From positions 1 through 64,000 of the forward strand of contig DASYRE010000062.1 in NCBI GenBank assembly GCA_036004685.1: 64,000 bases of DNA, written 5' to 3'. The DNA comes from Candidatus Polarisedimenticolia bacterium (lineage in GTDB: Bacteria > Acidobacteriota > Polarisedimenticolia > Gp22-AA2 > AA152). The notes beneath the pieces are model-generated. The model made no database searches. It saw only the letters and a program-made list of their open reading frames with translations, and was not told where the DNA came from. The translations under genes were made by a program, and so were the position numbers. This document shows positions 1-64,000 of the stretch, one piece after another (position 1 is the first letter of the stretch; each line of letters opens with the position of its first letter).

Positions 1-4
1 CGAT

Positions 5-174
5 CTAGTGTCGCGTCTCAAAAATCATGTTACATTCGGCCCCCGATCCATCCCGGCTCGCCGCGTTGCGCCTCGCTTGCGTACCGCCTTGGGTACGCGA
101 CGCTCTGGCGCGCCTTGCGATCCGGGCGCCTCGGCGACCTCGCTGTTAACATGATTTCCGAAACGCAACACTAG
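5..174. repeat. Palindromic non-coding element with 28-nt terminal inverted repeats
   Basis: The arms at 5-32 and 147-174 are inverted copies, with 24 of 28 positions pairing. They begin CTAGTGT and end ACACTAG. Inside is a second perfect 7-bp hairpin, GCGTACC (79-85) with GGTACGC (92-98). The segment has no plausible ORF and lies downstream of the RNB gene. A nested palindrome of about 170 bp with conserved ends looks like a MITE- or REP-like mobile repeat, or a long structured terminator-like RNA. The structure is directly visible. The mobile nature is inference, since no second copy was seen in this window. Confidence 0.6.
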
Positions 175-234
175 GGCGGAATGGGACGCGACGGCTGAAC
201 CTGCCGAATAGGACGGGGTTTCGGAGGGGGGACG

Positions 235-1752
235 CTAGGCTTTCGGGCGGATGAAGTCGATGAACCCTTGCTCCACGTTCGTTTCAGCCAGCTCGACCGT
301 GACCCGCTCCCCGACGTCGAGCCCGGCGAACCCTCTCACGAGCTTTCCCTCGACGGGCGGATTGAAGATCCGCACCCAGGTCCCTTTCTCCGAGGCGCCG
401 CTGACGATTCCTTCGAAACGCTCCCCGATGCGCGACTCGAGCAGGAGCGCGGCCGCCGATTTGCGGACGCGGCGCTCCACCTTGTTGGCGTTGTCCTCCT
501 GTTCCGTGCAGTGTCGGGCCAGCTCCCGCAGCTCCTCGATCGGGTAGGGCTCCCGCCGCCCGTCGAGAGAGGCCTTCACCAGCCGCTGGGTCACGAGATC
601 GGGATACCGCCGGTTCGGAGCGGTGGAGTGCGTATAGTCCTGGATCGCCAGGCCGAAGTGCCCGGGGACCGCCCCTCCCGGGAGCTCGACATCGTATTCT
701 CCGCGCCCCATGAGCTTGACGATCGCCAGCGACAGGTCGGGAAACCGCTCGGAGTCGGCGGCGCGGCGCTTTTTCAGGAAGCCCTCCAGCGCCGCGGCGT
801 CGGGGTCGGGAGGGAGCCGCTCCCCCAGGCTCGCGGCGATCTGCTCGATCCGGTCCCACCGCTCGGGGGATCGGAGCACGCGCCGCAGCGAGGGAAGTCC
901 CCGGGCCTCCAGGAATCGCGCCGTGACGCCGTTGGCGGCGATCATGAGATCCTCGATCAGTTCCCGGGCCCGGTTCTTCGCTTCGACGCGAAGATCGGCG
1001 AGCGCTTCGCCGTCGAAAACCGCATGGGGCTCGATCGTCTCCAGACTCAGCGCGCCCTGCCGGTGGCGCACGGTCCGGAGCGCCTGCGCCACGCGGTCTT
1101 GGAGGCGGATCTGCCCGGCCAGCTCGGCGCTCGACGCGATCCGGCCCGGGGGAGGGGCGCCGTCTTCGAGCCAGGCCGACACGGCGTTGTAGGCGAGCTT
1201 GGCTCGATTCACGACCTTGGCGTGATAGACCTCCGAGCCCTCCATCGAGCCGTCGTCCCGGATCCGCATCTCGACGACAATCGCCAGCCTCTCCTCGTCC
1301 TCGCCGAGCGAAGTCCGATCGTTCGAAAGCTCGGCGGGAAGCATCGGGAAGATCCGGGCGGCGGTGTAGACGGAGGTGGTGTTGTGGCGGGCATGCGCGT
1401 CGACCGCCGAGCCCCGCGGCACCAGGGAATCGACGTCGGCGATCGCGACGCGCAGACGCGTCAAGCCCGCGCCCGCCGGCTCCGCCACGGAAAGCTGATC
1501 CAGATCGCGGGAGTCGTCGTTGTCGATGGAAACCCAGGCCGAGTCCCGGAGGTCGCGGAGCGCGGGAGCGTCCTCCAGCGGCGCGCCTTCCAGGCGGCGG
1601 GCCTCCGCTTCGGCCGCGGGCGAGAAATCGGGCAGCAGCCCGCGTTCCACCATGGCGCGCCGCGCGATCGCCTTCAGCTCCCCGCGGTGCCGTCTCGGTA
1701 TCGAGCTCAACAGCTCCTCTTGAAGCCGCAAGGACGGCGGCCAAGCCTTCAA
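235..1752 (-). CDS. RNB-domain ribonuclease (RNase II/R family)
   Basis: This is a putative 3'-5' exoribonuclease, 505 aa, shorter than classical RNase R. The Mg-binding acidic cluster of RNB domains is seen as SIDNDDSRDLDQLS (about residues 75-88). The conserved late block YTHSTAPNRRYPDL, with the arginine-proline-aspartate signature, lies near residue 380. The last 60 residues resemble a degenerate S1/OB fold. The only start that captures the N-terminal helix is TTG at 1752, with a poor ribosome site; an internal ATG lies at 1653. It sits 44 nt downstream of the amidase on the same strand and may be co-transcribed. Family assignment is secure; substrate (mRNA or tRNA 3' ends) is not known from sequence. 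Confidence 0.88.
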   Translation of the reverse strand: MKAWPPSLRLQEELLSSIPRRHRGELKAIARRAMVERGLLPDFSPAAEAEARRLEGAPLEDAPALRDLRDSAWVSIDNDDSRDLDQLSVAEPAGAGLTRLRVAIADVDSLVPRGSAVDAHARHNTTSVYTAARIFPMLPAELSNDRTSLGEDEERLAIVVEMRIRDDGSMEGSEVYHAKVVNRAKLAYNAVSAWLEDGAPPPGRIASSAELAGQIRLQDRVAQALRTVRHRQGALSLETIEPHAVFDGEALADLRVEAKNRARELIEDLMIAANGVTARFLEARGLPSLRRVLRSPERWDRIEQIAASLGERLPPDPDAAALEGFLKKRRAADSERFPDLSLAIVKLMGRGEYDVELPGGAVPGHFGLAIQDYTHSTAPNRRYPDLVTQRLVKASLDGRREPYPIEELRELARHCTEQEDNANKVERRVRKSAAALLLESRIGERFEGIVSGASEKGTWVRIFNPPVEGKLVRGFAGLDVGERVTVELAETNVEQGFIDFIRPKA

Positions 1753-1796
1753 CGCTTCGAAGCCCCGCAGGCGTCGCCCTCAGGCGCCCGCCGCCC

Positions 1797-3434
1797 TCAG
1801 CCCCGCCCGCCTCTCAAATCGGCCGAGGGCAGGAACTGCGGGGGCCGGCGGGCTTTCGTCGCCTGTTCGTAGGCGTAGGCGAACCGGATCAAGGTTTCCT
1901 CGCTCCAGGGTCGTCCGACGAAGGACAGGCCGACGGGCAGCCCCGCGACGTAGCCCATCGGAACGGTGACGTGCGGATAGCCCGCCACGGCCGCCGGCGA
2001 GGAGAAGCTCCCGCCGCCTGACGGATCGCCGTTGACCAGATCAATCAGCGAAGGGGGACTGCCCGTCGGCGCGACGAGCGCGTCCAGCCGGTGCTCCCCC
2101 ATCACCGCATCGATCCCTTGGAGACGCGAAAGAAGCTTGTCCTTGTCGAGCGCCCGCAAATACTCCTGTTGGGTCAGCGAGCCTTTCGCCTGGGCTTCGA
2201 CGAGGATCTCCTGGCCGAAGTAACGCAGCTCCTCGTCCTTGCGCCGCTCGTTGAAGGCGATCAAGTCTTTGAGAGTCCTCACCGATCCCCCGGGGGCCCA
2301 CCGGGCGAGGTGCTTGTTCAGGTCCGCCTTGAACTCGTAGAGCAGCACCATGTATTCGGACTCGTCGAAGCTCCCGGCGGTGGCGATGTCCGCCGGATCG
2401 ATCAGGGTCGCCCCGAGACGTTTCAGCGCTTCGAGGGCCCGCTCCATCAACGCGTCGGTCGCCGGGCTGTATCCCATGTAATGGGCGCGGCAGACGCCGA
2501 GGCGCGCTCCTTGAAGTCCCCTCGGGTCGAGGCGGGCGGCGTAATCGATCCCGGCGGGCTGCGGGTTCGCGGCAGTCGCCCCGTCGCGCGCATCGACCCC
2601 GGCGAGCGCTCCGAGCAGCGCCGCCGCGTCGGCGACCGTTCGGGCCATCGGGCCGGCGGTGTCCTGGCTGTGGGCGATGGGGATGATGCCGGTGCGGCTC
2701 ACGAGCCCGAGGGTCGGCTTGATGCCCACCAGGGAGCAGCAGTTCGAAGGCGACACGATCGAACCGTCCGTCTCCGTGCCCACGGCCGCGGCGCACAGGC
2801 CGGCCGCCACGGCGACACCCGAACCGGAGCTCGATCCCGAAGGGGTCCGATCGAGCGCGTAGGGGTTCCGGCATTGACCGCCGCGGGCGCTCCAGCCGCT
2901 CGACGAGTGGATCGATCGGAAATTCGCCCATTCGCTGAGATTCGTCTTGCCGAGGATGACCGCCCCGGCCGACCGCAGCCGCTCGACGATGGCGGCATCC
3001 CGGGGCGGCTTCACGCCGACGAGCGCGAGAGAGCCGGCGGTGGATTGCATCCGATCCCGCGTGCAGACGTTGTCCTTGAGAAGCAGCGGGATCCCGTGGA
3101 GAGGCCCCCGGGGGCCCTTGGCTTTCCGCTCCGCATCCAGCTTCTCGGCCGTGGGGATGGCGTCGGGATTCACTTCCAGGACCGACCTCAGCTCCGGTCC
3201 CCGTCGGTCGAGCCGGTCGATCCTCCGTAGATAGCTCTCCGTGAGCGCGCGCGCCGTGTACCTGCCCGAGCTCATGCCCTCTTGAAGCTCCGCGATCGTG
3301 GCTTCCTCGAGATCTCCCGCCGATTCGGTCTGCGGCCGCGCCGCGGTCTTCAGAGCCGGGATCGCCGCGGCGATCGCGCCGCCGACCGCCGCGCATTCGA
3401 GAAACTTCCGGCGCCCCATCGTCCTGTCGCCCAT
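1797..3434 (-). CDS. Amidase-signature family hydrolase, probably Tat-exported
   Basis: The 545-aa protein of the amidase signature family hydrolyses an unidentified amide. The Ser-Ser-Lys triad is represented by the Lys in PLHGIPLLLKDNV and by the serine-rich block PSGSSSGSGVAVAAG followed by TETDGSIVSP. The N-terminus carries a twin-arginine-like signal (RRKFLECA, then a hydrophobic AAVGGAIAAAIPAL stretch), so the enzyme is likely exported folded. The ATG at 3434 has a GAGGG ribosome site 5 nt upstream; a second in-frame ATG lies at 3419. The long open frame upstream of it has no coding character. Secreted amidases of this layout are frequent in Acidobacteria-like genomes; aryl- or peptide-amidase specificity cannot be assigned. 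Confidence 0.9.
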   Translation of the reverse strand: MGDRTMGRRKFLECAAVGGAIAAAIPALKTAARPQTESAGDLEEATIAELQEGMSSGRYTARALTESYLRRIDRLDRRGPELRSVLEVNPDAIPTAEKLDAERKAKGPRGPLHGIPLLLKDNVCTRDRMQSTAGSLALVGVKPPRDAAIVERLRSAGAVILGKTNLSEWANFRSIHSSSGWSARGGQCRNPYALDRTPSGSSSGSGVAVAAGLCAAAVGTETDGSIVSPSNCCSLVGIKPTLGLVSRTGIIPIAHSQDTAGPMARTVADAAALLGALAGVDARDGATAANPQPAGIDYAARLDPRGLQGARLGVCRAHYMGYSPATDALMERALEALKRLGATLIDPADIATAGSFDESEYMVLLYEFKADLNKHLARWAPGGSVRTLKDLIAFNERRKDEELRYFGQEILVEAQAKGSLTQQEYLRALDKDKLLSRLQGIDAVMGEHRLDALVAPTGSPPSLIDLVNGDPSGGGSFSSPAAVAGYPHVTVPMGYVAGLPVGLSFVGRPWSEETLIRFAYAYEQATKARRPPQFLPSADLRGGRG

Positions 3435-3613
3435 ACGTTCCCTCGACGAGAAGAGTTGTGCTGGATCGCGGGCTGGAAGCGCTCCGCGCTCCGAGGCGCA
3501 TTGTATCAGTTTCGCACTGCGGGGAAGGCGGGAGGAAGACCTCGCCGAACGGTGAGTTTTGGATCGGAGCCCGAACACCGCTAGGGGCAGGAGACCGCCG
3601 CCTCGCCGGCTCT

Positions 3614-4858
3614 TCACGCGCGCGCCACATCCGGCTCGCGCCGCCATCGGGCGACAAGCTGATCGAGCGTGACGGCGGCGAAAAGCTGGAGGATCATGAT
3701 CGCCGGCACCATGTAGCGCGCCAGGGAGAAGACCATCGTCGTCATCCCCCAAAAGTAGACGACCAGCGTGAGCAGGAGAATTCTCGGCGTCTTCCGCGCG
3801 AGGTCCCAGCGTCCGGCGAGGAACACGCCGGGGAGTGCGAGCACCAGATAGACCGAGTTGACCAGGAGGATTTCCGTTTCGTGCCAGAGCATTTCGGTGC
3901 CGTACCAGCTCCGGACGATCTTGAAAAACAGGAGCTCGAGCAACGGTTTCGCCTCGGCCCCTTCGCCGGTCAGATAGCGAAGGATTTTTCCGGGCGAATC
4001 GAGCTCCGGCCGCTTCGCCTGCGTCCGCTCCATCCAATCCCGCAGGTCCGCCGGAACCCGGACTTGGGCGTCCCCGAGGCGCGGCTTCACGGCGAACGTC
4101 AGACCGTCCATCATGGTCGGGGGTCCGCCCGAGCTCAAGGGCAGGATCTGGCCGAGCGAGCGGTACATCACGATTTCCCAAGGGAGGATGGGGAGGAAAA
4201 AGCCCGCCGTCAGGAGCGCGGCCGCCTTCAGGCGGTTGGGAATCTTGAGAATGAGCAACCCGAGCGCGAGGAACGGGCCGAGCATCCAGGCCGCGGGACG
4301 GACGAGCGCCGCCAACCCCAGAAGAGCGCCGCCAAGAAAGAAGCCGCTCGTTCCGGTTCCCAGCAGGGTGCTGGCGATCACGAGCAGTCCGAGAACCATC
4401 ACGAAGAGAAACGGGACTTCATCGTCGGGTTGCTTCAGTAGCCACAGGTTGAGGGGATAAGTCGTCCACAGGAGGCAGGCGAAGCCTCCCACGCGGCGAT
4501 CGAAGAGCTTTTCTCCCAGCCGGAAGAGCAACACGCCGGTGGCGCTCGCGAGGATCACGTTCGCCACGGCCACGAGCACGAGCGGTTCGCCCGAGAGCCG
4601 ACGAGCCAGCCAGAAGAGCGGAGCGAGAAAGAAGAAGTATCCGGGAGGATAGCGCGTGCAAAGGTTGCCGGCGTTATCGACGAGCCCCTTCCCCCTCAAG
4701 AGATTCTCGGTCACGGGCTTGTGGTGCGTGAACCAGTCCACCGATTGATTCCGGGATACGGCGTCGGGCAGCATGGCGAGGAAGGCGACCTGAACGATGA
4801 CCGACGCGATGACCAGGAACGGGACGGAGAGAAGGCGACTTGGTTGCTTCCCTTCCAT
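3614..4858 (-). CDS. GT-C membrane glycosyltransferase, ArnT/PMT (GT39) type
   Basis: This 414-aa integral membrane protein has about nine to ten hydrophobic segments. An early periplasmic loop carries acidic and aromatic residues (QSVDWFTHH, then TRYPPGYFFFLAPL near residue 70). This is the layout of dolichyl-phosphate-mannose mannosyltransferase/ArnT-like enzymes, which transfer sugars from polyprenyl-phosphate donors to lipids or proteins outside the inner membrane. The RYPPGY motif is typical of bacterial GT39 relatives. It is about 90 nt downstream of a beta-barrel gene on the same strand. The acceptor and sugar are not predictable. Confidence 0.8.
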   Translation of the reverse strand: MEGKQPSRLLSVPFLVIASVIVQVAFLAMLPDAVSRNQSVDWFTHHKPVTENLLRGKGLVDNAGNLCTRYPPGYFFFLAPLFWLARRLSGEPLVLVAVANVILASATGVLLFRLGEKLFDRRVGGFACLLWTTYPLNLWLLKQPDDEVPFLFVMVLGLLVIASTLLGTGTSGFFLGGALLGLAALVRPAAWMLGPFLALGLLILKIPNRLKAAALLTAGFFLPILPWEIVMYRSLGQILPLSSGGPPTMMDGLTFAVKPRLGDAQVRVPADLRDWMERTQAKRPELDSPGKILRYLTGEGAEAKPLLELLFFKIVRSWYGTEMLWHETEILLVNSVYLVLALPGVFLAGRWDLARKTPRILLLTLVVYFWGMTTMVFSLARYMVPAIMILQLFAAVTLDQLVARWRREPDVARA

Positions 4859-4951
4859 CTCAAGGCTCCTCAGCGCGCGAATCGGAGCAATGCATCGAAT
4901 GTCGGCCAGGCGTGTCCATGCTTTCTGAATAAGCGTGGGGCGCCGGCGCCG

Positions 4952-5557
4952 TCACCAGCCCACTCCGATCAGGTAGGCGAGCTGGTAGTAATCGGCGCTC
5001 TCCTCGGCGCCGTCGATCTTGAGGTGGGCGCCCAAGACAATCTTCGCCTCGACGCCGGAGTTCAGCCGCACCCGCGCGCTCTTGGGGGTCTGCCAGAACA
5101 CGCCTCCCGCGGCGTAAGCGGCCGCGGAGGTCTCTTCGTGATCGACTCCCGTTCTCCGGTCCTTGAGCTCCGCATTGACGACCTCGCCGCCCGCCCCCAG
5201 GAAGGGGCGCACCCGCTCTCCGGGACTCCATATTTTCACCACTCCCAGGCTCGCTTCCTGAAGCGTTCCCTTCAGCTCCACCCCGCCCACGTCGCAGAAC
5301 CAGACGAAGCAAGAGGTCCTCCGCTTTTCACGTTCCGACGCGTGCAGCCCCACCTGAACATGGACCGGCCATCTTCCCGAGCCGAAATCGGCCTGCACCC
5401 CCCAGGCCCACTGGTCATCGACCTCCCCCCACGGTTCGCGATCCAGCGTGCGAAGGCCGATCTGAACGTTGACGTTTCCTTCAGCCTGCGCCAGCGCTTC
5501 GGCCGGAGCGAGCGCAGCGAAGCCCAGCAAGATCGCCGGAACCCATCTGGTCCTCAT
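4952..5557 (-). CDS. Outer-membrane beta-barrel protein
   Basis: The 201-aa protein has a cleavable signal peptide (MRTRWVPAILLGFAALAPAEA, then ALAQ). Alternating hydrophobic/polar strands rich in Gly and aromatic residues follow, ending in an aromatic residue (LIGVGW), typical of outer-membrane barrels recognised by BAM. No enzymatic motif is seen. It is transcribed divergently from another small barrel gene at 5695, so the 137-nt space between them probably holds both promoters. Function beyond a porin-like or structural role is unknown. Confidence 0.72.
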   Translation of the reverse strand: MRTRWVPAILLGFAALAPAEALAQAEGNVNVQIGLRTLDREPWGEVDDQWAWGVQADFGSGRWPVHVQVGLHASEREKRRTSCFVWFCDVGGVELKGTLQEASLGVVKIWSPGERVRPFLGAGGEVVNAELKDRRTGVDHEETSAAAYAAGGVFWQTPKSARVRLNSGVEAKIVLGAHLKIDGAEESADYYQLAYLIGVGW

Positions 5558-5694
5558 CGGTATCTTCGCACCCTCTTCGGTTGGCTGCCCGGCGCGACCG
5601 TCGGGTGGGGTGAAAACCCCATGGAGCCGGGGACTCTCCGCGGCTATCGTGGCACCCCGCTTCTTGCAACGAACGCACCGACTCAGGAGGCAAA

Positions 5695-6285
5695 ATGATT
5701 CGGTCCCACCCGGCGGCGAGAAAGACGGCTCGGCTCACCCACCGGACGGCCCAGGCAATCCTGGCACTCGTTCTCGTGAGTCCGGCGCCGGCTTTGGCGG
5801 CCCACTTGTCCGGCCAGGCTCCCAAACCGGGCGACCTGGCCGTGAGCGCCAACCTCGGATTCGTCCACGCGTTTAACGGCAATTTCGACGGCTTCGAGCC
5901 GGTCCTGACCGGGAGCTTCGAATACTACTCCACCGCCCGTACTTCGTGGCGAGGGCTGCTCGGCGTGACCTCCTTCGATGCCGACTCTCCCCCCGGTGCC
6001 GACGTCGACTTCAAGTTTCTCAACGCGAATTTCATCTACAACTGGGAGCGGGGCTGGACCCACCCGTACGTCACGGGAGGCCTGGGCCTCTATTTTAAAG
6101 ATGCCCCCGCCTCCCTGCCTCCGGACGCGGATGACACGGAGCTCGGAGTCAACGTCGGCGGCGGGGTCGATTTGTTCTTCGGGGCCCGTTGGGCTCTCAA
6201 GCTCGAAGGGACGCTCCACAGCCTGGCCGGGGCGGAACCGGACACTTTCGTCCTCGGGACCGCAGGAGTCAAGTGGTGGTTCTGA
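5695..6285 (+). CDS. OmpW/OmpA-like outer-membrane beta-barrel protein
   Basis: The 196-aa protein has an N-terminal export signal ending near PALAAHLSG. About eight amphipathic strands (AVSANLGFVHAF, YVTGGLGLYF, VNVGGGVDLFF) follow, and the C-terminus is VKWWF, an aromatic BAM-recognition tail. The start is supported by a strong AGGAGG ribosome site 4 nt upstream. A clear hairpin follows 58 nt after the stop. It resembles uncharacterised outer-membrane-beta-barrel families; no ligand-binding motif is visible. Confidence 0.78.
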   Translation: MIRSHPAARKTARLTHRTAQAILALVLVSPAPALAAHLSGQAPKPGDLAVSANLGFVHAFNGNFDGFEPVLTGSFEYYSTARTSWRGLLGVTSFDADSPPGADVDFKFLNANFIYNWERGWTHPYVTGGLGLYFKDAPASLPPDADDTELGVNVGGGVDLFFGARWALKLEGTLHSLAGAEPDTFVLGTAGVKWWF

Positions 6286-6342
6286 GCGGTCCTGCTTCCG
6301 CCTGGCACGCCGTTCGATGGAAACGATTCCCCAGAAAAACCG

Positions 6343-6380
6343 AAGGCCGCCAAGGTGCAACCCTGGCGGCCTTTGCTTGT
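6343..6380 (+). terminator. Intrinsic terminator after the beta-barrel gene
   Basis: A perfect 10-bp stem pairs AAGGCCGCCA (6343-6352) with TGGCGGCCTT (6364-6373) around an 11-nt loop. A short T-rich run (TTTGCTTGTTT) follows. It lies between two convergent genes and could serve both. Confidence 0.7.
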
Positions 6381-6399
6381 TTCCCGCAAGATTAATCGG

Positions 6400-6885
6400 T
6401 TACGGGGTCGGCTCCGAGGCGCTCGCGTGCTGCAAGTCGGCGTGCGCCCTTCCGCAGGCTCGCCCGCAGGTGTGCTGATTGGCACCCTCGAGCGCCAGGC
6501 AGCAGGCGCGGCACTCGGTAACCGACGCCAGAGACCTGCAAGCCTCGAATCCTGCAGGGGCCGGCGCCAACCTCTCCAGCAGACCGTTCGCCACCGCGAA
6601 GAAGAATGACGATTTCTCGGTCTCGGTGACGGGATCCGATGCGGAGCCCTGGAAATTCACGCCGGCGCGCCGCAATCGGGATATCGCTTCGTCGGCGGTC
6701 ATCGGCCCGAGACTCTGGGGATCGTCCGAGACGATGGTGATCGCCTTGAGAGCGAACTCCCCGACCGTGACCCGCACGGGGGGCAGCGGCGGAGCCGCTT
6801 TGTCCTTGTCTTTGGCGAGCGACGCGGAACCGACGAACAACAGCAATAACAACAGTGAAGGTAAGCACAACTTAGCGTAACGCAT
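6400..6885 (-). CDS. Secreted Cys-rich hypothetical protein
   Basis: The 161-aa protein has a strong signal peptide (LLLLLLFVGSASLA, cleavage about residue 24). The C-terminal third contains six cysteines (about 116, 125, 128, 129, 140, 144), suggesting a disulfide-bonded extracytoplasmic fold. The ATG at 6885 is chosen because GGAGG lies 6 nt upstream; an upstream in-frame codon has no such site. No known domain is recognised. It is convergent with the beta-barrel gene and shares the terminator region. Confidence 0.6.
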   Translation of the reverse strand: MRYAKLCLPSLLLLLLFVGSASLAKDKDKAAPPLPPVRVTVGEFALKAITIVSDDPQSLGPMTADEAISRLRRAGVNFQGSASDPVTETEKSSFFFAVANGLLERLAPAPAGFEACRSLASVTECRACCLALEGANQHTCGRACGRAHADLQHASASEPTP

Positions 6886-7137
6886 GCCTTGCCTCCGAGG
6901 GATAGGCATTCGTGTTAATTCGATGCTGTTTAAGTACGGCCTAACCTACGACTCGTCAAGGATAAAAGTGAGCTGCGGCGCGAGATTCTGGAGGTAAAGA
7001 GGCCCGAGACGAGATTTCTGTGTAGCCGGAAGCTTATCGCAGATATAGCGCCGGAGGAATGTCAAAGTCACATTTCGAGACCAATTTGTTCTATTGGAGC
7101 TCTGATGCTCCTCAGTTTTTTTCTTTGGTGCGCTTGA

Positions 7138-8049
7138 TTACGAAGGCTCGGGAGGAAGAGGATTGGTGACGTCCAAAACTAGACTCCATTTGCCGGTATG
7201 GTCGCGTTTCCAGACGCGCATGTAAAAGCCCCTTTCAGGGGGGGATGCCGGCGAATGGAGCTCGTACTTGCCGTAGGTGTAACCGAGATCGCCGGATTTG
7301 GCCGTTTCCGCATGCAGCGTCTCCCACGACCCGCTGCGGGCTTGGGATGCGAGGAATTCGACAATCCCGGATCGAGCGGTCAGCGGATCATGGCCGTCGC
7401 GATGCAGACGCCCCGAGGGGGCGAGCCATTCACCGTAGGCCCGCGCCAGGTCTTCAGCCGCCTCGCGGCCCATCTTCTCCTCCGCCGCCCGCAAGTCGGG
7501 AAGCGGCCCGGAAGTCGCGGGCGGTCCTTCGCGCGGCGCCAGCCGTGTGCGTCCCCGGGAGATCGGTCCGGAGCGGGACGGGATTGAGATTCCGTGATCC
7601 AAGGCTACCCGCCAGCTGCCGTCCGGCTGCTTTTTCCAAACGGACGAGTAGTAGCCGTAGTGCAGAGCGTCACCCTTCCCCGATTTGTCGGTCAGGAGCG
7701 TAGGCCCCGTCAGCCAGCCCAGATCTCCGGATCGCGAGATGTCCCCGTAAGACGGCTCCCATTCCAGGAGCAGGGACGAAACCGCGGCCGGGGCGGGATG
7801 GCCCTGCTGGAACTCACGAAGGTTCACGGGCCCCGGCCTGAAAGCGATTCCGTCGGGCGCGAAGTATTCGTAGAAGGAGGGGCGGATCCCCTTGATGGCG
7901 CACGCCCGCGCGAAAGCGCGCTCGGTGGCGGCCATCGCCTGGAAGTCATCCTCCAGCTTGCGGTCGGCGGCCCGAAGCGAGCCGGCGAGGAGGCTGGCGA
8001 CGATCAGGCATGCGATGCGGCTCGGACCGCGATGGGCTTCGGCGTCCAC
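7138..8049 (-). CDS. Secreted protein with two NTF2/SnoaL-like (DUF4440-type) domains
   Basis: The protein of about 303 aa has a signal peptide (IACLIVASLLAGSLRAA). Two similar halves of about 125 aa follow. Each has the DUF4440/SnoaL pattern: an acidic helix, a YEYFAPDG or WLAPSGR element, a GDLGWLTG or GDLGYTYG turn, and a final strand with WKK or WKRD. These are alpha+beta NTF2-like folds, often of unknown ligand. A GTG at 8049 preceded by GAGGG is proposed as start because it places the signal peptide at the N-terminus; the frame is open to a GTG at 8112. The tandem duplication is visible; biological role is not. Confidence 0.68.
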   Translation of the reverse strand: MDAEAHRGPSRIACLIVASLLAGSLRAADRKLEDDFQAMAATERAFARACAIKGIRPSFYEYFAPDGIAFRPGPVNLREFQQGHPAPAAVSSLLLEWEPSYGDISRSGDLGWLTGPTLLTDKSGKGDALHYGYYSSVWKKQPDGSWRVALDHGISIPSRSGPISRGRTRLAPREGPPATSGPLPDLRAAEEKMGREAAEDLARAYGEWLAPSGRLHRDGHDPLTARSGIVEFLASQARSGSWETLHAETAKSGDLGYTYGKYELHSPASPPERGFYMRVWKRDHTGKWSLVLDVTNPLPPEPS

Positions 8050-8211
8050 GATCCCTCGCTCGGCTGGTTTCAGCCTCTCCGGTCGCCCTACATCGGGCTC
8101 ACGTCGCGGCACTGCTTGCTCGTGAACAGAAGGACCATCATCGCGAGCTTCAGCTTCTCCGTGTCGAATTCTCCGAGACAGGGGGTTCGCAATCCGGCTC
8201 TTCCGCGCGCT

Positions 8212-9093
8212 TCAATGTTCGCGGATTCTGTTCTTCGGACCATGGAGGGTCTTGGACGTTCTTGCTTTTTTCGTTCGGCTCATCCCGCCGGCGTAACATC
8301 CGGGCGTCACCCCGACGATCCTCTTGAAACACCGGTTCATATGGCTCTGATCGGTGAATCCGGCCTCCTGAGCGACCCGGCCCGGGGGCAGTTCTTGCGC
8401 CAGAAGCTCCCGGGCCTGTCCCACCCGCACCTGCACCAGGTAGGCATGGGGCGGCAGACCCAGATGGCGATGGAATTGCCGGAGCAGGTGAAAAGGACTC
8501 ATCCGGGCGATGCGCGCAAGATCCTCGAGATGGATCGCTTCCGCGTGATGGGCCTCCAGATAGGAACGCGCCCGCCCGACCGCTTCCGATTCCTGGTTCG
8601 ACGAAGGGTCAAGGGGGGAGGCCTCGGCGTGGCGCGAGATCAGCGAGCCGAGGGCGTCTCGAATCAGCTCGTCCTGCTCCGCCCCATCCGCCGTGGCGCC
8701 CGAGCGTGGATGGACGTGGACGAGCTTGCTTGCCAGCCACGGGTCATGGATCACCGCGCCGGGGAAGCCCAGGTCCCGGGCGAGGCTCATCATCAGAGCG
8801 GTTTCCGGATAGAGCGCGAGGAGGGCCGCCTTCCGGACGCCCGGAGGAATGATTCCGACGTCCGCCCTCGACAGCAGGTAGCGCTCGCCGCCGCAGAGAA
8901 GCTCGTGGGCGCCTCGCTCGTTGAGGGCAATCACGAAAGTCTCGTGGAAATGCGGCGGGAAGGACTGCCGGACGTAAGTGGCTCGCATCAGAGACAAAGG
9001 CCATTGCCGTCCGGCGGGCCAGGTCCTCGAGGAGCCGCCGGCCGGGACGGGAAGGCCGGCGATTTCGGGGTCGAGCCTTTCGGCTTCCTTCAT
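8212..9093 (-). CDS. AraC-family transcriptional regulator
   Basis: The 293-aa regulator has an N-terminal cupin-like sensing domain (HFHETFVIALNERG, then GDVGIIPPG-like strand ADVGIIPPG). The C-terminal AraC DNA-binding domain has two helix-turn-helix units. The first is IHLEDLARIARMSPFHLLRQ and the second runs through VAQEAGFTDQSHMNRCFKR with the conserved Gly-Phe-x-Asp/Ser-Gln. The frame ends with a basic tail. It lies immediately upstream of the NTF2-like gene on the same strand. The effector is unknown; regulation of a neighbour is inference. Confidence 0.92.
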   Translation of the reverse strand: MKEAERLDPEIAGLPVPAGGSSRTWPAGRQWPLSLMRATYVRQSFPPHFHETFVIALNERGAHELLCGGERYLLSRADVGIIPPGVRKAALLALYPETALMMSLARDLGFPGAVIHDPWLASKLVHVHPRSGATADGAEQDELIRDALGSLISRHAEASPLDPSSNQESEAVGRARSYLEAHHAEAIHLEDLARIARMSPFHLLRQFHRHLGLPPHAYLVQVRVGQARELLAQELPPGRVAQEAGFTDQSHMNRCFKRIVGVTPGCYAGGMSRTKKARTSKTLHGPKNRIREH

Positions 9094-9208
9094 ACGCCTT
9101 CATCCCGCGTGGAGGTCAATCGCCTCCCCAGGATGTGGGCCGCCGCCGTGGCTTTGTCAACCCGGGACGGCAACGGCGGCGCTGCGTCCACCCCGCATGC
9201 CGTCCCGC

Positions 9209-9697
9209 TCAGCGCGGCGGGACCTCGGGTGCGCCGGTGTCGGCCTTTCCTCGCCTCAGCTCCTCGCGGGCCCGTTTCGCGAGCTTGCCGTAATTGGCCC
9301 TTATACGCTCCAAATCGGCGTCCTCCAGCTCCTCCAAATCCAGCACGGCGTTGTGGGCCCCCTCCAAAGCGCGAATCAACTCATCGAGTTTCACCTGGAT
9401 CGCTTCAGAGTCTCGATTCTGCGTGTTCTGGATCAGAAAGACCATCAGGAAGGTCACGATCGTCGTTCCCGTGTTGATGACCAACTGCCAAGTATCGCTG
9501 AAGTGGAATAGGGGGCCGAGGAGAGCCCATCCAACGACGAGCGCGACCGCCGCGCCGAAGGCGGCGGGCTTCCCGGCCGCCCGGGCCGTGCCTTTCGCAA
9601 AACGGGTGAACCATGGCTTCCGTTGGGGTTCAGTATCTTTGCGCACCGTCTTCTTATGCTCCCCGGTCAAGTCAGGTGGTTTCGATCCGACGATCAT
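9209..9697 (-). CDS. Low-affinity iron permease family membrane protein
   Basis: The 162-aa protein has two transmembrane helices (AFGAAVALVVGWALLGPLF and VINTGTTIVTFLMVFLIQ). The diagnostic QNTQNRD motif is followed by a soluble helical tail beginning IQVKLDELIRALEGA. This is the signature of the small bacterial Iron_permease (PF04120-type) family, named after yeast Fet4 but with unproven transport role in bacteria. Length fits the family. It lies divergently from a secreted protein gene at 9806. Confidence 0.85.
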   Translation of the reverse strand: MIVGSKPPDLTGEHKKTVRKDTEPQRKPWFTRFAKGTARAAGKPAAFGAAVALVVGWALLGPLFHFSDTWQLVINTGTTIVTFLMVFLIQNTQNRDSEAIQVKLDELIRALEGAHNAVLDLEELEDADLERIRANYGKLAKRAREELRRGKADTGAPEVPPR

Positions 9698-9805
9698 CGT
9701 CCCTGGACGTGCGAAGTCCCGGCCAGCCTACGGCACAAGCCTTGCACCGCTGTCGGACGGTTTCGTTTTTCTTGCGCCACCGACCAACTCTCGCAGGAGA
9801 CTTGA

Positions 9806-10330
9806 ATGAAGAAGCTGCTCATCATCGCCGTCGCTTTGCTGCCGTTGCTGTCTCTTCCCGCGCTTTCCGCCAAGTCGAGCCCGCCGCCGCGGATCCTCTC
9901 CTTCGACCACATGTACGCCGTGGACGGGCCGTTCCTGGGCGACGCCCATTCGATCCGGGGCGTCGCGGGGGATGAGCTGCCCTGGACCATCGAGCGTTCC
10001 GCCAAGGGAAGTCTCGACACGAATGGCCGCCTGCGGATCCAGGTCCGGGGACTCGTTTTCACGGACGATCCCGAAGTGCCCCCCGAGAACCGCGGCAAGA
10101 ACGACGAGACGACTTTCCGGGGCCTCGTCAGCTGCGTCACCGAAGTCAGCGACACGGAGGTCGGAATGGCCAACGTCATGACGGAGGGTTTCCCGGCCAC
10201 TCCCGAGGGGAACTCCACGATCGACGCGTTCATCACCCTGCCGAATCCCTGCGTCGCCCCTATCATCTTCATCATGGCGGGCAGCGAAGACAAGTGGTTC
10301 GCGGTGACCGGGTTCGAGTCGGGGGAATAG
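9806..10330 (+). CDS. Secreted hypothetical protein
   Basis: The 174-aa protein has a clear Sec signal peptide (KKLLIIAVALLPLLSLPALSA). The mature domain is predicted to be beta-rich, with two cysteines that could pair (SCVTEV and PCVAPI). A GGAGA ribosome site lies 8 nt before the ATG. No known domain was recognised. Its stop is 49 nt from the convergent rhomboid gene. Confidence 0.7.
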   Translation: MKKLLIIAVALLPLLSLPALSAKSSPPPRILSFDHMYAVDGPFLGDAHSIRGVAGDELPWTIERSAKGSLDTNGRLRIQVRGLVFTDDPEVPPENRGKNDETTFRGLVSCVTEVSDTEVGMANVMTEGFPATPEGNSTIDAFITLPNPCVAPIIFIMAGSEDKWFAVTGFESGE

Positions 10331-10379
10331 CCCGGGCTCTTACGCCGAAACCCGGGTGGGATGGCGTGACTGGACGGAT

Positions 10380-11030
10380 TCAACCCGTCATCTGCGGCGA
10401 CGACCTGCCTCGCAGCAGGAAAGTCAGGACGAAGCCCGCCATGAAGCCGCCGATGTGGGCCATGTAAGCCACCCCACCCTGGTTTCCGGTGTCGGACAGC
10501 GAGCCGATGCCGCTAAAAAGCTGCAGGACGATCCACAAACCGATGACGACAATCGCCGGAGCCTGAATCACCTGCTGGTACTGGAGGACGCGGATTCTCC
10601 CGTGCGGAAACAGGAGGATGTAGGCTCCCAGCACTCCGGCGATCGCGCCCGAAGCCCCCACGTTCGGTATCGTCGAGCTCTGGTTGAAGGCCATCTGCGC
10701 GAACGTCGCGGCGAGCCCGCAGAGCAGGTAGAACACCAGGAACTTCAGATGTCCGAACCGATCCTCGACGTTGTCCCCGAATATCCACAGGTAGAGCATG
10801 TTGCCCCCCAGATGGAGCCATCCCGCGTGCATGAACATCGAGGTGAACAGCGTCGTGAAATCGGCTCCCGGATTCGCCAAGAAGCGTCTCGGAATGAAGG
10901 CCCACCGCGCGATGAAGGCCTCCCCGCCGTTCAGCTCGATGAAGAAGAAAAGGAGGTTGAGCGCCACGAGCGCGTAGGTGACGAAAGGCACCGTTCTGCG
11001 GGAGCTGTCGTCGTCGCCGATGGGGAACAT
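10380..11030 (-). CDS. Rhomboid-family intramembrane serine protease
   Basis: The 216-aa protein has six predicted transmembrane helices. It has all rhomboid hallmarks: the HLGGN motif (His73, Asn77), the catalytic Ser127 in GASGAIAG, and the catalytic His192 in AHIGGF. It would cleave membrane-anchored substrates within the bilayer. The ATG at 11030 is chosen because AGGAGA precedes it by 8 nt and homologous proteins start near MFPIGDDDS. The frame stays open for another 110 codons upstream, but that part has no transmembrane or coding character. Substrates are unknown. Confidence 0.93.
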   Translation of the reverse strand: MFPIGDDDSSRRTVPFVTYALVALNLLFFFIELNGGEAFIARWAFIPRRFLANPGADFTTLFTSMFMHAGWLHLGGNMLYLWIFGDNVEDRFGHLKFLVFYLLCGLAATFAQMAFNQSSTIPNVGASGAIAGVLGAYILLFPHGRIRVLQYQQVIQAPAIVVIGLWIVLQLFSGIGSLSDTGNQGGVAYMAHIGGFMAGFVLTFLLRGRSSPQMTG

Positions 11031-11108
11031 TCGCTGAGTCTCCTGCTTGCGTCGGTCGTTGGGTCGCCCGGTCGCGGCGCGGCAAAGTCCCGCGAACTCC
11101 GGGGTTGC

Positions 11109-11138
11109 AGTGTAGAGTCCGATTTCTTTTTCGGACAA
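11109..11138 (-). promoter_or_regulatory. Putative sigma-70-like promoter of the rhomboid gene
   Basis: On the minus strand a TTGTCC -35 element (11133-11138) is separated by 18 nt from TACACT (11109-11114). Each box matches consensus at 4 of 6 positions. It lies about 80 nt upstream of the rhomboid start. Confidence 0.35.
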
Positions 11139-11402
11139 TGGGGTGAATTCCCCAGATGCGCCGCCCGGGCACGCTCTTCCCTTCAGTCCGGCAAGCTCCA
11201 AGAGCGGCGCGCCGGCGTTGTCCGGCGTGGCTCGCCGGCGTGTAAATTCTAGAAATTGCCTGTCACGAATGGCTCCGAGCCGCGGCGCGCGACCCGTCTG
11301 CCTTTTCTTGTCGTCATGTCGCCATGAAGACGGCGCGGCACACCCCTTGCTTGATGCCAAAGAGTCGCCGTCGCGCAGCGCCAGCCCGATGAGGAACGAG
11401 AC
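11139..11402. other. Remainder of the 11,031-11,402 intergenic region
   Basis: This divergent gap between the rhomboid and YihY genes totals about 370 nt. Apart from the weak minus-strand promoter and ribosome sites, no convincing gene or RNA is seen. Short ORFs here lack ribosome sites and domain similarity. Confidence 0.4.
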
Positions 11403-12365
11403 GTGAGCAAGAGCCGGCTCAAGGCACCCTGGGATCTTTTGAAAACGACGCTTTCCGAGTGGATCGATGACGACGCTCCACGGCTGGGCGCCGCCCTCGC
11501 TTTCTACACCTTCTTCTCGCTCGCCCCGATCCTCGTGATCAGTATCTCCGTCGCCGCCCTCCTATTCGGCCAGGAAGCGGCTCAAGGGAGAGTGCTGACC
11601 GAGCTTCGCGGCCTCCTCGGGCGGGAGAGCGCGCAAGCCATCCAGGAGATGCTCGCGCAGGTCTCCAAGAAAAGCGTCGGGATCGCCACCTCTGTCGGAG
11701 GCGCCTTGACGGCTTTGGTCGGCGCCACCGGGGCCTTCGCCGAGCTCCAGGCGTCGTTGAACACGATCTGGGGCGCCCAAAGCCCGCGGCGCGGGATCCT
11801 GGGCTGGATTCGCACCCGCGTGCTGTCCTTCGCGATGCTCCTTGGGGTCAGCTTCCTGATGCTCGTCTCGCTGGTCTTCAGCACCCTGGTCAACGCCTTC
11901 TCCGAGTTTCTGTCTCAGAGCATGTCCCGCGGGGCAGCCCTCGTCGAAGTCCTGAATCTGCTGCTCTCTTTCGTGGCGATCACGCTGCTCTTCGCGACGA
12001 TGTTCAAGGTCCTGCCGGATCGCGAAATCCGTTACCGCGACGTCTGGCCGGGAGCGATCCTGACGACGCTCCTGTTCACGTTGGGGAAATCGCTGCTCGG
12101 CGTCTACCTCGGCAGGGCGGCCACGGCGTCAGTCTACGGGGCGGCCTGGACGCTCGCCGTCGTGCTCTTGTGGACCTATTACTCCGCCCAAATCGTCTTC
12201 TTCGGGGCGGAGTTCACAAAGGTCTGGAAGCGGCGCGGGGCGGAGCCGCTCCCGGCCGGCGCGCCCGGCGGCCGAGTCTTCGCTTCGCCTTCCCGGGCGA
12301 AGCCGATTCCCCCCGAAAGCCGTCGAAGGCCGAAGGTCGGGGTTCGGCGCGAGCCGGTCCGATGA
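11403..12365 (+). CDS. YihY/virulence factor BrkB family membrane protein
   Basis: The 320-aa inner-membrane protein has six transmembrane helices. The family signature appears near the N-terminus (DDAPRLGAALAFYTFFSLAPIL). ATGAFAELQASLNTIW lies in the middle, and the late YRDVWPGAILTTLLF and YGAAWTLAVVLLWTYYSAQI helices are present. Once annotated as ribonuclease BN, the family is now regarded as a membrane protein of uncertain, possibly transport, role. It starts with GTG and its stop overlaps the next ATG (ATGA), so it is translationally coupled to the AsmA-like gene. The basic C-terminal tail is low complexity. Confidence 0.9.
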   Translation: MSKSRLKAPWDLLKTTLSEWIDDDAPRLGAALAFYTFFSLAPILVISISVAALLFGQEAAQGRVLTELRGLLGRESAQAIQEMLAQVSKKSVGIATSVGGALTALVGATGAFAELQASLNTIWGAQSPRRGILGWIRTRVLSFAMLLGVSFLMLVSLVFSTLVNAFSEFLSQSMSRGAALVEVLNLLLSFVAITLLFATMFKVLPDREIRYRDVWPGAILTTLLFTLGKSLLGVYLGRAATASVYGAAWTLAVVLLWTYYSAQIVFFGAEFTKVWKRRGAEPLPAGAPGGRVFASPSRAKPIPPESRRRPKVGVRREPVR

Positions 12366-14050
12366 AGGCGCCCCGGCTCGTTTTTCGGGTTTTCCGCTCC
12401 GGCTTGCGGATTCTGATCGTCGCCGTGATCGCCCTGGCCGTCCTCGCGGTCGTGCTCGACGTGGCCCTCGACGCCCCGATCCGGCGCCACATGGAGAGGG
12501 CGATCAACGAAGCGCTGGACGGATATCACGTCCGGGTTCGCCGGGCCGACTTCCACATCCTCGGCTTCTCGATCGATCTGGAGAACAGCAGCATCTATCA
12601 GAACGCCCGTCCCGACCCGCCCGTGGCGTTCGTCCCGCGCCTGCGGGCGAGCGTCCAGTGGAGGTCGCTGCTCTCGGGACGCCTGGTGGCCGATTTCCGC
12701 TTCGAGCGCCCGACGATTCACATCAATCTCAACCAGCTCTCGGAGGAAGCCCGGGACCCGGTCCCCATCCGCCAGCGGGGATGGCAGGACGCCCTCCAGG
12801 CGATCTATCCCCTGAAGATCAACGATTTCGAGATACGCGAGGGGACCCTCGTCTACCAGGACGTGGGGGACTATCCGCCGCTGCGCGTCACCCGGGTCTA
12901 CTTTCACGCCGGGAACATCCGCAACATCCGTTCGAAGGACCGGCACTATCCTTCCGATATCCGGTTGGCCGGAATCGTGTTCGACCGGGGAAAGATCTTC
13001 GTCGACGGTCACGCCGACTTTCTCGCCAAGCCCTTCATGGGCGTGACCGGAGCGCTCGATCTTCAGAACATGGAGCTCGCGTATTTCCAGCCGATGGCGA
13101 AGAGGAACAACCTTTCCGTCCGGCGCGGCGGCGTCGACGCCCTCGGCCGGTTCGAATACGCTTCCACGATCAGCCGTCTCGAGCTGGACCGCATGGTCGT
13201 CCGGCACGCGGTGGTCGACTATCTGCACACCGGGCAGCCCGCCGGCCCGCGGGGGACGTTGCCGAAACGGGTCATCGAGAAGGCCAAGGAGCTCAAGAAC
13301 AGTCCGGATCAGATCCTCCGGATCCGGACGCTCGACGTCCTGGACAGCGAAGTGGGCTTCGTGAATCAGGCTTCCAATCCTCCCTATCGGATCTTCGTGA
13401 CCGACGGTTCCCTGGAAGCACGGAATTTCAGCAACCAGAACACGTTTGGCGCCGCCAGCGTGATGCTGGCGGGCAAATTCATGGGCAGCGGACAGCTCTT
13501 GGCGCAGGCGGGGCTGCGGCCGGCGGCGAAAGGCTCGGATTTCGACGTCGTGATGAGAATCGACGATTCGCAGATCGCGTCCCTGAACCAGCTGCTGCGT
13601 TCCTACGCCCACCTCGACGTCGCGGCGGGGACCTTCTCCTTCTACGCCGAAGCCCGGGTCAAGGAGGGGCACATCGAGGGCTACGTCAAGCCGCTGTTCA
13701 AGAACATCGACATCTACGACCCCCGGCAGGACCGCCACAAGAGCGTCTTCAAGAAGCTCTACGAAAAAGTCGCCGGTGGCATCGCGAAGATGCTCAAGAA
13801 CAAGCCGCGCGACGAAGTGGCGACGGTGACGAGCATCTCCGGCCCGGTGGAGGACGTCAAGGCCAACACCATGGAGATCGTCGGCGGCCTCATCCGGAAC
13901 GCGTTCTTCCATGCCATCCTTCCGGGATTCGAGTCGCACCTCAAGCTCCACGGGAAGCATCGCAAGGAACGATCGAAAGAGGCGCTCATGAGCCCGCCGG
14001 CTTCGGGGGGGCCTTCCCAGGCGGCGGAAGCCCGAGGAGGGTCTCGATGA
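12362..14050 (+). CDS. DUF748/AsmA-like periplasm-spanning protein
   Basis: The 562-aa protein has one N-terminal signal anchor (LRILIVAVIALAVLAVVLDVAL). A long repetitive beta-strand-rich region follows, with DUF748-like blocks such as INEALDGYHVRVRRADFHILG and VQWRSLLSGRLVADFRFERP. AsmA/TamB/DUF748 proteins form elongated beta-taco bridges implicated in lipid transport between the membranes. The ATG at 12362 overlaps the YihY stop, and its own stop (TGA at 14048) overlaps the next ATG, so all three genes form one tightly coupled operon. Exact lipid cargo is unknown. Confidence 0.78.
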   Translation: MKAPRLVFRVFRSGLRILIVAVIALAVLAVVLDVALDAPIRRHMERAINEALDGYHVRVRRADFHILGFSIDLENSSIYQNARPDPPVAFVPRLRASVQWRSLLSGRLVADFRFERPTIHINLNQLSEEARDPVPIRQRGWQDALQAIYPLKINDFEIREGTLVYQDVGDYPPLRVTRVYFHAGNIRNIRSKDRHYPSDIRLAGIVFDRGKIFVDGHADFLAKPFMGVTGALDLQNMELAYFQPMAKRNNLSVRRGGVDALGRFEYASTISRLELDRMVVRHAVVDYLHTGQPAGPRGTLPKRVIEKAKELKNSPDQILRIRTLDVLDSEVGFVNQASNPPYRIFVTDGSLEARNFSNQNTFGAASVMLAGKFMGSGQLLAQAGLRPAAKGSDFDVVMRIDDSQIASLNQLLRSYAHLDVAAGTFSFYAEARVKEGHIEGYVKPLFKNIDIYDPRQDRHKSVFKKLYEKVAGGIAKMLKNKPRDEVATVTSISGPVEDVKANTMEIVGGLIRNAFFHAILPGFESHLKLHGKHRKERSKEALMSPPASGGPSQAAEARGGSR

Positions 14051-15204
14051 AGAGGCGATCGCAGCGGCCCTCGGGGCCGCGCCGGAGCGCGCGGAGCCGC
14101 GGCCCGGTGCGCTATGCGGTCGTCGGACTCGGCTACATCGCGCAGGCGGTCGTCCTTCCGGCCTTCGCGCACGCCCGGAACAGCCGGATCGCGGCGCTCG
14201 TCTCCGAAGACCCTGTCAAGCTCCGGAAGCTGGGGGATCAATACGGAGTGGCTCGGCGCTGCGCCTACCCCCAATTCGACGCCCTCCTGCGCAGCGGCGA
14301 GATCGACGCGGTGTTCATCGCCCTGCCGAACCATCTTCATTCCGAATACGCGATTCTCGCCGCGCGCGCCGGGATCCACGTCCTGTGCGAAAAGCCGATG
14401 GCGACGAGCGCCACGGAGTGCCGGGCGATGATCGACGCGGCCCGGAAGGCGGGCGTGAAGCTGATGATCGCCTACCGCCTGCACTTCGAGCGGGGCAACC
14501 TCACGGCCGCCGCGCTGGTGCGGTCCGGCAAGCTGGGGGATCCACGCGCCTTCACCGCCGATTTCACGATGCAGGTGGCCGATGAGGAGAACATCCGGCT
14601 CAAGGATGCGCTCGGAGGAGGGACTCTCTACGATATCGGCATCTACTGCATCAACGCCGCGCGCGCCCTGCTTCGCGGCGAGCCGCTGGAGGTCGCCTGC
14701 TGGACCGCGCGCAAGAAGGAAAAGCGGTTCCGGGAAGTCGAGGAGACGGCCTGCGCGCTCTTGCGGTTCCCCGGAGAGCGGCTCGCCTCCTTCACCTGCA
14801 GCTTTGGAGCCTCCGACGTCTCCAGTTACCGCGTCATCGGAACCCGCGGAGATCTGCGCGTGGAGCCGGCGTTCGAGTTCGCCGGCGAAATCGTGCACCA
14901 CTTGACGATCGACGGCCGGAGGCGCGAACGGAGGTTTCCGAAGCGGGATCAATTCGCCCCGGAGCTCGTCCACTTCTCCGATTGCATCCTTCGCGATCGC
15001 CGGCCGGCCCCTGGCGGAGAAGAGGGCCTCCTCGACGTCCAGATCATCGAGGCGCTTTACGAATCGGCCCGGATCGGCCGGAGCGTCAAGCTCGATCTGA
15101 GCCTGCCGCATCAGCGGCCGCGCCTGTCCCAGGAGATGCGCCGCCCCCCCGTCCGAAAACCCGCGCTCGTGAACGCCTCAAGCCCCTCCGCGGGCGGAGA
15201 CTGA
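14047..15204 (+). CDS. Gfo/Idh/MocA-family NAD(P)-dependent oxidoreductase
   Basis: The 385-aa protein has an N-terminal Rossmann domain (VVGLGYIAQAVVLPAF, near residue 25). The family's CEKPMATS motif follows, with the conserved Glu-Lys-Pro that supplies the catalytic lysine. The C-terminal GFO domain contains GGGTLYDIGIYCINAARALL with the conserved Asp/Gly/Ile-Tyr. It most resembles glucose-fructose oxidoreductase-like sugar dehydrogenases. A basic 25-residue N-terminal extension precedes the Rossmann strand; it is not a clear signal peptide. It is the last gene of the coupled trio. Substrate is unknown. Confidence 0.92.
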   Translation: MKRRSQRPSGPRRSARSRGPVRYAVVGLGYIAQAVVLPAFAHARNSRIAALVSEDPVKLRKLGDQYGVARRCAYPQFDALLRSGEIDAVFIALPNHLHSEYAILAARAGIHVLCEKPMATSATECRAMIDAARKAGVKLMIAYRLHFERGNLTAAALVRSGKLGDPRAFTADFTMQVADEENIRLKDALGGGTLYDIGIYCINAARALLRGEPLEVACWTARKKEKRFREVEETACALLRFPGERLASFTCSFGASDVSSYRVIGTRGDLRVEPAFEFAGEIVHHLTIDGRRRERRFPKRDQFAPELVHFSDCILRDRRPAPGGEEGLLDVQIIEALYESARIGRSVKLDLSLPHQRPRLSQEMRRPPVRKPALVNASSPSAGGD

Positions 15205-15577
15205 TCCCGCCGAAAGGCAGTCAATCCTCCGGCGCTATCCGCCTTTCCGATGTTCACGGGCAGGACGCACCGTCCTCCTTTTGAGCGGCGAAGGCGTGCG
15301 AGGCGTCAGGCCGACGACCTCCGCCCCGCGCTCCAGACCGCTTTCTCTCCGAGAGCCTACATTTTCGTGAACTCCTTGTCCGGCGCGCTTTCCAGGCCTA
15401 TTTTCTCGTCTCGATAGACGAAGCCGCATGCCCGTGACAGGGTCTCATCGCGCGAGGAAGCTCCTCGCGGCGGTCTGGAAAGGGGGTGAAGACGATTCCG
15501 GGGCGGTGAGACGCAGAACGAGACCATTCGAACCATCGGAACCTACTCACAACGCTCGAGACGAAGGAGAGCATCGC
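15205..15577. other. Intergenic region with hairpin upstream of the OmpA-like gene
   Basis: This gap of about 370 nt holds a perfect 8-bp hairpin with a 3-nt loop (CGCGAGGA 15451-15458 with TCCTCGCG 15462-15469) downstream of a possible promoter. It would therefore sit in the 5' leader of the next gene. No ORF with a ribosome site is seen. Confidence 0.4.
15376..15404 (+). promoter_or_regulatory. Putative promoter of the OmpA-like gene
   Basis: TTGTCC (15376-15381), a 17-nt spacer and TATTTT (15399-15404) each match sigma-70 consensus at 4 of 6 positions. This would give a leader of about 165 nt before the start at 15578. Confidence 0.4.
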
Positions 15578-16129
15578 ATGAAACGGATTTCGGGTCTGTT
15601 GCTCCTCATGGTTCTGGTCGTTTCCGCTCCGGCCCTGGCCGGGATCGGCGACCAGAATGGCGAGATCGGCTTCAACTACGGCAGCACCCAGCTCGATTCC
15701 GACACCGGCTTCGACTCAGCGACCAGCCTCGCCCTGCGCGGCGGCTATTTCCTCAACCAGAGCTTCGAGATCGAGGGCCAGATCGCCTCGTCCTCCGAGG
15801 ACGCCCAGATCGCCGGGAACGACGCCGACGGAACGTTTCGGATGTACATGGTGAACGGTCTCTACAATTTCCAGACCCCCAAGGAGATCACTCCTTACGT
15901 CATGGCCGGCATCGGCATGGCGGACACCGAGGTGAAGGTCGCCGGCGTCAGCAACACCGACAACTCGACGGCCTACCAGGTGGGCGCGGGCAGCCGGTTC
16001 TTCTTCGGCAAGAAGAAGACGACGGCCTTCCGCGTCGACCTGTCGATGATTCAGGAGACGACGTTCGACGAGACGTCGACGCACAAGAACGTTTCGGCCG
16101 GATTCTCCTGGAAGCTCGGCAACCGCTAG
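15578..16129 (+). CDS. OmpA-like transmembrane beta-barrel protein
   Basis: The 183-aa protein has a Sec signal (MKRISGLLLLMVLVVSAPALA) and an eight-stranded barrel pattern. Visible strands include NGEIGFNYGSTQL, LALRGGYFLNQSFEIEGQIA, ITPYVMAGIGMADTEV and the terminal NVSAGFSWKLGNR. It is like OmpA-like/porin-family small barrels without a peptidoglycan-binding domain. The ATG is chosen because AAGGAGA lies 7 nt upstream; the open frame further upstream is not coding. A strong terminator follows. It is probably an abundant outer-membrane protein, judging by its clean signals. Confidence 0.85.
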   Translation: MKRISGLLLLMVLVVSAPALAGIGDQNGEIGFNYGSTQLDSDTGFDSATSLALRGGYFLNQSFEIEGQIASSSEDAQIAGNDADGTFRMYMVNGLYNFQTPKEITPYVMAGIGMADTEVKVAGVSNTDNSTAYQVGAGSRFFFGKKKTTAFRVDLSMIQETTFDETSTHKNVSAGFSWKLGNR

Positions 16130-16176
16130 TTTCCGCAATCTGAACGTCCGCTCCGGGCCTTCCGGCGCGGCATCGC

Positions 16177-16214
16177 GAACCCCGATCGCCGGCGCGATCG
16201 GGGTTCCGTTTTTT
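16177..16214 (+). terminator. Strong intrinsic terminator
   Basis: A perfect 13-bp stem pairs GAACCCCGATCGC (16177-16189) with GCGATCGGGGTTC (16194-16206) across a CGGC tetraloop. TTTTTT follows at 16209-16214. It ends the OmpA-like transcript. Confidence 0.93.
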
Positions 16215-16234
16215 CGGAGATTGTTCCTCGGAGG

Positions 16235-17287
16235 TCAGTTCACAAGGGGCGGTCTTGCCGGAAGCGGCGCAGGCCCGCAGGCCACGCTCCAGCCGGCCGA
16301 GCAGGCATGGTCGATGCACCGCGGAACCAGGCACCGGGCCACTCTTCCGCATTCCGCATCGGTGTGGCAGCAGTTCGGGATGGCCGGATGGGCGCACCCT
16401 CCGGGCGTGCACCGATCCGCCGTGCAGGCATCCCCGTCGTCGCAGGAAGAATCCGCCTCGCAGAACGGCGAGTCGAGGTCGCCGCGCCGATGGTCGAAGG
16501 GACTGCCGGCGAGCGTCAGGGGAAGGCCGTCGCCGGCGAGGCCCGCCAGGGGATCGATCGGGTAAAGATCGTCCGAGACGGGGCTCACGGACCGCAGGTC
16601 GTTCGTGTGGCCCACGGCGGCCAGGCCGCTCATGTCGAGGAACGGCTGAAGGTCGCTCAAGGTGGCATGGCCGGTGGCCGGATCCACCTGATAGAGCCCG
16701 GTGGCCTCGCCCAGGTTCGTCCACAGCCAGAGTCGATCCTCGGCGTCAAAGGTGAAGTCCCCGCCGTGGAGGTCGATATCGACCGTGGCGAGGCGGGTCG
16801 CGACGGCGGTGGTGGTGTCGACAGCGTAGAGTCCGTCCGTGTCCTGGCTGATGGCATAGAGCTTCCCGTCCCTCCGGAAGCTCAACCCGGTGATCCCGCC
16901 CAGCGTCAGACCGTTCTCGGTCAGCGGTCCGACGACCGTGAGGGCGGCCGGCAGCGTGGAGAGCGGGTCGAGCTCCACACGCATCAGCAGACAAGCGAAA
17001 TTGCCGGCGCAAAGATCCGAGGAGGAAGTATCGGTGCCAGAGGCGTAGAGGACCAGACGGCTCGCGGCCGCCAGGCCCAGCAGCGGAGTGTAGGCCGTGC
17101 CGAGGTCGCCCCGAACCGTCAGCGCGCCGGTGGAGGCCTCGACCTCGAAGATCCGGGTCACGAGATTCCCGAACTGGCTGTCCACGAGATAGAGCGTGGG
17201 CCCGGCGCCGGCCGGAGACGCCGCTCCGACTTGGAGAACGGAAAGAGCCGCGATCAAGACCGCTATCCGAAGACCCCGAAGGCTCAT
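16235..17287 (-). CDS. Secreted propeller-like protein with C-terminal Cys-rich module
   Basis: The 350-aa protein has a signal peptide (IAVLIAALSVLQVGAASPAGA). The central region resembles a DUF4394/Lp-type beta-propeller of 'time-course' repeats (LYAISQDTDGLYAVDTTT, LWTNLGEATGLYQVDPATG). The C-terminal 75 residues contain the pattern C-x5-C-x3-D-x-C-x4-C-x4-C and further cysteines, as seen in Myxococcus/Acidobacteria-type Cys-rich tails. The ATG at 17287 is chosen for its GAGGGAGC ribosome site. Cell-surface or secreted; no enzyme motif seen. Confidence 0.7.
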   Translation of the reverse strand: MSLRGLRIAVLIAALSVLQVGAASPAGAGPTLYLVDSQFGNLVTRIFEVEASTGALTVRGDLGTAYTPLLGLAAASRLVLYASGTDTSSSDLCAGNFACLLMRVELDPLSTLPAALTVVGPLTENGLTLGGITGLSFRRDGKLYAISQDTDGLYAVDTTTAVATRLATVDIDLHGGDFTFDAEDRLWLWTNLGEATGLYQVDPATGHATLSDLQPFLDMSGLAAVGHTNDLRSVSPVSDDLYPIDPLAGLAGDGLPLTLAGSPFDHRRGDLDSPFCEADSSCDDGDACTADRCTPGGCAHPAIPNCCHTDAECGRVARCLVPRCIDHACSAGWSVACGPAPLPARPPLVN

Positions 17288-17399
17288 CCGCGCTCCCTCG
17301 GGCGGCCGAGGCCGTAAGCCAGGCGGCCGACGGCCGGAACGACGCAAGCTCTCTGTCCCATCCTTCGTTCTCCCTTAAGGTCTGCCGGGATTGTCGGGA

Positions 17400-18134
17400 T
17401 TACACGGCGATGTTCTGCCCATCCTCGGCGAATTCCGCTTCCAGATCCCCTTGGCGCCGCAGCATCTCGGGTCCCAGGTGCGTCAGGATCAAGCGACGAC
17501 AGGAGAGCTCCCCGCGGCGGGACGCCAGCGTCTGAAAATCGAGGTGGTGCCGCGTGGGAGAATAACTAAACGATTCACAAAGAAACAGATCCGACTCTCG
17601 GGCGATCTCGGAGAGCGCCCCGGTCCACTCGGTGTCCCCGGAGTAGGCGATCACCCGCCCCTCGCACTCGACACGGAATCCGAACGGCTGGGCGCTTTCG
17701 GTGTGGAGAACTCTGAACGGAGTCACGGCGAGCGGTTCGAGATGCAGCGTCCGCCGGTCCTCGAGCTCGCGAAAGCTCAGCCAGGAAGAAGGCAGGTGCG
17801 ACGAGCCGGGGAAAAAGCTCTCCATCACCGCCGCCAGGCGCTCCCGGGTCGCGGGAGGGCCGGCGATCACGAGCGGGCGGCTGCGGCTCCGGAGAATCTG
17901 GGTTTCGCGGATCAAGAAAGGGAGCCCTCCGAAATGATCCCCGTGGAGATGGGAGATCAGGACGGTATCGATCGTCGCGGGGTCGACGCCGAATCGCTTC
18001 ATGCCGATCAACGCCGACGCGCCGCAGTCGATCAGGAAGGCTCCGGAGGCGCCCTGGACGAAGAAACAGGCGTTCAGCCTCCCGCCGCTGCCAAAAGCGT
18101 CGCCGCACCCTGCCACCCGCACCTGAATTCCCAT
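17400..18134 (-). CDS. MBL-fold metallo-hydrolase (RNase Z/arylsulfatase-like)
   Basis: The 244-aa cytoplasmic protein has the canonical metal-binding motif SHLHGDHFGG (about residues 61-70), the downstream SGDTEW Asp, and a terminal LTHLGPEM His. The LHTESAQPFGFRVECEGR strand is typical of the tRNase Z-like (ElaC-related) branch, but the protein lacks the exosite arm. It probably acts on a phosphoester or ester substrate. A GAGG site lies 5 nt before the ATG. No operon partner. Confidence 0.85.
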   Translation of the reverse strand: MGIQVRVAGCGDAFGSGGRLNACFFVQGASGAFLIDCGASALIGMKRFGVDPATIDTVLISHLHGDHFGGLPFLIRETQILRSRSRPLVIAGPPATRERLAAVMESFFPGSSHLPSSWLSFRELEDRRTLHLEPLAVTPFRVLHTESAQPFGFRVECEGRVIAYSGDTEWTGALSEIARESDLFLCESFSYSPTRHHLDFQTLASRRGELSCRRLILTHLGPEMLRRQGDLEAEFAEDGQNIAV

Positions 18135-18347
18135 GCATGCCTCATCGCAGCCGTCGAATCGGCCGCCCGCGCCGTCTCCCCGCCAGGGTGAGGAATCTCC
18201 CTACCGTCGTCGGGCACCGGAACCGGGGGTTTTGCCGGATGGTCCGGCCCCCGGTTGCCTCCTAGAGTCAGACATCGGACTTGCCGGGAGCTTTGCCCGG
18301 GTACGATGACAAGTCCTGGATCACCCAAAGAAGGAAGGAGCGCCACG

Positions 18348-18815
18348 ATGAACAGTCTGACTCGCTGGGAGCAGTATCCCTGGGATCCTTTCAAGGAGCT
18401 TGAGACGATCGGCAACCGGTTCAACCGACTGATGGGCCAGCTTCCGATGCGTTACGACGTCGGGCGTGAGGCGATGACGGCCGCCGATTGGGTGCCGAAC
18501 GTCGACGTGTCCGAAGACGACAAGGAGTACCTGATCAAGGCCGAGATACCCGAAGTGGACCGCAAGGACGTCAAGGTCACGGTCCATCAGGGAATTCTCA
18601 CCCTTCAAGGAACCCGAAAGAAGGAGACCGAGGAAAAGAGCAAGCGGTTCCACCGGGTGGAGCGATCCTATGGGAGCTTCTTCCGGTCCTTCATCGTCCC
18701 CGAAGACGCTTCCGAGGAAAAAATGAAGGCGGAGTTCAAAGACGGGATGCTGCTCGTTCATCTTCCCAAGAACGAGAACCCCAAGGCCCGGATGCGGGAA
18801 GTCAAGATCGAATAG
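18348..18815 (+). CDS. Hsp20/alpha-crystallin small heat-shock chaperone
   Basis: The 155-aa protein has an N-terminal arm beginning MNSLTRWEQYPWDPFKELE. The alpha-crystallin domain runs from WVPNVDVSEDDKEYLIKAEI to EFKDGMLLVHLPK, with the conserved A-x-x-x-G-x-L motif seen as FKDGMLLVHLPK. A basic C-terminal tail follows. It binds unfolding proteins in the cytoplasm without ATP. The ATG has GGAG 7 nt upstream. No CIRCE or ROSE-like element was recognised upstream. Confidence 0.95.
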   Translation: MNSLTRWEQYPWDPFKELETIGNRFNRLMGQLPMRYDVGREAMTAADWVPNVDVSEDDKEYLIKAEIPEVDRKDVKVTVHQGILTLQGTRKKETEEKSKRFHRVERSYGSFFRSFIVPEDASEEKMKAEFKDGMLLVHLPKNENPKARMREVKIE

Positions 18816-18832
18816 GCTCTGCGGCGAGCCTT

Positions 18833-20476
18833 TCAGCGAGATCGCGGCGCGGTGTCCGCCCGTGAGGATCTCGTCTCCGCCCGGGGCGGCAAATCGCCGG
18901 CGCACAGCTCCGTGAGTTGGCGCCGGAACGACTCCGCTTTCTTCTCTTCTCCGGCACGCGCCGCCGCGCGCGCCGCGCCGGCGATGCTGTTCAACCGGCC
19001 GGGAGCCGACCGGAGCGACGTCTCGTATTCCGCCAGCGCCGCGGCGGGCTGGCCCAGTTCGGCGAGGAGATCGGCGAGCTGCTCACGCGCCGGCAGGATC
19101 GAGCCGGGCGTGACCGGATGCTTGTCGGTCCGGTCCTCGAGCTCGGCCGCCGATCTCAGTTGTTGTCTGGCTTCTTCGTCCTTCCCCTGCGCACGGGCCA
19201 GCCAGCCCGCGGCGGAGAGCCTCTGAATCTCGACCTGCGCGGCCCAGTCGAAGCCCTTCTGACCCTGAAGGGCCGCTTGGATCGACGCAAGCTTCTGGAG
19301 GGCGGCCCGCGACGCGTCCGCGTCCCCGGCTCGCGCCGCGCCCACCGCGCGGGCAAAATGGATGATGGCCTCGGCATAAGAGAACTTCTCCCAGGGAAAA
19401 GTGCCGCGCGGCACCTCGATCGCCGCGGCTTCCTTCCAGGATCGCCGTTCCAGCGCGTATCGCGCCGGAATGGCCGCCAGGGCGTAGCCCGCGGCAAGCT
19501 CGGGGGAGTCGAGGCTTCCGATCTTCGCGACCTGATCGACGACCTGGCGAGCCTTCGCGTCCTGCCCGGTCTGCAGATAGGCGTATACGAGGTAGTCCAT
19601 GGCGTGCAGCGCGTCGAACGCCGTCGCGCCGGGATGGGACTGCGCGGCCCATTTCCGGGCCGCTTCGGCCGAGGCGAGATTCGATTGGATCGATTCCCGC
19701 CACATCCCCAGGCGGGTGAAGATGTGGGACGGCATGTGCAGCGCGTGCGGCGCGGAGGGAGCGATCTTGGCGTACGCCCGGGCCGCAGGCAGGGCGAGCT
19801 CGGCGAGCGCCGGATAGTCGAAGGAGTGGATCATGTAATGGGCGATTCCGGGATGCTCCGGCTCGAGCGGCAGGAGGCCGTTGAGGATTTCCGCGGCCTG
19901 CTTCTGGCGGGCGTAGGTCTTGTCGGGCGGCGAGTTGTAGGCCACGGCGAGAATCGCCAGAGCGTGAAAGATCGCCGCCTCGTGATCCTGGGGATGGCGC
20001 GCCGCGACTTCCGCCATCGCTTTTTCGTAGTTCACGACGCGCGCGGCATGCGGCAGGTCGTCTCCCTGATAGAAAGCGCCGATCGCCGCGACATAGCCCT
20101 TCTCCCGGTCGGTCGTCGCCGGGATCGCGGCCGCCTTCGCGGCGGCGGCCTTTCCCGCCGAGAACTCGGCCGGCGGCGGCGGTCCCCAAATGGCGTGGAA
20201 CCGGCTCATTGCGATTCCCCACTGCGCCATGGCGCAGGCCGGATCCTTTTCGGCCACGTCGGTGAAGGCCTGCGACGCCTTGGCGTAGGCGAAGGAGTGG
20301 AGCAAGGCGACTCCCCGCTCGAAGCTTTCGCGGACCTCGGCCTTGCAGCTGACCGGGAAGCTCACGCGTCCGAGTTTTTCCGCCGCCCCGTGATCGTGCT
20401 CGTGCTGCGCCGCGGCGCCCACCGGTGCCAGCAGGATCGTCGCCGCGGCGATCGTCGCGCGGATGCGGAGGTTCAT
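18833..20476 (-). CDS. Secreted TPR-repeat protein
   Basis: The 547-aa protein has a signal peptide (IRATIAAATILLAPVGAAA) followed by a His-rich mature start QHEHDHGAAE. Helical TPR-like units run throughout, such as ASQAFTDVAEKDPACAMAQWG and NYEKAMAEVAARHPQDHEAA. The block HYMIHSFDYPALAELALPA followed by ALHMPSHIFTRLGMW is a conserved signature of this uncharacterised periplasmic TPR family. The ATG at 20476 is preceded by GGGAGGAG. The His-rich N-terminus could bind metal. Function unknown. Confidence 0.82.
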   Translation of the reverse strand: MNLRIRATIAAATILLAPVGAAAQHEHDHGAAEKLGRVSFPVSCKAEVRESFERGVALLHSFAYAKASQAFTDVAEKDPACAMAQWGIAMSRFHAIWGPPPPAEFSAGKAAAAKAAAIPATTDREKGYVAAIGAFYQGDDLPHAARVVNYEKAMAEVAARHPQDHEAAIFHALAILAVAYNSPPDKTYARQKQAAEILNGLLPLEPEHPGIAHYMIHSFDYPALAELALPAARAYAKIAPSAPHALHMPSHIFTRLGMWRESIQSNLASAEAARKWAAQSHPGATAFDALHAMDYLVYAYLQTGQDAKARQVVDQVAKIGSLDSPELAAGYALAAIPARYALERRSWKEAAAIEVPRGTFPWEKFSYAEAIIHFARAVGAARAGDADASRAALQKLASIQAALQGQKGFDWAAQVEIQRLSAAGWLARAQGKDEEARQQLRSAAELEDRTDKHPVTPGSILPAREQLADLLAELGQPAAALAEYETSLRSAPGRLNSIAGAARAAARAGEEKKAESFRRQLTELCAGDLPPRAETRSSRADTAPRSR

Positions 20477-20829
20477 CGCTCCTCCCGGGATTTGAACGTC
20501 GGAGGACAAGTCCTTAATCGTCGCGCCGTCAGGATAACGCCCGGCGGCGCCCTTGTCCATCCCTGCGCACGTTCATCCCTGCGCGTGCTCATTCGCGCGC
20601 TTCGTGCCAAATCGAGAAATCACGAGACTTGGGCGCCGTCGGCTCGGCGCCGACGGCGCATCAAGCGCGAAAATCCCCTCCCGGGCCGGGCACCTTTGCC
20701 CCGTCAGGAACGGGTGGCTTGGCCTCCGAGGTCACCGGCTCAAGCGCTGAGGCGCGATTCCAGCCGGAGAGCGGTTTCGTCGAAGTCGCCCTGGAATCGG
20801 CGATCGCTCGCGCTTCGGGGGGAAAATCG
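20477..20829. other. Divergent intergenic region with strong hairpin
   Basis: The gap between the TPR gene and the secreted dockerin-like gene contains a perfect 11-bp stem, GCGCCGTCGGC (20633-20643) with GCCGACGGCGC (20649-20659), and no T-run. No supported ORF is present. The stem may be a protein-binding site or structured leader; its role is unknown. Confidence 0.4.
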
Positions 20830-20858
20830 TTGACAGCCAAGGAGTATCGACGTACCTT
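20830..20858 (+). promoter_or_regulatory. Putative promoter of the dockerin-like gene
   Basis: A perfect TTGACA (20830-20835) is followed after 17 nt by TACCTT (20853-20858), 80 nt before the start codon. The -10 box is weak. Confidence 0.4.
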
Positions 20859-20937
20859 GAGGCCAATTCTCAGGTCGCGCCTTAGCATTCCAAGGGCCTT
20901 CCTCCCGTCATGGCTCTCTTCTGCAAGGAGCTCGCAC

Positions 20938-22317
20938 ATGCCAAATTCCACCGCGCATCGACATCAACATCTTGGGATCCTGGCACTCTCGCTCGTCGTG
21001 GCCGGAGCCGCTTTTTCCGGCGGGGCGGACCTGTACCGCTCCACGCCCCGCCTCTCCGGCGACGCATTCGTAACGCAGGGAACGGTTCAACACCCCATTA
21101 CCTTGAAGATCCTCACCGCCCGGGACGGTTTCGTCACGCGACAGGTCGCGAACGGGTGGCCCATCGCCCTGCTTCTGTCCAGCAACAACGAGCTGGGGAT
21201 CGGACGTGCCGTCGTCGGCCCCTTTTTTCCAATCAAGGGGGACACCGGCTATCTCATGTACGCCGATCCCGACCATTGTCTTTCCTTCGTTCCGCAAATG
21301 GAGTGTGCCGGGATTGACGAGACGTACGTCGAGTTCACGCCCGATCAGGATCGTCCGGGAGTAGCTCACGGAACGGGCAATCAGGAGCGCCTCGCTGCCC
21401 TGACCGACTCCGGGGGGGGAGGAAGCCCGAAGATCTTCCTGTTCAATTACGCGACGGGTCTCAACGATCTTCTCACGCCGGTGGGACCCCCTTTGGGTCC
21501 AGGTCCGGACGTCATCGAGTCGCATTGCTTGGGAAGCCCCTTCAACAGTTATCCGGGACCGAGCTGCTCCGGCGACGCCGACTGCTCGGACGGAGCTACT
21601 TGCGAACAGGTCCCGGTCAACGCCGACGGCTACGGTCTAGGCGCCGACGATGATCTGCCCGGTCTCGTCCTGCTCGCGGATACTTCCATCGGTGTCGTGT
21701 TCGATCAGAATTTCAACCCGGTGGCGCCGCGCACGGCGAGGAATTTGGCAGGCCTTCTCGATTCTGTCGCTTACCAGCTGAACGATGCCAGCGCGCAGAC
21801 GAGCATCCTGGCCCACTTGAACGTGCCGCCCGGGCAGCCGGCGACATTCGTCGATTCTCTCGGACACGTTCAATCCGCTCCGGCCCCGCTCGGGCTATTC
21901 ACGCCGCTCGTCCTGATGGACCGTTGCGTGGGAGCCCCTTTCCAGGAAGAGAATGGCAGCGGATGCGAACAATCTCCTCGCGTCCGGATCGACGGCGGGC
22001 CGATAGCGAACCTGGGTGACGAGGAAATGATCGACGCGCTCAACGCGAAGGTCATCACTCTGCGAGCTTTCGTCGTGAACCGGACCGCTCCATCGTCCTT
22101 GGCCGACATGAACGGAGACGGCATCGTCGGGGCCAAGGACGCCACGCTGGCCGGCTACCAGCTTGTCTCGGGAGAAAAGACGTTCCAATTCAGAGGCTGG
22201 TATGAGAGCTTCGAGCAGGCCATTCCGTTGTTCTACGATTTTGACGGGAATGGCGACGTGATCGGCACCTTGGTCTTTCCCAAGGGCCCCGGGACCGTCA
22301 CCCAGGTTCCGCGCTAG
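20938..22317 (+). CDS. Secreted protein with dockerin-like EF-hand C-terminus
   Basis: The 459-aa protein has a signal peptide (LGILALSLVVAGAAFSGGA). A Cys-containing segment CSGDADCSDGATCEQ lies near residue 200. The C-terminus has two Ca-binding-like loops: DMNGDGIVGAKDA and DFDGNGDVIG. Such single dockerin-type or EF-hand repeats occur in many secreted Acidobacteria and Planctomycetes proteins. AAGGAG lies 7 nt upstream of the ATG. Its TAG stop lies inside a CTAG that also supplies the stop of the convergent kinase gene. No catalytic domain recognised. Confidence 0.72.
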   Translation: MPNSTAHRHQHLGILALSLVVAGAAFSGGADLYRSTPRLSGDAFVTQGTVQHPITLKILTARDGFVTRQVANGWPIALLLSSNNELGIGRAVVGPFFPIKGDTGYLMYADPDHCLSFVPQMECAGIDETYVEFTPDQDRPGVAHGTGNQERLAALTDSGGGGSPKIFLFNYATGLNDLLTPVGPPLGPGPDVIESHCLGSPFNSYPGPSCSGDADCSDGATCEQVPVNADGYGLGADDDLPGLVLLADTSIGVVFDQNFNPVAPRTARNLAGLLDSVAYQLNDASAQTSILAHLNVPPGQPATFVDSLGHVQSAPAPLGLFTPLVLMDRCVGAPFQEENGSGCEQSPRVRIDGGPIANLGDEEMIDALNAKVITLRAFVVNRTAPSSLADMNGDGIVGAKDATLAGYQLVSGEKTFQFRGWYESFEQAIPLFYDFDGNGDVIGTLVFPKGPGTVTQVPR

Positions 22318-25300
22318 CTGCCACCGCCCGCCGCCAGACGCCGGGCCTCGGCCGCGTCTTTGAAACCGGGATCCGGGTCATCCCAGAGCGTCAGAAGCGG
22401 GCGGGCGGTGGATCTCGCTTCCGTCCGAAGGCCCATCTTCAGCTGGATTCGGGCGAGAAGCGATCTCGCGCGGGCCCGGTCGAGTTCCAGATCGAGGCGC
22501 GGCTCGTTCGGATTGGACAATTCCGCGGCCTGACGCGCGGCCGCCATCGCTTCGGTCAGGCGGCCAGCGTCGTAATAGGCATGCGCGAGACCGAGCCGGT
22601 AGATCGTGTATTCGTAGCCCGAAAGCGCCACGGCGCGGGAGAAGTTGTCGACCGCGGCGAGCGCGCTTCCTTCGGCCAGGCTCACCATGCCCTTCAAGTA
22701 CTCCGCCGCCTTCTCCTTGGTTCGGTCGGAACCATCGTCCGCCCGGGACCCTTCGAGGATCTGTTCGGCCGTCCGGCGGACTTCCTCAAGCTTCGCGCCT
22801 TTGAGCTCTCGAAGACCTCGGGCGAACAGATAGCGCGTCGGAGCTCCCGCCGCCGGCGCGCGCCGGATCGCCGCGTCGATTAGCCTCCGCGCACCCCCCG
22901 AATCTCCCGCCTCCATCAGGGACAGGCCTCGGACGGCGAGGGCCATCGCCTCTCGGACCTGTTCCCGTGCAATCGGTTCCTCGGCACGCTCCAGGACCTC
23001 GTTCGCTTCGCGAAACCGACCTCGCGCCCGGTAGAGAAAAGCCAGATCGAACACGGCATCGATCCGGCTCCGAGCCGGCGCCTTCGCTTCGGAAACGATG
23101 GACGAGAGCCTCGTCTCCGCTTCGTTCCAGCGGCTTCGCATCACGTCCAGCTCGGCGAGACTCGTCGCCGAATAGTAAAATGCGGGATCGATCTTGAGCG
23201 CCTCGGAATACTCCTGGGCGGCCAAATCGAATTCCGCCTGGGAGCGGTACGCGTCCCCGAGAAGGTGATGTCCGTTGGCGTTTCGAGGCTCCATCTCCAG
23301 AAAGCGCTTCATGGCCACGATGCCCTGACTGAAGTCTCCCATCGAAAGATACGTCGAGCCCATGAAGCTCCAGGTGATGGGATTCTCCGGCTCCAGCTTG
23401 ACCAGGATTTGGAGTTGTTCCAGGGCTTCACGGTTCTTTCCCTCGTCCGTCAGGACGACGCAGAGAAGATAGCGGGCCTCGGTGTCGTACGGGTGTGCCG
23501 CGACGAGGTCGGTGTAGATCTTGACGGCCTCGTCGTTCCGATTGGAGAGATAGGCCTCGGAAGCCCGCAAGTAGAGCCTTTCGCGATCCGTGAGATTCAG
23601 GGCTTGGGCGAGCGCCTTGCGAATCTCGCCGAGTCCTTCGTCGACTTTGCCCGACTCGGCAAGCAACTGGGCGAGCCGGTACCGGGCCATGGCGTAGTCG
23701 GGAGCTTGGCGAAGCGCTTCGCGATAGGCCGTCTCGGCCTGGTCGTAGCGGTATTGACTCCAGAAGCGAAGCCCTTTGAGGTAGTGCTCGTAGGCTGCCG
23801 GGTTGCCGCTCGGAAAGTCCGCCGAGAAAACGTCGACGTGCTCGGTGGGGGGGATCCCCAGGCCTTTCCGGGCTTCGACGGCGATTCCCTCCGACGCGCT
23901 GGCCAGGCTCTCCAGGGTGAGCCCTTCGACCCGGTGGGCGGTGACCTGCTGCCCTTTCCCCGTCTCCGTCAAGCGGGCCGCGAGAATCGGGCCCTTGGGG
24001 CCAGGGAGGATCTCGCCCGTCAGGAAATAGCCGATTCCCCTCCGGGACGCGAGGCGAAGCCGATCCGCGGGCTCCTTCGCCTGACTCCGGACCCCTTCCA
24101 TCACGGACGCCGAGACCACCCGCACATGCTTCGATTGGACCAGATTGTCGGAAACCAGGTGCGCCAGACCTTCCCCGTACCAATCCAGCTCCGGCCGTCC
24201 CGTCCGGTTCTCGAAAGGAAGAATCCCCAGCGAAGGGACCGCGGCCGCGGCGGCAGCTTCGGAAGTCGCCCGGGCGGCGGGACGCGAGCCGCGGTAGGCG
24301 TGCCAGCCGCCCCATGCCAGCGCGGCGAGCCCCAGCAGGACGGCCAGGGCCCCCAGAAGACGCTTCGCCCCGGCGGGAATCCGGCGCGGCGCCGGACGAA
24401 CGGTCTGCGCGTCAAGGTCGGCGAGGATCTCCCGCGCCGAGCCGTATCGCCGCGACGGATCCAGGGCCAGACACTTCCGCACCATCGCGTCCAGGTAGGG
24501 AGGAACCGCCGGGTTGCGGGCGATGGCCGGCGTGGGCTCCCGGTGGAGTCTTTGCAGCGCCACCTCCAGAGGCGACACGCCGTCGAAAGGCATGCAGCCC
24601 GTGAGCATCTCGTAAAGGATGACGCCCAGCGAGTAGAGATCGGTGCGCTCGTCGACCTTCTCGGAGCGGACCTGCTCGGGCGACATGTAGTGGGGCGTTC
24701 CCAAGGACGCCCCGGTGTGCGTGAGATCGCTGAGCCCCAGAGTCTTGGCGAGCCCGAAATCGGTGATGTAGACGCGGTCGGTTTCGTCCACCAGGATGTT
24801 CTGCGGCTTCAAATCCCGGTGCAGGACCTGCTGCTCATGAGCGGCCGCGAGCCCCTCGGCAATCTGGCGGAAGAAGTGGAGGGCGCGCGGCAGCGCCAGA
24901 AGTTTCTCCTCCCGGAGAAGCTTGCCCAGATCGCGGCCGGGCACCAGCTCCATCGTCAGGAACTTCACCCCATCGCTCTCGCCGAGATCGTAGACTCTCA
25001 GGACGTTGCGGTGGGTGATCTTGCTCGCCAGGTGGACCTCTCTTCGGAAGCGCTCCAGGATGGCGGGATCCTCGGAGAGCGGCCCCAGGATCAGCTTCAT
25101 GGCGATCTCGCGATCGAGCTCGAGATCGTGGACCTGGTAGACGATTCCCATGCCGCCTTTGCCGATGAGGCGGATCACACGATACCGCCGTCCGATCCTC
25201 TGCCCCTCGGCAAGTTGCGGCCCGCTCCCGGCGCCGGGAGCGCCCTGCGTCGCGGTGGCCATCGCCTGCGTCCCGGGGGTCAGGAGGAATCCGGCGGCGC

Positions 25301-25454
25301 GCGAATCGGCCGCGAGGAGCGCTTCCACCTCGCCGCGCAGGCCGGCGTCCTCCCCGCACTCCTGATCCAGGAAGGAGGCACGCTCTTCCTTCGGCATCTC
25401 GAGCGCTCTTCCCAGGATCGTCTCGATGCGCCGCCAGCGCTCCGGGTGGGTCAC
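22314..25454 (-). CDS. Membrane Ser/Thr protein kinase with TolB-like and TPR sensor
   Basis: The 1046-aa protein starts with an 85-aa N-terminal helical region. A Hanks-type kinase domain follows (about 90-350) with the glycine loop IGKGGMGIVYQV, Lys120, HRDLKPQNIL (catalytic Asp214) and DFG Asp232, so it is predicted active. One transmembrane helix (about 366-386) leads to a segment beginning LGILPFENRTGRPELDWYGEG, resembling the TolB-like domain of adenylate-cyclase/kinase receptors. Many TPR units follow to the C-terminus. The start is GTG. An ECF sigma factor gene lies 138 nt upstream on the same strand, a recurrent acidobacterial pairing. Confidence 0.95.
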   Translation of the reverse strand: MTHPERWRRIETILGRALEMPKEERASFLDQECGEDAGLRGEVEALLAADSRAAGFLLTPGTQAMATATQGAPGAGSGPQLAEGQRIGRRYRVIRLIGKGGMGIVYQVHDLELDREIAMKLILGPLSEDPAILERFRREVHLASKITHRNVLRVYDLGESDGVKFLTMELVPGRDLGKLLREEKLLALPRALHFFRQIAEGLAAAHEQQVLHRDLKPQNILVDETDRVYITDFGLAKTLGLSDLTHTGASLGTPHYMSPEQVRSEKVDERTDLYSLGVILYEMLTGCMPFDGVSPLEVALQRLHREPTPAIARNPAVPPYLDAMVRKCLALDPSRRYGSAREILADLDAQTVRPAPRRIPAGAKRLLGALAVLLGLAALAWGGWHAYRGSRPAARATSEAAAAAAVPSLGILPFENRTGRPELDWYGEGLAHLVSDNLVQSKHVRVVSASVMEGVRSQAKEPADRLRLASRRGIGYFLTGEILPGPKGPILAARLTETGKGQQVTAHRVEGLTLESLASASEGIAVEARKGLGIPPTEHVDVFSADFPSGNPAAYEHYLKGLRFWSQYRYDQAETAYREALRQAPDYAMARYRLAQLLAESGKVDEGLGEIRKALAQALNLTDRERLYLRASEAYLSNRNDEAVKIYTDLVAAHPYDTEARYLLCVVLTDEGKNREALEQLQILVKLEPENPITWSFMGSTYLSMGDFSQGIVAMKRFLEMEPRNANGHHLLGDAYRSQAEFDLAAQEYSEALKIDPAFYYSATSLAELDVMRSRWNEAETRLSSIVSEAKAPARSRIDAVFDLAFLYRARGRFREANEVLERAEEPIAREQVREAMALAVRGLSLMEAGDSGGARRLIDAAIRRAPAAGAPTRYLFARGLRELKGAKLEEVRRTAEQILEGSRADDGSDRTKEKAAEYLKGMVSLAEGSALAAVDNFSRAVALSGYEYTIYRLGLAHAYYDAGRLTEAMAAARQAAELSNPNEPRLDLELDRARARSLLARIQLKMGLRTEARSTARPLLTLWDDPDPGFKDAAEARRLAAGGGS

Positions 25455-25592
25455 GGCGTTGCCGCGCGGCGCGCCGGTCGCGCGACGCCCGCCGACCGCG
25501 ACGGGTTTTGCCGGGGATGAAATCGTCGGAGCGTGGGCATCACGGTCTAGCCTTGGGAGGGTTTCTCACGAGCGGCGCCGCCGGAAGCCGGC

Positions 25593-26168
25593 TCAGGGAA
25601 CGGATGGCCCTTCGGTCATGTTCTGATACAGGAAAGCCTTGGCGATTCGCCAGTCCCGCTTGACGGTCCTCGGCGCCAGCTCCAGGACTTCCGCCGTCTC
25701 CTCGACCGAGAGCCCGCCGAAGAAGCGCAGCTCGACGACGCGCCCCAGCCGCGGACTCATCTCGCTCAACCGCGTGATGGCCGCGTCGAGCGCGATCAAC
25801 TCCTCGCCTCGCGCCTCCACCCGCAGCAGCGGCTCGTCCAGCTCGATCGGGATCGCTCCCCCGCCGCGCTTCTTGGCGTGGCGGTTCCGGGCGTAGTCGA
25901 TCAGGATGTGCCGCATGGCGGTCGCCGCCACCGAGAAGAAATGGCCGCGATCCTGCCAGTCGGCGCGCGATTGATCGACGAGCCTCAGATAAGCTTCGTG
26001 AACCAGCGCCGTCGTCTTGAGCGTCTGATCGGGGCGCCCGCGCTTGAGCGCCCGGTGCGCGATGGCGCGCAGGTCCCGGTAGACGAGGGAGAAGAGCTCA
26101 TTGAAGGCGTCCTCATCGCCCCGCTTCAAGGCCGCGAGTCGCTGGGTGATCTTCCCGGCGGAGTCCAT
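25593..26168 (-). CDS. ECF-type RNA polymerase sigma factor (TIGR02999-like)
   Basis: The 191-aa factor has region 2 (AFNELFSLVYRDLRAIAHRAL, then TTALVHEAYLRLVDQ and FFSVAATAMRHILIDYARNR). Region 4 has a helix-turn-helix (VVELRFFGGLSVEETAEVL, then APRTVKRDWRIAK). The TALVHEAYLRLVD and RHILIDYAR blocks mark the group often paired with Ser/Thr kinase-TPR receptors and lacking a classical anti-sigma factor. Phosphorylation by the downstream kinase as control is inference. Confidence 0.95.
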   Translation of the reverse strand: MDSAGKITQRLAALKRGDEDAFNELFSLVYRDLRAIAHRALKRGRPDQTLKTTALVHEAYLRLVDQSRADWQDRGHFFSVAATAMRHILIDYARNRHAKKRGGGAIPIELDEPLLRVEARGEELIALDAAITRLSEMSPRLGRVVELRFFGGLSVEETAEVLELAPRTVKRDWRIAKAFLYQNMTEGPSVP

Positions 26169-26310
26169 GCCGAGGGAATCTAGCTGAATTCCTCTTGTCT
26201 TTCAAGGGTTTCCGTCGCCGCTGGGATCGCCCACCCGAAATGGCGGGAGGCGTTCTTACCCATTCATCGAATCGTGACGTAGTATCCCTTCGAAATTCAT
26301 GGGAGCCACG

Positions 26311-27792
26311 ATGACTGCCCGTAACGCGCCGGACCGCGCTCGGCGTCGCGCCGGTTTCCTGGGAACGATCCTCCTGGCCGCCTCTTTCGCCGCACTCGCT
26401 GAGGAAGGCGGCTCCCCGGATCCGGTCGTCCAGGCGGCGGAGCAGGAGGCGGCGAATTCTGGGCATCCGGACACTGCCGAGTCCCCTCCGCGGAGGAGCT
26501 TTCTCGTTCCCGCGGCCGACATCGTCGCATTCGATCTCCTGCTGAACCTGGTCAACCGGCGCGTCGACGGAAGCGACTACGATTCGAGCTGGGAGACCAT
26601 CCGACGGAACGCGCGCGGCCCCTGGGTCGTCGACGACGACCCCTTCGCCATCAACCAGCTCTGGCACCCGTACCAGGGCGCCGCTTATCAAGGGTTCGCG
26701 CGATCGGCCGGTCTCGGCTTCTGGCAGTCCTTCGCCTATACCTTCGCCGGCAGCGTTCTCTGGGAGATCGCGGGGGAAGCGACTCCGCCTTCCCGCAACG
26801 ATCAAATCGCGAGCGGCATCGGCGGGAACTTCCTGGGCGAGCCTCTCTTTCGGATGGCGGCCATGGTGCTGGGGAACGGCGATACGAAGCCGGGATTCTG
26901 GCGCCAGCTCGTCGCCGCGGGGATTTCCCCCTCGACCGGTTTCAACCGCCTCGCCTTCGGGGATCGATTCGACTCCATCTTCGACGACGGAGAGCCGGCG
27001 TACTTCAGCCGGCTCCAGATCGGAGCGAGCGGCACCGCTCAGAATGATCCGGGAACCTCGACGCGGCTGCGGCGCAACGAGGGGCTCGTCGATTTCTCCT
27101 TGGACTACGGACTGCCGGGGAAGTCGGACGATTCCCTCAAACGGCCCTTCGATTATTTCAGCTTCCAGATCACCGTCTCGAGCGGCGGCGGATTCGAGAG
27201 CGTCCTGACGCGGGGAATTCTCGTGGGAGCCGACTACGAGGCGGGCCGCCGGGTCCGGGGGCTGTGGGGGCTTTACGGCGCCTACGACTACATCGCGCCT
27301 CAGACGTTCCGCGTCTCCAGCACGGCCCTCGGACTCGGGACGACCGCCCAATGGTCGATCACCGACTCGACCGCCCTGCAAGGAACGGCTCTCCTGGGTG
27401 CCGGTTACGGGGCCGTGGGAACGATCAACGGCGCCGACGAGAACGACTACCACTACGGAATCGCGCCGGTGGCGTTGACGGCGCTGCGCGCCAACTTCGG
27501 CGATCGGTCATCGATCGACGTGACGGCGCGCGACTATTTCGTCAGCCGGGTCGCCGCCGCCGACACGGGCGGCCACGACAACATCGTGCGCGCCGACGCG
27601 TCCTTCACGATGCGCCTGAGGCGCAAGCACGCGATCTCGATCAAGTACCTTTGGAATCATCGCGCCGCATCCTATCCGGACCTCGGCGATCGCACGCAGA
27701 CCCGGGCTACCGTCGGCCTCTTCTACACGCGGCTCGGGCACGATCGGTTCGGCACGGTCGACTGGAGCGGTGAGGCCGGCAGCTCGCCGTAA
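26311..27792 (+). CDS. DUF3943-domain outer-envelope protein
   Basis: The 493-aa exported protein has a signal peptide around GFLGTILLAASFAALA. A DUF3943 core contains NQLWHPYQGAAYQGFARSAG and FGDR-type loops, with SGIGGNFLGEPLFRMAA between. The C-terminal half is a run of alternating beta strands consistent with a barrel. GGGAG lies 5 nt before the ATG at 26311; an in-frame ATG four codons upstream is less well placed. It is divergent from the ECF sigma gene, so it could be a target, but this is only positional. Confidence 0.82.
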   Translation: MTARNAPDRARRRAGFLGTILLAASFAALAEEGGSPDPVVQAAEQEAANSGHPDTAESPPRRSFLVPAADIVAFDLLLNLVNRRVDGSDYDSSWETIRRNARGPWVVDDDPFAINQLWHPYQGAAYQGFARSAGLGFWQSFAYTFAGSVLWEIAGEATPPSRNDQIASGIGGNFLGEPLFRMAAMVLGNGDTKPGFWRQLVAAGISPSTGFNRLAFGDRFDSIFDDGEPAYFSRLQIGASGTAQNDPGTSTRLRRNEGLVDFSLDYGLPGKSDDSLKRPFDYFSFQITVSSGGGFESVLTRGILVGADYEAGRRVRGLWGLYGAYDYIAPQTFRVSSTALGLGTTAQWSITDSTALQGTALLGAGYGAVGTINGADENDYHYGIAPVALTALRANFGDRSSIDVTARDYFVSRVAAADTGGHDNIVRADASFTMRLRRKHAISIKYLWNHRAASYPDLGDRTQTRATVGLFYTRLGHDRFGTVDWSGEAGSSP

Positions 27793-28033
27793 GCGACCCT
27801 TGGTTCCTTCCCCCGAGTCTTCCCCGGAGGCAAAGCGCTCGCACCGCCACCCTTCCGGCCGCTTGCCTGGTCCCGTGGCAGGTCCTGGGCCGCCGTCGGC
27901 GCAGCCCGAGGATTTCCTGCTGCAGCATGCGGCGGGAGAGGCCCGGCACCGGGGCGAACGGGCCTCTTGACCCCGGGCGTCATTGGAGGTATTTAGAGGG
28001 CGAATCCTCACCCACTTCATGGAGAGCAAATCG

Positions 28034-28354
28034 ATGCTGGGCAAGAGTCATTGGATCGGCAAGACCATCGCTCTGGCCGTCATGGCGATCGCGGGCGTGG
28101 CGCTCATGGCCGCCTTCGACCCGGCGGGGCTGTCCGCGGACACTTCGCGCCCCACGATGGTCTGCGCCGCGCCCGAGAACGGCGCTCCGGCCGTCGCGCA
28201 GCCCGACCAGGAGGGCAGCCAGCCCGAGCCGGCGGCCATCTGCCGGCTGCGCCCGGAGTGCTCCGTCGATTCCGACTGCGACGCGAAGTGCGGCGCCGGT
28301 CAAGGGAAGTGCGTGCACAGCAACTGCCCGATTCGGATCTGTAAGTGCAGCTGA
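28034..28354 (+). CDS. Small secreted Cys-rich protein
   Basis: The 106-aa protein has a signal peptide or anchor (TIALAVMAIAGVALMAAF). Nine cysteines follow, eight of them in the last 37 residues: C70, C76, C82, C86, C93, C98, C103 and C105, with D-S-D-C-D-A-K-C spacing. A compact disulfide-rich mini-domain is likely. GGAGA lies 8 nt before the ATG. It is 61 nt upstream of a Kazal-like gene and may share its transcript. It is not recognisable as a toxin family member. Confidence 0.7.
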   Translation: MLGKSHWIGKTIALAVMAIAGVALMAAFDPAGLSADTSRPTMVCAAPENGAPAVAQPDQEGSQPEPAAICRLRPECSVDSDCDAKCGAGQGKCVHSNCPIRICKCS

Positions 28355-28415
28355 GGCCGGAGCGATTGCCCGGGCGATCGGGCCGTCGCAGGCGTCAAAT
28401 CCGACGGGGTGACCG

Positions 28416-28637
28416 ATGCTCAAGGTATTCGCTGTCGCGGCGGCCGCGCTGACCATGCTTCTGGGCGGGCCGGCCGCGAACGAGCCGGCGACCGGCAAGC
28501 GCCCCCCTTCGATCTCCACCGAAGGGATTTGTCCGCAAATCTATGCTCCGGTCATCTGCGACAACGGCAAGGTCTATCCCAACCAGTGCGTCGCCGACCA
28601 GCATCACGCCAAGCACTGCGTGCCGTACGGAATCTGA
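28416..28637 (+). CDS. Small secreted Kazal-like protease-inhibitor domain protein
   Basis: The 73-aa protein has a signal peptide (MLKVFAVAAAALTMLLGG). A four-cysteine mature domain follows: C39-P-x2-Y-A-P-V-x-C48-x-N-G-x-x-Y-x-N-x-C58-x-A-x7-C68. This matches the central Kazal signature (C-x-x-x-Y-x-P-V-C-G-x-x-G-x-x-Y-x-N-x-C). Kazal domains are serine-protease inhibitors, mostly eukaryotic but occasionally bacterial. The reactive-site region before the second Cys is short, so inhibition is unproven. It is convergent with the lanthipeptide exporter. Confidence 0.75.
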   Translation: MLKVFAVAAAALTMLLGGPAANEPATGKRPPSISTEGICPQIYAPVICDNGKVYPNQCVADQHHAKHCVPYGI

Positions 28638-28649
28638 TCTTCACGAAGT

Positions 28650-28678
28650 CCGGGAGCCGGGCGCCCCCCGGCTCCCGG
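28650..28678. terminator. GC-rich hairpin between convergent genes
   Basis: A perfect 12-bp stem pairs CCGGGAGCCGGG (28650-28661) with CCCGGCTCCCGG (28667-28678). It lies 12 nt after the Kazal-like gene and 90 nt past the lanT stop on the other strand. No T-run follows, so termination is plausible rather than certain. Confidence 0.55.
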
Positions 28679-28768
28679 TTGCGATCCGAACGACGCGCCG
28701 CTTGCCGGAAGCTCCCGCCGCCAGGCTCAACCCGCCGCCTCGAGCGCCTCCCAGCGCATCGGCCGACC

Positions 28769-30904
28769 TCACGACGCCTCCTCAGGCTCTCCCCACATCC
28801 GCGCATAGGGCCCGTCCCGCCGGAGGAGCTCCTCATGCGTCCCAGCCTGGGCGATCCGGCCCTTCTCCAGGACGATCACGCGATCGGCGGCCGCGGCGAC
28901 GTGAAGGCGATGCGTCACGATGATCCGCGTGCAGCGCAGCGCTTCCAGGCCTCCATAGATCCGCCGCTCGGTCAGTCGATCCACCGCCGCCGTCGCCTCG
29001 TCGAGAATCATCACGCCGGGGCGCAGCGCGATCGCGCGGGCCAGACAGAGGCGTTGTCGCTGTCCTCCGCTCAGGTGAAGGCCCCCGGCTCCGACGGGCG
29101 TCGCCAGGATCAGGGGCATCCTCTCGACGTCCTCGAGCAGGCAGGCAATCTCCAGGGCCTTGTAAACGTCCTCCACCGGGATGTCGCGGCCCAGGGTGAC
29201 GTTCTCGTGCACCGTGCCGCCGGCCAGGATGTTCTCCTGGAAGACGCAACCGATGCGGGCGCGGAGATCGGCCCGGTCGTAGCGATCCACGGCGAGGCCG
29301 TCGACCCGCATCTCGCCCCGCGTGGGCTCGTAAAGGGTGGCCAGGAGCTTCGCCAGGGTCGATTTCCCGCAGCCCGTGCGGCCGACAATCACGGTCATCT
29401 TCCCCGCCTCGATCTCCAGATCGATCCCCTCCAGGACCGGGTCGCTCGATTTCGAGTATTGGAACGCGACGTCGCGCAGAAGGAAATCACCGCGCAACCC
29501 TTCCACGGGGGCTGCCGCTTCCGCGGGCCCCATCGATTCGACCCGGGTGCTGAGGAGCTCGTCGGCCCGCCGGAGATACTCCGCGGTGCTCCGAAATCGA
29601 TACGCTCCGGCCGCCAGCGCGGAGACGGGACCGAGACAGACGCCCGCGAGGGAGAAGAAGGCGACCGCCGCGCCGACGCTCACGTGACCCCGGATGGCCA
29701 TCGCCGCCCCCGTCGCCAGCACGAGGAATTGGGCGCCGGTTTGGGCCGCCAGCAACAACCCCTCCCAGAAGGCGCTCCGGCGGCGGCGACCGAGGCGGGC
29801 CGCCACGCGCTCCTCCAGCAGCCGCGACCAGATGGGCTCCGTCCGCCGGATCCCCACCATCTTGACGTCGGCGATCCCGCCGAGCGCCTCGGCCGCGAAA
29901 TTGTAGAGTCGCGCGTTCGACAGGATGTCGCGGATGAACTCATCCAGACTGGCTCGATGGGCGAACCAGGTGAGCACCCCCTGGAGGAGCGCGGCGGCGA
30001 TGACGAGTCCGCTCATCTGCGGATAGAGGGCGAACAGCGCCACCAGAGCGGTGATCGCCAGAAGCGCGTCCAGGAAGGCCGAGAGCACCTGATCCAGCAG
30101 CTCGTCGAGGACCATGTCGGCGCCCTGCACGCGCATGACCAGGTCCTCCACGGGCCGCCCGTGGAAAAACGGAAGCGGAAGGTGCAGCAGGTGGCGGAAG
30201 ACGCGATCCAGCGTGTCCCGGCTCACGTCGCGGGAAAGAGACGCCATGGCGCGGCCGCGGACCCAGGCGACGAGGGCGTAGCCGGCGACCAGGGCCGGCA
30301 CGCCGGCGGCCATCAGGGCGACCAGGGACAGGGATCTCGCCGGAATCAAGCGATCCACGACGAAGGCGAGGGCCGCCGGGAGGGCGAAGGCCATTCCCTG
30401 CAGGCACAGCGAGAGGGCCACGAGAGCCAGGATCAGGCGCGATCGCGCCCGAGCGACCGATTTCAGGAACGTCATCCAGGATCGGTTCCGCTTCCTCGTG
30501 AAGGCGGGTGTGGGCTCGAAGAGGACGAGGACACCGGAGAATTCCTCCAGAAACGCGGCCATCCCCCGATCGAGCCGGCCGCGCATCGGATCGACCACCC
30601 GCACCGACTTTCCCGGACGGCAGCGCTCCAGGACGACGAAATGGCCCGTTCGGTAGTGGGCGATGGCGGGCAGCGGCACGTTCCGCAGCGCCGAGGGATT
30701 CTCGGCTCTCACGCCCCGCGCCTGCATCCCCAGCTCGCGGCCCACCCGGACCAGCTCGTACCCGGTCGTCCCGTCACGGCTCGTTCCGAGTCGCTCGCGA
30801 ATGTCGTCCACCGAGGAGTCGCGGCCATGCCAGGCCATGACCATCGCCAGACACGCCGGACCGCAATCGTATTGGAGAGCGGTGGGAAGCCACGGAACCC
30901 TCAC
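28769..30904 (-). CDS. lanT: Lanthipeptide ABC exporter with C39 leader peptidase (PCAT)
   Basis: This 711-aa protein removes the leader from modified precursors and exports the core. The N-terminal C39 peptidase domain is intact: Q11, catalytic C14 in LQYDCGPACLA, H88 in HFVVLE and D105 in VVDP. Six transmembrane helices (about 150-430) follow, then an ABC nucleotide-binding domain with Walker A VGRTGCGKST, signature LSGGQRQR and Walker B VMILDEAT. The GTG start overlaps the lanM stop (GTGA) and has AGGAGG 5 nt upstream, inside lanM. It is the last gene of the lanthipeptide operon. Self-protection genes (LanFEG) are not seen nearby. Confidence 0.95.
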   Translation of the reverse strand: MRVPWLPTALQYDCGPACLAMVMAWHGRDSSVDDIRERLGTSRDGTTGYELVRVGRELGMQARGVRAENPSALRNVPLPAIAHYRTGHFVVLERCRPGKSVRVVDPMRGRLDRGMAAFLEEFSGVLVLFEPTPAFTRKRNRSWMTFLKSVARARSRLILALVALSLCLQGMAFALPAALAFVVDRLIPARSLSLVALMAAGVPALVAGYALVAWVRGRAMASLSRDVSRDTLDRVFRHLLHLPLPFFHGRPVEDLVMRVQGADMVLDELLDQVLSAFLDALLAITALVALFALYPQMSGLVIAAALLQGVLTWFAHRASLDEFIRDILSNARLYNFAAEALGGIADVKMVGIRRTEPIWSRLLEERVAARLGRRRRSAFWEGLLLAAQTGAQFLVLATGAAMAIRGHVSVGAAVAFFSLAGVCLGPVSALAAGAYRFRSTAEYLRRADELLSTRVESMGPAEAAAPVEGLRGDFLLRDVAFQYSKSSDPVLEGIDLEIEAGKMTVIVGRTGCGKSTLAKLLATLYEPTRGEMRVDGLAVDRYDRADLRARIGCVFQENILAGGTVHENVTLGRDIPVEDVYKALEIACLLEDVERMPLILATPVGAGGLHLSGGQRQRLCLARAIALRPGVMILDEATAAVDRLTERRIYGGLEALRCTRIIVTHRLHVAAAADRVIVLEKGRIAQAGTHEELLRRDGPYARMWGEPEEAS

Positions 30905-33900
30905 CGGCGCCTCCTGAATTCGCCGGGAGGATCCATCAGGAGGATGGAGGGAACGCGGTCGGGGTCGGCGGCGCGCAGCAATCCGTAGCCGATCCCCGCG
31001 AGACCGTTCATCAACCCCGGAGCTTCGATGTTCGCCACCGTCCCGCAAATCCAGCCGTCGTTTTCCACGCTCCTCAAGATGGCGCGCAGCAGGCGACCCT
31101 CCTGCTCCGCGAGCTTCGGGTCGTTCCTTTCGCGCCGCGCCTGGAGGATGAAGTCGAGATTGCCCAGATCGCCGTGGCAGAGGCTGTGGTTCTTTCCGAA
31201 GCCTCGCTCCAGGGTGAGAGCCAGACAGCGATCGAGATCCTCCCGCAGGCCCGGCGCGTCGAGATGCCGGCAGGCCCGCAACAACGCGAGACCGATGCCA
31301 GGCGAGCCGTAGCACCAGCTCATCGCCAGCGCCTTCTCCGCGGCCGAGAGCTTGCCGCGCCCGGCCGTCGCGGGCGGCGCCGCTTCCTCGTCCGTCACTT
31401 TCCCAATCGACTCGCTTTCGAAGGCGAAGCCGCCCGAGGCGGCGTCCTTGAAGCGCGCGTCGCCGGTGACCTGCGCCAGCTCGAGAAGCGCGAAGGCGAT
31501 CCCCGCCGCTCCGTGAGAAAAGCCGGTCTGCGGCTCGTCCCCCCCGACCTCGGTGAGCCACGAGATTCCCCCTCCGGCCGGACGCGCCTTCGCCAGCAGC
31601 CGCTCCCCGCATTGGCGGGCCACCTCCAGCGCGCGAGGCGAGCCGTTCAAGCGGTGCAAGGCCAGCAGCGCGGCGATCGCCCCCGCGGCCCCCGCGACGA
31701 CGTCGAGGAAGGTGTCCCGCTCCAGGCGCTCCGCGATCCGCTCGATCATCGCTTCAGCCGTATCGAGGAGGGCCGGGTCTCCCTGAAGCGCGCCGAGATG
31801 GGCCAGAGCGTAGAGGACGCCGCCCCAGCCCTGGAACATCCCGATGTTCGGGACCTGATCCCCGACCCGCTGAAGTCGCACAAGAAGCGTCTCCATACCG
31901 CGACCGGCCATCTCCATCCAGCGGTCCTCCCCCGTCGCGGAGGACAGGTAGGCGAGAAAGAGAGCGATGCCCGGAGTCCCCGCGTAGAGATCTTCGGGCA
32001 TCGGGAACAACGACCAGATCTGATTCCTCAAGTCGAGACCTACCCAGGTGAGATATCGATCGTCCCGGACGGCCATCCGCTCGAACCAGTCTCCCAGCCG
32101 CCTCGCCGCGGCGACGAGCCGGGACTTCACCTGGGGATCCCCACGAGGCTCTCCAGGGTCCGACAGCGAGAAACCGGGCCATTCCCCTTTGTACCGATTC
32201 AGAAGAAGCGTGCCGAGGGAGACGCGCGTGAGCCACGCCTGCCGGTCGAGGTCCTCCTCCCCCATGCCGGCGATCCGGCGACGCACCTCCTCGAGGGCCG
32301 GCTCGGGGAAGAACCGCGGAACGCGCTTCTCGCGGCTGGTCCAGAGATCCGCGGATCCGGGATTCGCCCCGAAATAGGGAACGTCTCCGGCGAGCAGATC
32401 CAGGCGTTCGTGGCCGGCGATCTGCTCGATGGCGGGAAACTCCTCCACCCCGACCCAGAGGCGGTCCAAAAAGCGGTCGCGGTCGAGGGCATCGCGCAGG
32501 AAATCGGGATGGAAGCTCTCCTCCAGGAGCAAGCCGTAAGCCCGCGTCGATCGAAGCACCGCCCGGCCGGCGTCGTCCTTGAAAAGGACGATCGGGCCGT
32601 CCTGAGCCAGCAGTTCTTCGCGATGGCGCAGCAGAAGCCGGTAGACGCTGCGAAATCCCGACTCCACCTCGCCGATGTGGTCGGCCGCCTCCACTTCCTT
32701 GCCTTGGAGGGTGGGGAGGTTCTTGCCGGCCCCCATCGGGAGCCGTTTTTTCACGGCCGACATTTCGTCGCTGCCGGAGCGCTCCCATTCGAGCGTCCGG
32801 TCGGGAGAAGGCTTGCCGGCCACCGAAGCCACGCCGCTCAAATCGGATCCCGTGAATCCCTCATCCTCGCCCACGCGGAACGGGAGGAGACCCACTCGCA
32901 GCACCGATTGGCTCAGGACGCGGGCTGCCAGGCGCTCATCGGGCTTCTCCGACTCGGGCCTCGGCACCTTCGGATGGAGCAGCGACTCGAGATCGATCGG
33001 GACGGGTTGATCTCCGCAGGCAATCAGGTTCTCGAAGTGGAAGTCCACGGCGCCGATGGCGTAGAGGACCGCCAGCAAGCCGCCGAGTCTCACGTGATAA
33101 CGACCGATCGCGCCCTCCGTGGCGCACTCGCCTGCCTGGGCGAATTCGATCCAACCGTGGCTTCCGCGGTCCAGGACGCGCAGCGTCCGGAACGGCGGAT
33201 GATCTCCACGCTGGTTCAACCACCCCAGGAGACGTTGAAAATGAGCGTCCATCCCCAGGGGACGCGGCTTGTAGACCAGCGCGCCGCCCTTCGCGAGCTT
33301 CACGATCACCACGCTGCGGCCGCCGCGGTGCGAATCTCCGGCGCTCATCTCCAGCCCGGCGAGCGGCCCCGGATCCTCCCCCGCGAAAAAAACGTCCTGC
33401 AGCATCAGCCAGTCCGCCGAAAACCGGCGCAGGAACTCCAAGGAGACGTCGACCCAGGTCACCGTCAGCTCGACGAGCTGTCGGGCGAGAACCGGATACT
33501 CTCGAAGCAGCGCCGTGGCGGGCGCGAACCGGCGCAATTGTCCGACGAAGCTCCCGAACCGCTCTTCCGGGGTCGAGCCCGACAGTCTGCCTTCCATGCG
33601 GGCGACGTTCAGCTCCAGGACCAGCGTCCGATCCATCATCCAGAGCAGCCTCGGAAAGAGCGACGAGAAGATCAGCCGCTCGGCCTCCAGCGGCTCCCAG
33701 GGATGGGTCGCCGGGCCGGGAGGGATCATGGTGAGGCCCGCTCGGAAGCGCTTCAGCCCGAAATCCACCAGCGGGACGGCGAGGTTCAGGAAGCCGGCCA
33801 GGGGGTTATTGCGGATCGATTCCGGCAGCTCGAGCGAGTCGGCGCCGCGCCATTCCGGAAGAGAATAGGCCTCGGCGAGATCCGCCAGCCACGGCGACCC

Positions 33901-34164
33901 AGCCTCCGAGCCCAGCGCTTCGGGGGCGACCTCCAGCAGCGCCCGGAACTTCGCCTCGTCCAGACCGTCGGCGGCCAGCCGCCGGACGAGCCAGTCGGCC
34001 CGGTCAAAGGGCGCCTGCCGCTTCCATGATTCGAAGAGGAACCGGGCCCGCTGCGATTCCTCGGCCGATGCGGATCGTGTCGAAGGCCTTGCCGCGATTC
34101 GGGACTTTCTTTCGGCCAGGGTCAGGGCCCGGTTCCAGTCGGCCGTCTCGAACTCGGAGATCAT
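30901..34164 (-). CDS. lanM: Class II lanthipeptide synthetase LanM
   Basis: This bifunctional enzyme of 1087 aa dehydrates Ser/Thr of precursor cores and then adds Cys thiols to form (methyl)lanthionine rings. The N-terminal dehydratase (DUF4135) shows VYKPRPLGMDAHFQRLL, DFHFENLI and PIDLESLLHP kinase-like motifs. The C-terminal LanC cyclase has the zinc ligands C951, C996 and H997 (SWCYGSPG and LCHGDLGN) and an SHGAAG helix. Length is typical. ATG at 34164 has AGGA 8 nt upstream; ATG at 34173 is an alternative. It lies 72 nt after lanA3, separated from it by a terminator-like hairpin, and is coupled to lanT. All catalytic residues appear intact. Confidence 0.97.
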   Translation of the reverse strand: MISEFETADWNRALTLAERKSRIAARPSTRSASAEESQRARFLFESWKRQAPFDRADWLVRRLAADGLDEAKFRALLEVAPEALGSEAGSPWLADLAEAYSLPEWRGADSLELPESIRNNPLAGFLNLAVPLVDFGLKRFRAGLTMIPPGPATHPWEPLEAERLIFSSLFPRLLWMMDRTLVLELNVARMEGRLSGSTPEERFGSFVGQLRRFAPATALLREYPVLARQLVELTVTWVDVSLEFLRRFSADWLMLQDVFFAGEDPGPLAGLEMSAGDSHRGGRSVVIVKLAKGGALVYKPRPLGMDAHFQRLLGWLNQRGDHPPFRTLRVLDRGSHGWIEFAQAGECATEGAIGRYHVRLGGLLAVLYAIGAVDFHFENLIACGDQPVPIDLESLLHPKVPRPESEKPDERLAARVLSQSVLRVGLLPFRVGEDEGFTGSDLSGVASVAGKPSPDRTLEWERSGSDEMSAVKKRLPMGAGKNLPTLQGKEVEAADHIGEVESGFRSVYRLLLRHREELLAQDGPIVLFKDDAGRAVLRSTRAYGLLLEESFHPDFLRDALDRDRFLDRLWVGVEEFPAIEQIAGHERLDLLAGDVPYFGANPGSADLWTSREKRVPRFFPEPALEEVRRRIAGMGEEDLDRQAWLTRVSLGTLLLNRYKGEWPGFSLSDPGEPRGDPQVKSRLVAAARRLGDWFERMAVRDDRYLTWVGLDLRNQIWSLFPMPEDLYAGTPGIALFLAYLSSATGEDRWMEMAGRGMETLLVRLQRVGDQVPNIGMFQGWGGVLYALAHLGALQGDPALLDTAEAMIERIAERLERDTFLDVVAGAAGAIAALLALHRLNGSPRALEVARQCGERLLAKARPAGGGISWLTEVGGDEPQTGFSHGAAGIAFALLELAQVTGDARFKDAASGGFAFESESIGKVTDEEAAPPATAGRGKLSAAEKALAMSWCYGSPGIGLALLRACRHLDAPGLREDLDRCLALTLERGFGKNHSLCHGDLGNLDFILQARRERNDPKLAEQEGRLLRAILRSVENDGWICGTVANIEAPGLMNGLAGIGYGLLRAADPDRVPSILLMDPPGEFRRRR

Positions 34165-34176
34165 TCGCGGCATCCT

Positions 34177-34215
34177 AAAAACCAAGGGCGGGGGGGCCCA
34201 AGAGCCCACCCGCCC
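34177..34215 (-). terminator. Intercistronic attenuator-type hairpin between lanA3 and lanM
   Basis: On the minus strand a 12-bp stem with one mismatch (34204-34215 with 34186-34197) has a 6-nt loop. TTGGTTTTT follows, ending just before the lanM start. A leaky terminator here would let precursor mRNA exceed synthetase mRNA. Confidence 0.7.
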
Positions 34216-34236
34216 TGTTTGCCTAGATCGGGCTCC

Positions 34237-34446
34237 CTAGGGACAACAGCGACGGAAGCGCGAGGTGTCGGTGCAGCACTGGCAGGTTGTTAGCGCCGGA
34301 GCGGCCACGCCCGAGGCTTCTTTCAGCTGCTCGTCGCTGAGGTCGATGAGCCCCGCGGGGTGATTCGGAATCTGGGCGAGCTCTTCGGGGCCGAGGCTGG
34401 CTCGATAGGAAAGATCCTTCCACGCGCGCACGACGTCGAGCTTCAT
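34237..34446 (-). CDS. lanA3: Lanthipeptide precursor 3 (mersacidin/lichenicidin leader type)
   Basis: The 69-aa precursor has a leader of the mersacidin/lichenicidin family: VVRAWKDLSYRASL, NHPAG, then LSDEQLKEASG. The core region after Ser-Gly46 holds the hexapeptide VAAPAL and then TTCQCCTDTSRFRRCCP. It has Thr53, Thr54, Thr59, Thr61, Ser62 as dehydration candidates and five cysteines, so several rings or a disulfide are possible. AAGGAGG lies 6 nt before the ATG. It is followed by the hairpin and lanM. The product is not known; antibacterial activity is assumed only by family. Confidence 0.95.
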   Translation of the reverse strand: MKLDVVRAWKDLSYRASLGPEELAQIPNHPAGLIDLSDEQLKEASGVAAPALTTCQCCTDTSRFRRCCP

Positions 34447-34489
34447 CGGAAACCTCCTTGAAAGATGAACCGGTTTGAAAAGGGCTCGA

Positions 34490-34702
34490 TCAAGGGCAGC
34501 AACGCGATCGCCGGTACGTCTCGGACATGGTGCAGACGGGACTGGTGGTCGCCGGAATCCCCGCCAGGCCTGAGGCCGACTTGAGCTCCTCATCGCTGAG
34601 CTCGACGATTCCGGCAGGATGCGCTGGAATCTGTCCGATCTCGTCCTCGCTCAATCCAGCGCGATACGAGAGGTCCTTCCAGGCGCGGACGATGTCTGGC
34701 AT
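34490..34702 (-). CDS. lanA2: Lanthipeptide precursor 2 (mersacidin/lichenicidin leader type)
   Basis: The 70-aa paralogue has leader blocks IVRAWKDLSYRAGL, AHPAG and LSDEELKSASG. Its core has the hexapeptide LAGIPA followed by TTSPVCTMSETYRRSRCCP. Three cysteines (57, 68, 69) and seven Ser/Thr are available, with C57-T58 and the terminal CCP shared with precursor 3. AAGGAGG lies 7 nt upstream. It is 43 nt from lanA3 and 69 nt from lanA1 on the same strand. Predicted cleavage after Ser-Gly45 by the LanT peptidase is inference from the double-glycine-type position. Confidence 0.95.
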   Translation of the reverse strand: MPDIVRAWKDLSYRAGLSEDEIGQIPAHPAGIVELSDEELKSASGLAGIPATTSPVCTMSETYRRSRCCP

Positions 34703-34771
34703 TGTCGACCCTCCTTGAAATGAGGTCTTGGAAGCAAGCCCTGAGAGGAACGGCGTGACACGAGCCGACCT

Positions 34772-34987
34772 CTAGTTGCAGCAGTGAAACCGACGAAACG
34801 TGTACTCCGTGCAAGTCTTGAAGGTCGTGACGATGATTCCCGCCACTCCCGAGGCGGCCCGAAGCTGATCATCGGTCAGGTCGACGACCCCGGAGGGATG
34901 CTGGGGAAACCCCTTCAAGTCCTCGGGGCTCAGGCTCGCCCGATAAGACGGATCTTTCCACAAACGGACCAGATCGATCGTGACCAT
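34772..34987 (-). CDS. lanA1: Lanthipeptide precursor 1 (mersacidin/lichenicidin leader type)
   Basis: The 71-aa first gene of the cluster has leader blocks LVRLWKDPSYRASLS, QHPSG and LTDDQLRAASG. The core has the hexapeptide VAGIIV then TTFKTCTEYTFRRFHCCN, with C59, C69, C70 and five Thr. It is the most divergent of the three and ends in Asn rather than Pro. AAAGGAGG lies 4 nt before the ATG. Upstream is a putative promoter (35053-35081), so it is the promoter-proximal gene. Confidence 0.95.
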   Translation of the reverse strand: MVTIDLVRLWKDPSYRASLSPEDLKGFPQHPSGVVDLTDDQLRAASGVAGIIVTTFKTCTEYTFRRFHCCN

Positions 34988-35052
34988 CTTGCCTCCTTTT
35001 CAGGAACGCTACGTAGTTGCGTTACGATCCCGTTAAACGCTGGATGGAGGCA

Positions 35053-35081
35053 TTACTACACCTGAATGTCCCGACCGTCAA
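35053..35081 (-). promoter_or_regulatory. Putative promoter of the lanthipeptide operon
   Basis: On the minus strand TTGACG (35076-35081) is separated by exactly 17 nt from TAGTAA (35053-35058), about 65 nt before lanA1. The -35 box is good and the -10 poor. No other gene-like element lies in the 248 nt to the next candidate ORF. Confidence 0.38.
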
Positions 35082-35235
35082 GGAGAAGCTTCCCATGAAG
35101 TTACCTCCGCGAAATGTCTTGACAGCATAAGCCGGCGGACCCTGCAAAACCTCGTTTGGCGCGCGCCGATCGGGCAATTTTGCTGCAAAACTGGAAGCGG
35201 AAGTTCCGGCTCGCCCGTGGCTCCTGGGAAGTGAG

Positions 35236-35427
35236 TTGGATTACGACCGGAGGGAGGCGCTTAGCGTGGCGAAGGACGGACGGCCGGTGGTGGGGTCGCT
35301 TCAGGCGAGTGTGACCCCCAGCGGCGCTCCGCGCTCGCTCACCTTACTCTGGACCGCGGACGGCGGGCTCGTGACGCTCAACGATCTTCTGGCCACGTCA
35401 GGATTCGTGGATCCGGCGGCGCAATAA
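35236..35427 (+). pseudogene. Possible remnant of a HAF-repeat extracellular protein
   Basis: A 63-codon frame opens with TTG and has no ribosome site. Its text (ALSVAKDGRPVVG, then LLWTADGGLVTLNDLLATSG) resembles one repeat of HAF/autotransporter-type extracellular proteins, in which V-x-x-D-G-x-V-V-G and W-T-x-x-G-G-x-x-x-L recur. No signal peptide or further repeats surround it. It may be a decayed fragment between the lanthipeptide operon and the transpeptidases, or spurious. Confidence 0.3.
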
Positions 35428-35494
35428 GTCGATCCGGCAAACGCTTTCCCCGGCTTTCCAAGAACAGGCGGCTTCGCGGGTGGGTCGAGCTGCT

Positions 35495-36274
35495 TCAGCG
35501 GGTGGCGCGGGATAGCCCGTCGGCTGGACTGGAAGCGCCTCCGGCGATCGCGGGCGTCGGGCCGGCCGGCGTATCGGGCGCGTCCAGAGAGGGATGGTAG
35601 GCATAGAGAAGGGTTTGATCTTTGACTTCGTCAATCAGGGTCCGCGCGATGGCGGGGCGCAAGGCGGGACAGCCCCAACTGCGTCCGAGACGCCCGAGCT
35701 TTTGCGCGACTTCATCGCCGACGTAGGGAGCGCCGTGGACGACAATGGTACGCTCCTCCGCGCGATCGTTCCTTCCTGGCTCCATTCCGCGAAGACGCAG
35801 TGAGTAGCCGTTCTTGCCGTCGTAGGTCGTCCCGGTCACGAACGCGCCGAGCGATGTCATGAGGCTCCCATCCTCGTTCGAGAAGTGGGTGGCCAGATCC
35901 TCGCCCGAGTTTTTGCCGTGCGCCACCAGCTCATGGAAGAGAAGCCGGCGCGAGGCCAGATCGAAGACCCACATCCTTCGCGTCATCGACGAAAGGCCGT
36001 AATCAATCACCGTGAGGATGGGGCGCGTGACTTCTCCTCGCGCTCGCAAGTCCTCCCAAGCCGCCAGCGCCGCGCGCAGCGCCTGGGGACGCATGGTGGG
36101 CGCCGCTTGCAGCAAATCAGCTTCCAGCGATTCGGAGTCGGTAACGACCGCTGGAATTCGGCTTAGGACTGGGCTCGAAGGGGCTGCAGGCAGCGCGACG
36201 GCCGTTCCGGCACGAAGCGGAATAGCCGAGAAGAGGAGGATGGAAGCCAGCAAGAGGATGGGGGTGGCTTTCAT
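35495..36274 (-). CDS. Murein L,D-transpeptidase catalytic-domain protein
   Basis: The 259-aa protein has a signal peptide (ILLLASILLFSAIPLRA). The YkuD-like_2 catalytic domain has the His of TIVVHGAPYVGDEV and the catalytic Cys in GRSWGCPALRP. The preceding VIDYGLSSMTRRMWVFDL strand is typical. Such enzymes are annotated as murein L,D-transpeptidase catalytic-domain proteins, remodelling peptidoglycan cross-links in the periplasm. It is adjacent to a second L,D-transpeptidase gene on the same strand (92-nt gap). Confidence 0.9.
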   Translation of the reverse strand: MKATPILLLASILLFSAIPLRAGTAVALPAAPSSPVLSRIPAVVTDSESLEADLLQAAPTMRPQALRAALAAWEDLRARGEVTRPILTVIDYGLSSMTRRMWVFDLASRRLLFHELVAHGKNSGEDLATHFSNEDGSLMTSLGAFVTGTTYDGKNGYSLRLRGMEPGRNDRAEERTIVVHGAPYVGDEVAQKLGRLGRSWGCPALRPAIARTLIDEVKDQTLLYAYHPSLDAPDTPAGPTPAIAGGASSPADGLSRATR

Positions 36275-36366
36275 GACAGAATCATTATAAGGGAGCTTGT
36301 CAGGAAAGTCCTGCCTCGTGCGTCAGGAAAATCGAAATTTGCTCGCCCTATTAGGCGCTATGGGGG

Positions 36367-38151
36367 CTATTGGCCCGAAACTGGCGGGGTAGGCTGTGGG
36401 GCGCCGGGGGACGGCTTCAAGTTTTGTAGGGAAGCCTTCTCGATGGCGGCCGCCTGGGGACCGTCGAGGTCGTAGATGTCCTGGGCGAAGTGGAGGCCCT
36501 CCTCCCCCGCCCAGGCCGTCAGATAGAGGATATGGATGGAGACGGGGGGCTTGACCGGAAGGTCTCGCTCTTCCGGCTTCTGGAGCGCCTCGCCGAGAAG
36601 TTGCCGCGACGAGTCATCGAGAATCTGCTGGGCCAGCTCGAGCGGTTTTTCGACCCGGATGCAGCCATGGCTCAAGTCCCGGTCCGATTGGTCGAACAGG
36701 CTCTTGGCGGGCGTGTCGTGCAGGTAGATCTGGAAATCGTTGGTGAGCTGGAATTTCAGCCGGCCGAGCGCGTTGTCCGGTCCCGGATCCTGGCGAAGCC
36801 GGAAGGGAAACTCCGCGTTCTCATCGATCGATTGCCAGTCCACCGTTGCCGGATCGATCTCGACAGCGTCCTCTCCCGAGCCCTTGAGCAGGCGAATTCC
36901 TTCGCGCTCCAGCGCTCTCGGATCTTTCTGGAGCTCCCGAACGTATTCATGGACGGCAATTCCCTCGGGGACGTTCCAGGGCGGATTGGCGACGATCGCG
37001 ACGATCCGATCGCTGAACACCGGCGTGGGGGTGTACGCTTTGCCGACGACGATTCGCGTGCGCCAGACCGAGCTTCCTTTCCGGACCAGCTCGAGGCGAA
37101 ATCCGGCGATGTTCACGAGAACGTGCGGCTCCCCGAGTTGGCGCGGAATCCAGCGCCATCGCTCGAGGTTCAGCTCGACCTGCCGGATCCGCCGATCGAC
37201 CGGCACGTTCAATGCGGCGAGCGTCTCCGAGCTCAGTTTCCCATGCGGCTCGATCCCGTGGCGCTCCTGAAATCGGCGGAGAGACTCGGAGAGCGGCGTA
37301 TCGAATCGATCCCCGGCGGTGCTCGCCGGAAGAGATGCCCCTTCCTTCCCGCCTCTCTCCGCGAGTCGCTGGCGAAGAAGGGAAACCCTCGGCCCGCGCG
37401 AGCCGGGCTTCATCTCCGGGCCCGCGGGAACGACGGGCCATCCGCCTGCCGCCTTGATCTCGCGAAGCCCCCTCAATTCATCGCGAAGGCGGGCGTAGCC
37501 CGCATGAGGGGGAGGAAGCGACTCGAGCAGTTCGGGGAGTTTGTCCGTCCGCAAGGCGCGTCCGAGCATCGCCAGGACGTCAAGCTCCGGGGGATTCGTG
37601 TGCCAGTCGCTCCGGATCTCGTCCGGGTGAACGCGGCCGGTGGAGAGATCGGACGCGTACCGGAAGAAGGAGGAGGTCATCAGCAGATCGAAATCGGCCA
37701 GGCCGGAGGCCGCCGACTCGTCGAGGTTGGCCTTGCCGATCCGCTCTTGCCGGCGCTCGAGCCCGCTGAGATAGTAGTCCTCCGGATCCAACCCATGCTC
37801 CCCCGCACGCCGCAGAGCTTCGAGGAATATCTTCGCGGACGGCCGGCTTCGGCCGGTGTCCTCGAACCAGGCCAGCCGGTAGGCGTTATCGGCGTAGAAG
37901 TCCTGAAGCGTGCTGCGCGTTGGAAATGCCGGCTTCGAAGCCCCTGGACCCTCTTTGGCCCCTTTCGGGGCGGCGCGCAGCTGGCGGGCCAGAGCCTGCC
38001 GGAGATCATCGGAAGACAGATCAGGCTTGCCGAGGTCCGCTAGAGATTTCAGACGCGCCTCGAGGAGCCTCTGAACCGGCCGATCCGTCCCGCACCCCCA
38101 AAGCAAGACGACGGAAAGCGCGATCCAGACGCGCCCGCGAGCCATTACCAC
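36367..38151 (-). CDS. YcbB/LdtD-type L,D-transpeptidase lipoprotein
   Basis: The 594-aa protein starts with a lipobox (VVLLWGC), so it is probably a lipoprotein. It has an N-terminal scaffold domain (TLQDFYADNAYRLAWFEDTG, then GLDPEDYYL) and a peptidoglycan-binding helical repeat (LRRFQERHGIEPHGKLSSET). The YkuD catalytic domain has the active Cys in DRDLSHGCIRVEKP. It makes 3-3 cross-links in the cell wall. The start is GTG with AGGAGG 5 nt upstream; ATG two codons later is possible. It precedes the other transpeptidase on the same strand. Confidence 0.94.
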   Translation of the reverse strand: MVMARGRVWIALSVVLLWGCGTDRPVQRLLEARLKSLADLGKPDLSSDDLRQALARQLRAAPKGAKEGPGASKPAFPTRSTLQDFYADNAYRLAWFEDTGRSRPSAKIFLEALRRAGEHGLDPEDYYLSGLERRQERIGKANLDESAASGLADFDLLMTSSFFRYASDLSTGRVHPDEIRSDWHTNPPELDVLAMLGRALRTDKLPELLESLPPPHAGYARLRDELRGLREIKAAGGWPVVPAGPEMKPGSRGPRVSLLRQRLAERGGKEGASLPASTAGDRFDTPLSESLRRFQERHGIEPHGKLSSETLAALNVPVDRRIRQVELNLERWRWIPRQLGEPHVLVNIAGFRLELVRKGSSVWRTRIVVGKAYTPTPVFSDRIVAIVANPPWNVPEGIAVHEYVRELQKDPRALEREGIRLLKGSGEDAVEIDPATVDWQSIDENAEFPFRLRQDPGPDNALGRLKFQLTNDFQIYLHDTPAKSLFDQSDRDLSHGCIRVEKPLELAQQILDDSSRQLLGEALQKPEERDLPVKPPVSIHILYLTAWAGEEGLHFAQDIYDLDGPQAAAIEKASLQNLKPSPGAPQPTPPVSGQ

Positions 38152-38252
38152 CGAATCCTCCTCGCCAAAGCAGGAACGCTCAGACGATCGATCCTACTCG
38201 ACGGGAAAGCAGGTTCCCAGGGAGCGGCCCCCGAGGGGTGCCAAGACGACGC

Positions 38253-40043
38253 TTAGTGGGTGTCGCCGCGACGGAGGTTTTGAACGGGCGCGGGAGGTTG
38301 GATGTCGACCCCTCCCGAGCCGTTCCATCGCTCGGGGACAGTCGTCGTGAAAACCGTAACCCGGGGTCGGGGCCATGCGGCTCCGGGCGAAAACCCCACT
38401 TCGAAGGGTCCCACGTCCGGCCCGCCGGGAGCTCCATCATTGAATCCCGGCAGCGGCACCCCGCGATTCTCCGCGGCGCTGCCCGCCAGAATCGCGAAGT
38501 TCAGGGCCCCCACGTCGACGAATTTCAGCGAGGAGGTTCCGGTGCCGAGGTAGGCTCCGTGACTGCCTCTCAGCCAGCCCTTGTCGACGCCGTTGACGAG
38601 CAGGTTGTAATCGCTGTCGAAGCTGGTGGACGTGTCCTGGCTGTTCCGGTTGCTTTCGAAGACGAAGATGTTGTTCCGGAACTGGAACATGTCGCGCCGC
38701 TTCTCGTTCCAGAAGAGCTCGTTCCCGCGCCCCCACATCAGGTTGTGGTAGTAGTAGATCTTCTGGGTCGCGTTGGGAGCATCCGATTTGATGATGGTCC
38801 AGGCGTTCCAGCCAAGTTCGTCGTAGCCGTACATGACATTCCGGTAATGAGGACCGATCAGGCTTCCCTCCTGATGGGAAACCGACGAGTTCCCGGCGGC
38901 CAGGAACAGATTGTCGTGCAGCCGCAGGTCGCGGGATTGAAAGCCGGCCGTGCTCTCCATCTGGATGTGATCGTCGTAGTTGTAGAGATAGACGTTGTGG
39001 TGAGACTGGGAATACTCGAACTCTCCCAGAATCTCGCCGTCGAAGGCTTCGTGCAGGTAGTTGTACCGGAACTCTTCATTGCGCGACGAATAGCTCTGGT
39101 AGGCTTCCGCGATCCCGCCCTCCAGCCAGAGAACGGCGTTGTACTCCTTGACCAGAGTGTACGTTTTTAGGCTGCCTCCATTGAGCTGGCGCACCGCCTC
39201 CGAGAAATCGCGGAAGCCCGGCCAGACGTATTCGCTCCATTCCACAATGGAATTGTCCGGCAGCTGGGCGCCGTACCGGCAGTACGAGAAGACCATGTTC
39301 CGGAGAGTCGGCGACACGCTGTCCTGGCTGAAGGAGATGCAGTAGACGCCGGCCCCCTTGATGCGGAACCCGTCGAAGATTACGTAGGGGGAGCCCGAGA
39401 CCTTCACGACGCTGCCGCTGCCCGCATCCCCGTACGTTGGAGAGGAGAGCAGGACCGAGGCGCCGTTGGGATTGACGCCGCCCGGAAGCTTGATGTAGAC
39501 CCTCCCGTTGCCGCTGGCCATTCCGTAGGCGACCATGTTGACCGTCCCCGCCTTTCCGGCGCGAAGATCGGCGACATTATTCAAGCGAAAGAGGTACTTT
39601 CCCTGATAGGCGCCGAACAGACACGGATCGTGGATGGCGGAGAAGATGCCGTCTCCGGTCACGCCGTCCGCGGCATCGTCCCAGGTCACCTGGCCCGACG
39701 CCACCTCCTTCCACATTCCGCTGATCGTCACCCCGCCCCGAGGCTCGGCGCGAATCCACACGGGGGAGGTTGACGAGCTGCCCAGGCTCTGAAAAACCGG
39801 CTTCTCATAGTAGACGCCGGGGCCGACGATCATGGCGTCTCCTCCGCGGGTCACGGAGGCGCCTTTCTGAATCGTGCGGCAGGCGCGATTCAGCGCCAGG
39901 CAATCGTTCGAGTCGTTTCCGGTGGAGGCGTCCACGTAGACCGTTTTCGGAGAGGTCTGGGCTCTGGCAGGATGGGGTCCGCTCCCGATGAGAGCGACCG
40001 CGACGAGAGCCAGGATGGACAGTTTGGCTCGAGGTTTGGGCAT
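38253..40043 (-). CDS. Secreted right-handed parallel beta-helix protein
   Basis: The 596-aa protein has a signal peptide (LSILALVAVALIGSGPHPARA) and then VYVDASTGNDSNDCLALNRACRTIQKG. This is the DUF1565/pectate-lyase-like opening in which an 'NDSNDC' loop leads into a parallel beta-helix. Repeating N-x-x-x-x-N/D/H turns (HHNVYLYNYDD, RLHDNLFLAAGN, YYHNLMWGRGN) fill the middle. It may bind or cleave a polysaccharide, but no catalytic Asp/Lys set could be fixed. Length and start are typical. Confidence 0.82.
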   Translation of the reverse strand: MPKPRAKLSILALVAVALIGSGPHPARAQTSPKTVYVDASTGNDSNDCLALNRACRTIQKGASVTRGGDAMIVGPGVYYEKPVFQSLGSSSTSPVWIRAEPRGGVTISGMWKEVASGQVTWDDAADGVTGDGIFSAIHDPCLFGAYQGKYLFRLNNVADLRAGKAGTVNMVAYGMASGNGRVYIKLPGGVNPNGASVLLSSPTYGDAGSGSVVKVSGSPYVIFDGFRIKGAGVYCISFSQDSVSPTLRNMVFSYCRYGAQLPDNSIVEWSEYVWPGFRDFSEAVRQLNGGSLKTYTLVKEYNAVLWLEGGIAEAYQSYSSRNEEFRYNYLHEAFDGEILGEFEYSQSHHNVYLYNYDDHIQMESTAGFQSRDLRLHDNLFLAAGNSSVSHQEGSLIGPHYRNVMYGYDELGWNAWTIIKSDAPNATQKIYYYHNLMWGRGNELFWNEKRRDMFQFRNNIFVFESNRNSQDTSTSFDSDYNLLVNGVDKGWLRGSHGAYLGTGTSSLKFVDVGALNFAILAGSAAENRGVPLPGFNDGAPGGPDVGPFEVGFSPGAAWPRPRVTVFTTTVPERWNGSGGVDIQPPAPVQNLRRGDTH

Positions 40044-40230
40044 TTCTCACAACATGCGACCCGCACGCATCATAATGCACCGCCGCGCTCCGGACCAGCC
40101 AAATCGGCTCGTTTCCGGAACCTCGAGCTGCACCTCGGGTCCATCGAGCCGGTCTGGCGATGTCCTCTCGGACCGGTCCGCCGTGCCGATGCCCCGAAGG
40201 GTCCCTCCCCGGCTTTGCTGGGAATCGTCG

Positions 40231-40695
40231 TCAATCCTGGCGCGTCGAGTCCGCTTCGAACATCGTTCTCCAGCTCTCTCCGTCCTCCGACATCTCCATC
40301 GTGCTTCGCATCGTTCCGGGCCCCGGGAACTCGTAGGTCAAACGGAAATGGCCCATCGCGTTGCGGCTGGTCATGACCAGCTTCGACCCCTCGAAGCTGC
40401 CCCGGAAGACGTCGGCGGGCATGCCCGTGCTGTCCCACCAGTAGAGGAGGTAGCATCTCTCGCTCTTGTCGTAGGTGAAAACGGAGTGGCCTTCGAACGT
40501 CGTCTTCCCTTCGCGTTCCTGGCCGTAATCGCCGGTCACGATGAAGCCGCCGAGCGCGATGCGGTTCTTGATGCGGCCCTCCGCCGTTCCTCCTTTCGGA
40601 TCCCATTGGGAGGGATGCATTTTCTCCTTGCTTGTCCAACCCCCCGCCATCTGCTCCAACTTGCGATGCTCCGGGCCCGGCTTCGGCATTTCCAT
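40231..40695 (-). CDS. DUF1579-family protein
   Basis: The 154-aa cytoplasmic protein has the DUF1579 pattern. HRKLEQMAGGWTSKEKM opens it, followed by beta strands GRIKNRIALGGFIVTGDY, TFEGHSVFTYDKSERCYLLYW and RLTYEFPGPGTM. The fold is a lipocalin/calycin-like barrel of unknown ligand. GGAGG lies 8 nt upstream. Its promoter region carries a consensus TATAAT flanked by a 12-nt inverted repeat, suggesting repressor control. Confidence 0.85.
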   Translation of the reverse strand: MEMPKPGPEHRKLEQMAGGWTSKEKMHPSQWDPKGGTAEGRIKNRIALGGFIVTGDYGQEREGKTTFEGHSVFTYDKSERCYLLYWWDSTGMPADVFRGSFEGSKLVMTSRNAMGHFRLTYEFPGPGTMRSTMEMSEDGESWRTMFEADSTRQD

Positions 40696-40747
40696 CGATT
40701 GCCCTCCTTCCAGGGTCCGGCCCCGTCCGTTCTGACGGAGCTCGTAT

Positions 40748-40787
40748 CGTTCGTACGGAAGTACCGATTATAGTGTCCGAACGAACG
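40748..40787 (-). promoter_or_regulatory. Operator-like inverted repeat across the DUF1579 promoter
   Basis: CGTTCGTACGGA (40748-40759) is an inverted copy of TCCGAACGAACG (40776-40787) with one mismatch. The 16-nt spacer holds a perfect minus-strand TATAAT (40767-40772). The layout fits a TetR- or MarR-type repressor site; no such regulator gene is adjacent. Confidence 0.6.
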
Positions 40788-40866
40788 CGCTCACAGTTTC
40801 CGCTGACCCGATGGAATTCGGCGACACGGGAGACCGGTCTTTCTGCAAGAACTTCCGAGGATTCAT

Positions 40867-41340
40867 TCAGGAAGAAGCCTCGGAAGCGCAGCGCACGGGG
40901 AAATTCACCGAATTGGCGATGAAGCACAGATGATGCGCCCGTTCGTGCAGGCTCTCGAGGACCTCGGGAGCGACGGGCTCCTTCAGGACCGCGCTCGGGT
41001 GCAGCACGACCTCCTTGAAATGGCCGCCTCCGTCCTCCGTTTCGATCATCCTTCCCTCGGGTCGATCCTGATACGACGTCACGACGATTCCTGCGTCGGC
41101 GCAGAGGTGAAGAAACCAGAGCATGTGACAGGCGGAGAGAGCCGCCACGAGCAGCTCTTCCGGGTTGTAGCGGGACGCGTCGCCGCGAAAGGCGGGATCG
41201 GAGGATCCGGGCAGCACGGGCTTGCCGGGCGCGGAAATGCCGTGGGATCGGGAATAAGCCCGATAGCCGCTCGTCCCGGTCCCGAGGTTTCCCTCCCAGT
41301 CCACGGTCACGGAATACCGGTGCTCGGCCTGCTTCCCCAT
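40867..41340 (-). CDS. OsmC-family peroxiredoxin
   Basis: The 157-aa protein has the OsmC fold with two redox cysteines in SACHMLWFLHLCADAG and ERAHHLCFIANSV. The RYNPEELLVAALSACH motif is diagnostic. It reduces organic hydroperoxides using the cysteine pair. The ATG at 41340 has GGAGG 5 nt upstream; frame extension beyond it is not supported. It is divergent, with 61 nt between, from a small cupin-like gene. Confidence 0.93.
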   Translation of the reverse strand: MGKQAEHRYSVTVDWEGNLGTGTSGYRAYSRSHGISAPGKPVLPGSSDPAFRGDASRYNPEELLVAALSACHMLWFLHLCADAGIVVTSYQDRPEGRMIETEDGGGHFKEVVLHPSAVLKEPVAPEVLESLHERAHHLCFIANSVNFPVRCASEASS

Positions 41341-41401
41341 GGCTGCCTCCGATCCTTGGCGAAGGGATAGGTTATCATCGGCGACTCTTGAGAGGGGCGA
41401 C

Positions 41402-41923
41402 ATGGATCCGGGAGAGGCTCGCATCCTGGAAGCGCTCGACGCCGCGGTGAGGTCGAAAGCCGTCGAGTCGAAGCTCGACGCGATGGCCGTCCGCGTCGAG
41501 ACGAAGCTGCGGGAGCGCGCCGGGGAGGTGCTGGCCTGGGAGCCGGTGCCGCTCAATCTGTATCCTGGTCCGCTTCCGAAAAGCATTCGATCGAGCTGGG
41601 TCTTCATCCTTCGGGCGGGCGCCGTCACCGGAGCCGAAAGGCATCCGAACAGTCGCCAGCGGATGATGTCGTATCGCGGCTCGGGGGATTTTCAGACCCG
41701 AACGGGGCCGGAATGGAGATCGCACTTTCTCAAGAGCGACGCTGCGCTTCCTCTCGAAAAGCGGTGGATCTCCATTCCTCCCCTCGTCTGGCACCAGGCG
41801 GTCGTGCCGCCGGAGAACTGGGTCGTGGTTTCATTCCACACCGCTTCGGAGGAGGATCTGATCGAGGAGCGGCCCTCGGAGAACGACTCCACCGTGCGGC
41901 GGAAGTATTCCGAAGAAGCGTAG
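41402..41923 (+). CDS. Cupin-like hypothetical protein
   Basis: The 173-aa protein has a helical N-terminus (ARILEALDAAVRSKAVESKL). The beta-rich part has a cupin-like pattern: SSWVFILRAGAVTGAERHPNS then WISIPPLVWHQAVVP, with one His in each motif. GAGAGG precedes ATG. The metal-binding set is incomplete, so the cupin call is tentative. Its stop is 2 nt from the convergent GlcG-like gene. Confidence 0.65.
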   Translation: MDPGEARILEALDAAVRSKAVESKLDAMAVRVETKLRERAGEVLAWEPVPLNLYPGPLPKSIRSSWVFILRAGAVTGAERHPNSRQRMMSYRGSGDFQTRTGPEWRSHFLKSDAALPLEKRWISIPPLVWHQAVVPPENWVVVSFHTASEEDLIEERPSENDSTVRRKYSEEA

Positions 41924-41925
41924 CC

Positions 41926-42339
41926 TCAAGAAGCCGCGATCGCCCCCGCGGCTCCGGCCTCCGCGACAACCTGGTCGTTCTCCACGGTGCTGCCGGAGAC
42001 CCCGATCGCGCCGAGGATCTCCCCCGAGGAGGTCTTGACCGGAACCCCGCCGGGAAATGAAATCAATCCCGCATTCGAATGCTCGATGCCATACAGGGAG
42101 CCTCCGGGCTGCGAGTACTTCCCGATCTCTCCCGTGTTCATGTCGAAGAACCGGGCCGTCCTGGCCTTCTTGATGGCGATGTCGATCGATCCCAGCCAGG
42201 CCCCGTCCATCCGGGCGAACGCCTTCAGGTTCGCGCCCGCGTCGACCACCGCGATGTCCATCTTCACGCCCAGCTCCTGGGACTTTCTCAACGCCGCGTC
42301 CACCGCCGCCCGCGCCTGCTTCAACGTAATCTCGCTCAT
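41926..42339 (-). CDS. GlcG/HbpS-family heme-binding-like protein
   Basis: The 137-aa protein of the GlcG/DUF336 family shows [37 protein letters not shown] and the C-terminal [20 protein letters not shown]. Members bind heme (HbpS) or have undefined metabolic roles. Full length, no signal peptide. It ends 2 nt from the convergent cupin gene. Confidence 0.9.
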
Positions 42340-42592
42340 GCCGTGCTCCTTGATAGGGGGAAATCATCGGTTCTATCGCGATCCTAATCGATCGTCGCGG
42401 ATCATAGCTCCGTTTCTTCGGGCGGAGGACCAGCCGTCTAGCTGTCCTTCTTGGCCCGCAGGCCGGGGCCTCCCAAGCTTCCGGGAGACGGAGGGGCGCC
42501 GCCCGCTCCCGGTCCGGTCCCGGAGCCGCTGAGGAATCGCATCGCCGAAGCGGCCAGGCCGTCGAGGGCCGAGCTGCCGTGGCTCCCGCCCG

Positions 42593-44812
42593 TTACCCGG
42601 ATGGCTTGCCGTGTGGGGGGGACTCGGGGGATCTCAGGGCCTCGATCCGCCATCCGAATTCCTCCACGAGCTTTTGGCTCCATCCCGTGTGCTCGAAGAC
42701 GAGCCGGCCCGACTGGTCCACGAACCAGGTCGTGGGAAAACCGCGGACTCCGACGCGCCGGACGTAGCCGTCGTCGAGAAGCACCTTGAAATCGAACTTG
42801 TTCTTCTTCATCCATTCCCGGACCAAATCAGGATTGGGATCGTTGTCCAGCGTGAGGACGGCGACGCCTGGATCGTTCCGGTATTTCTCATGAAGCAGCT
42901 GGATCTCCGGCATCTCCCCGAGGCACCAGCCGCACCACAGGCCCCAGAAGTTGATGACGGCGATCTTGCCTCGCAGGTCCATCGAACCAACCTTCGTTCC
43001 GGCCAGGGCTCTCAAGCTGAAAGGGGGAATGATTTCCGGCTTGGCGACGCGGTCCGCGAGGATCCTCTCCTTCCGTTTCGCGCGATCCTCGATCCTGAAC
43101 TTTTCCAGATAGGATTCGAACCCTTCCGCGCTGCCGTACCGCCGGACGTACAGGTCCTTGATCGCCTTCTCGGAGGGATTCGGCCCGGGGGTCTGGACGG
43201 CCATTCCCCGGACATAGAAGCCCTCGGCCTTCGGAAGATCTCCGGCCGACTCGAAAAGCCGGCCCAGATGAAAGAGGGTCTCCATCCGTCCGGGAGAGAG
43301 TTTCAAAGATCGCTGGAGGTCCTGCTCCGCTTCTTCCCGCCGCCCTTGGTTGAAGCGCACCCAGCCCAGGGCGTCCAGGAGCTGGCCCTCCATCATCTTC
43401 GCCCACTGCTTCTGGCTCTTACGGCTGTCGTAATGCCAGGTATGCTCCCGGTTGCGGGCCTCCCGGCGGTTTTCCTGAATTCCATCGAGCACGATGCGCT
43501 CCGCCTCGTTCAGGTGGGCCTTCCGGTCCGCCAGGACGACGGGCCCCCGCACCCGGAAAATTTGCTGGTTCGTCTTCTCGTGCTTCACCATCCCGTTCAT
43601 CAACGCGAGGATTTCATCGGCGCTCGCCGTCGCATCGTCGCTCAGGGAAAGGAAGAGATTCCCATAGGCCTCTCCGAGCAGCGCGTCGGCGCGATGGCTC
43701 GGACGCCGGATGAAGTCGCGGAGCATCCGGCGATAGACAGCCACCTCCTTCGGGTTCTTCTTGCCTCCCGCTTCGGTGCGCTCTTCTTGCCGGCGCCAGC
43801 GGTTCACGAGAACCCATTCGGCCTGGAGGCCGTCCGGTTCGAGTCGCAGAACGCGATCTTCCATTTTACGTTGCTGCTCCTTCAGGCCAAGCTCCCCGTA
43901 TTCGTTCGCGATACCTTGCACCACCTCCGGATTGTCTCCACGCTCTTTGAGCAGGAAGCGAATGTCCGATTCGATCTCGGCTCGTTTCTGTTCGGGCTTC
44001 CGGTCGGACCTTCCCCGGATGGCTCGCCACTTGAGAGCGTAAAGCGGGGCGGACAGAGGGCTGAGGCGGACCGCTTTCCTGAGAAGAGGATAGGCCTCTT
44101 CGGCGCGGTTCGCGAAGAGCAGGGACTCGCCCGCCCGCGCGTGCGCGTTCACGTTGGTGGGATCGATCCGGCGCGCCTCGCTGAAGGCCTCCAGCGCCTG
44201 CCTTTCCAGGATCGGATCGGTCTTTTCGCCTTGCGAGGCCGCGCGTCGATAGGCGACGGCCCGCACGACCAGAAGCTCGGCCGGATTGGGAACCTTGCTT
44301 TGCACACTATCGAGGAATGCGAGGGCCGTCGACAACGGGCCTTCCGAGGCAAGAACCGAGGCTCGCAGCCATAGGAAGTCGGGGTGCGTCTTCGCGAGAG
44401 AGAGCGCCTTCTGACTCGTCCGGAGAGCCTCGCGGCTGCGATCGGCGTTGCGCTGAAGCGCGCCGGTCAGGGCGAACCAGCCCCACGGGTCGCCGGGATG
44501 TTCGGTAATCAGCTTCTCCGCCCGGGGCACCGCATCGCCGCCCAGCCAAAGTCGCGATTGGTGCATCAAGCTCCAGGCCAGCACCTCCGTCGATCCCGGA
44601 AACCTGGCCGCCAGCCTCTTTTCCTCCGTCCGCCCCCCTTCGAAATCCTGGGCGAAGTACATCGTCCTCAGCTTCCTCGCCGCCTCCTCGGCCGTCGCCT
44701 TCTCCGCCGGTTTGCGGGGAAGGCGCGATCCTTCCGCCGCCGCCGGGAGGGCGCCGAGGGCGAGAAGCGCCACGCACAACGCCGTTTCGATTCGCAGGCT
44801 TCTTCCAAACAT
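42593..44812 (-). CDS. Secreted TPR-repeat protein fused to a thioredoxin-like domain
   Basis: The 739-aa protein has a signal peptide (TALCVALLALGALPAAA). About 540 residues of TPR-like helices follow, for example LEAFSEARRIDPTNVNAHARAG and DLQRSLKLSPGRMETLFHLG. The C-terminal TlpA/AhpC-TSA-like thioredoxin domain has active site WCGWC (FWGLWCGWCLGEMPEI) and a cis-Pro (GFPTTWFVD). It is likely a periplasmic thiol-disulfide reductase whose TPR part recruits partners. ATG at 44812 is preceded by GGAG; GTG one codon upstream is possible. Confidence 0.88.
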   Translation of the reverse strand: MFGRSLRIETALCVALLALGALPAAAEGSRLPRKPAEKATAEEAARKLRTMYFAQDFEGGRTEEKRLAARFPGSTEVLAWSLMHQSRLWLGGDAVPRAEKLITEHPGDPWGWFALTGALQRNADRSREALRTSQKALSLAKTHPDFLWLRASVLASEGPLSTALAFLDSVQSKVPNPAELLVVRAVAYRRAASQGEKTDPILERQALEAFSEARRIDPTNVNAHARAGESLLFANRAEEAYPLLRKAVRLSPLSAPLYALKWRAIRGRSDRKPEQKRAEIESDIRFLLKERGDNPEVVQGIANEYGELGLKEQQRKMEDRVLRLEPDGLQAEWVLVNRWRRQEERTEAGGKKNPKEVAVYRRMLRDFIRRPSHRADALLGEAYGNLFLSLSDDATASADEILALMNGMVKHEKTNQQIFRVRGPVVLADRKAHLNEAERIVLDGIQENRREARNREHTWHYDSRKSQKQWAKMMEGQLLDALGWVRFNQGRREEAEQDLQRSLKLSPGRMETLFHLGRLFESAGDLPKAEGFYVRGMAVQTPGPNPSEKAIKDLYVRRYGSAEGFESYLEKFRIEDRAKRKERILADRVAKPEIIPPFSLRALAGTKVGSMDLRGKIAVINFWGLWCGWCLGEMPEIQLLHEKYRNDPGVAVLTLDNDPNPDLVREWMKKNKFDFKVLLDDGYVRRVGVRGFPTTWFVDQSGRLVFEHTGWSQKLVEEFGWRIEALRSPESPPHGKPSG

Positions 44813-45010
44813 CACTATCTTCTCCGTTTTCGGCCGGCAAGGGCAGGCAGCCGATCGAGGGGTCGTCTCGCGGTTCTTCCAGGGGCGGATCGTACCATCA
44901 GGAGCTCTCGCGCACACTCTCCCCCGGTCTCAGCAGCCCCCTTTCGACTCCTGTATCATGGGGCGGGTGCGCGAAGGAGCCTGTCGCTTTCCTCAATCCG
45001 GGAGGTTCAC

Positions 45011-45574
45011 GTGAATCGCTGCGCGTCGATCGTGTGCCTGTTCGCTCTCTGTTCCCTTGGAGGTCTTCTCACTCCGATCGTCGCGGCGGATCCGACGACC
45101 GCCGCGACGCCGAATGAGCTGGTCGCCACTTATCGCTCCTTGGCCGATGCGATCCTGGCCGCGAAGCAAACCGAGTCGAACCTCGTCCTGTCGATCCTGG
45201 CGACGACCCACGGACACGCGCAAGCGGCCATGGCGGAAGCGCGGGCGAAGATGAAAGCGCATCAGCCCGCCAAGGCCGCGGTGGAGAAGCTCGCGGCCCT
45301 GGTCTCCCAGCTGGGGAACGAAGGAGACGGGTCGGTGGCCGCGGTGCGCAAGAAGCTGCTGGAAGGCGGGCACCATCATCACGCCAGCGCGGAACAGCAG
45401 GGAATCTACGACGAAGGGTTCGTGATCGTCACCCGGGTGACTAAGAAGGCGTTCCTGGAGGCCGCGGGGAACATCGGGAAAATGGGCCAGGCGCCGAATC
45501 CGGCCGGTCTGGAGGCGGAATGGCAGAAAGTCGAAAAGCAGTACGCGGATCTCACGGCGAAGACCCATCCCTGA
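45011..45574 (+). CDS. Secreted helical hypothetical protein
   Basis: The 187-aa protein starts with GTG, with GGAGG 5 nt upstream. It has a signal peptide (ASIVCLFALCSLGGLLTPIVAA) and then a helical domain ending GGHHHHASAEQQG, whose His cluster may bind metal. The sequence AILAAKQTESNLVLSILATT begins the helical region. It precedes the CRTAC1-like gene by 66 nt. Family unknown. Confidence 0.68.
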   Translation: MNRCASIVCLFALCSLGGLLTPIVAADPTTAATPNELVATYRSLADAILAAKQTESNLVLSILATTHGHAQAAMAEARAKMKAHQPAKAAVEKLAALVSQLGNEGDGSVAAVRKKLLEGGHHHHASAEQQGIYDEGFVIVTRVTKKAFLEAAGNIGKMGQAPNPAGLEAEWQKVEKQYADLTAKTHP

Positions 45575-45640
45575 AATCCCTGGCCTCCCTGCCTTCCTGA
45601 TCTCCCCCGTGCCCGGCACGCGGGCCGAGGCCTGTCGGAC

Positions 45641-47371
45641 ATGAAGCGTGGCATCCTGGGCGTCACCGCGCCGGCCGCGGCGATTTTCGCCTTCGGCCTG
45701 GCCTGTCGCGGGAATCCGTCCGCGACGTCCGCTTCCGGCTCGGCGGCGCCGGAGTCACCCGCGCCGCGGTCCGCCTCTCATTTTCACTTCGAAGACGTGG
45801 CCCGGCAGGCGGGCATGACCCGCGTCCTGCTGGCGGGCCGGCCCGGGAAGGATCATCTTCTCGATTCCTCCGGCGGCGGGGCGGCGTGGCTCGATTTCGA
45901 TCGCGACGGCTGGTTGGACGCCTACCTGGTCAACGGCTGGAGGCTCGCAGGCGACAAGGTCCTGGAGAAGGGGCGCAACGCGCTTTACCGGAACCGGGGC
46001 GACGGCACGTTCGAGGACGTGACCGATCGCGCGCGGGTGACCGGGGAGAGGCTCTGGGGAAGCGGCGTGGCCGTGGCCGATTACGACAACGACGGCTGGC
46101 CGGATATCCTGGTCACCAACTTCGGCCCCAACCTTTTGTATCGGAACCGGGGCGACGGGACCTTCGAGAACGTAGCCGGCCGGGCGGGAATCGAGGCGCC
46201 GGGGTGGAACACGGGCGCCGCTTTCTTCGATGCAGACGGCGACGGAGATCTGGACCTTTATGTCGCGGCCTACGTCGATTGCACCTTGGAGGAGGTTCTC
46301 GCGGCAAGGCCGACGCTGGACTGGAAAGGGGTCGAGAAGGTGGCGCTCGGCCCCTTCGGCCTGCCCGGAGCGCCCGATCATTTCTTCCTCTCCGACGGAA
46401 GAGGAAGCTTCCGCGAAGCGACCCGTGAAGCGGGGTTGGAGGATCGCGCGCTGGGCTACGGCTTCGGCGTGCGGGCGGCCGATTTCGACGGCGATGGCGA
46501 CGCCGATCTCTACGTCGCGAACGACTCGGATCCGAACTATCTCTACCGCAACGAGGGAAACGGGAGGTTCCAGGAAGTGGGAACCTGGTCCGGCGCCGCG
46601 CTCGGCGCCAACGGGGCCGCCCAGGCCGGCATGGGCGTGACGGCCGGGGACGCGAACGGCGACGGCTTCCTCGACCTCTTCGTGACGAACTTCGCCGAGG
46701 ACTACAGCACTCTCTATCGCGGAGACGGCAAGGGGTTCTTCGAGGACGCCAGCGAAGCGTCGGGGGTCGCTCGGCCGACGTTCCAGCCCCTGTCCTGGGG
46801 GACCGTCTTCGCGGATCTCGATTGCGACGGCGACGAGGATCTCGTCGTCGCGAATGGGCACATCTATCCGCAGGTGGACAAGCATCCGGAATTCGGCGCC
46901 CGTTACGGCCAGACCAACCTGCTTCTCGAAAACCAGGGTGGAGGGCACTTCGAGGACGCCACGGCGCGCGCCGGAGCCGGCTTCCGGGCGGCCCTTTCGA
47001 GTCGCGGACTCGCGGCGGGCGATTACGACAACGACGGCGATCTCGATCTTCTGATCAGCAATCTCGACGCGCCGCCGACGCTGCTGCGCAACGACTCTCC
47101 GAAAGGCTCGTGGATCACACTTGTGCTGGAGGCACCCCGCGGAGAGACCGTCATCGGGGCGCAGATCTCGGCGAAGGCGGGAGGCCGAACCTTGATTCGG
47201 GATCTCGCCAGCGGGGAGTCCTTCCTTTCGGCGCACGACCCGCGAGTTCACATCGGTTTGGGCAACGCGAACCAGGTGGATCGCTTGGAGGTGCGGTGGC
47301 CGGATGGCGGGCGGACAATCCTCGCCAAGGTGGAAGCCCGCCGTTTCCTTGCCCTAAGAAAGGGAAGATAG
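45641..47371 (+). CDS. CRTAC1-family FG-GAP lipoprotein with UnbV/ASPIC domain
   Basis: The 576-aa protein has a probable lipobox (FAFGLAC). Seven or so FG-GAP/VCBS repeats follow, each with a Ca-binding D-x-D-x-D-G loop (DFDRDGWLD, DYDNDGWPD, DADGDGDLD, DANGDGFLD). The C-terminal UnbV/ASPIC domain (GAQISAKAGGRTLIRDLASG and HIGLGNANQVDRLEVRWPDGG) is present. This CRTAC1/UnbV family forms surface beta-propellers in Acidobacteria and Planctomycetes; role unknown. ATG at 45641. Confidence 0.93.
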   Translation: MKRGILGVTAPAAAIFAFGLACRGNPSATSASGSAAPESPAPRSASHFHFEDVARQAGMTRVLLAGRPGKDHLLDSSGGGAAWLDFDRDGWLDAYLVNGWRLAGDKVLEKGRNALYRNRGDGTFEDVTDRARVTGERLWGSGVAVADYDNDGWPDILVTNFGPNLLYRNRGDGTFENVAGRAGIEAPGWNTGAAFFDADGDGDLDLYVAAYVDCTLEEVLAARPTLDWKGVEKVALGPFGLPGAPDHFFLSDGRGSFREATREAGLEDRALGYGFGVRAADFDGDGDADLYVANDSDPNYLYRNEGNGRFQEVGTWSGAALGANGAAQAGMGVTAGDANGDGFLDLFVTNFAEDYSTLYRGDGKGFFEDASEASGVARPTFQPLSWGTVFADLDCDGDEDLVVANGHIYPQVDKHPEFGARYGQTNLLLENQGGGHFEDATARAGAGFRAALSSRGLAAGDYDNDGDLDLLISNLDAPPTLLRNDSPKGSWITLVLEAPRGETVIGAQISAKAGGRTLIRDLASGESFLSAHDPRVHIGLGNANQVDRLEVRWPDGGRTILAKVEARRFLALRKGR

Positions 47372-47506
47372 CGCTGACCGCAGCGGCTCGCGATCCGATG
47401 CTGCTTCAAGGATTCTCTGAACGGGCCCTGTCGGCGTCGCCGATGCATTACATTCGTTGGAGCCGTGCCGACTTGCCCCCGGAGTCCGGGCGATGAGACG
47501 GACGGC

Positions 47507-48100
47507 CTACGCGTCGATCGCGACGTGGCGCGGCTGCGCGGCGACGCGCGCCAGCCACGCGCGCAGGGCGGGGTAGCGGCCAAGGTCGAAGCCTCCCTCC
47601 CCGGCGACGTGCGTGTAGGCGTAGAGGGAGATGTCGGCGATCGTGTAGCGCTCGCCGACGAGGAAGGAGCGGCGGGCCAAGTGCCGCTCCATCGCGTCGA
47701 GCACGCGATGCCCTGCGGCTTGCTTGGCCTCGAGCTGCGCGGGATCGTACCGGACGCCCTTCGTGAGCCAGAACCGGGCCACCGCAATGTTGGGCTCGTG
47801 ATCGTACTGCTCGAAGAACTGCCACTGAAGGACCTGCGCGCGCTCGTAGGGCTCGGTCGGGACGTACTGCGTGCCGTCGGCGAAATACCAGAGAATCGCG
47901 TTGGACTCGGCGAGCGGCCGTCCGTCGTCGAGCACGAGCGTGGGGACTCGGAGGGAGGGATTCGCCTCTCCGATCACTTCCCGGCGGTTGGATCGATCGG
48001 TGACGCTCATCTCGACCCGCTCGTACGCGATCCCGAGCTGGGCGAAAAGGAGACGCACTTTGTAACAGTTGCCGGAAGGCTGTGAGTCATAGAGGCGCAT
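47507..48100 (-). CDS. Glutathione S-transferase family protein
   Basis: The 197-aa protein has an N-terminal thioredoxin-like GST domain (MRLYDSQPSGNCYKVRLLFA, with Ser9 as the likely catalytic residue). NPSLRVPTLVLDDGRPLAES follows, with the conserved cis-Pro and Glu-Ser glutathione clamp. The C-terminal helical domain includes SFLVGERYTIADISLYAY. AAGGAGG lies 4 nt before the ATG. Substrate is unknown. Confidence 0.93.
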   Translation of the reverse strand: MRLYDSQPSGNCYKVRLLFAQLGIAYERVEMSVTDRSNRREVIGEANPSLRVPTLVLDDGRPLAESNAILWYFADGTQYVPTEPYERAQVLQWQFFEQYDHEPNIAVARFWLTKGVRYDPAQLEAKQAAGHRVLDAMERHLARRSFLVGERYTIADISLYAYTHVAGEGGFDLGRYPALRAWLARVAAQPRHVAIDA

Positions 48101-48189
48101 CACGCCTCCTTTTCGCCCGGTCCCGGGGTCATGAGACAGGTTCCATTTCGGCGCGCCGGCCCTCGCGCCGGGGGGAGAGACGCGGGCGC

Positions 48190-48414
48190 CTACCGCGGGG
48201 CGCACTCGGGACATCGCGGTCCAGTCGTGCAGTGCGGCTCTCCGGTGGCGCAGCTGGGACAGCAGATCCTGTTGGCGGAGCACTGGTGCGTGCCGCACGT
48301 GACGCCTTCGGTCTGCGCGGAGTTGGCCGGCGCGTGCGAGGCCGGGACCACCATCCAGGCCGCGGCCGCCGCGGCGACGATCAGAAGACCCACAGCTCCC
48401 CAGGTTTTCAGCAT
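48190..48414 (-). CDS. Small secreted eight-cysteine protein
   Basis: The 74-aa protein has a signal peptide (VGLLIVAAAAAAWMVVPASHA). Eight cysteines sit in the last 35 residues (C40, C45, C51, C52, C55, C62, C68, C71), a disulfide-rich mini-protein pattern. GGGAGG lies 6 nt upstream. It does not match Kazal or defensin spacing. It is another member of the window's small secreted Cys-rich set but not a close paralogue of the one at 28034. Confidence 0.7.
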   Translation of the reverse strand: MLKTWGAVGLLIVAAAAAAWMVVPASHAPANSAQTEGVTCGTHQCSANRICCPSCATGEPHCTTGPRCPECAPR

Positions 48415-48568
48415 GAGGCACCTCCCGTCAGAAACGGTTGAGAGAAGGATTGCGCGCGGGCGTCCGGCGCGAAGCCGCCCGCCCGCGATGCCATTGGGTT
48501 TTGGAGTCTACCACGAAGGCCGCGCGAGGGTGCCGCCGAATTCCTGCCGCCCGCCGTAAGCGCGCGCC

Positions 48569-48806
48569 TCAGGGTTGGGAGCCGAGCCGCGATTTTGCCT
48601 CGGCGAGCTTCTCCAGAAATCCGTCGAGATCCACCCCGTGCAGCCTGCATGCCTCGCCGAAGCTCACTTGGCCGGGCTACGGTGCGCCGGAGAACCGGGT
48701 TCGACAGCGCGCGGAAGCCCTGATTCACGACCGGCAGGAGCTCTGGATAGGCGGCCAGCCGATCGCCCACTCTCGTGCCGGCGGCCACCGCCGGGAGTCC
48801 CTTCAT
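48569..48806 (-). pseudogene. Frameshifted DUF1858-like domain gene
   Basis: The first 45 codons from 48806 read GTRVGDRLAAYPELLPVVNQ and NPVLRRTVAR, the DUF1858-type helical hairpin opening. At 48670-48671 the frame breaks. One base fewer gives VSFGEACRLHGVDLDGFLEK then a stop at 48569, the expected second half of the domain. The total length of 238 nt is 3n+1, consistent with one extra C in the GGCC context. Either a single-base insertion inactivated it or the assembly has an error. It is a small presumed metal- or cofactor-binding protein of unknown role. Confidence 0.6.
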
Positions 48807-48863
48807 GTCCGGCTCGCCCGCCGACCAGCGCGACCGCCGGCCCCCGATCCGGCTGGAGGCCGA

Positions 48864-49250
48864 TCAAACCGCGGGACGGGCCTCGCTCAATGCCTTCTCG
48901 ATGGCGGCGAGCAGCTCTTCCGGCTTGAAGGGTTTCAGCAGGTAGGCGGCCACTCCCGCCTCCTTCGCCTTGCTCAGGTCTTCCGGCGATTTCCGCGCGG
49001 TCAGGAAGATGATCGGAATGGTCATGGTCCGGATGCTCGCCTTCAATCGCCGAACGATCGTGTGCCCGTCTCCTCCCGGCATGCCGATGTCCAGGAGGAT
49101 CACGGCGGGCTGATCCCGAATGGCCATCTGCATCGCGCGAATTCCGTCCGCCGCCGCCAGGACTTCATAGCCGGCGGCCTTCAAGCGCAATCCCAGCGCC
49201 CGAATGAGATCGGGCTCGTCGTCCACGATCATGACTCGTGCTGGACTCAT
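48864..49250 (-). CDS. Single-domain response regulator
   Basis: The 128-aa REC domain has the acidic pocket (VDDEP), phosphoacceptor Asp in [13 protein letters not shown], Thr in LTARKSP and Lys in [10 protein letters not shown]. There is no output domain, so it probably relays phosphate or acts by protein interaction. Its ATG overlaps the stop of the preceding kinase frame (ATGA), making it part of the same operon. Confidence 0.94.
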
Positions 49251-50146
49251 GGTTCCTCCGAGGGCGCGTGGGCCGCTTGACTTGGTTGCTGAATCCGCGG
49301 CGGAAATCCGAACAACGCGGCGACCTTCTGCTCGAATCGATCGATCGGGAAGGGTTTGGCCAGCGAATCGTCGCAGCCCAGGCGAACCATCTCCGCCAGC
49401 CGCTCCTCGGATCCGGAAATTGCCAGTATCCTCGCCTTCTTCGTATGGCCGTTTCGAACCAGGGAGGCGAGGACGTCCGCCCCGCTCGCGTCCGGAAGGC
49501 CGATGTCGAGAACCATCAGATCGGGATCGAACCGGCTGAAACGAAGGCAGGCCTCCAGCGCCGAATCGGTGCCCTGCACGTCGGCCTCCGGCCAGTCCAG
49601 GCGGATCGTCTCGGCCATCAGCTCGCGCAGACTCGCGTCGTCATCCACGAGAAGAACTCTCGGTTGCCGGTGGCCGAGACTTCCCACCAGGTGGGAGAAT
49701 CCGGCTCGCGCGCCAAGCACCCACTCCTCGTTCGACCGGCCGAGCGTCGGCTCCGGGAGCGCATATTCCAGACGCAGGCCGCGATCGCGCTCCTCCACCG
49801 CTTGGGCCAGACGCTGGAGCACGGCCCGGCAGCCGGCAGGGTCGGTCTCCAGGAAGAGCGCCAGGAGCGGCTCCGATTCGATCAGGAACACCTCGTCACG
49901 GGGATGACGGAACAGTCCGGTCAGGATTTTGCGCACCTCGCCGAGCTTGTCGAGGTCCTTGTCCCCGGCGCGCGAGCCGCTCGCGATCTCCGCGTGCGCC
50001 ATCCGGAGGAGCGCCAGAAGGGGCGCCTGTCCCCGCGGCAAGGCGCTGCGGATCCGATCCTCCACCACCACGCGCAGTTCCGCGCCGGGCTCGTGAATGG
50101 GGAGGGTGAAGGAGAACCGGCTTCCCCGCCCGAGCTCACTCTCCAC
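49247..50146 (-). CDS. C-terminal portion of hybrid histidine kinase (HATPase end and REC)
   Basis: The 299-codon frame begins with the last strand of a HATPase domain ([17 protein letters not shown]). A linker and a REC domain follow, with VDDDAS, Asp in [13 protein letters not shown] and Lys in SLAKPFP. It is in the same frame as the histidine kinase upstream and is separated from it by one TAA codon, so it is best read as the second part of one gene. A GTG at 50146 could restart translation, but a free fragment would lack a kinase core. Confidence 0.75.
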
Positions 50147-50176
50147 CTCGATGTTCCCCCCGTGACGGGCGACGAT

Positions 50177-51232
50177 TTAACGCGAAATGGCCAGACCGAG
50201 CCCGGTCCCCTTCACGCCGGGGCGTTCATCCCGGGCGATCTGGGTGAATGCCTCGAAGATCATCGGCTGGTGCTCGGCGGCGATCCCGATTCCGTCGTCC
50301 TGGACGAAAAAGCGCACCATGGCCCCGTCGCGAACGGCCCCCACCTCCACGCAGCCTCCCTCGGGCGTGAATTTGCGGGCGTTGCCGATCAAATTCACCA
50401 GCACCTGTTGGATCTTCGGGCGATCCCCAATCACTTCGGGGAGTCCCTCCGGCGCCTGCAGCTGAAGCGTTTGACGGCCCGACCGGAACTGAGGCCCGAA
50501 ATCCTCATGACACTGCCGCAGCAAGGACGCTGGATCCACCTTGCCGCGATACACTTTCACCTCTCCCGATTCGATTCGGGCGACATCCAGAAGGTCGTTC
50601 ACCAGCGCCGTCAGCCGATCGCAGTTTCGCATCGCCCCGTCGAGGCATTCCGCCTGCGTGGCCGTCACCGGTCCCGACGTCCCGTCTCGGGCGAGGGCGA
50701 TGAACTCCCGGATGATGGCCAGGGGCGTGCGCATCTCGTGAGACGCCGTGGAGACGAACTGGGACCTCAGCCGGTCCGCCGTCCTCAAGCGGGCCACGGT
50801 CAGATTCCTCTGGAGCGCCGCGCGCGCCGCGCGAACCAAATGAACGCCGGCGGTCGATCCGATCACGACGTAATCGTCGGCCCCTCGTGCCACGGCGCGG
50901 ATTGCCAGCTCTTCAGTCTCGGGAGTGGCCAAGACGACCACCGGGATGCCGTGAGACCGGGCCAGGGTCCGGGCCAACGCGTCGAATCCGTGGAGACCGG
51001 TCGGCGGAAGATCGAACAGGATGAGATCGACCTGAGCCTTTTCGACCAGATCCAGGCTTTCATTCGGCCGGGCAGCGGTCCTGAGCTCGCAGAGAAATTC
51101 CGGATCCTTGGTCAACCCTTCCCGAAGCAGGCGCGCCAGCTGCGGATCTTCCGCAATCAACAGCACGCGGACCGGTGAGCCGGACGCTTTCGCGCTTCCG
51201 GAGGAGATGTCCAAGCCTGGAAGGGAGAACAT
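50177..51232 (-). CDS. N-terminal portion of hybrid histidine kinase (REC-HisKA-HATPase)
   Basis: The 351-aa frame contains a degenerate N-terminal REC (LILFDLPPTGLHG), HisKA with the phospho-His in SQFVSTASHEMRTPLA, and the HATPase N, G1 and G2 boxes (NLIGNARKFTP, DDGIGI, GTGLGLAIS). It stops at TAA (50177-50179) exactly where the family continues with [16 protein letters not shown]. The continuation is in frame, so a single substitution separates the two halves. The N-terminal fragment keeps most of its ATP site. The kinase class is cytoplasmic. Confidence 0.85.
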   Translation of the reverse strand: MFSLPGLDISSGSAKASGSPVRVLLIAEDPQLARLLREGLTKDPEFLCELRTAARPNESLDLVEKAQVDLILFDLPPTGLHGFDALARTLARSHGIPVVVLATPETEELAIRAVARGADDYVVIGSTAGVHLVRAARAALQRNLTVARLRTADRLRSQFVSTASHEMRTPLAIIREFIALARDGTSGPVTATQAECLDGAMRNCDRLTALVNDLLDVARIESGEVKVYRGKVDPASLLRQCHEDFGPQFRSGRQTLQLQAPEGLPEVIGDRPKIQQVLVNLIGNARKFTPEGGCVEVGAVRDGAMVRFFVQDDGIGIAAEHQPMIFEAFTQIARDERPGVKGTGLGLAISR

Positions 51233-51362
51233 CTAAACACCACCTTTCCAGGCAAATATAGGTTCCGTTCGCGAGTCGGACAACGGAAATTGAATCCGGA
51301 ATTGGACACCTCCCAACTGGGGCTCATGACCACCGGTGATGCAACTGTCCTCGCCCGGATCC

Positions 51363-51378
51363 ACATCTATATAGATGT
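51363..51378. promoter_or_regulatory. Perfect 16-bp AT-rich palindrome
   Basis: ACATCTATATAGATGT is fully self-complementary and stands out in GC-rich DNA. It lies in the 290-nt divergent gap between the hybrid kinase and the VWFA gene, 130-160 nt from each start. It is a likely operator for an unidentified dimeric regulator. Confidence 0.5.
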
Positions 51379-51522
51379 AGGGGGCTCGCGGGTGCCTGGG
51401 CGGCATCGAGCTGGAGGACCCGCCGCGCGTCATCCAGCCATGCCCTGCGTCGGCCGGGATACGATTCGAAAATGAGGCGTGATAGGGTGTCACCACGTCC
51501 TCCCCTCTCGCCGGAGTCCACT

Positions 51523-53673
51523 ATGTCCGCGATCCGAATCGCCCGCCGGATGCTCGGTACGGGAATCCTGCTTTTCGCTCTGGGAGGAGCTCTTCACGGC
51601 GCCGCACCGAAGTCCGGCACCGACAAATCGGCCGGTGCTCAGCCCATCGCCGCACCGGGAATCCAGGCGGAGCGGGTTTCCCTGATCCTTCTGGACGTCG
51701 TCGTGACCGAGGCCTCGGGACGCTTCCTGGGCGATCTCCGCCCGGAGGAATTCACCCTGACGGTGGACGGCTATAAGGTGCCGATCCAATCCGTCGAGCT
51801 GCAGATCCCCGCAGGTCCGGCCCTCACGGCCCCCCCGGCGGCAGCCGTGCAGCCGCCCGGGAGCGCGGGCACGCCTCCCGCGCCCGATCGGGCGGCGTCG
51901 ATTTCGCGCTCGCGCGGGATCGTGCTTTTCTTCGACGGATTGGACAGCGAGCGCGGCCTCGGCCCGGCTCCGATCGCGGCGGCGCGAAAGTTTCTCGAGA
52001 AGGGATTGCAGGCCGGCGACGAGGTAATGTTGATCGGTCTGGGACGCGACTGCCGAATCTACCGGGATTTCACGGCCGATCTCTCCCTGGCGCTCGCGGC
52101 CATGGAAGAGATCGAGAAGGACTCGGCTCTCCGCATGGGCGGTCAAGCTCACTTCTGGAAGAACAAAGAGGATCTCGAAGAGCTGCGCAAGTTCAGTCCC
52201 GAATCGGCAGAGTCTCTGGCGAGGTCGTTCGTCGCGGAGGATCTGCACCGGGCCTCCCGCCTCAACTCCACTCTCGCGGCACTCGCCGAATTCTTGCGAT
52301 CGCGGCCGGGGCGGAAGGAGGTCTTCCTGTTCAGCGACGGCACACCCTCGGCTCCGGGGATTCTCTATGGAATCGACGATCCCCGCACCCAGGAACTCGA
52401 TCTGCTTCGGCTGGCGCAGGATGCCGCGGCCGCCCAGATCGCCGTGAACACGATCAACACGCGGGGGCTGGCGGCGGGCCCGGCGGGTGGAGTGGAGGAG
52501 CTTCTCGAAAGTGAGTCCACCAACGCCCTGTCGATTCTCGCCCTCACCACCGGCGGCGTCTCGACCCATGGGATCAACGGAAACTTTGAGCGGCCCATGC
52601 GGGTCATCGAAGAGCAGACCCGGTCGAGCTACCTGATCACCTTCGCCCCCGACGGGGAGCCGGACGGCAAGCTCCATTCCGCGCGCGTCACCGTGAGCCG
52701 AAAAGGGGCGCGGGTCCGCTCTCCGGAAGGCTTCGTCTGGATGACGAGCCGGCAGCAGCAGGAGAAGGAAATGGTCAGCGCCTACTTCGCCCCCGAGCTC
52801 TTTCGCAAGATTCCTCTGGCCCTGGAGGCCAGTTCGTATCTCGGCGCCGACGATACACCGCGAGTGGAGGTGGTCATCTCCCTGCCCCGCTCCTCGATCC
52901 TCTTCCTTCCCCGGGGAGCCAGCCGTGTGGCGAAGCTGGAGGCGGGGGTCGTCCTGCGGTCGGCCAAGGGGAAGGAAGAGAAGCCCATCCGCCGTGACGT
53001 CGAAGTGCGCCTCTCCGGCGGGCCGAGCAAGGATTCCGAAGGAGACCTGACCCTTCTGGCGCGGCGCGCGCTTCCCGCCGGCGATTACCAGGCAACCGCC
53101 GTGGTCCGCGACCTGCAATCAGGAGAAGTGGGAGCGCTTCGCTCGGCGTTGAAGATCCCGGCCCTCGCGCCCGATCATCTCGCCATGAGCTCCTTGATCC
53201 TGAGCAGCCCGGCGTCTGCGAAGCCGATCGCGATGGATCCCTCGGATGAGGTGCCGAACATCCCGCCCGCTCCCCGCTCCGTGAGGAGAATTTTCGCCGG
53301 CGACGAACAAGTCGCCGCCTCTTCCGTCGTCTATCATCCTCGGCGTGATGCCGTCACGGGACAGGCTCGAGTCACGGCATTCGCCCAGATCCGGCGCGGG
53401 CCGCAGGTCGTCCGGCAGCTCATCCCCGCCCGACACACGCTCGATCCAGGCGCCCCGGCCACCGCGCTCACCCTCACCCTTCCGATCGATCTTTCCGGGC
53501 TGGAGCCGGGCGTCTATCGGCTGGAGGTGGAAGCCTGGGACGAAGTGGATCGACGCGGTGTTCTTCAGGGCGTCGATTTCCAGGTCGCTGAGGAGGGCGG
53601 CTTTTGCCGCCGCGTTTCAGTTGTGCTTCATGAACTCGCCGTGCCCCGTGAGCGAGTTGTAGAGCGTCGATGA
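51523..53673 (+). CDS. Secreted VWFA-related protein (TIGR03436-like)
   Basis: The 716-aa protein has a signal peptide (MLGTGILLFALGGALHGAA). A strand block VSLILLDVVVTEASGRFLGD and LRPEEFTLTVDGYKV typical of the VWFA-related acidobacterial family follows, then a von Willebrand A-like domain (GIVLFFDGLDSERG). The MIDAS region is imperfect. The long C-terminal part is beta-rich. Its last 25 codons overlap the convergent MBL gene and are probably not native. The ATG at 51523 is chosen for the signal peptide; the frame opens 17 codons earlier. Confidence 0.82.
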   Translation: MSAIRIARRMLGTGILLFALGGALHGAAPKSGTDKSAGAQPIAAPGIQAERVSLILLDVVVTEASGRFLGDLRPEEFTLTVDGYKVPIQSVELQIPAGPALTAPPAAAVQPPGSAGTPPAPDRAASISRSRGIVLFFDGLDSERGLGPAPIAAARKFLEKGLQAGDEVMLIGLGRDCRIYRDFTADLSLALAAMEEIEKDSALRMGGQAHFWKNKEDLEELRKFSPESAESLARSFVAEDLHRASRLNSTLAALAEFLRSRPGRKEVFLFSDGTPSAPGILYGIDDPRTQELDLLRLAQDAAAAQIAVNTINTRGLAAGPAGGVEELLESESTNALSILALTTGGVSTHGINGNFERPMRVIEEQTRSSYLITFAPDGEPDGKLHSARVTVSRKGARVRSPEGFVWMTSRQQQEKEMVSAYFAPELFRKIPLALEASSYLGADDTPRVEVVISLPRSSILFLPRGASRVAKLEAGVVLRSAKGKEEKPIRRDVEVRLSGGPSKDSEGDLTLLARRALPAGDYQATAVVRDLQSGEVGALRSALKIPALAPDHLAMSSLILSSPASAKPIAMDPSDEVPNIPPAPRSVRRIFAGDEQVAASSVVYHPRRDAVTGQARVTAFAQIRRGPQVVRQLIPARHTLDPGAPATALTLTLPIDLSGLEPGVYRLEVEAWDEVDRRGVLQGVDFQVAEEGGFCRRVSVVLHELAVPRERVVERR

Positions 53674-54562
53674 AGGCGTCTTCGTTCACGAAGTCCCCGG
53701 ACCATTTGGCCCATGGCGCCAGGATCTTGTTTTTCTTCATCTGCTCCGGGGTCTTCTTCTGCTGGATGGCCTGCTGGACGACCGCGGAAGTCTCTTTCAG
53801 CATCTTCGTGAACGCACGCACGTCATCGAGATTCGAAATCGCGCCGTGCCCGGGGATCACCTTCACGTCGGACGGCAGCTGAGCCGTCGCCTTTTCCACC
53901 GCCTCGATCATTCCCCGCACGCTGCCGCCGCTCGTCACGTCGATGAACGGAAACCCGTAGCGCACGAAATCGTCCCCCATGTGCACGACGTTGTTCTTCG
54001 GGAAGAAGATGATCGCATCGCCGTCGGTGTGCCCGGAGGGAAAATGCAGCGCCCGGATGTCTTCGCCGTTCAGGTGCAGGGTGACGTCGCGCTCGAAAGT
54101 GATGATCGGCAGCGCCGCCTTCGCCGCCGGCTTTTCGTCGAACTTGATCGATCCGCCGTTTCCGCCCGGCCCCCCCCTTTCGAGACGCTTCCGCACGTTG
54201 TCCTGGGCAATCACCGTCGATCCGGTGTTGGCGAAGGGCTCGTTGCCCCCCGCATGATCTCCGTGATAGTGCGTATTGATCACGAATCGCACCGGCTTGT
54301 CGGTGATTTTCAGCTCCTTCAGCGCCGCCTGGATCTTGTCCGCCAGGGGCGCGAACTGATCGTCGACGAGCACCACTCCATCTTCCCCCACCGACGCGGC
54401 GATGTTCCCGCCCGCTCCCTTCAGCATGTAGATGTTGCCGGCGACCTTCGTCGCCTTGATCTTGACCTTCGAAAAGTCGTCCTGTTGAGCGTGCAGAGAC
54501 CCTGACCGGACGACGGCCATGCACAGAACCACAACCACGCTGCCTTTCGGCGCCCTGCCCAT
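53474..54562 (-). CDS. Periplasmic MBL-fold hydrolase with 3' frameshift
   Basis: The protein has a signal peptide (VVVVLCMAVVRSGSLHA) and a beta-lactamase-like domain with NTHYHGDHAGGN (zinc motif), PSGHTDGDAI, HMGDDF and PGHGAISN. It is like subclass B or quinoprotein relay-like periplasmic hydrolases. After WAKWSGDFVNEDAFID the frame drifts into basic low-complexity sequence. A one-base shift near 53662-53667 restores YNSLTGHGEFMKHN and a stop at 53617, the expected family C-terminus. The real gene is therefore probably 53617-54562 (about 314 aa). The rest of the frame overlaps the VWFA gene. Confidence 0.82.
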   Translation of the reverse strand: MGRAPKGSVVVVLCMAVVRSGSLHAQQDDFSKVKIKATKVAGNIYMLKGAGGNIAASVGEDGVVLVDDQFAPLADKIQAALKELKITDKPVRFVINTHYHGDHAGGNEPFANTGSTVIAQDNVRKRLERGGPGGNGGSIKFDEKPAAKAALPIITFERDVTLHLNGEDIRALHFPSGHTDGDAIIFFPKNNVVHMGDDFVRYGFPFIDVTSGGSVRGMIEAVEKATAQLPSDVKVIPGHGAISNLDDVRAFTKMLKETSAVVQQAIQQKKTPEQMKKNKILAPWAKWSGDFVNEDAFIDALQLAHGARRVHEAQLKRGGKSRPPQRPGNRRPEEHRVDPLRPRLPPPADRRPAPARKDRSEG

Positions 54563-54705
54563 GCCTTTCTTCTCCCTCGGAAGTGGTGGCGCATTCTATC
54601 ACCCTGACCCTGCGCGACGGGTGGGATCGCTGGCTCAAGGGCCGTTGCTTCCGGAAGTCGGTTGGCGCGACCGCTCTCGACGGAGGACGCAATCGGCGCG
54701 CGGTC

Positions 54706-55749
54706 TCAGGTGATGGAACCGCCGCAGGAGGAGCCGGATCCGGCGGTGCAGCCGTAGCAGTGGTTGTTGGTGACGATCCGGCGCCGGTGGAGCTTCTCGG
54801 CGTCGAAGTCGCGGATGTGGGCGGGCGCGCCGAAACCGATCTTCAGCTCCAGCATCTGGTTGAAGTCGCAATCGTAGAGCGCGCCGTCCCAACCCACCGA
54901 AAGGGTGTAGCGGCACATCAGGCCCTCCGTCGCGGAGGGATTGAAGGCGTTGGCCAGCCGCTCCATGTAGCCGTCGTAATTCCCCGTCTCGAGCAGAAAC
55001 TCCAAAAACCGGCTGATCGGCATGTTGGTGATCGTGAAGAGGCGGTTGAAGACCACGCCGTGGCGCTTCTCCAGCTCCCTCTTGAACTGCGCTTCGATCC
55101 CCTCCTGCTTGGGAGGAAGGAACGCACCCACCGGGTTGTAGACCAGGTTCAGCGTCAGTCCGCTTCCCGGACACCCGTAGCCCAGCGAGTTCAGCCGCCG
55201 CATCGCCTCGACCGACTTCTGGAAGACCCCTTCGCCGCGCTGCGCGTCGGTGGGCGCGGAGCGATAGTAAGGAAGCGACGCGACGATCTCGACCTTGTGC
55301 CGGGCCAGGAACTCCCCGAGGTCGGCCTGCGAGGGGAGGAGAAGCACGGTGAGATTGCACCGGTCCATCACGTGGCGTCCCAGCCCGGCGGCCCGCTCCA
55401 CCAAGGAGCGGAACACGGGATTCAGCTCCGGCGCCCCGCCGGTGATGTCCACCGTCGGGATGTCGGTGCGCGCCAGCGCCCGCAGGCAGAGCTCCACCGT
55501 CTCCGGCGTCATGCTCTCCCGGCGATCGGGGCCGGCGTCGACGTGACAGTGCGCGCAGGTCTGGTTGCAGAGCTTCCCGACGTTGATCTGGAAGACGGTG
55601 ATTCCCGTGCAGCGCAACGGGACGAGCCCGGCACCCGCCACTCTCTGTTCGAACGGCTGGAAGCCGTTCGGGTCGGATAGGATCTTGAGCTGTTCCTCGG
55701 GCGAGGCGAGGCGATTCGCCCGCGCCTTGAGGCTGAGTGCGACGCTCAT
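54706..55749 (-). CDS. arsS: Arsenosugar biosynthesis radical SAM protein ArsS
   Basis: The 347-aa protein has the radical-SAM cluster motif CNQTCAHC (C-x3-C-x2-C). The ArsS-specific opening LKILSDPNGFQPFEQ is present, with a C-terminal SPASM-like Cys set (CYGCTAGSGSSCGGS). ArsS proteins make the 5'-deoxyadenosyl-arsinoyl precursor of arsenosugars from methylated arsenicals and S-adenosylmethionine. GGGGAGAAG precedes the ATG. It follows the peroxidase-like gene by 31 nt, an arrangement known for arsenosugar loci. No arsM methyltransferase is in the window. Confidence 0.92.
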   Translation of the reverse strand: MSVALSLKARANRLASPEEQLKILSDPNGFQPFEQRVAGAGLVPLRCTGITVFQINVGKLCNQTCAHCHVDAGPDRRESMTPETVELCLRALARTDIPTVDITGGAPELNPVFRSLVERAAGLGRHVMDRCNLTVLLLPSQADLGEFLARHKVEIVASLPYYRSAPTDAQRGEGVFQKSVEAMRRLNSLGYGCPGSGLTLNLVYNPVGAFLPPKQEGIEAQFKRELEKRHGVVFNRLFTITNMPISRFLEFLLETGNYDGYMERLANAFNPSATEGLMCRYTLSVGWDGALYDCDFNQMLELKIGFGAPAHIRDFDAEKLHRRRIVTNNHCYGCTAGSGSSCGGSIT

Positions 55750-55780
55750 CGACCTTCTCCCCTGTGACGGTGAAGCGACG

Positions 55781-56113
55781 TCACATCGAGAGCTTCTTCG
55801 CGACGTTACGCATCTGAACACCGTGGACCAGCGACGCTCCGCCGCGGATGGCGCACGCTACGTGGACCGCTTCGGTCATCTCCTCCACGTTCGATCCCTT
55901 CTCCAGACACGCCTGAGTATACGCGTCGATGCAATAAGGGCACTGGACCGCGTGGGCGACCCCCAGGGCGATCAACGCCTTCTCGCGCTCGGTGAGGGTT
56001 CCTTCGGCGAAGACCGCCGCATAGTAACCCATGAATTTCTCCCAGAGCTCCGGATTCCCTTGACCCATCTCGGCAAACCGGCCCAAGTCAGGGGGATGGT
56101 AGTAAGTATCCAT
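55781..56113 (-). CDS. Arsenosugar-associated carboxymuconolactone-decarboxylase/peroxidase-like protein
   Basis: The 110-aa AhpD/CMD-like protein has the redox motif CPYC in HAVQCPYCIDAYTQ and a helical core KALIALGVAHAVQ. This is the small family repeatedly found next to arsS and annotated as arsenosugar-biosynthesis-associated peroxidase-like. GGAG lies 7 nt before the ATG. It is the first gene of a two-gene operon with arsS. Direct enzymatic role is unproven. Confidence 0.88.
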   Translation of the reverse strand: MDTYYHPPDLGRFAEMGQGNPELWEKFMGYYAAVFAEGTLTEREKALIALGVAHAVQCPYCIDAYTQACLEKGSNVEEMTEAVHVACAIRGGASLVHGVQMRNVAKKLSM

Positions 56114-56408
56114 CACTCGTCTCCTTCATGAGGGCGTGTCCCATCCGCTTGGGAGGCGGGATTGCCCGGAACGCGACGCTGAGTCTCGGATTCGGGAAGG
56201 ACGATCGATTGATTCTCTGCCATTCCGCCCGGCGATTCAAGCACGGAGGCTACCGAACCGACGATGCGCCGCAAGCGGCGGAAAGCCGCGCGACTCCCTG
56301 ATCGTTGCGCGTTTGGGGTAGGATGGCCGCCAAGGGTCGACGCGCCCGAGCCCTGTCGTCCAAAAACCGCTTGAGAAGGGTTATACTAGCGGAAATCGAG
56401 AGCAACCG

Positions 56409-57641
56409 GTGGCCACTACCCCTTCCGCGGACTTCTGGACGTCACGGGACCTTTTGGGACGGCTCGAGCGCCGCGAGAGGTTTTTCGTTCTCGACGTGCG
56501 CAACCGGGACGAGTTCGAGCGGTTTCAGATCGAGGGCCGCGAGCCCCTGCCTTCGATCAACGTTCCTTACTTCGAGATGCTCGAGCTGGGCGGCAAGGAC
56601 GAGATGGAGGATTCCCTCATCGCCTACGCCGAGCGGGACCTCCGGAGCCAGCTTCCGACGGATCGGGCGGTCCTCGCCGTCTGCGCCAAGGGCGAGACCT
56701 CGGAGCACGTCGCCCGGGGGCTGCGGCGTCTGGGCTACGCATGCGTCAGCCTCCAGGGCGGCATGAAATCCTGGGCCGATCACTGCGCCATACGCGCCGT
56801 CGTCGAGACGGCGGATCTCGCCATCTATCAGGTCGCCCGGCCGGCCCGGGGGTGCCTGAGCTACGTGATCGCGAATGAGGGACGGGCGCTGGTCATCGAC
56901 CCTTTGCGCCGCCTCGATCCCTATCTCGATCTCGCGAAAGCCAAAGACTTCATCATCGATGGCGTCCTCGACACCCACAGTCATGCGGACCACATCAGCG
57001 GCGGCCCGGCGCTCGCCGCCGCCGCGGGCGCGCCTTACCACCTGCATCCGTACGATGCCATTCACCCGATGGACCTCCTGCCCGTGACGATTTCCTACGA
57101 GCCGCTCCGCGACGGGCAGGCGCTCCGGGCCGGACGCCGCACCCTCACCGTCATGCACATCCCCGGGCATACCCTCGGCCTCGTAGCCTTTCGGCTCGAC
57201 GACGAGTATCTCTTCGCCGGCGACAGCATCTTCATCCGTTCGATCGCGCGCCCCGATCTCGGCGGGAAAGCCGAGGCGTGGGCTCCCCTTCACGGGCGTT
57301 CCCTGCGACGGCTTTTGGCGCTACCCGATCGCACCGTCGTCCTGCCCGGCCACTTCAGCGGGCTCGACGAGGCGGACGAAGGCGGTCTTTTCGCGGCGCC
57401 TCTCGGCGGCCTGAAGCGTCGCAACGACGGCCTCCTGGCCCTCCAAAAAGAAAGCGAGGACGGTTTCGTGCGTTATCTGATGGAGAGCCTTCCGAAGTTC
57501 ATTCCCGAGTACGTGGACATCAAGCGGGTCAATACGGGGCTGCTCTCACCCGATGAGGATCAAGCCTCGACACTCGAGCTGGGCAAGAACGTCTGCGCTC
57601 TCTCCCAGGCATACGGCGAGCCCGGTGGAGGAGGACGATGA
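56409..57641 (+). CDS. Rhodanese-MBL persulfide-type hydrolase
   Basis: The 410-aa protein has an N-terminal rhodanese domain with active Cys92 in VCAKGETS. The MBL domain has DTHSHADHISGG, the HIPGHTLG His and FAGDSIF Asp, as in persulfide dioxygenase (ETHE1-like) enzymes. In CstB-type fusions the rhodanese is C-terminal; here the order is reversed. It probably processes low-molecular persulfides, passing sulfur to TusA. GTG start. Its stop overlaps the ATG of the TusA gene (ATGA). Confidence 0.9.
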   Translation: MATTPSADFWTSRDLLGRLERRERFFVLDVRNRDEFERFQIEGREPLPSINVPYFEMLELGGKDEMEDSLIAYAERDLRSQLPTDRAVLAVCAKGETSEHVARGLRRLGYACVSLQGGMKSWADHCAIRAVVETADLAIYQVARPARGCLSYVIANEGRALVIDPLRRLDPYLDLAKAKDFIIDGVLDTHSHADHISGGPALAAAAGAPYHLHPYDAIHPMDLLPVTISYEPLRDGQALRAGRRTLTVMHIPGHTLGLVAFRLDDEYLFAGDSIFIRSIARPDLGGKAEAWAPLHGRSLRRLLALPDRTVVLPGHFSGLDEADEGGLFAAPLGGLKRRNDGLLALQKESEDGFVRYLMESLPKFIPEYVDIKRVNTGLLSPDEDQASTLELGKNVCALSQAYGEPGGGGR

Positions 57642-57889
57642 GTCAGGGCTTCGACAAACTGCTGGACGCGCGCGGCCTCAACTGCCCCATGCCGCTCGTC
57701 AACGCACGTAAGGAGATCGGCAAGCTCGAGCCGGGGCAGGTGCTGAAGGTGCTATCCACCGACCGCGGCTCCGTCGCCGACTTCCAAGGATGGGCGAAGG
57801 TGGCGAAGAACGTCGAGCTGCTGGCCCAGGAGACGGAGACGCTGGATGGCGCCAGCGTCTACGTCCATTTCGTGAAGCGCGCCACCTAA
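57638..57889 (+). CDS. tusA: TusA-family sulfurtransferase
   Basis: The 83-aa protein has the TusA signature LDARGLNCPMPLVNARKEI with the sulfur-carrying Cys16 (CPMP). It accepts persulfide sulfur in the cytoplasm and passes it to partners. Full length, coupled by an ATGA overlap with the rhodanese-MBL gene and followed after 17 nt by a DsrE-like gene. Confidence 0.95.
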   Translation: MSQGFDKLLDARGLNCPMPLVNARKEIGKLEPGQVLKVLSTDRGSVADFQGWAKVAKNVELLAQETETLDGASVYVHFVKRAT

Positions 57890-57906
57890 TTCCGGAAAGA
57901 GAGATC

Positions 57907-58515
57907 ATGGAGCATTCGACGATTCCCGACACTCGCGAACGGTCGCTCGAAGACAGGGTGCGCGGCGTTGAAGAGCGCCTACCGGCGCTGGAAGAGCGCC
58001 TCGCGGCGCTGCAGGAGCGCCTCGCGGGGATCGACGAGCGTACCGCGGAGGACCGCGTGGCCCTCGTCGTCTTTTCGGGGGACCTCGACAGGGTCCTCGC
58101 CGCGTTCGTGATCGCCACGGGCGCCGCCGCGATGGGCCAGCAGGTGAGCATGTTCTTCACCTTCTGGGGGCTCTCGGTCCTCAAGAAATCGACCGACCTC
58201 CAAGGGAAAAGCTTCTTCCAGAAGGCGATGGCCGTCATGTCGCCCGGGTCGAGCGAGAGCCTTCCCGTCTCGAAGATGAACTACTTCGGCGTGGGGGCGA
58301 AGATGTTGCGGACCATGATGAAGCAGAGGAACGTCACGTCGCTCGAGGGAATGATCGCGCTCGCCCGCGAGCTCGGCGTCCGGATGATCGCCTGCGAGAT
58401 GTCCCGGGACGTGATGGGGATCAAGCCGTCCGAGCTTCAGGACGGCCTCGAGTGCGGCGGCGTCGCCACGTTCCTCGCCGACTCCTTGAAGTCGCGGACG
58501 AGCCTGTTCATCTGA
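57907..58515 (+). CDS. DsrE/DsrF-like protein with N-terminal coiled coil
   Basis: The 202-aa protein has an N-terminal heptad region (EERLPALEERLAALQERLA) and a DsrE_2-like domain (ALVVFSGDLDRVLAAFVIA, MFFTFWGLSVLKKS). Its conserved Cys is in VRMIACEMSRDVMGI. DsrE-like proteins exchange sulfane sulfur with TusA. GAGAGAT precedes the ATG. Third gene of the sulfur operon. Confidence 0.92.
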   Translation: MEHSTIPDTRERSLEDRVRGVEERLPALEERLAALQERLAGIDERTAEDRVALVVFSGDLDRVLAAFVIATGAAAMGQQVSMFFTFWGLSVLKKSTDLQGKSFFQKAMAVMSPGSSESLPVSKMNYFGVGAKMLRTMMKQRNVTSLEGMIALARELGVRMIACEMSRDVMGIKPSELQDGLECGGVATFLADSLKSRTSLFI

Positions 58516-58668
58516 TCTACCCAATCCCTCCATAGCCTCCAGCGGAAAGCACCGTGGAGCGTCGCCGCTGGCGCTCCGCGTGCCGTAGAGGTTATTGTCT
58601 TGCGCCGCGTGGGTCGACGGGAATCGGCTCGAGCGAGGCAAGCGAACCTCCCAGGGTGATTCGCAATC

Positions 58669-59976
58669 ATGATCAGGCCTCGGATACCTCCGGCTTTGAA
58701 GCACCGGGGCTTCTTCCTGCTGTGGCTTGGGCAGCTCATCTCCATCGCCGGGTCCCAGATGCAGGTCTGGGCCCTCTTCTGGCACATCCGCTCCCTGACC
58801 CATCAGCCGATCGCCCTGGGAGGGATTGGCCTCGCGCGCATCCTGCCCGTCATCCTCTTTTCCCCCGTCGCGGGGGCGGTCGCCGATTCCTATAGCCGGC
58901 GGCGGATTCTCTTCATCACACAGATCGGCGCGGGATGCGTGGCCTTGATACTCGGGCTGCTCACCCAGTTCGGGCACATCGGCCTGGCGCACATCTACGC
59001 GCTGACCGCGATTCAGGCGGTGGCGGTGGCCTTCGACGGCCCGGCCCGCCAGGCGCTCATCCCGAATCTGGTGCCCGCGCGGAATCTGCCCAACGCCTTC
59101 AGCCTGACTTCCATCGCCTTCCAGGCCGGTGCCGTGATCGGCCCGGCGCTGAGCGGGATCGTGATCGTCCTGGCCGGACAGGAGGCGGTCTATTACCTCA
59201 ACGCCGCGTCGTTCTTGGCGGTCATCGTTGCCTTGGCCTTGATTGGAGACGTCCCGCAGAAGCGATGGGCCGAGTCGGGCGGCGTGAGCCGATCGGCGAT
59301 TCGGGAGGGGATGCGGTTCATCGGCGCGCGGCCGATCATCCTCTCCTCCATGTTGCTGGATTTCGTGGCGACGTTCTTCGCCTCCGCCAACACGCTGATG
59401 CCGATCATCGCGCGCGACGTCCTGAAGGTGGGGGTGGTGGAATACGGCTGGCTCTCGGCCGCGCAATCGGTCGGAGCCGTCCTGGCGGGCTTGATCATCT
59501 CGCAGCTGCGCGTCCTGAGAAGGCAGGGGCCTCTTCTGCTCGGCGCGGTGATCGTATTCGGATCGGGCACGGTCCTCTTCGGGATCACGCGCTCCTTCCC
59601 GCTGGCCTGGTTCCTGCTCGCCCTCACGGGTGCGGCCGACTCCGTCAGCACGATCATCCGGAACACCATCCGGCAGCTGCAGACGCCGGACCACATCCGG
59701 GGCCGGATGACGAGCATCAATCAGATCTTCTTCCAGGGAGGGCCGCAATTGGGCGAGATCGAGGCCGGAGCGGTGGCCCAGGTCTTCGGCGCTCCCGTCG
59801 CCATCGTGACGGGCGGGATCGGATGCCTCGCCGGCCTGGGAATGATTGTGGCGAAGTGGCCCCAGCTGATCTCGTACGACACTCACGAACCGGGATGGGC
59901 GGGAGTGGCCGGCCTCACCGACCAGAAGACCTCGCGCCGCATCGGCTCGGAGCCTGCCGAGCCGAGGGAGCACTGA
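58669..59976 (+). CDS. MFS transporter (EntS/MFS_3-like)
   Basis: The 435-aa protein has about eleven to twelve transmembrane helices. HRGFFLLWLGQLISIAGSQM and the loop GAVADSYSRRRILF (MFS motif A-like) place it in the enterobactin-exporter-like MFS_3 group. The C-terminal half contains PDHIRGRMTSINQIFFQGG. Substrate unknown; siderophores or drugs are typical for the family. It stands alone 153 nt after the sulfur operon. Confidence 0.9.
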   Translation: MIRPRIPPALKHRGFFLLWLGQLISIAGSQMQVWALFWHIRSLTHQPIALGGIGLARILPVILFSPVAGAVADSYSRRRILFITQIGAGCVALILGLLTQFGHIGLAHIYALTAIQAVAVAFDGPARQALIPNLVPARNLPNAFSLTSIAFQAGAVIGPALSGIVIVLAGQEAVYYLNAASFLAVIVALALIGDVPQKRWAESGGVSRSAIREGMRFIGARPIILSSMLLDFVATFFASANTLMPIIARDVLKVGVVEYGWLSAAQSVGAVLAGLIISQLRVLRRQGPLLLGAVIVFGSGTVLFGITRSFPLAWFLLALTGAADSVSTIIRNTIRQLQTPDHIRGRMTSINQIFFQGGPQLGEIEAGAVAQVFGAPVAIVTGGIGCLAGLGMIVAKWPQLISYDTHEPGWAGVAGLTDQKTSRRIGSEPAEPREH

Positions 59977-60329
59977 ATCGGTTCGCACCCGGCCCGGGAG
60001 CTCCTCGGGGGAAGGCCGGGAATGCAGCATGAGGGTGTCGGCCCGGCCGCGGCCAGGGCGGTGCGGAGGGCTCGGACGCTCTGCATGGGACGGCTCCGGC
60101 GGTCCAGCGACGATCGCGGCTTCTTCAGGGTCGACCTCCAGCGCCGGGACGGCTGAAGACTCCCGGGGACCGCGAGGCCGCCCGACGTTCCGGCTCCCAT
60201 TGAATGTACGAAGAAGGCACAAAGTTCTTAGCGGAAGCTGTAAGAAGATGTCTCGGCCGCCAGCGCGCCGTCCCAACGAAGCTCCGATGGCCGCTCGCGA
60301 GCCGTCCGCGGACATTGGCCCGCGGTGCG
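59977..60329. other. Intergenic region without supported gene
   Basis: These 353 nt lie between the convergent MFS and MscS genes. Overlapping short ORFs exist on both strands but lack ribosome sites and read as low-complexity basic sequence. A GC-rich stem-like tract (around 60037-60060) could act in termination; nothing firmer is seen. Confidence 0.35.
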
Positions 60330-61232
60330 TCAGGACTTGTCGGCGTCGCGCGCCGCCGGAAGCGGCCCTGCCGCCGGGGGAAGCGGGTTCCAATCGCGGA
60401 CGTGGAGATCCATTTGAGGAAAGGGCAGCCGGATGCCCGACTCGCGGAAGATCCGGTTGATGGAGAAGTGCAAGTCGCTGCGAATCTGCTGCCTTCCCAG
60501 GGGCTCCGAAATCCAGACGAGGAGCTCGAAGATGAGGGAAGATTCCCCGAAGTCGAGGAACCACACGCGGGGAGGCGGGTCCTTCAGGACTCTCGGGTGC
60601 TCGGCGGCGGCGCGCAGGAGCGTTTCGCGTACCACCTCCACGTCGGAGCCGTGGGCAACTCCCACTCGCACGTGCTCCCGGACCCGTCGATCGCCATGCG
60701 ACCAGTTGATCACCTCGGAATCGATGAACCGCGAATTGGGCACGATGATCGCGATGTTGTCCCGGGTGCGGATTTCCGTGGCGCGCATCGTGATCTTCTG
60801 GACGTCGCCATAGTGCCCGCCCACTTCCACCCGGTCCCCGACCGCCAGCGACTGCTCGAACAGGAGGAGGATGCCCGCGACGAAGTTCGCCACCACGTTC
60901 TGAAGGCCCAGACCGATTCCAACCCCCAGGAAGCCGGCGGCCACGGCCAGGCTCGTCAAGTTGAACCCGAGAACCTGCAGCGCCAGGAAGACGCCCAAGA
61001 ACAACAGCAGCCAGTGCAGGATCTGCAGGGAGGCATAGAGCACCCGCTGATCGACGCGCAGGCGTCCGGCCAGCCGCCCGCGGATGAGGCGCTTCAGGCT
61101 CCACGACACGGAGTAGAAGGCGACGACCACGAAGAGGGCCAGAGCGATGCGCCCCGGGGTGACCTCCGTCCCGAAGATGGTTATCAGCGGGAATCGAGCG
61201 GCGTACTGAATCCATTCGACGATTTCGTTCAT
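60330..61232 (-). CDS. MscS-family mechanosensitive channel
   Basis: The 300-aa protein has two to three N-terminal helices and the pore helix AVAAGFLGVGIGLGLQNVVA with Gly/Ala packing. The MscS beta domain (VEVGGHYGDVQKITMRATEI, RDNIAIIVPNSRF) is also present. It relieves osmotic pressure by gating. The ATG at 61232 has GAGGAG 3 nt upstream; the nine upstream codons are unlikely to be used. Length is normal for small-conductance channels. Confidence 0.95.
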   Translation of the reverse strand: MNEIVEWIQYAARFPLITIFGTEVTPGRIALALFVVVAFYSVSWSLKRLIRGRLAGRLRVDQRVLYASLQILHWLLLFLGVFLALQVLGFNLTSLAVAAGFLGVGIGLGLQNVVANFVAGILLLFEQSLAVGDRVEVGGHYGDVQKITMRATEIRTRDNIAIIVPNSRFIDSEVINWSHGDRRVREHVRVGVAHGSDVEVVRETLLRAAAEHPRVLKDPPPRVWFLDFGESSLIFELLVWISEPLGRQQIRSDLHFSINRIFRESGIRLPFPQMDLHVRDWNPLPPAAGPLPAARDADKS

Positions 61233-61410
61233 GCTCTCCTCGAAACCGGAGCCCGCCATGGGCTTCCGGTGCCGTTGCGGCGGTGCTGTCTATCGGATCA
61301 CGACGCTATACCGCGCACCCATTCCGACGAGGAGCTATTCAACCAGATCCCGCGACCGAATGGCCAGGTATTTGGTACGATTCGGACACTTTTGAAGGAG
61401 GGCTTGAACC

Positions 61411-61890
61411 ATGAGAACTACTCAGCGAGCGTTGATCGTTGCCCTGGCCGCTTTCGGCTTCGGGATGGGTTCGACGAGGGGGGCCGAGCCCGCGTCCGCC
61501 CCGGCTCACGCGGTGTTCACCAAGGTTCGGGACGCGAAGTGGGAGAAGATCATGCCCGACCTGGGGGAAATGTCTCCTGAGATAGCCATCCTGCGCGTCG
61601 ACCCCGAGACGCAGGCGACCCAGCTGCTCATCCGGACGCCGAAGGGAATCCACGTCCGCAAGCATTGGCATTCCGCCAACGAGACCCACACCATGATCGC
61701 CGGGAGGGCGGTCTTCGAATGCGACGGCAAGCGGGCGGAATTGGGTTCGGGAGATTTCAATTACATCCCGGCGAAGATGGTTCATGAAGCCTGGCTTCCA
61801 GCGGGCTCGCTGACCTTCATCACCGTCGACAGCGCGTGGGACCTCAATTGGGTAGAGGGGCCCCCGACGGCGGCGGACATCTCGAAGTGA
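61411..61890 (+). CDS. Secreted cupin-domain protein
   Basis: The 159-aa protein has a signal peptide (RALIVALAAFGFGMGSTRG). The cupin has motif 1 HVRKHWHSANETHTMIAG (metal-ligand His, His, Glu) and motif 2 NYIPAKMVHEAWL (His). It is a periplasmic metal-binding cupin of unknown substrate. GGAGGG lies 8 nt upstream. Confidence 0.85.
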   Translation: MRTTQRALIVALAAFGFGMGSTRGAEPASAPAHAVFTKVRDAKWEKIMPDLGEMSPEIAILRVDPETQATQLLIRTPKGIHVRKHWHSANETHTMIAGRAVFECDGKRAELGSGDFNYIPAKMVHEAWLPAGSLTFITVDSAWDLNWVEGPPTAADISK

Positions 61891-61957
61891 TGCGGCGAGA
61901 GCTTGGAGCGATTCGGCCTGGAAGCCTGCTCGGGGCTTGGCAGGAAGTCGGTTCGGC

Positions 61958-62707
61958 TCAGCGGCTCATGACCACGAGCGTGAGATCGTCATCACGGGCG
62001 CCCCGGGCATGGCGATCGAACGCCTCCAGGATTCTCTCGTTGATCTTCATCGCGCTGGGTTCGGTGCAGGCGGCGGAGCTCAGCGCCGAGCGCACCGCAG
62101 CCAGGCCGAACTCTTCCCCGCCGCGAGATCTTGTTTCGATCAGGCCGTCGCTGTACAGCAGGAGGGTGTCGCCCGGCTTCAAGGCCGTCGTGCGCGACGA
62201 CCACCGAGGGTTGGGAAGGGGGCCCACCACGGGACCGGTCGAAGAGAACGATTCAATCGCGCCGTTTCTCCTCGCGACCAGGGGCGGGCACTGACCGGCG
62301 TTGGCAATCGCCAGCCAGCCGTCTCTCCGCAGATGCCCGACCACGGCCGTGGCGAAACGGTTGGCCGGAAGAATGGGCTCCAGGAATCCGTGCAGGTGCA
62401 GCATGATCTCCGCCGGATCGCTTCGTGCTTCCACCCATGCGGCGATGCGGTGATCCAACTCCTCTTGAATCATCGCCATGGTCACCGCCGCCGGGAGCCC
62501 CTTTCCGGCCACGTCGCCCAGGACGACCCAGATTCCCTGCTCGTCTTCATGGACGAAATAGAAGTCTCCCGTGAACGTCCGCGCCGGGCGCGAGACGGCG
62601 TGGAGATCCACTCCCGGGGACGCCGGGATTCGCGGCGAGCCTGGGGACGTTCGGCGAGCGGGAATCCCCGTCCCGGGAGCTTCCGCATGGCTCAACGGCA
62701 CGCTCAT
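61958..62707 (-). CDS. PP2C/SpoIIE-type protein phosphatase
   Basis: The 249-aa protein is a SpoIIE/RsbU-like catalytic domain with metal-binding Asp residues in FTGDFYFVHE, VVLGDVAGKGLPAAV and GARDDDLTLVVM. No sensor domain is attached. RsbU-type enzymes dephosphorylate anti-anti-sigma proteins. ATG at 62707 has GAGGAGG 5 nt upstream. It starts 10 nt after the anti-sigma/alkyltransferase stop, so all three genes form one operon. Confidence 0.9.
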   Translation of the reverse strand: MSVPLSHAEAPGTGIPARRTSPGSPRIPASPGVDLHAVSRPARTFTGDFYFVHEDEQGIWVVLGDVAGKGLPAAVTMAMIQEELDHRIAAWVEARSDPAEIMLHLHGFLEPILPANRFATAVVGHLRRDGWLAIANAGQCPPLVARRNGAIESFSSTGPVVGPLPNPRWSSRTTALKPGDTLLLYSDGLIETRSRGGEEFGLAAVRSALSSAACTEPSAMKINERILEAFDRHARGARDDDLTLVVMSR

Positions 62708-62717
62708 CCCGGCCTCC

Positions 62718-63599
62718 TCAAGCGGCGAAGGGACGGCATCGCCGGCAAGGCCGGAACCCCCCCTTGACCGCTTCCCGGACTCCGTGGAACACGACTCGAT
62801 TCTTGTCGCGAATCCGTCGCGCGTCGCGGCAGGTCGGCACGCAGGCGACCCGCGTGGTCCGGGAGCCGATGAAGCGTATCTGCTCCCGCGCCAGACGTTC
62901 GAGCCGCTCGACGTCGACTCCTTCCCGTGCGAGCAAGGCACGCTTGGCGTCGCCCCCGAACCCGTACCGGCCCACGCCTCCCTGGGCCGGAACGATTCGA
63001 TGGCATGGCACGAGGAAAGGGACGAAGTTTCGGGCCACCACGTTGGCAACGGCCCGGACGGCCTTCGGCCGGCCAATCTCCTGCGCCAGCCACGAGTAGG
63101 ATCTCACCTCCCCGTGCGGGACGCGCAGCAAGGCCTTGAGCACTTCCTCCTCGAGCTTGCCGATCTCTCCGAAGTCCACCGCGGGCCTGGCGGTTCCCCC
63201 GCCCGCGAGAGCCGCGACGACCTGGTCCCGCAGGGTTTTGGGAAGGCTCCGGCGGGTCAGGGATCGTCCGTGGCGCCTCGCGTACCGGGTTCGGAATTCC
63301 TCCTCGGGGCCGGACGGATGGATCATGCGGATTCCTCGATCCGAGAACGCCACCCAGACGGCGGGCTGCGTCTCGGTGACGCGGTCGAGCCCATCCGCGA
63401 TGGCGTTCGACTCCCGAAGGGAACGGGGAACGGCGGGAGCGAGAGCCTTCACGGCTCGCGCCAGGCGCTCCACGTCTCCCAGCGACTCGTCGCAGCTGCG
63501 ACAGGTTCGCAGGTGCTCATGGACCTCCCCCTGCTCCGCCGGTTTCAGCTCCCCGGTCCGCAGCGCGTCGATTTTGATCAAGGCCGCCCTACATCGCAT
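62718..63599 (-). CDS. Anti-sigma zinc domain fused to alkylguanine-DNA alkyltransferase and Ada zinc domain
   Basis: The 293-aa protein has three domains. Residues 1-40 form a zinc-binding anti-sigma domain (ZAS) with Cys3 and H29-x3-C33-x2-C36. Residues about 78-225 form an O6-alkylguanine-DNA alkyltransferase with nucleophile Cys199 in PCHRIVP and Arg182 near ANVVARNF. Residues 240-293 form an Ada-type methylphosphotriester domain with C253-x3-C257-x27-C285-x2-C288, the Ada ligand set. There is no transmembrane helix. Its ATG at 63599 overlaps the sigma factor stop by 11 nt. Family functions are established; that alkylation of the Cys releases the sigma factor is inference. Confidence 0.93.
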   Translation of the reverse strand: MRCRAALIKIDALRTGELKPAEQGEVHEHLRTCRSCDESLGDVERLARAVKALAPAVPRSLRESNAIADGLDRVTETQPAVWVAFSDRGIRMIHPSGPEEEFRTRYARRHGRSLTRRSLPKTLRDQVVAALAGGGTARPAVDFGEIGKLEEEVLKALLRVPHGEVRSYSWLAQEIGRPKAVRAVANVVARNFVPFLVPCHRIVPAQGGVGRYGFGGDAKRALLAREGVDVERLERLAREQIRFIGSRTTRVACVPTCRDARRIRDKNRVVFHGVREAVKGGFRPCRRCRPFAA

Positions 63600-64000
63600 A
63601 AGTGACTCCCTTCCTGTCCAACGCGTCCCGGAGCAGCTTGAGGGAGCGAAAGATCTTTCCCCGAAGCGACGCCTCCGTCGACCCCACCGTCTTGGCGATC
63701 TCCGCGTAGGACATTTCCTCCATGAACCGCAGCACAATCAACTCCCGCGCCTCGACCGGAAGCCGGGAAAGCGCCCCCCGAAGGAGATCGACCTCTTCCT
63801 GGCGCTCGAACTCGGTTCCGGCGGTCTTCACGAACGGTCCCATACGATTGTCGTCGAAGGCCTCCAGCGGCTGCTCCAGCTGGCGGCTCTTCGAGCGGCG
63901 CTTGTTCAGGCACAGATTGCGGACCATCCGAAACAACCATGGCCTCACCGCGAGGGACGCGCATTTCGACTCATCGTACTGGCGGCAGAGCGCCCGGTGC
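63589..64000 (-). CDS. ECF sigma factor, truncated by the window edge
   Basis: The C-terminal 137 codons are in the window and the start is beyond position 64000. Region 2 is seen as ALCRQYDESKCASLA then PWLFRMVRNLCLNKRRSK. Region 4 has the helix-turn-helix ALSRLPVEARELIVLRFMEE, MSYAEIAKTVGSTEASLRGK. The stop overlaps the start of the anti-sigma fusion gene, which would control it. The factor's own promoter cannot be seen. Confidence 0.92.
   Translation of the reverse strand, partial: HRALCRQYDESKCASLAVRPWLFRMVRNLCLNKRRSKSRQLEQPLEAFDDNRMGPFVKTAGTEFERQEEVDLLRGALSRLPVEARELIVLRFMEEMSYAEIAKTVGSTEASLRGKIFRSLKLLRDALDRKGVTYAM

Follow-up and report, generated by a model that had tools for sequence, protein, structure and literature searches.

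Bacterial responses to alkylation are described through DNA-binding activators of the Ada type. In Cada2 from Caulobacter, methylation of C267, the cysteine of the PCHR motif, activates transcription, and exchange of this residue renders the protein either constitutive (C267G) or inactive (C267A) (PMC10957082). Zinc anti-sigma (ZAS) proteins encoded beside genes for ECF sigma factors are generally the anti-sigma factors of their neighbors (PMC7406223, PMC8999054). For one group of sigma factors, ECF122, the entry in PMC8999054, which cites Casas-Pastor 2021, gives 6-O-methylguanine DNA methyltransferases as conserved neighbors, no anti-sigma factor and an unknown mechanism. Because ECF122 is listed there, an association of ECF sigma factors with methyltransferases is partly known, for this one group. 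The preliminary description of the locus presented here named no described example of its central protein. This stands for the fusion of a ZAS domain with an O6-alkylguanine-DNA alkyltransferase (AGT), with or without an Ada zinc domain (AdaZn), of which no description was found in a literature search that stopped short of the original ECF classification and of supplementary files. It does not stand for the methyltransferase neighborhood as such, which the ECF122 entry in PMC8999054 already reports.

The window, that is the whole stretch of 64,000 nucleotides analyzed from a contig of Candidatus Polarisedimenticolia bacterium (Acidobacteriota), carries the protein in question as part of an apparent operon (Table 1). 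The reading frame and all cysteine and histidine residues named in the preliminary description are present exactly as given there. Pfam detects DNA_binding_1/AGT at residues 150-228 (E 1e-25) and Ada_Zn_binding at residues 243-290 (E 3e-10). The N-terminal zf-HC2 match (residues 3-36, E 0.0013) reaches 19.2 bits when the protein is searched singly, slightly below the cut-off of 22.2, and exceeds this cut-off with 23.7 bits in the genome search. The best anti-sigma match in NCBIfam is RsrA, below its cut-off, and RsiW is the top match by sequence (E 0.029). In an alignment to 1adn/1u8b, C253, C257, C285 and C288 coincide with C38, C42, C69 and C72 of E. coli Ada. The AraC output is indeed absent: Pfam gives no HTH_AraC match at E <= 10, and there is no HTH match. 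The upstream gene, the overlapping sigma factor gene of the preliminary description, encodes an ECF sigma factor in which Sigma70_r2 and r4_2 both score above their Pfam cut-offs.

Table 1. Features of the sigma factor/ZAS-AGT-AdaZn locus; positions refer to the window unless stated otherwise.
Feature	Position	Strand	Details
ECF sigma factor gene	63589..64000	-	205 aa, start MKNSWTGGEA; the window holds only the 3' part because the gene (63589-64206) runs on to 64206 of contig C62
End of sigma gene overlapping the anti-sigma start	63589..63599	-	11 nt (ATGCGATGTAG); 11-nt overlap in most of 11 loci
ZAS-AGT-AdaZn gene	62718..63599	-	293 aa, ATG start
ZAS domain	63465..63599	-	residues 1-45; Pfam, alignment, fold match
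ZAS ligand codons	C3 63591-63593; H29 63513-63515; C33 63501-63503; C36 63492-63494	-	
AGT domain	62910..63398	-	residues 68-230; Pfam, NCBIfam, alignment, fold match
AGT acceptor codon C199	63003-63005	-	within VPCHRIV
AdaZn domain (methylphosphotriester acceptor)	62730..62873	-	residues 243-290; Pfam, fold match, alignment
AdaZn acceptor codon C253	62841-62843	-	equivalent to E. coli Ada C38
SpoIIE/PP2C-type phosphatase gene	61958..62707	-	249 aa, encoded third in the apparent operon; Pfam SpoIIE E 6.7e-41
Predicted sigma promoter	contig C62 64216-64241		outside the window

An AF2 model of the protein, built from 11 homologues, has a mean pLDDT of 78.5, with the linker formed by residues 46-66 poorly modelled (pLDDT < 50). 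Residues 2-70 match RsiW (5wuq; Z 7.6, 68 residues), and the ZAS part also matches MucA (Z 7.5) and RslA (Z 5.8), values (5.8-7.6) that are modest for what is a small helical domain. The modelled N-terminus adopts the predicted fold of an anti-sigma domain. The remainder matches the two halves of Ada, residues 67-229 resembling Ada-C (1sfe, Z 15.4) and residues 235-292 methylated N-Ada (1u8b, Z 7.3, 33% identity), so that Pfam and fold matches agree with the order ZAS, alkyltransferase, Ada-Zn proposed before. Fold matches to HIV integrase are not meaningful; they cover nothing beyond the N-terminal half of the alkyltransferase, a region that Pfam classes as ribonuclease-like.

A scan of genome contigs with the single protein gave no relatives; a scan with a C-terminal alignment gave AGT-AdaZn relatives together with many classical Ada proteins. 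Full-length homologues with 44-65% identity are encoded in ten further genomes out of a sample of 396 from the phylum, and a named relative is Acidobacteria bacterium PMV_2.74 (G201, L054). The features that characterize the ZAS class, a cysteine plus HxxxCxxC as ligands and a neighboring ECF sigma gene, are both present: C3, H29, C33 and C36 are invariant in the alignment of the 11 homologues, and an ECF gene lies directly upstream in all 11 full-length acidobacterial loci (type A). The acceptor and zinc-binding residues C199, C253, C257, C285 and C288 are equally invariant, and so are Y168, R182, N191, H200 and E226, which we take to be the counterparts of Y114, R128, N137, H146 and E172 in the active site of human MGMT. 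The ATG start is supported by the sequence M-[RQ]-C, which is invariant across the 11 homologues. Inspection by eye places genes for an MFS transporter, an MscS-like channel and a cupin downstream of the operon (58669-61890), with no evident link to it, and a divergent PadR-like regulator and a permease of the MacB/FtsX type beside the sigma operon (L004:6526-9527, forward strand).

Relatives of the protein are also encoded behind ECF genes in other phyla. Methylomirabilota (Rokubacteria; the phylum of G405) possess many ZAS-AGT-AdaZn proteins that retain the ZAS motif and follow a different ECF gene (L235-L254). The Gemmatimonadota proteins (L261, L260, L263, L266) consist of ZAS and AGT without AdaZn and are the minimal form of the module. 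AGT-AdaZn proteins without the zinc motif stand behind ECF genes in Actinomycetota, among them the named genera Actinoallomurus, Actinomadura and Pseudonocardia (L055-L058), and in one family of Acidobacteriota belonging to the same order. When ZAS-less forms are aligned with a ZAS-bearing protein (L252), the zinc-finger segment is found to be lost and the segment following it retained. Some Rokubacteria genomes (e.g. G756, G760, G758) also have a ZAS-less AGT-AdaZn/ECF pair. In Myxococcota, five matches reach E <= 1e-30, and none of them extends over ZAS-AGT or AGT-AdaZn.

The linkage to sigma genes was surveyed for 167 distinct AGT proteins over all fetched loci, which had been collected by similarity of the AGT and not of the sigma factor; sigma genes were recognized with an HMM built from the fetched loci and counted when they had the orientation of the AGT gene and lay no more than 700 nt upstream of it. 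An ECF gene precedes 63 of the 69 distinct proteins in which AGT comes before AdaZn. It also precedes seven further ZAS-AGT proteins, comprising the four from Gemmatimonadota and three from Rokubacteria that carry the AdaZn cysteines with a zinc domain below the HMM threshold. Not a single upstream ECF gene was found for classical AdaZn-AGT proteins (0/39) or lone AGT proteins (0/52). The Fisher p of 2e-23 for the comparison of both domain orders is too small because the proteins are related; there is no exception on the control side. The six AGT-AdaZn proteins without an upstream ECF gene include one encoded at the end of a contig (L247) and a single clade of three (L221-L223). In a tree of AGT sequences the sigma-linked AGT-Zn types fall mostly into one weakly supported half, with the ZAS type of Rokubacteria standing apart.

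ZAS zinc sites can themselves sense oxidants, which counts against alkylation as the signal. The zinc site might thus be the actual sensor, responding to thiol oxidation or electrophiles in the manner of RsrA and ChrR, with AGT-AdaZn fused to it for co-expressed repair and the sigma factor released without any alkyl transfer. The ligand set C3/H29/C33/C36, which is of the RsrA type, fits this explanation. The explanation also agrees with reports that oxidative stress is the usual signal of soluble ZAS proteins (PMC8999054) and that soluble zinc anti-sigma factors often sense the redox state (PMC7406223). On the other hand, AGT-AdaZn stays beside the ECF gene in lineages lacking ZAS (36 distinct proteins), so that what constantly accompanies the sigma gene is the alkyl-acceptor part rather than the zinc site, and we consider a zinc-site sensor unlikely.

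The ZAS-less forms can be turned into an argument of a different kind, namely that AGT-AdaZn is a mere target, that the sigma factor is autoregulated but has its activity controlled by something else, such as the SpoIIE-type phosphatase or transcription, and that ZAS is vestigial. The description of ECF122 as devoid of an anti-sigma factor, in its entry in PMC8999054, is in line with this, as is the position of the phosphatase gene, which begins 10 bases downstream of the ZAS-AGT-AdaZn gene and is the directly following, third gene in nine of the 11 type-A loci of Acidobacteriota. However, a vestigial ZAS domain is at odds with ligands that are invariant in type A and a motif that is retained in Rokubacteria, and the search for a SpoIIE gene found none in the loci of Rokubacteria, of the named Actinomycetota or of f36; the explanation is therefore rather improbable. 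That the cue is zinc loss or the binding of damaged DNA by AGT or AdaZn, and not covalent alkylation, appears highly improbable, for although both are DNA-binding domains and the evidence collected here fits binding and transfer alike, the acceptor (PCHR) cysteine is retained in 70 of 70 sigma-linked proteins and Cada2 sets a precedent for covalent switching (PMC10957082).

The sequence CGAAC-N15-YGTGTT occurs with fixed spacing upstream of the sigma gene in 11 of 11 type-A loci, in most of them about 10-20 bases from the start codon. It resembles an ECF-type promoter, and the sigma operon is therefore likely to be autoregulated. The sigma genes of the other lineages likewise follow conserved boxes that look like promoters, TTTCAC...GGTGTCT in Rokubacteria and TGAAAC...GTGTT in Actinomycetota. 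In the genome studied here, the pattern marks only two places, the module's own operon and a site within a long open reading frame that is probably due to chance, and a search allowing two mismatches gave no enrichment (10 matches versus nine control matches); a wider repair regulon is thus not visible in this genome and the module may mainly amplify itself. In three relatives from family f34, belonging to three genera (L167/G254, L173/G042, L185/G286), the motif lies 11-24 nt before a gene for a DUF1203 protein, and in two genomes (L165, L174) before genes assigned by eye as DUF4440-like. DUF1203 was found in four of 20 genomes searched, all four of which carry the module, and in none of nine controls; one copy (G067) is not preceded by the motif. 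DUF1203 genes were rejected as a general mark of the regulon, since they are absent from the genome under study. The idea that this genome has no other adaptive response proved wrong: it encodes an AdaA-AlkA-like fusion of 516 residues, the AlkA part of which was assigned by eye, directly followed by a gene for Ogt (L035:2914-5033, G000 contig C24). The ZAS-AGT-AdaZn module would therefore be a second alkylation circuit.

Taking these observations together, we regard it as fairly likely that the locus constitutes an autoregulated alkylation-response module in which an anti-sigma factor is released by self-alkylation and a repair operon is driven as a result. In the resting state, the ZAS domain would hold the co-encoded ECF sigma factor. 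AGT and AdaZn would repair DNA by irreversibly accepting alkyl groups from base lesions on C199 and from phosphotriesters on C253. Alkylation, most likely of C199, could then disturb the AGT fold or the contact between AGT and ZAS, or mark the protein for degradation, upon which the sigma factor would be released and transcribe its own operon. More repair protein would be formed, and this new protein would reset the switch once repair is done. Judged by the distribution of domains, C199 is the likelier candidate for a universal switch residue, because AdaZn is missing from the Gemmatimonadota forms and PCHR is never missing. As to the alkylation-sensing anti-sigma factor put forward in the preliminary description, its architecture, its sigma partner and the concept as such are strongly supported by the comparative evidence, and the idea as a whole is partly borne out, with sigma binding, alkyl transfer, release and reset as steps that we infer.

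Since relatives in four phyla are encoded directly behind a sigma gene, the protein is probably a switch that answers DNA alkylation by activating genes, and does so in another way than classical Ada. The chances are slightly better than even that a whole, previously unrecognized family of adaptive-response switches exists in Acidobacteriota, Methylomirabilota, Gemmatimonadota and Actinomycetota. In such switches, the ECF sigma factor would be freed from the anti-sigma domain of a suicide repair enzyme once that enzyme has irreversibly alkylated itself. Alkyl-accepting repair domains appear to be wired to ECF sigma factors via an anti-sigma domain in phyla with a little-studied adaptive response. 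If true, the existence of this family would supply a mechanism for ECF groups that occur beside O6-methylguanine methyltransferases and were thought to lack an anti-sigma factor. The proposal is concrete and testable for sigma factors with such a neighbor, the regulation of which is given as unknown in the ECF122 entry.

The module shares with ECF122, as characterized in that entry, the combination of an ECF sigma factor and a conserved O6-methylguanine methyltransferase neighbor, and the loci of Actinomycetota (L055-L058) look like members of this group, a resemblance by type of neighbor; whereas ECF122 is described without an anti-sigma factor, the protein studied here bears a ZAS domain. 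With Cada2 (PMC10957082) it has in common the PCHR cysteine as candidate switch residue, but Cada2 is a transcription factor of the HTH type that has no AdaZn, whereas the partner module in our protein, which gives no HTH match, is an anti-sigma domain. E. coli Ada likewise combines AdaZn of the C38 type with a PCHR-type AGT, the methyl-acceptor cysteines being kept, and positive autoregulation is predicted here as well; the order of both domains is reversed, however, the AraC helix-turn-helix is lacking and the output would run via an ECF sigma factor. Finally, the soluble ZAS anti-sigma factors RsrA, ChrR and RshA also carry an N-terminal ZAS domain and are encoded beside an ECF sigma gene, and ChrR shares the C-terminal location of the sensor domain. 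These proteins sense through a redox zinc site or a cupin, whereas here the sensor part is a pair of suicide DNA-repair enzymes.
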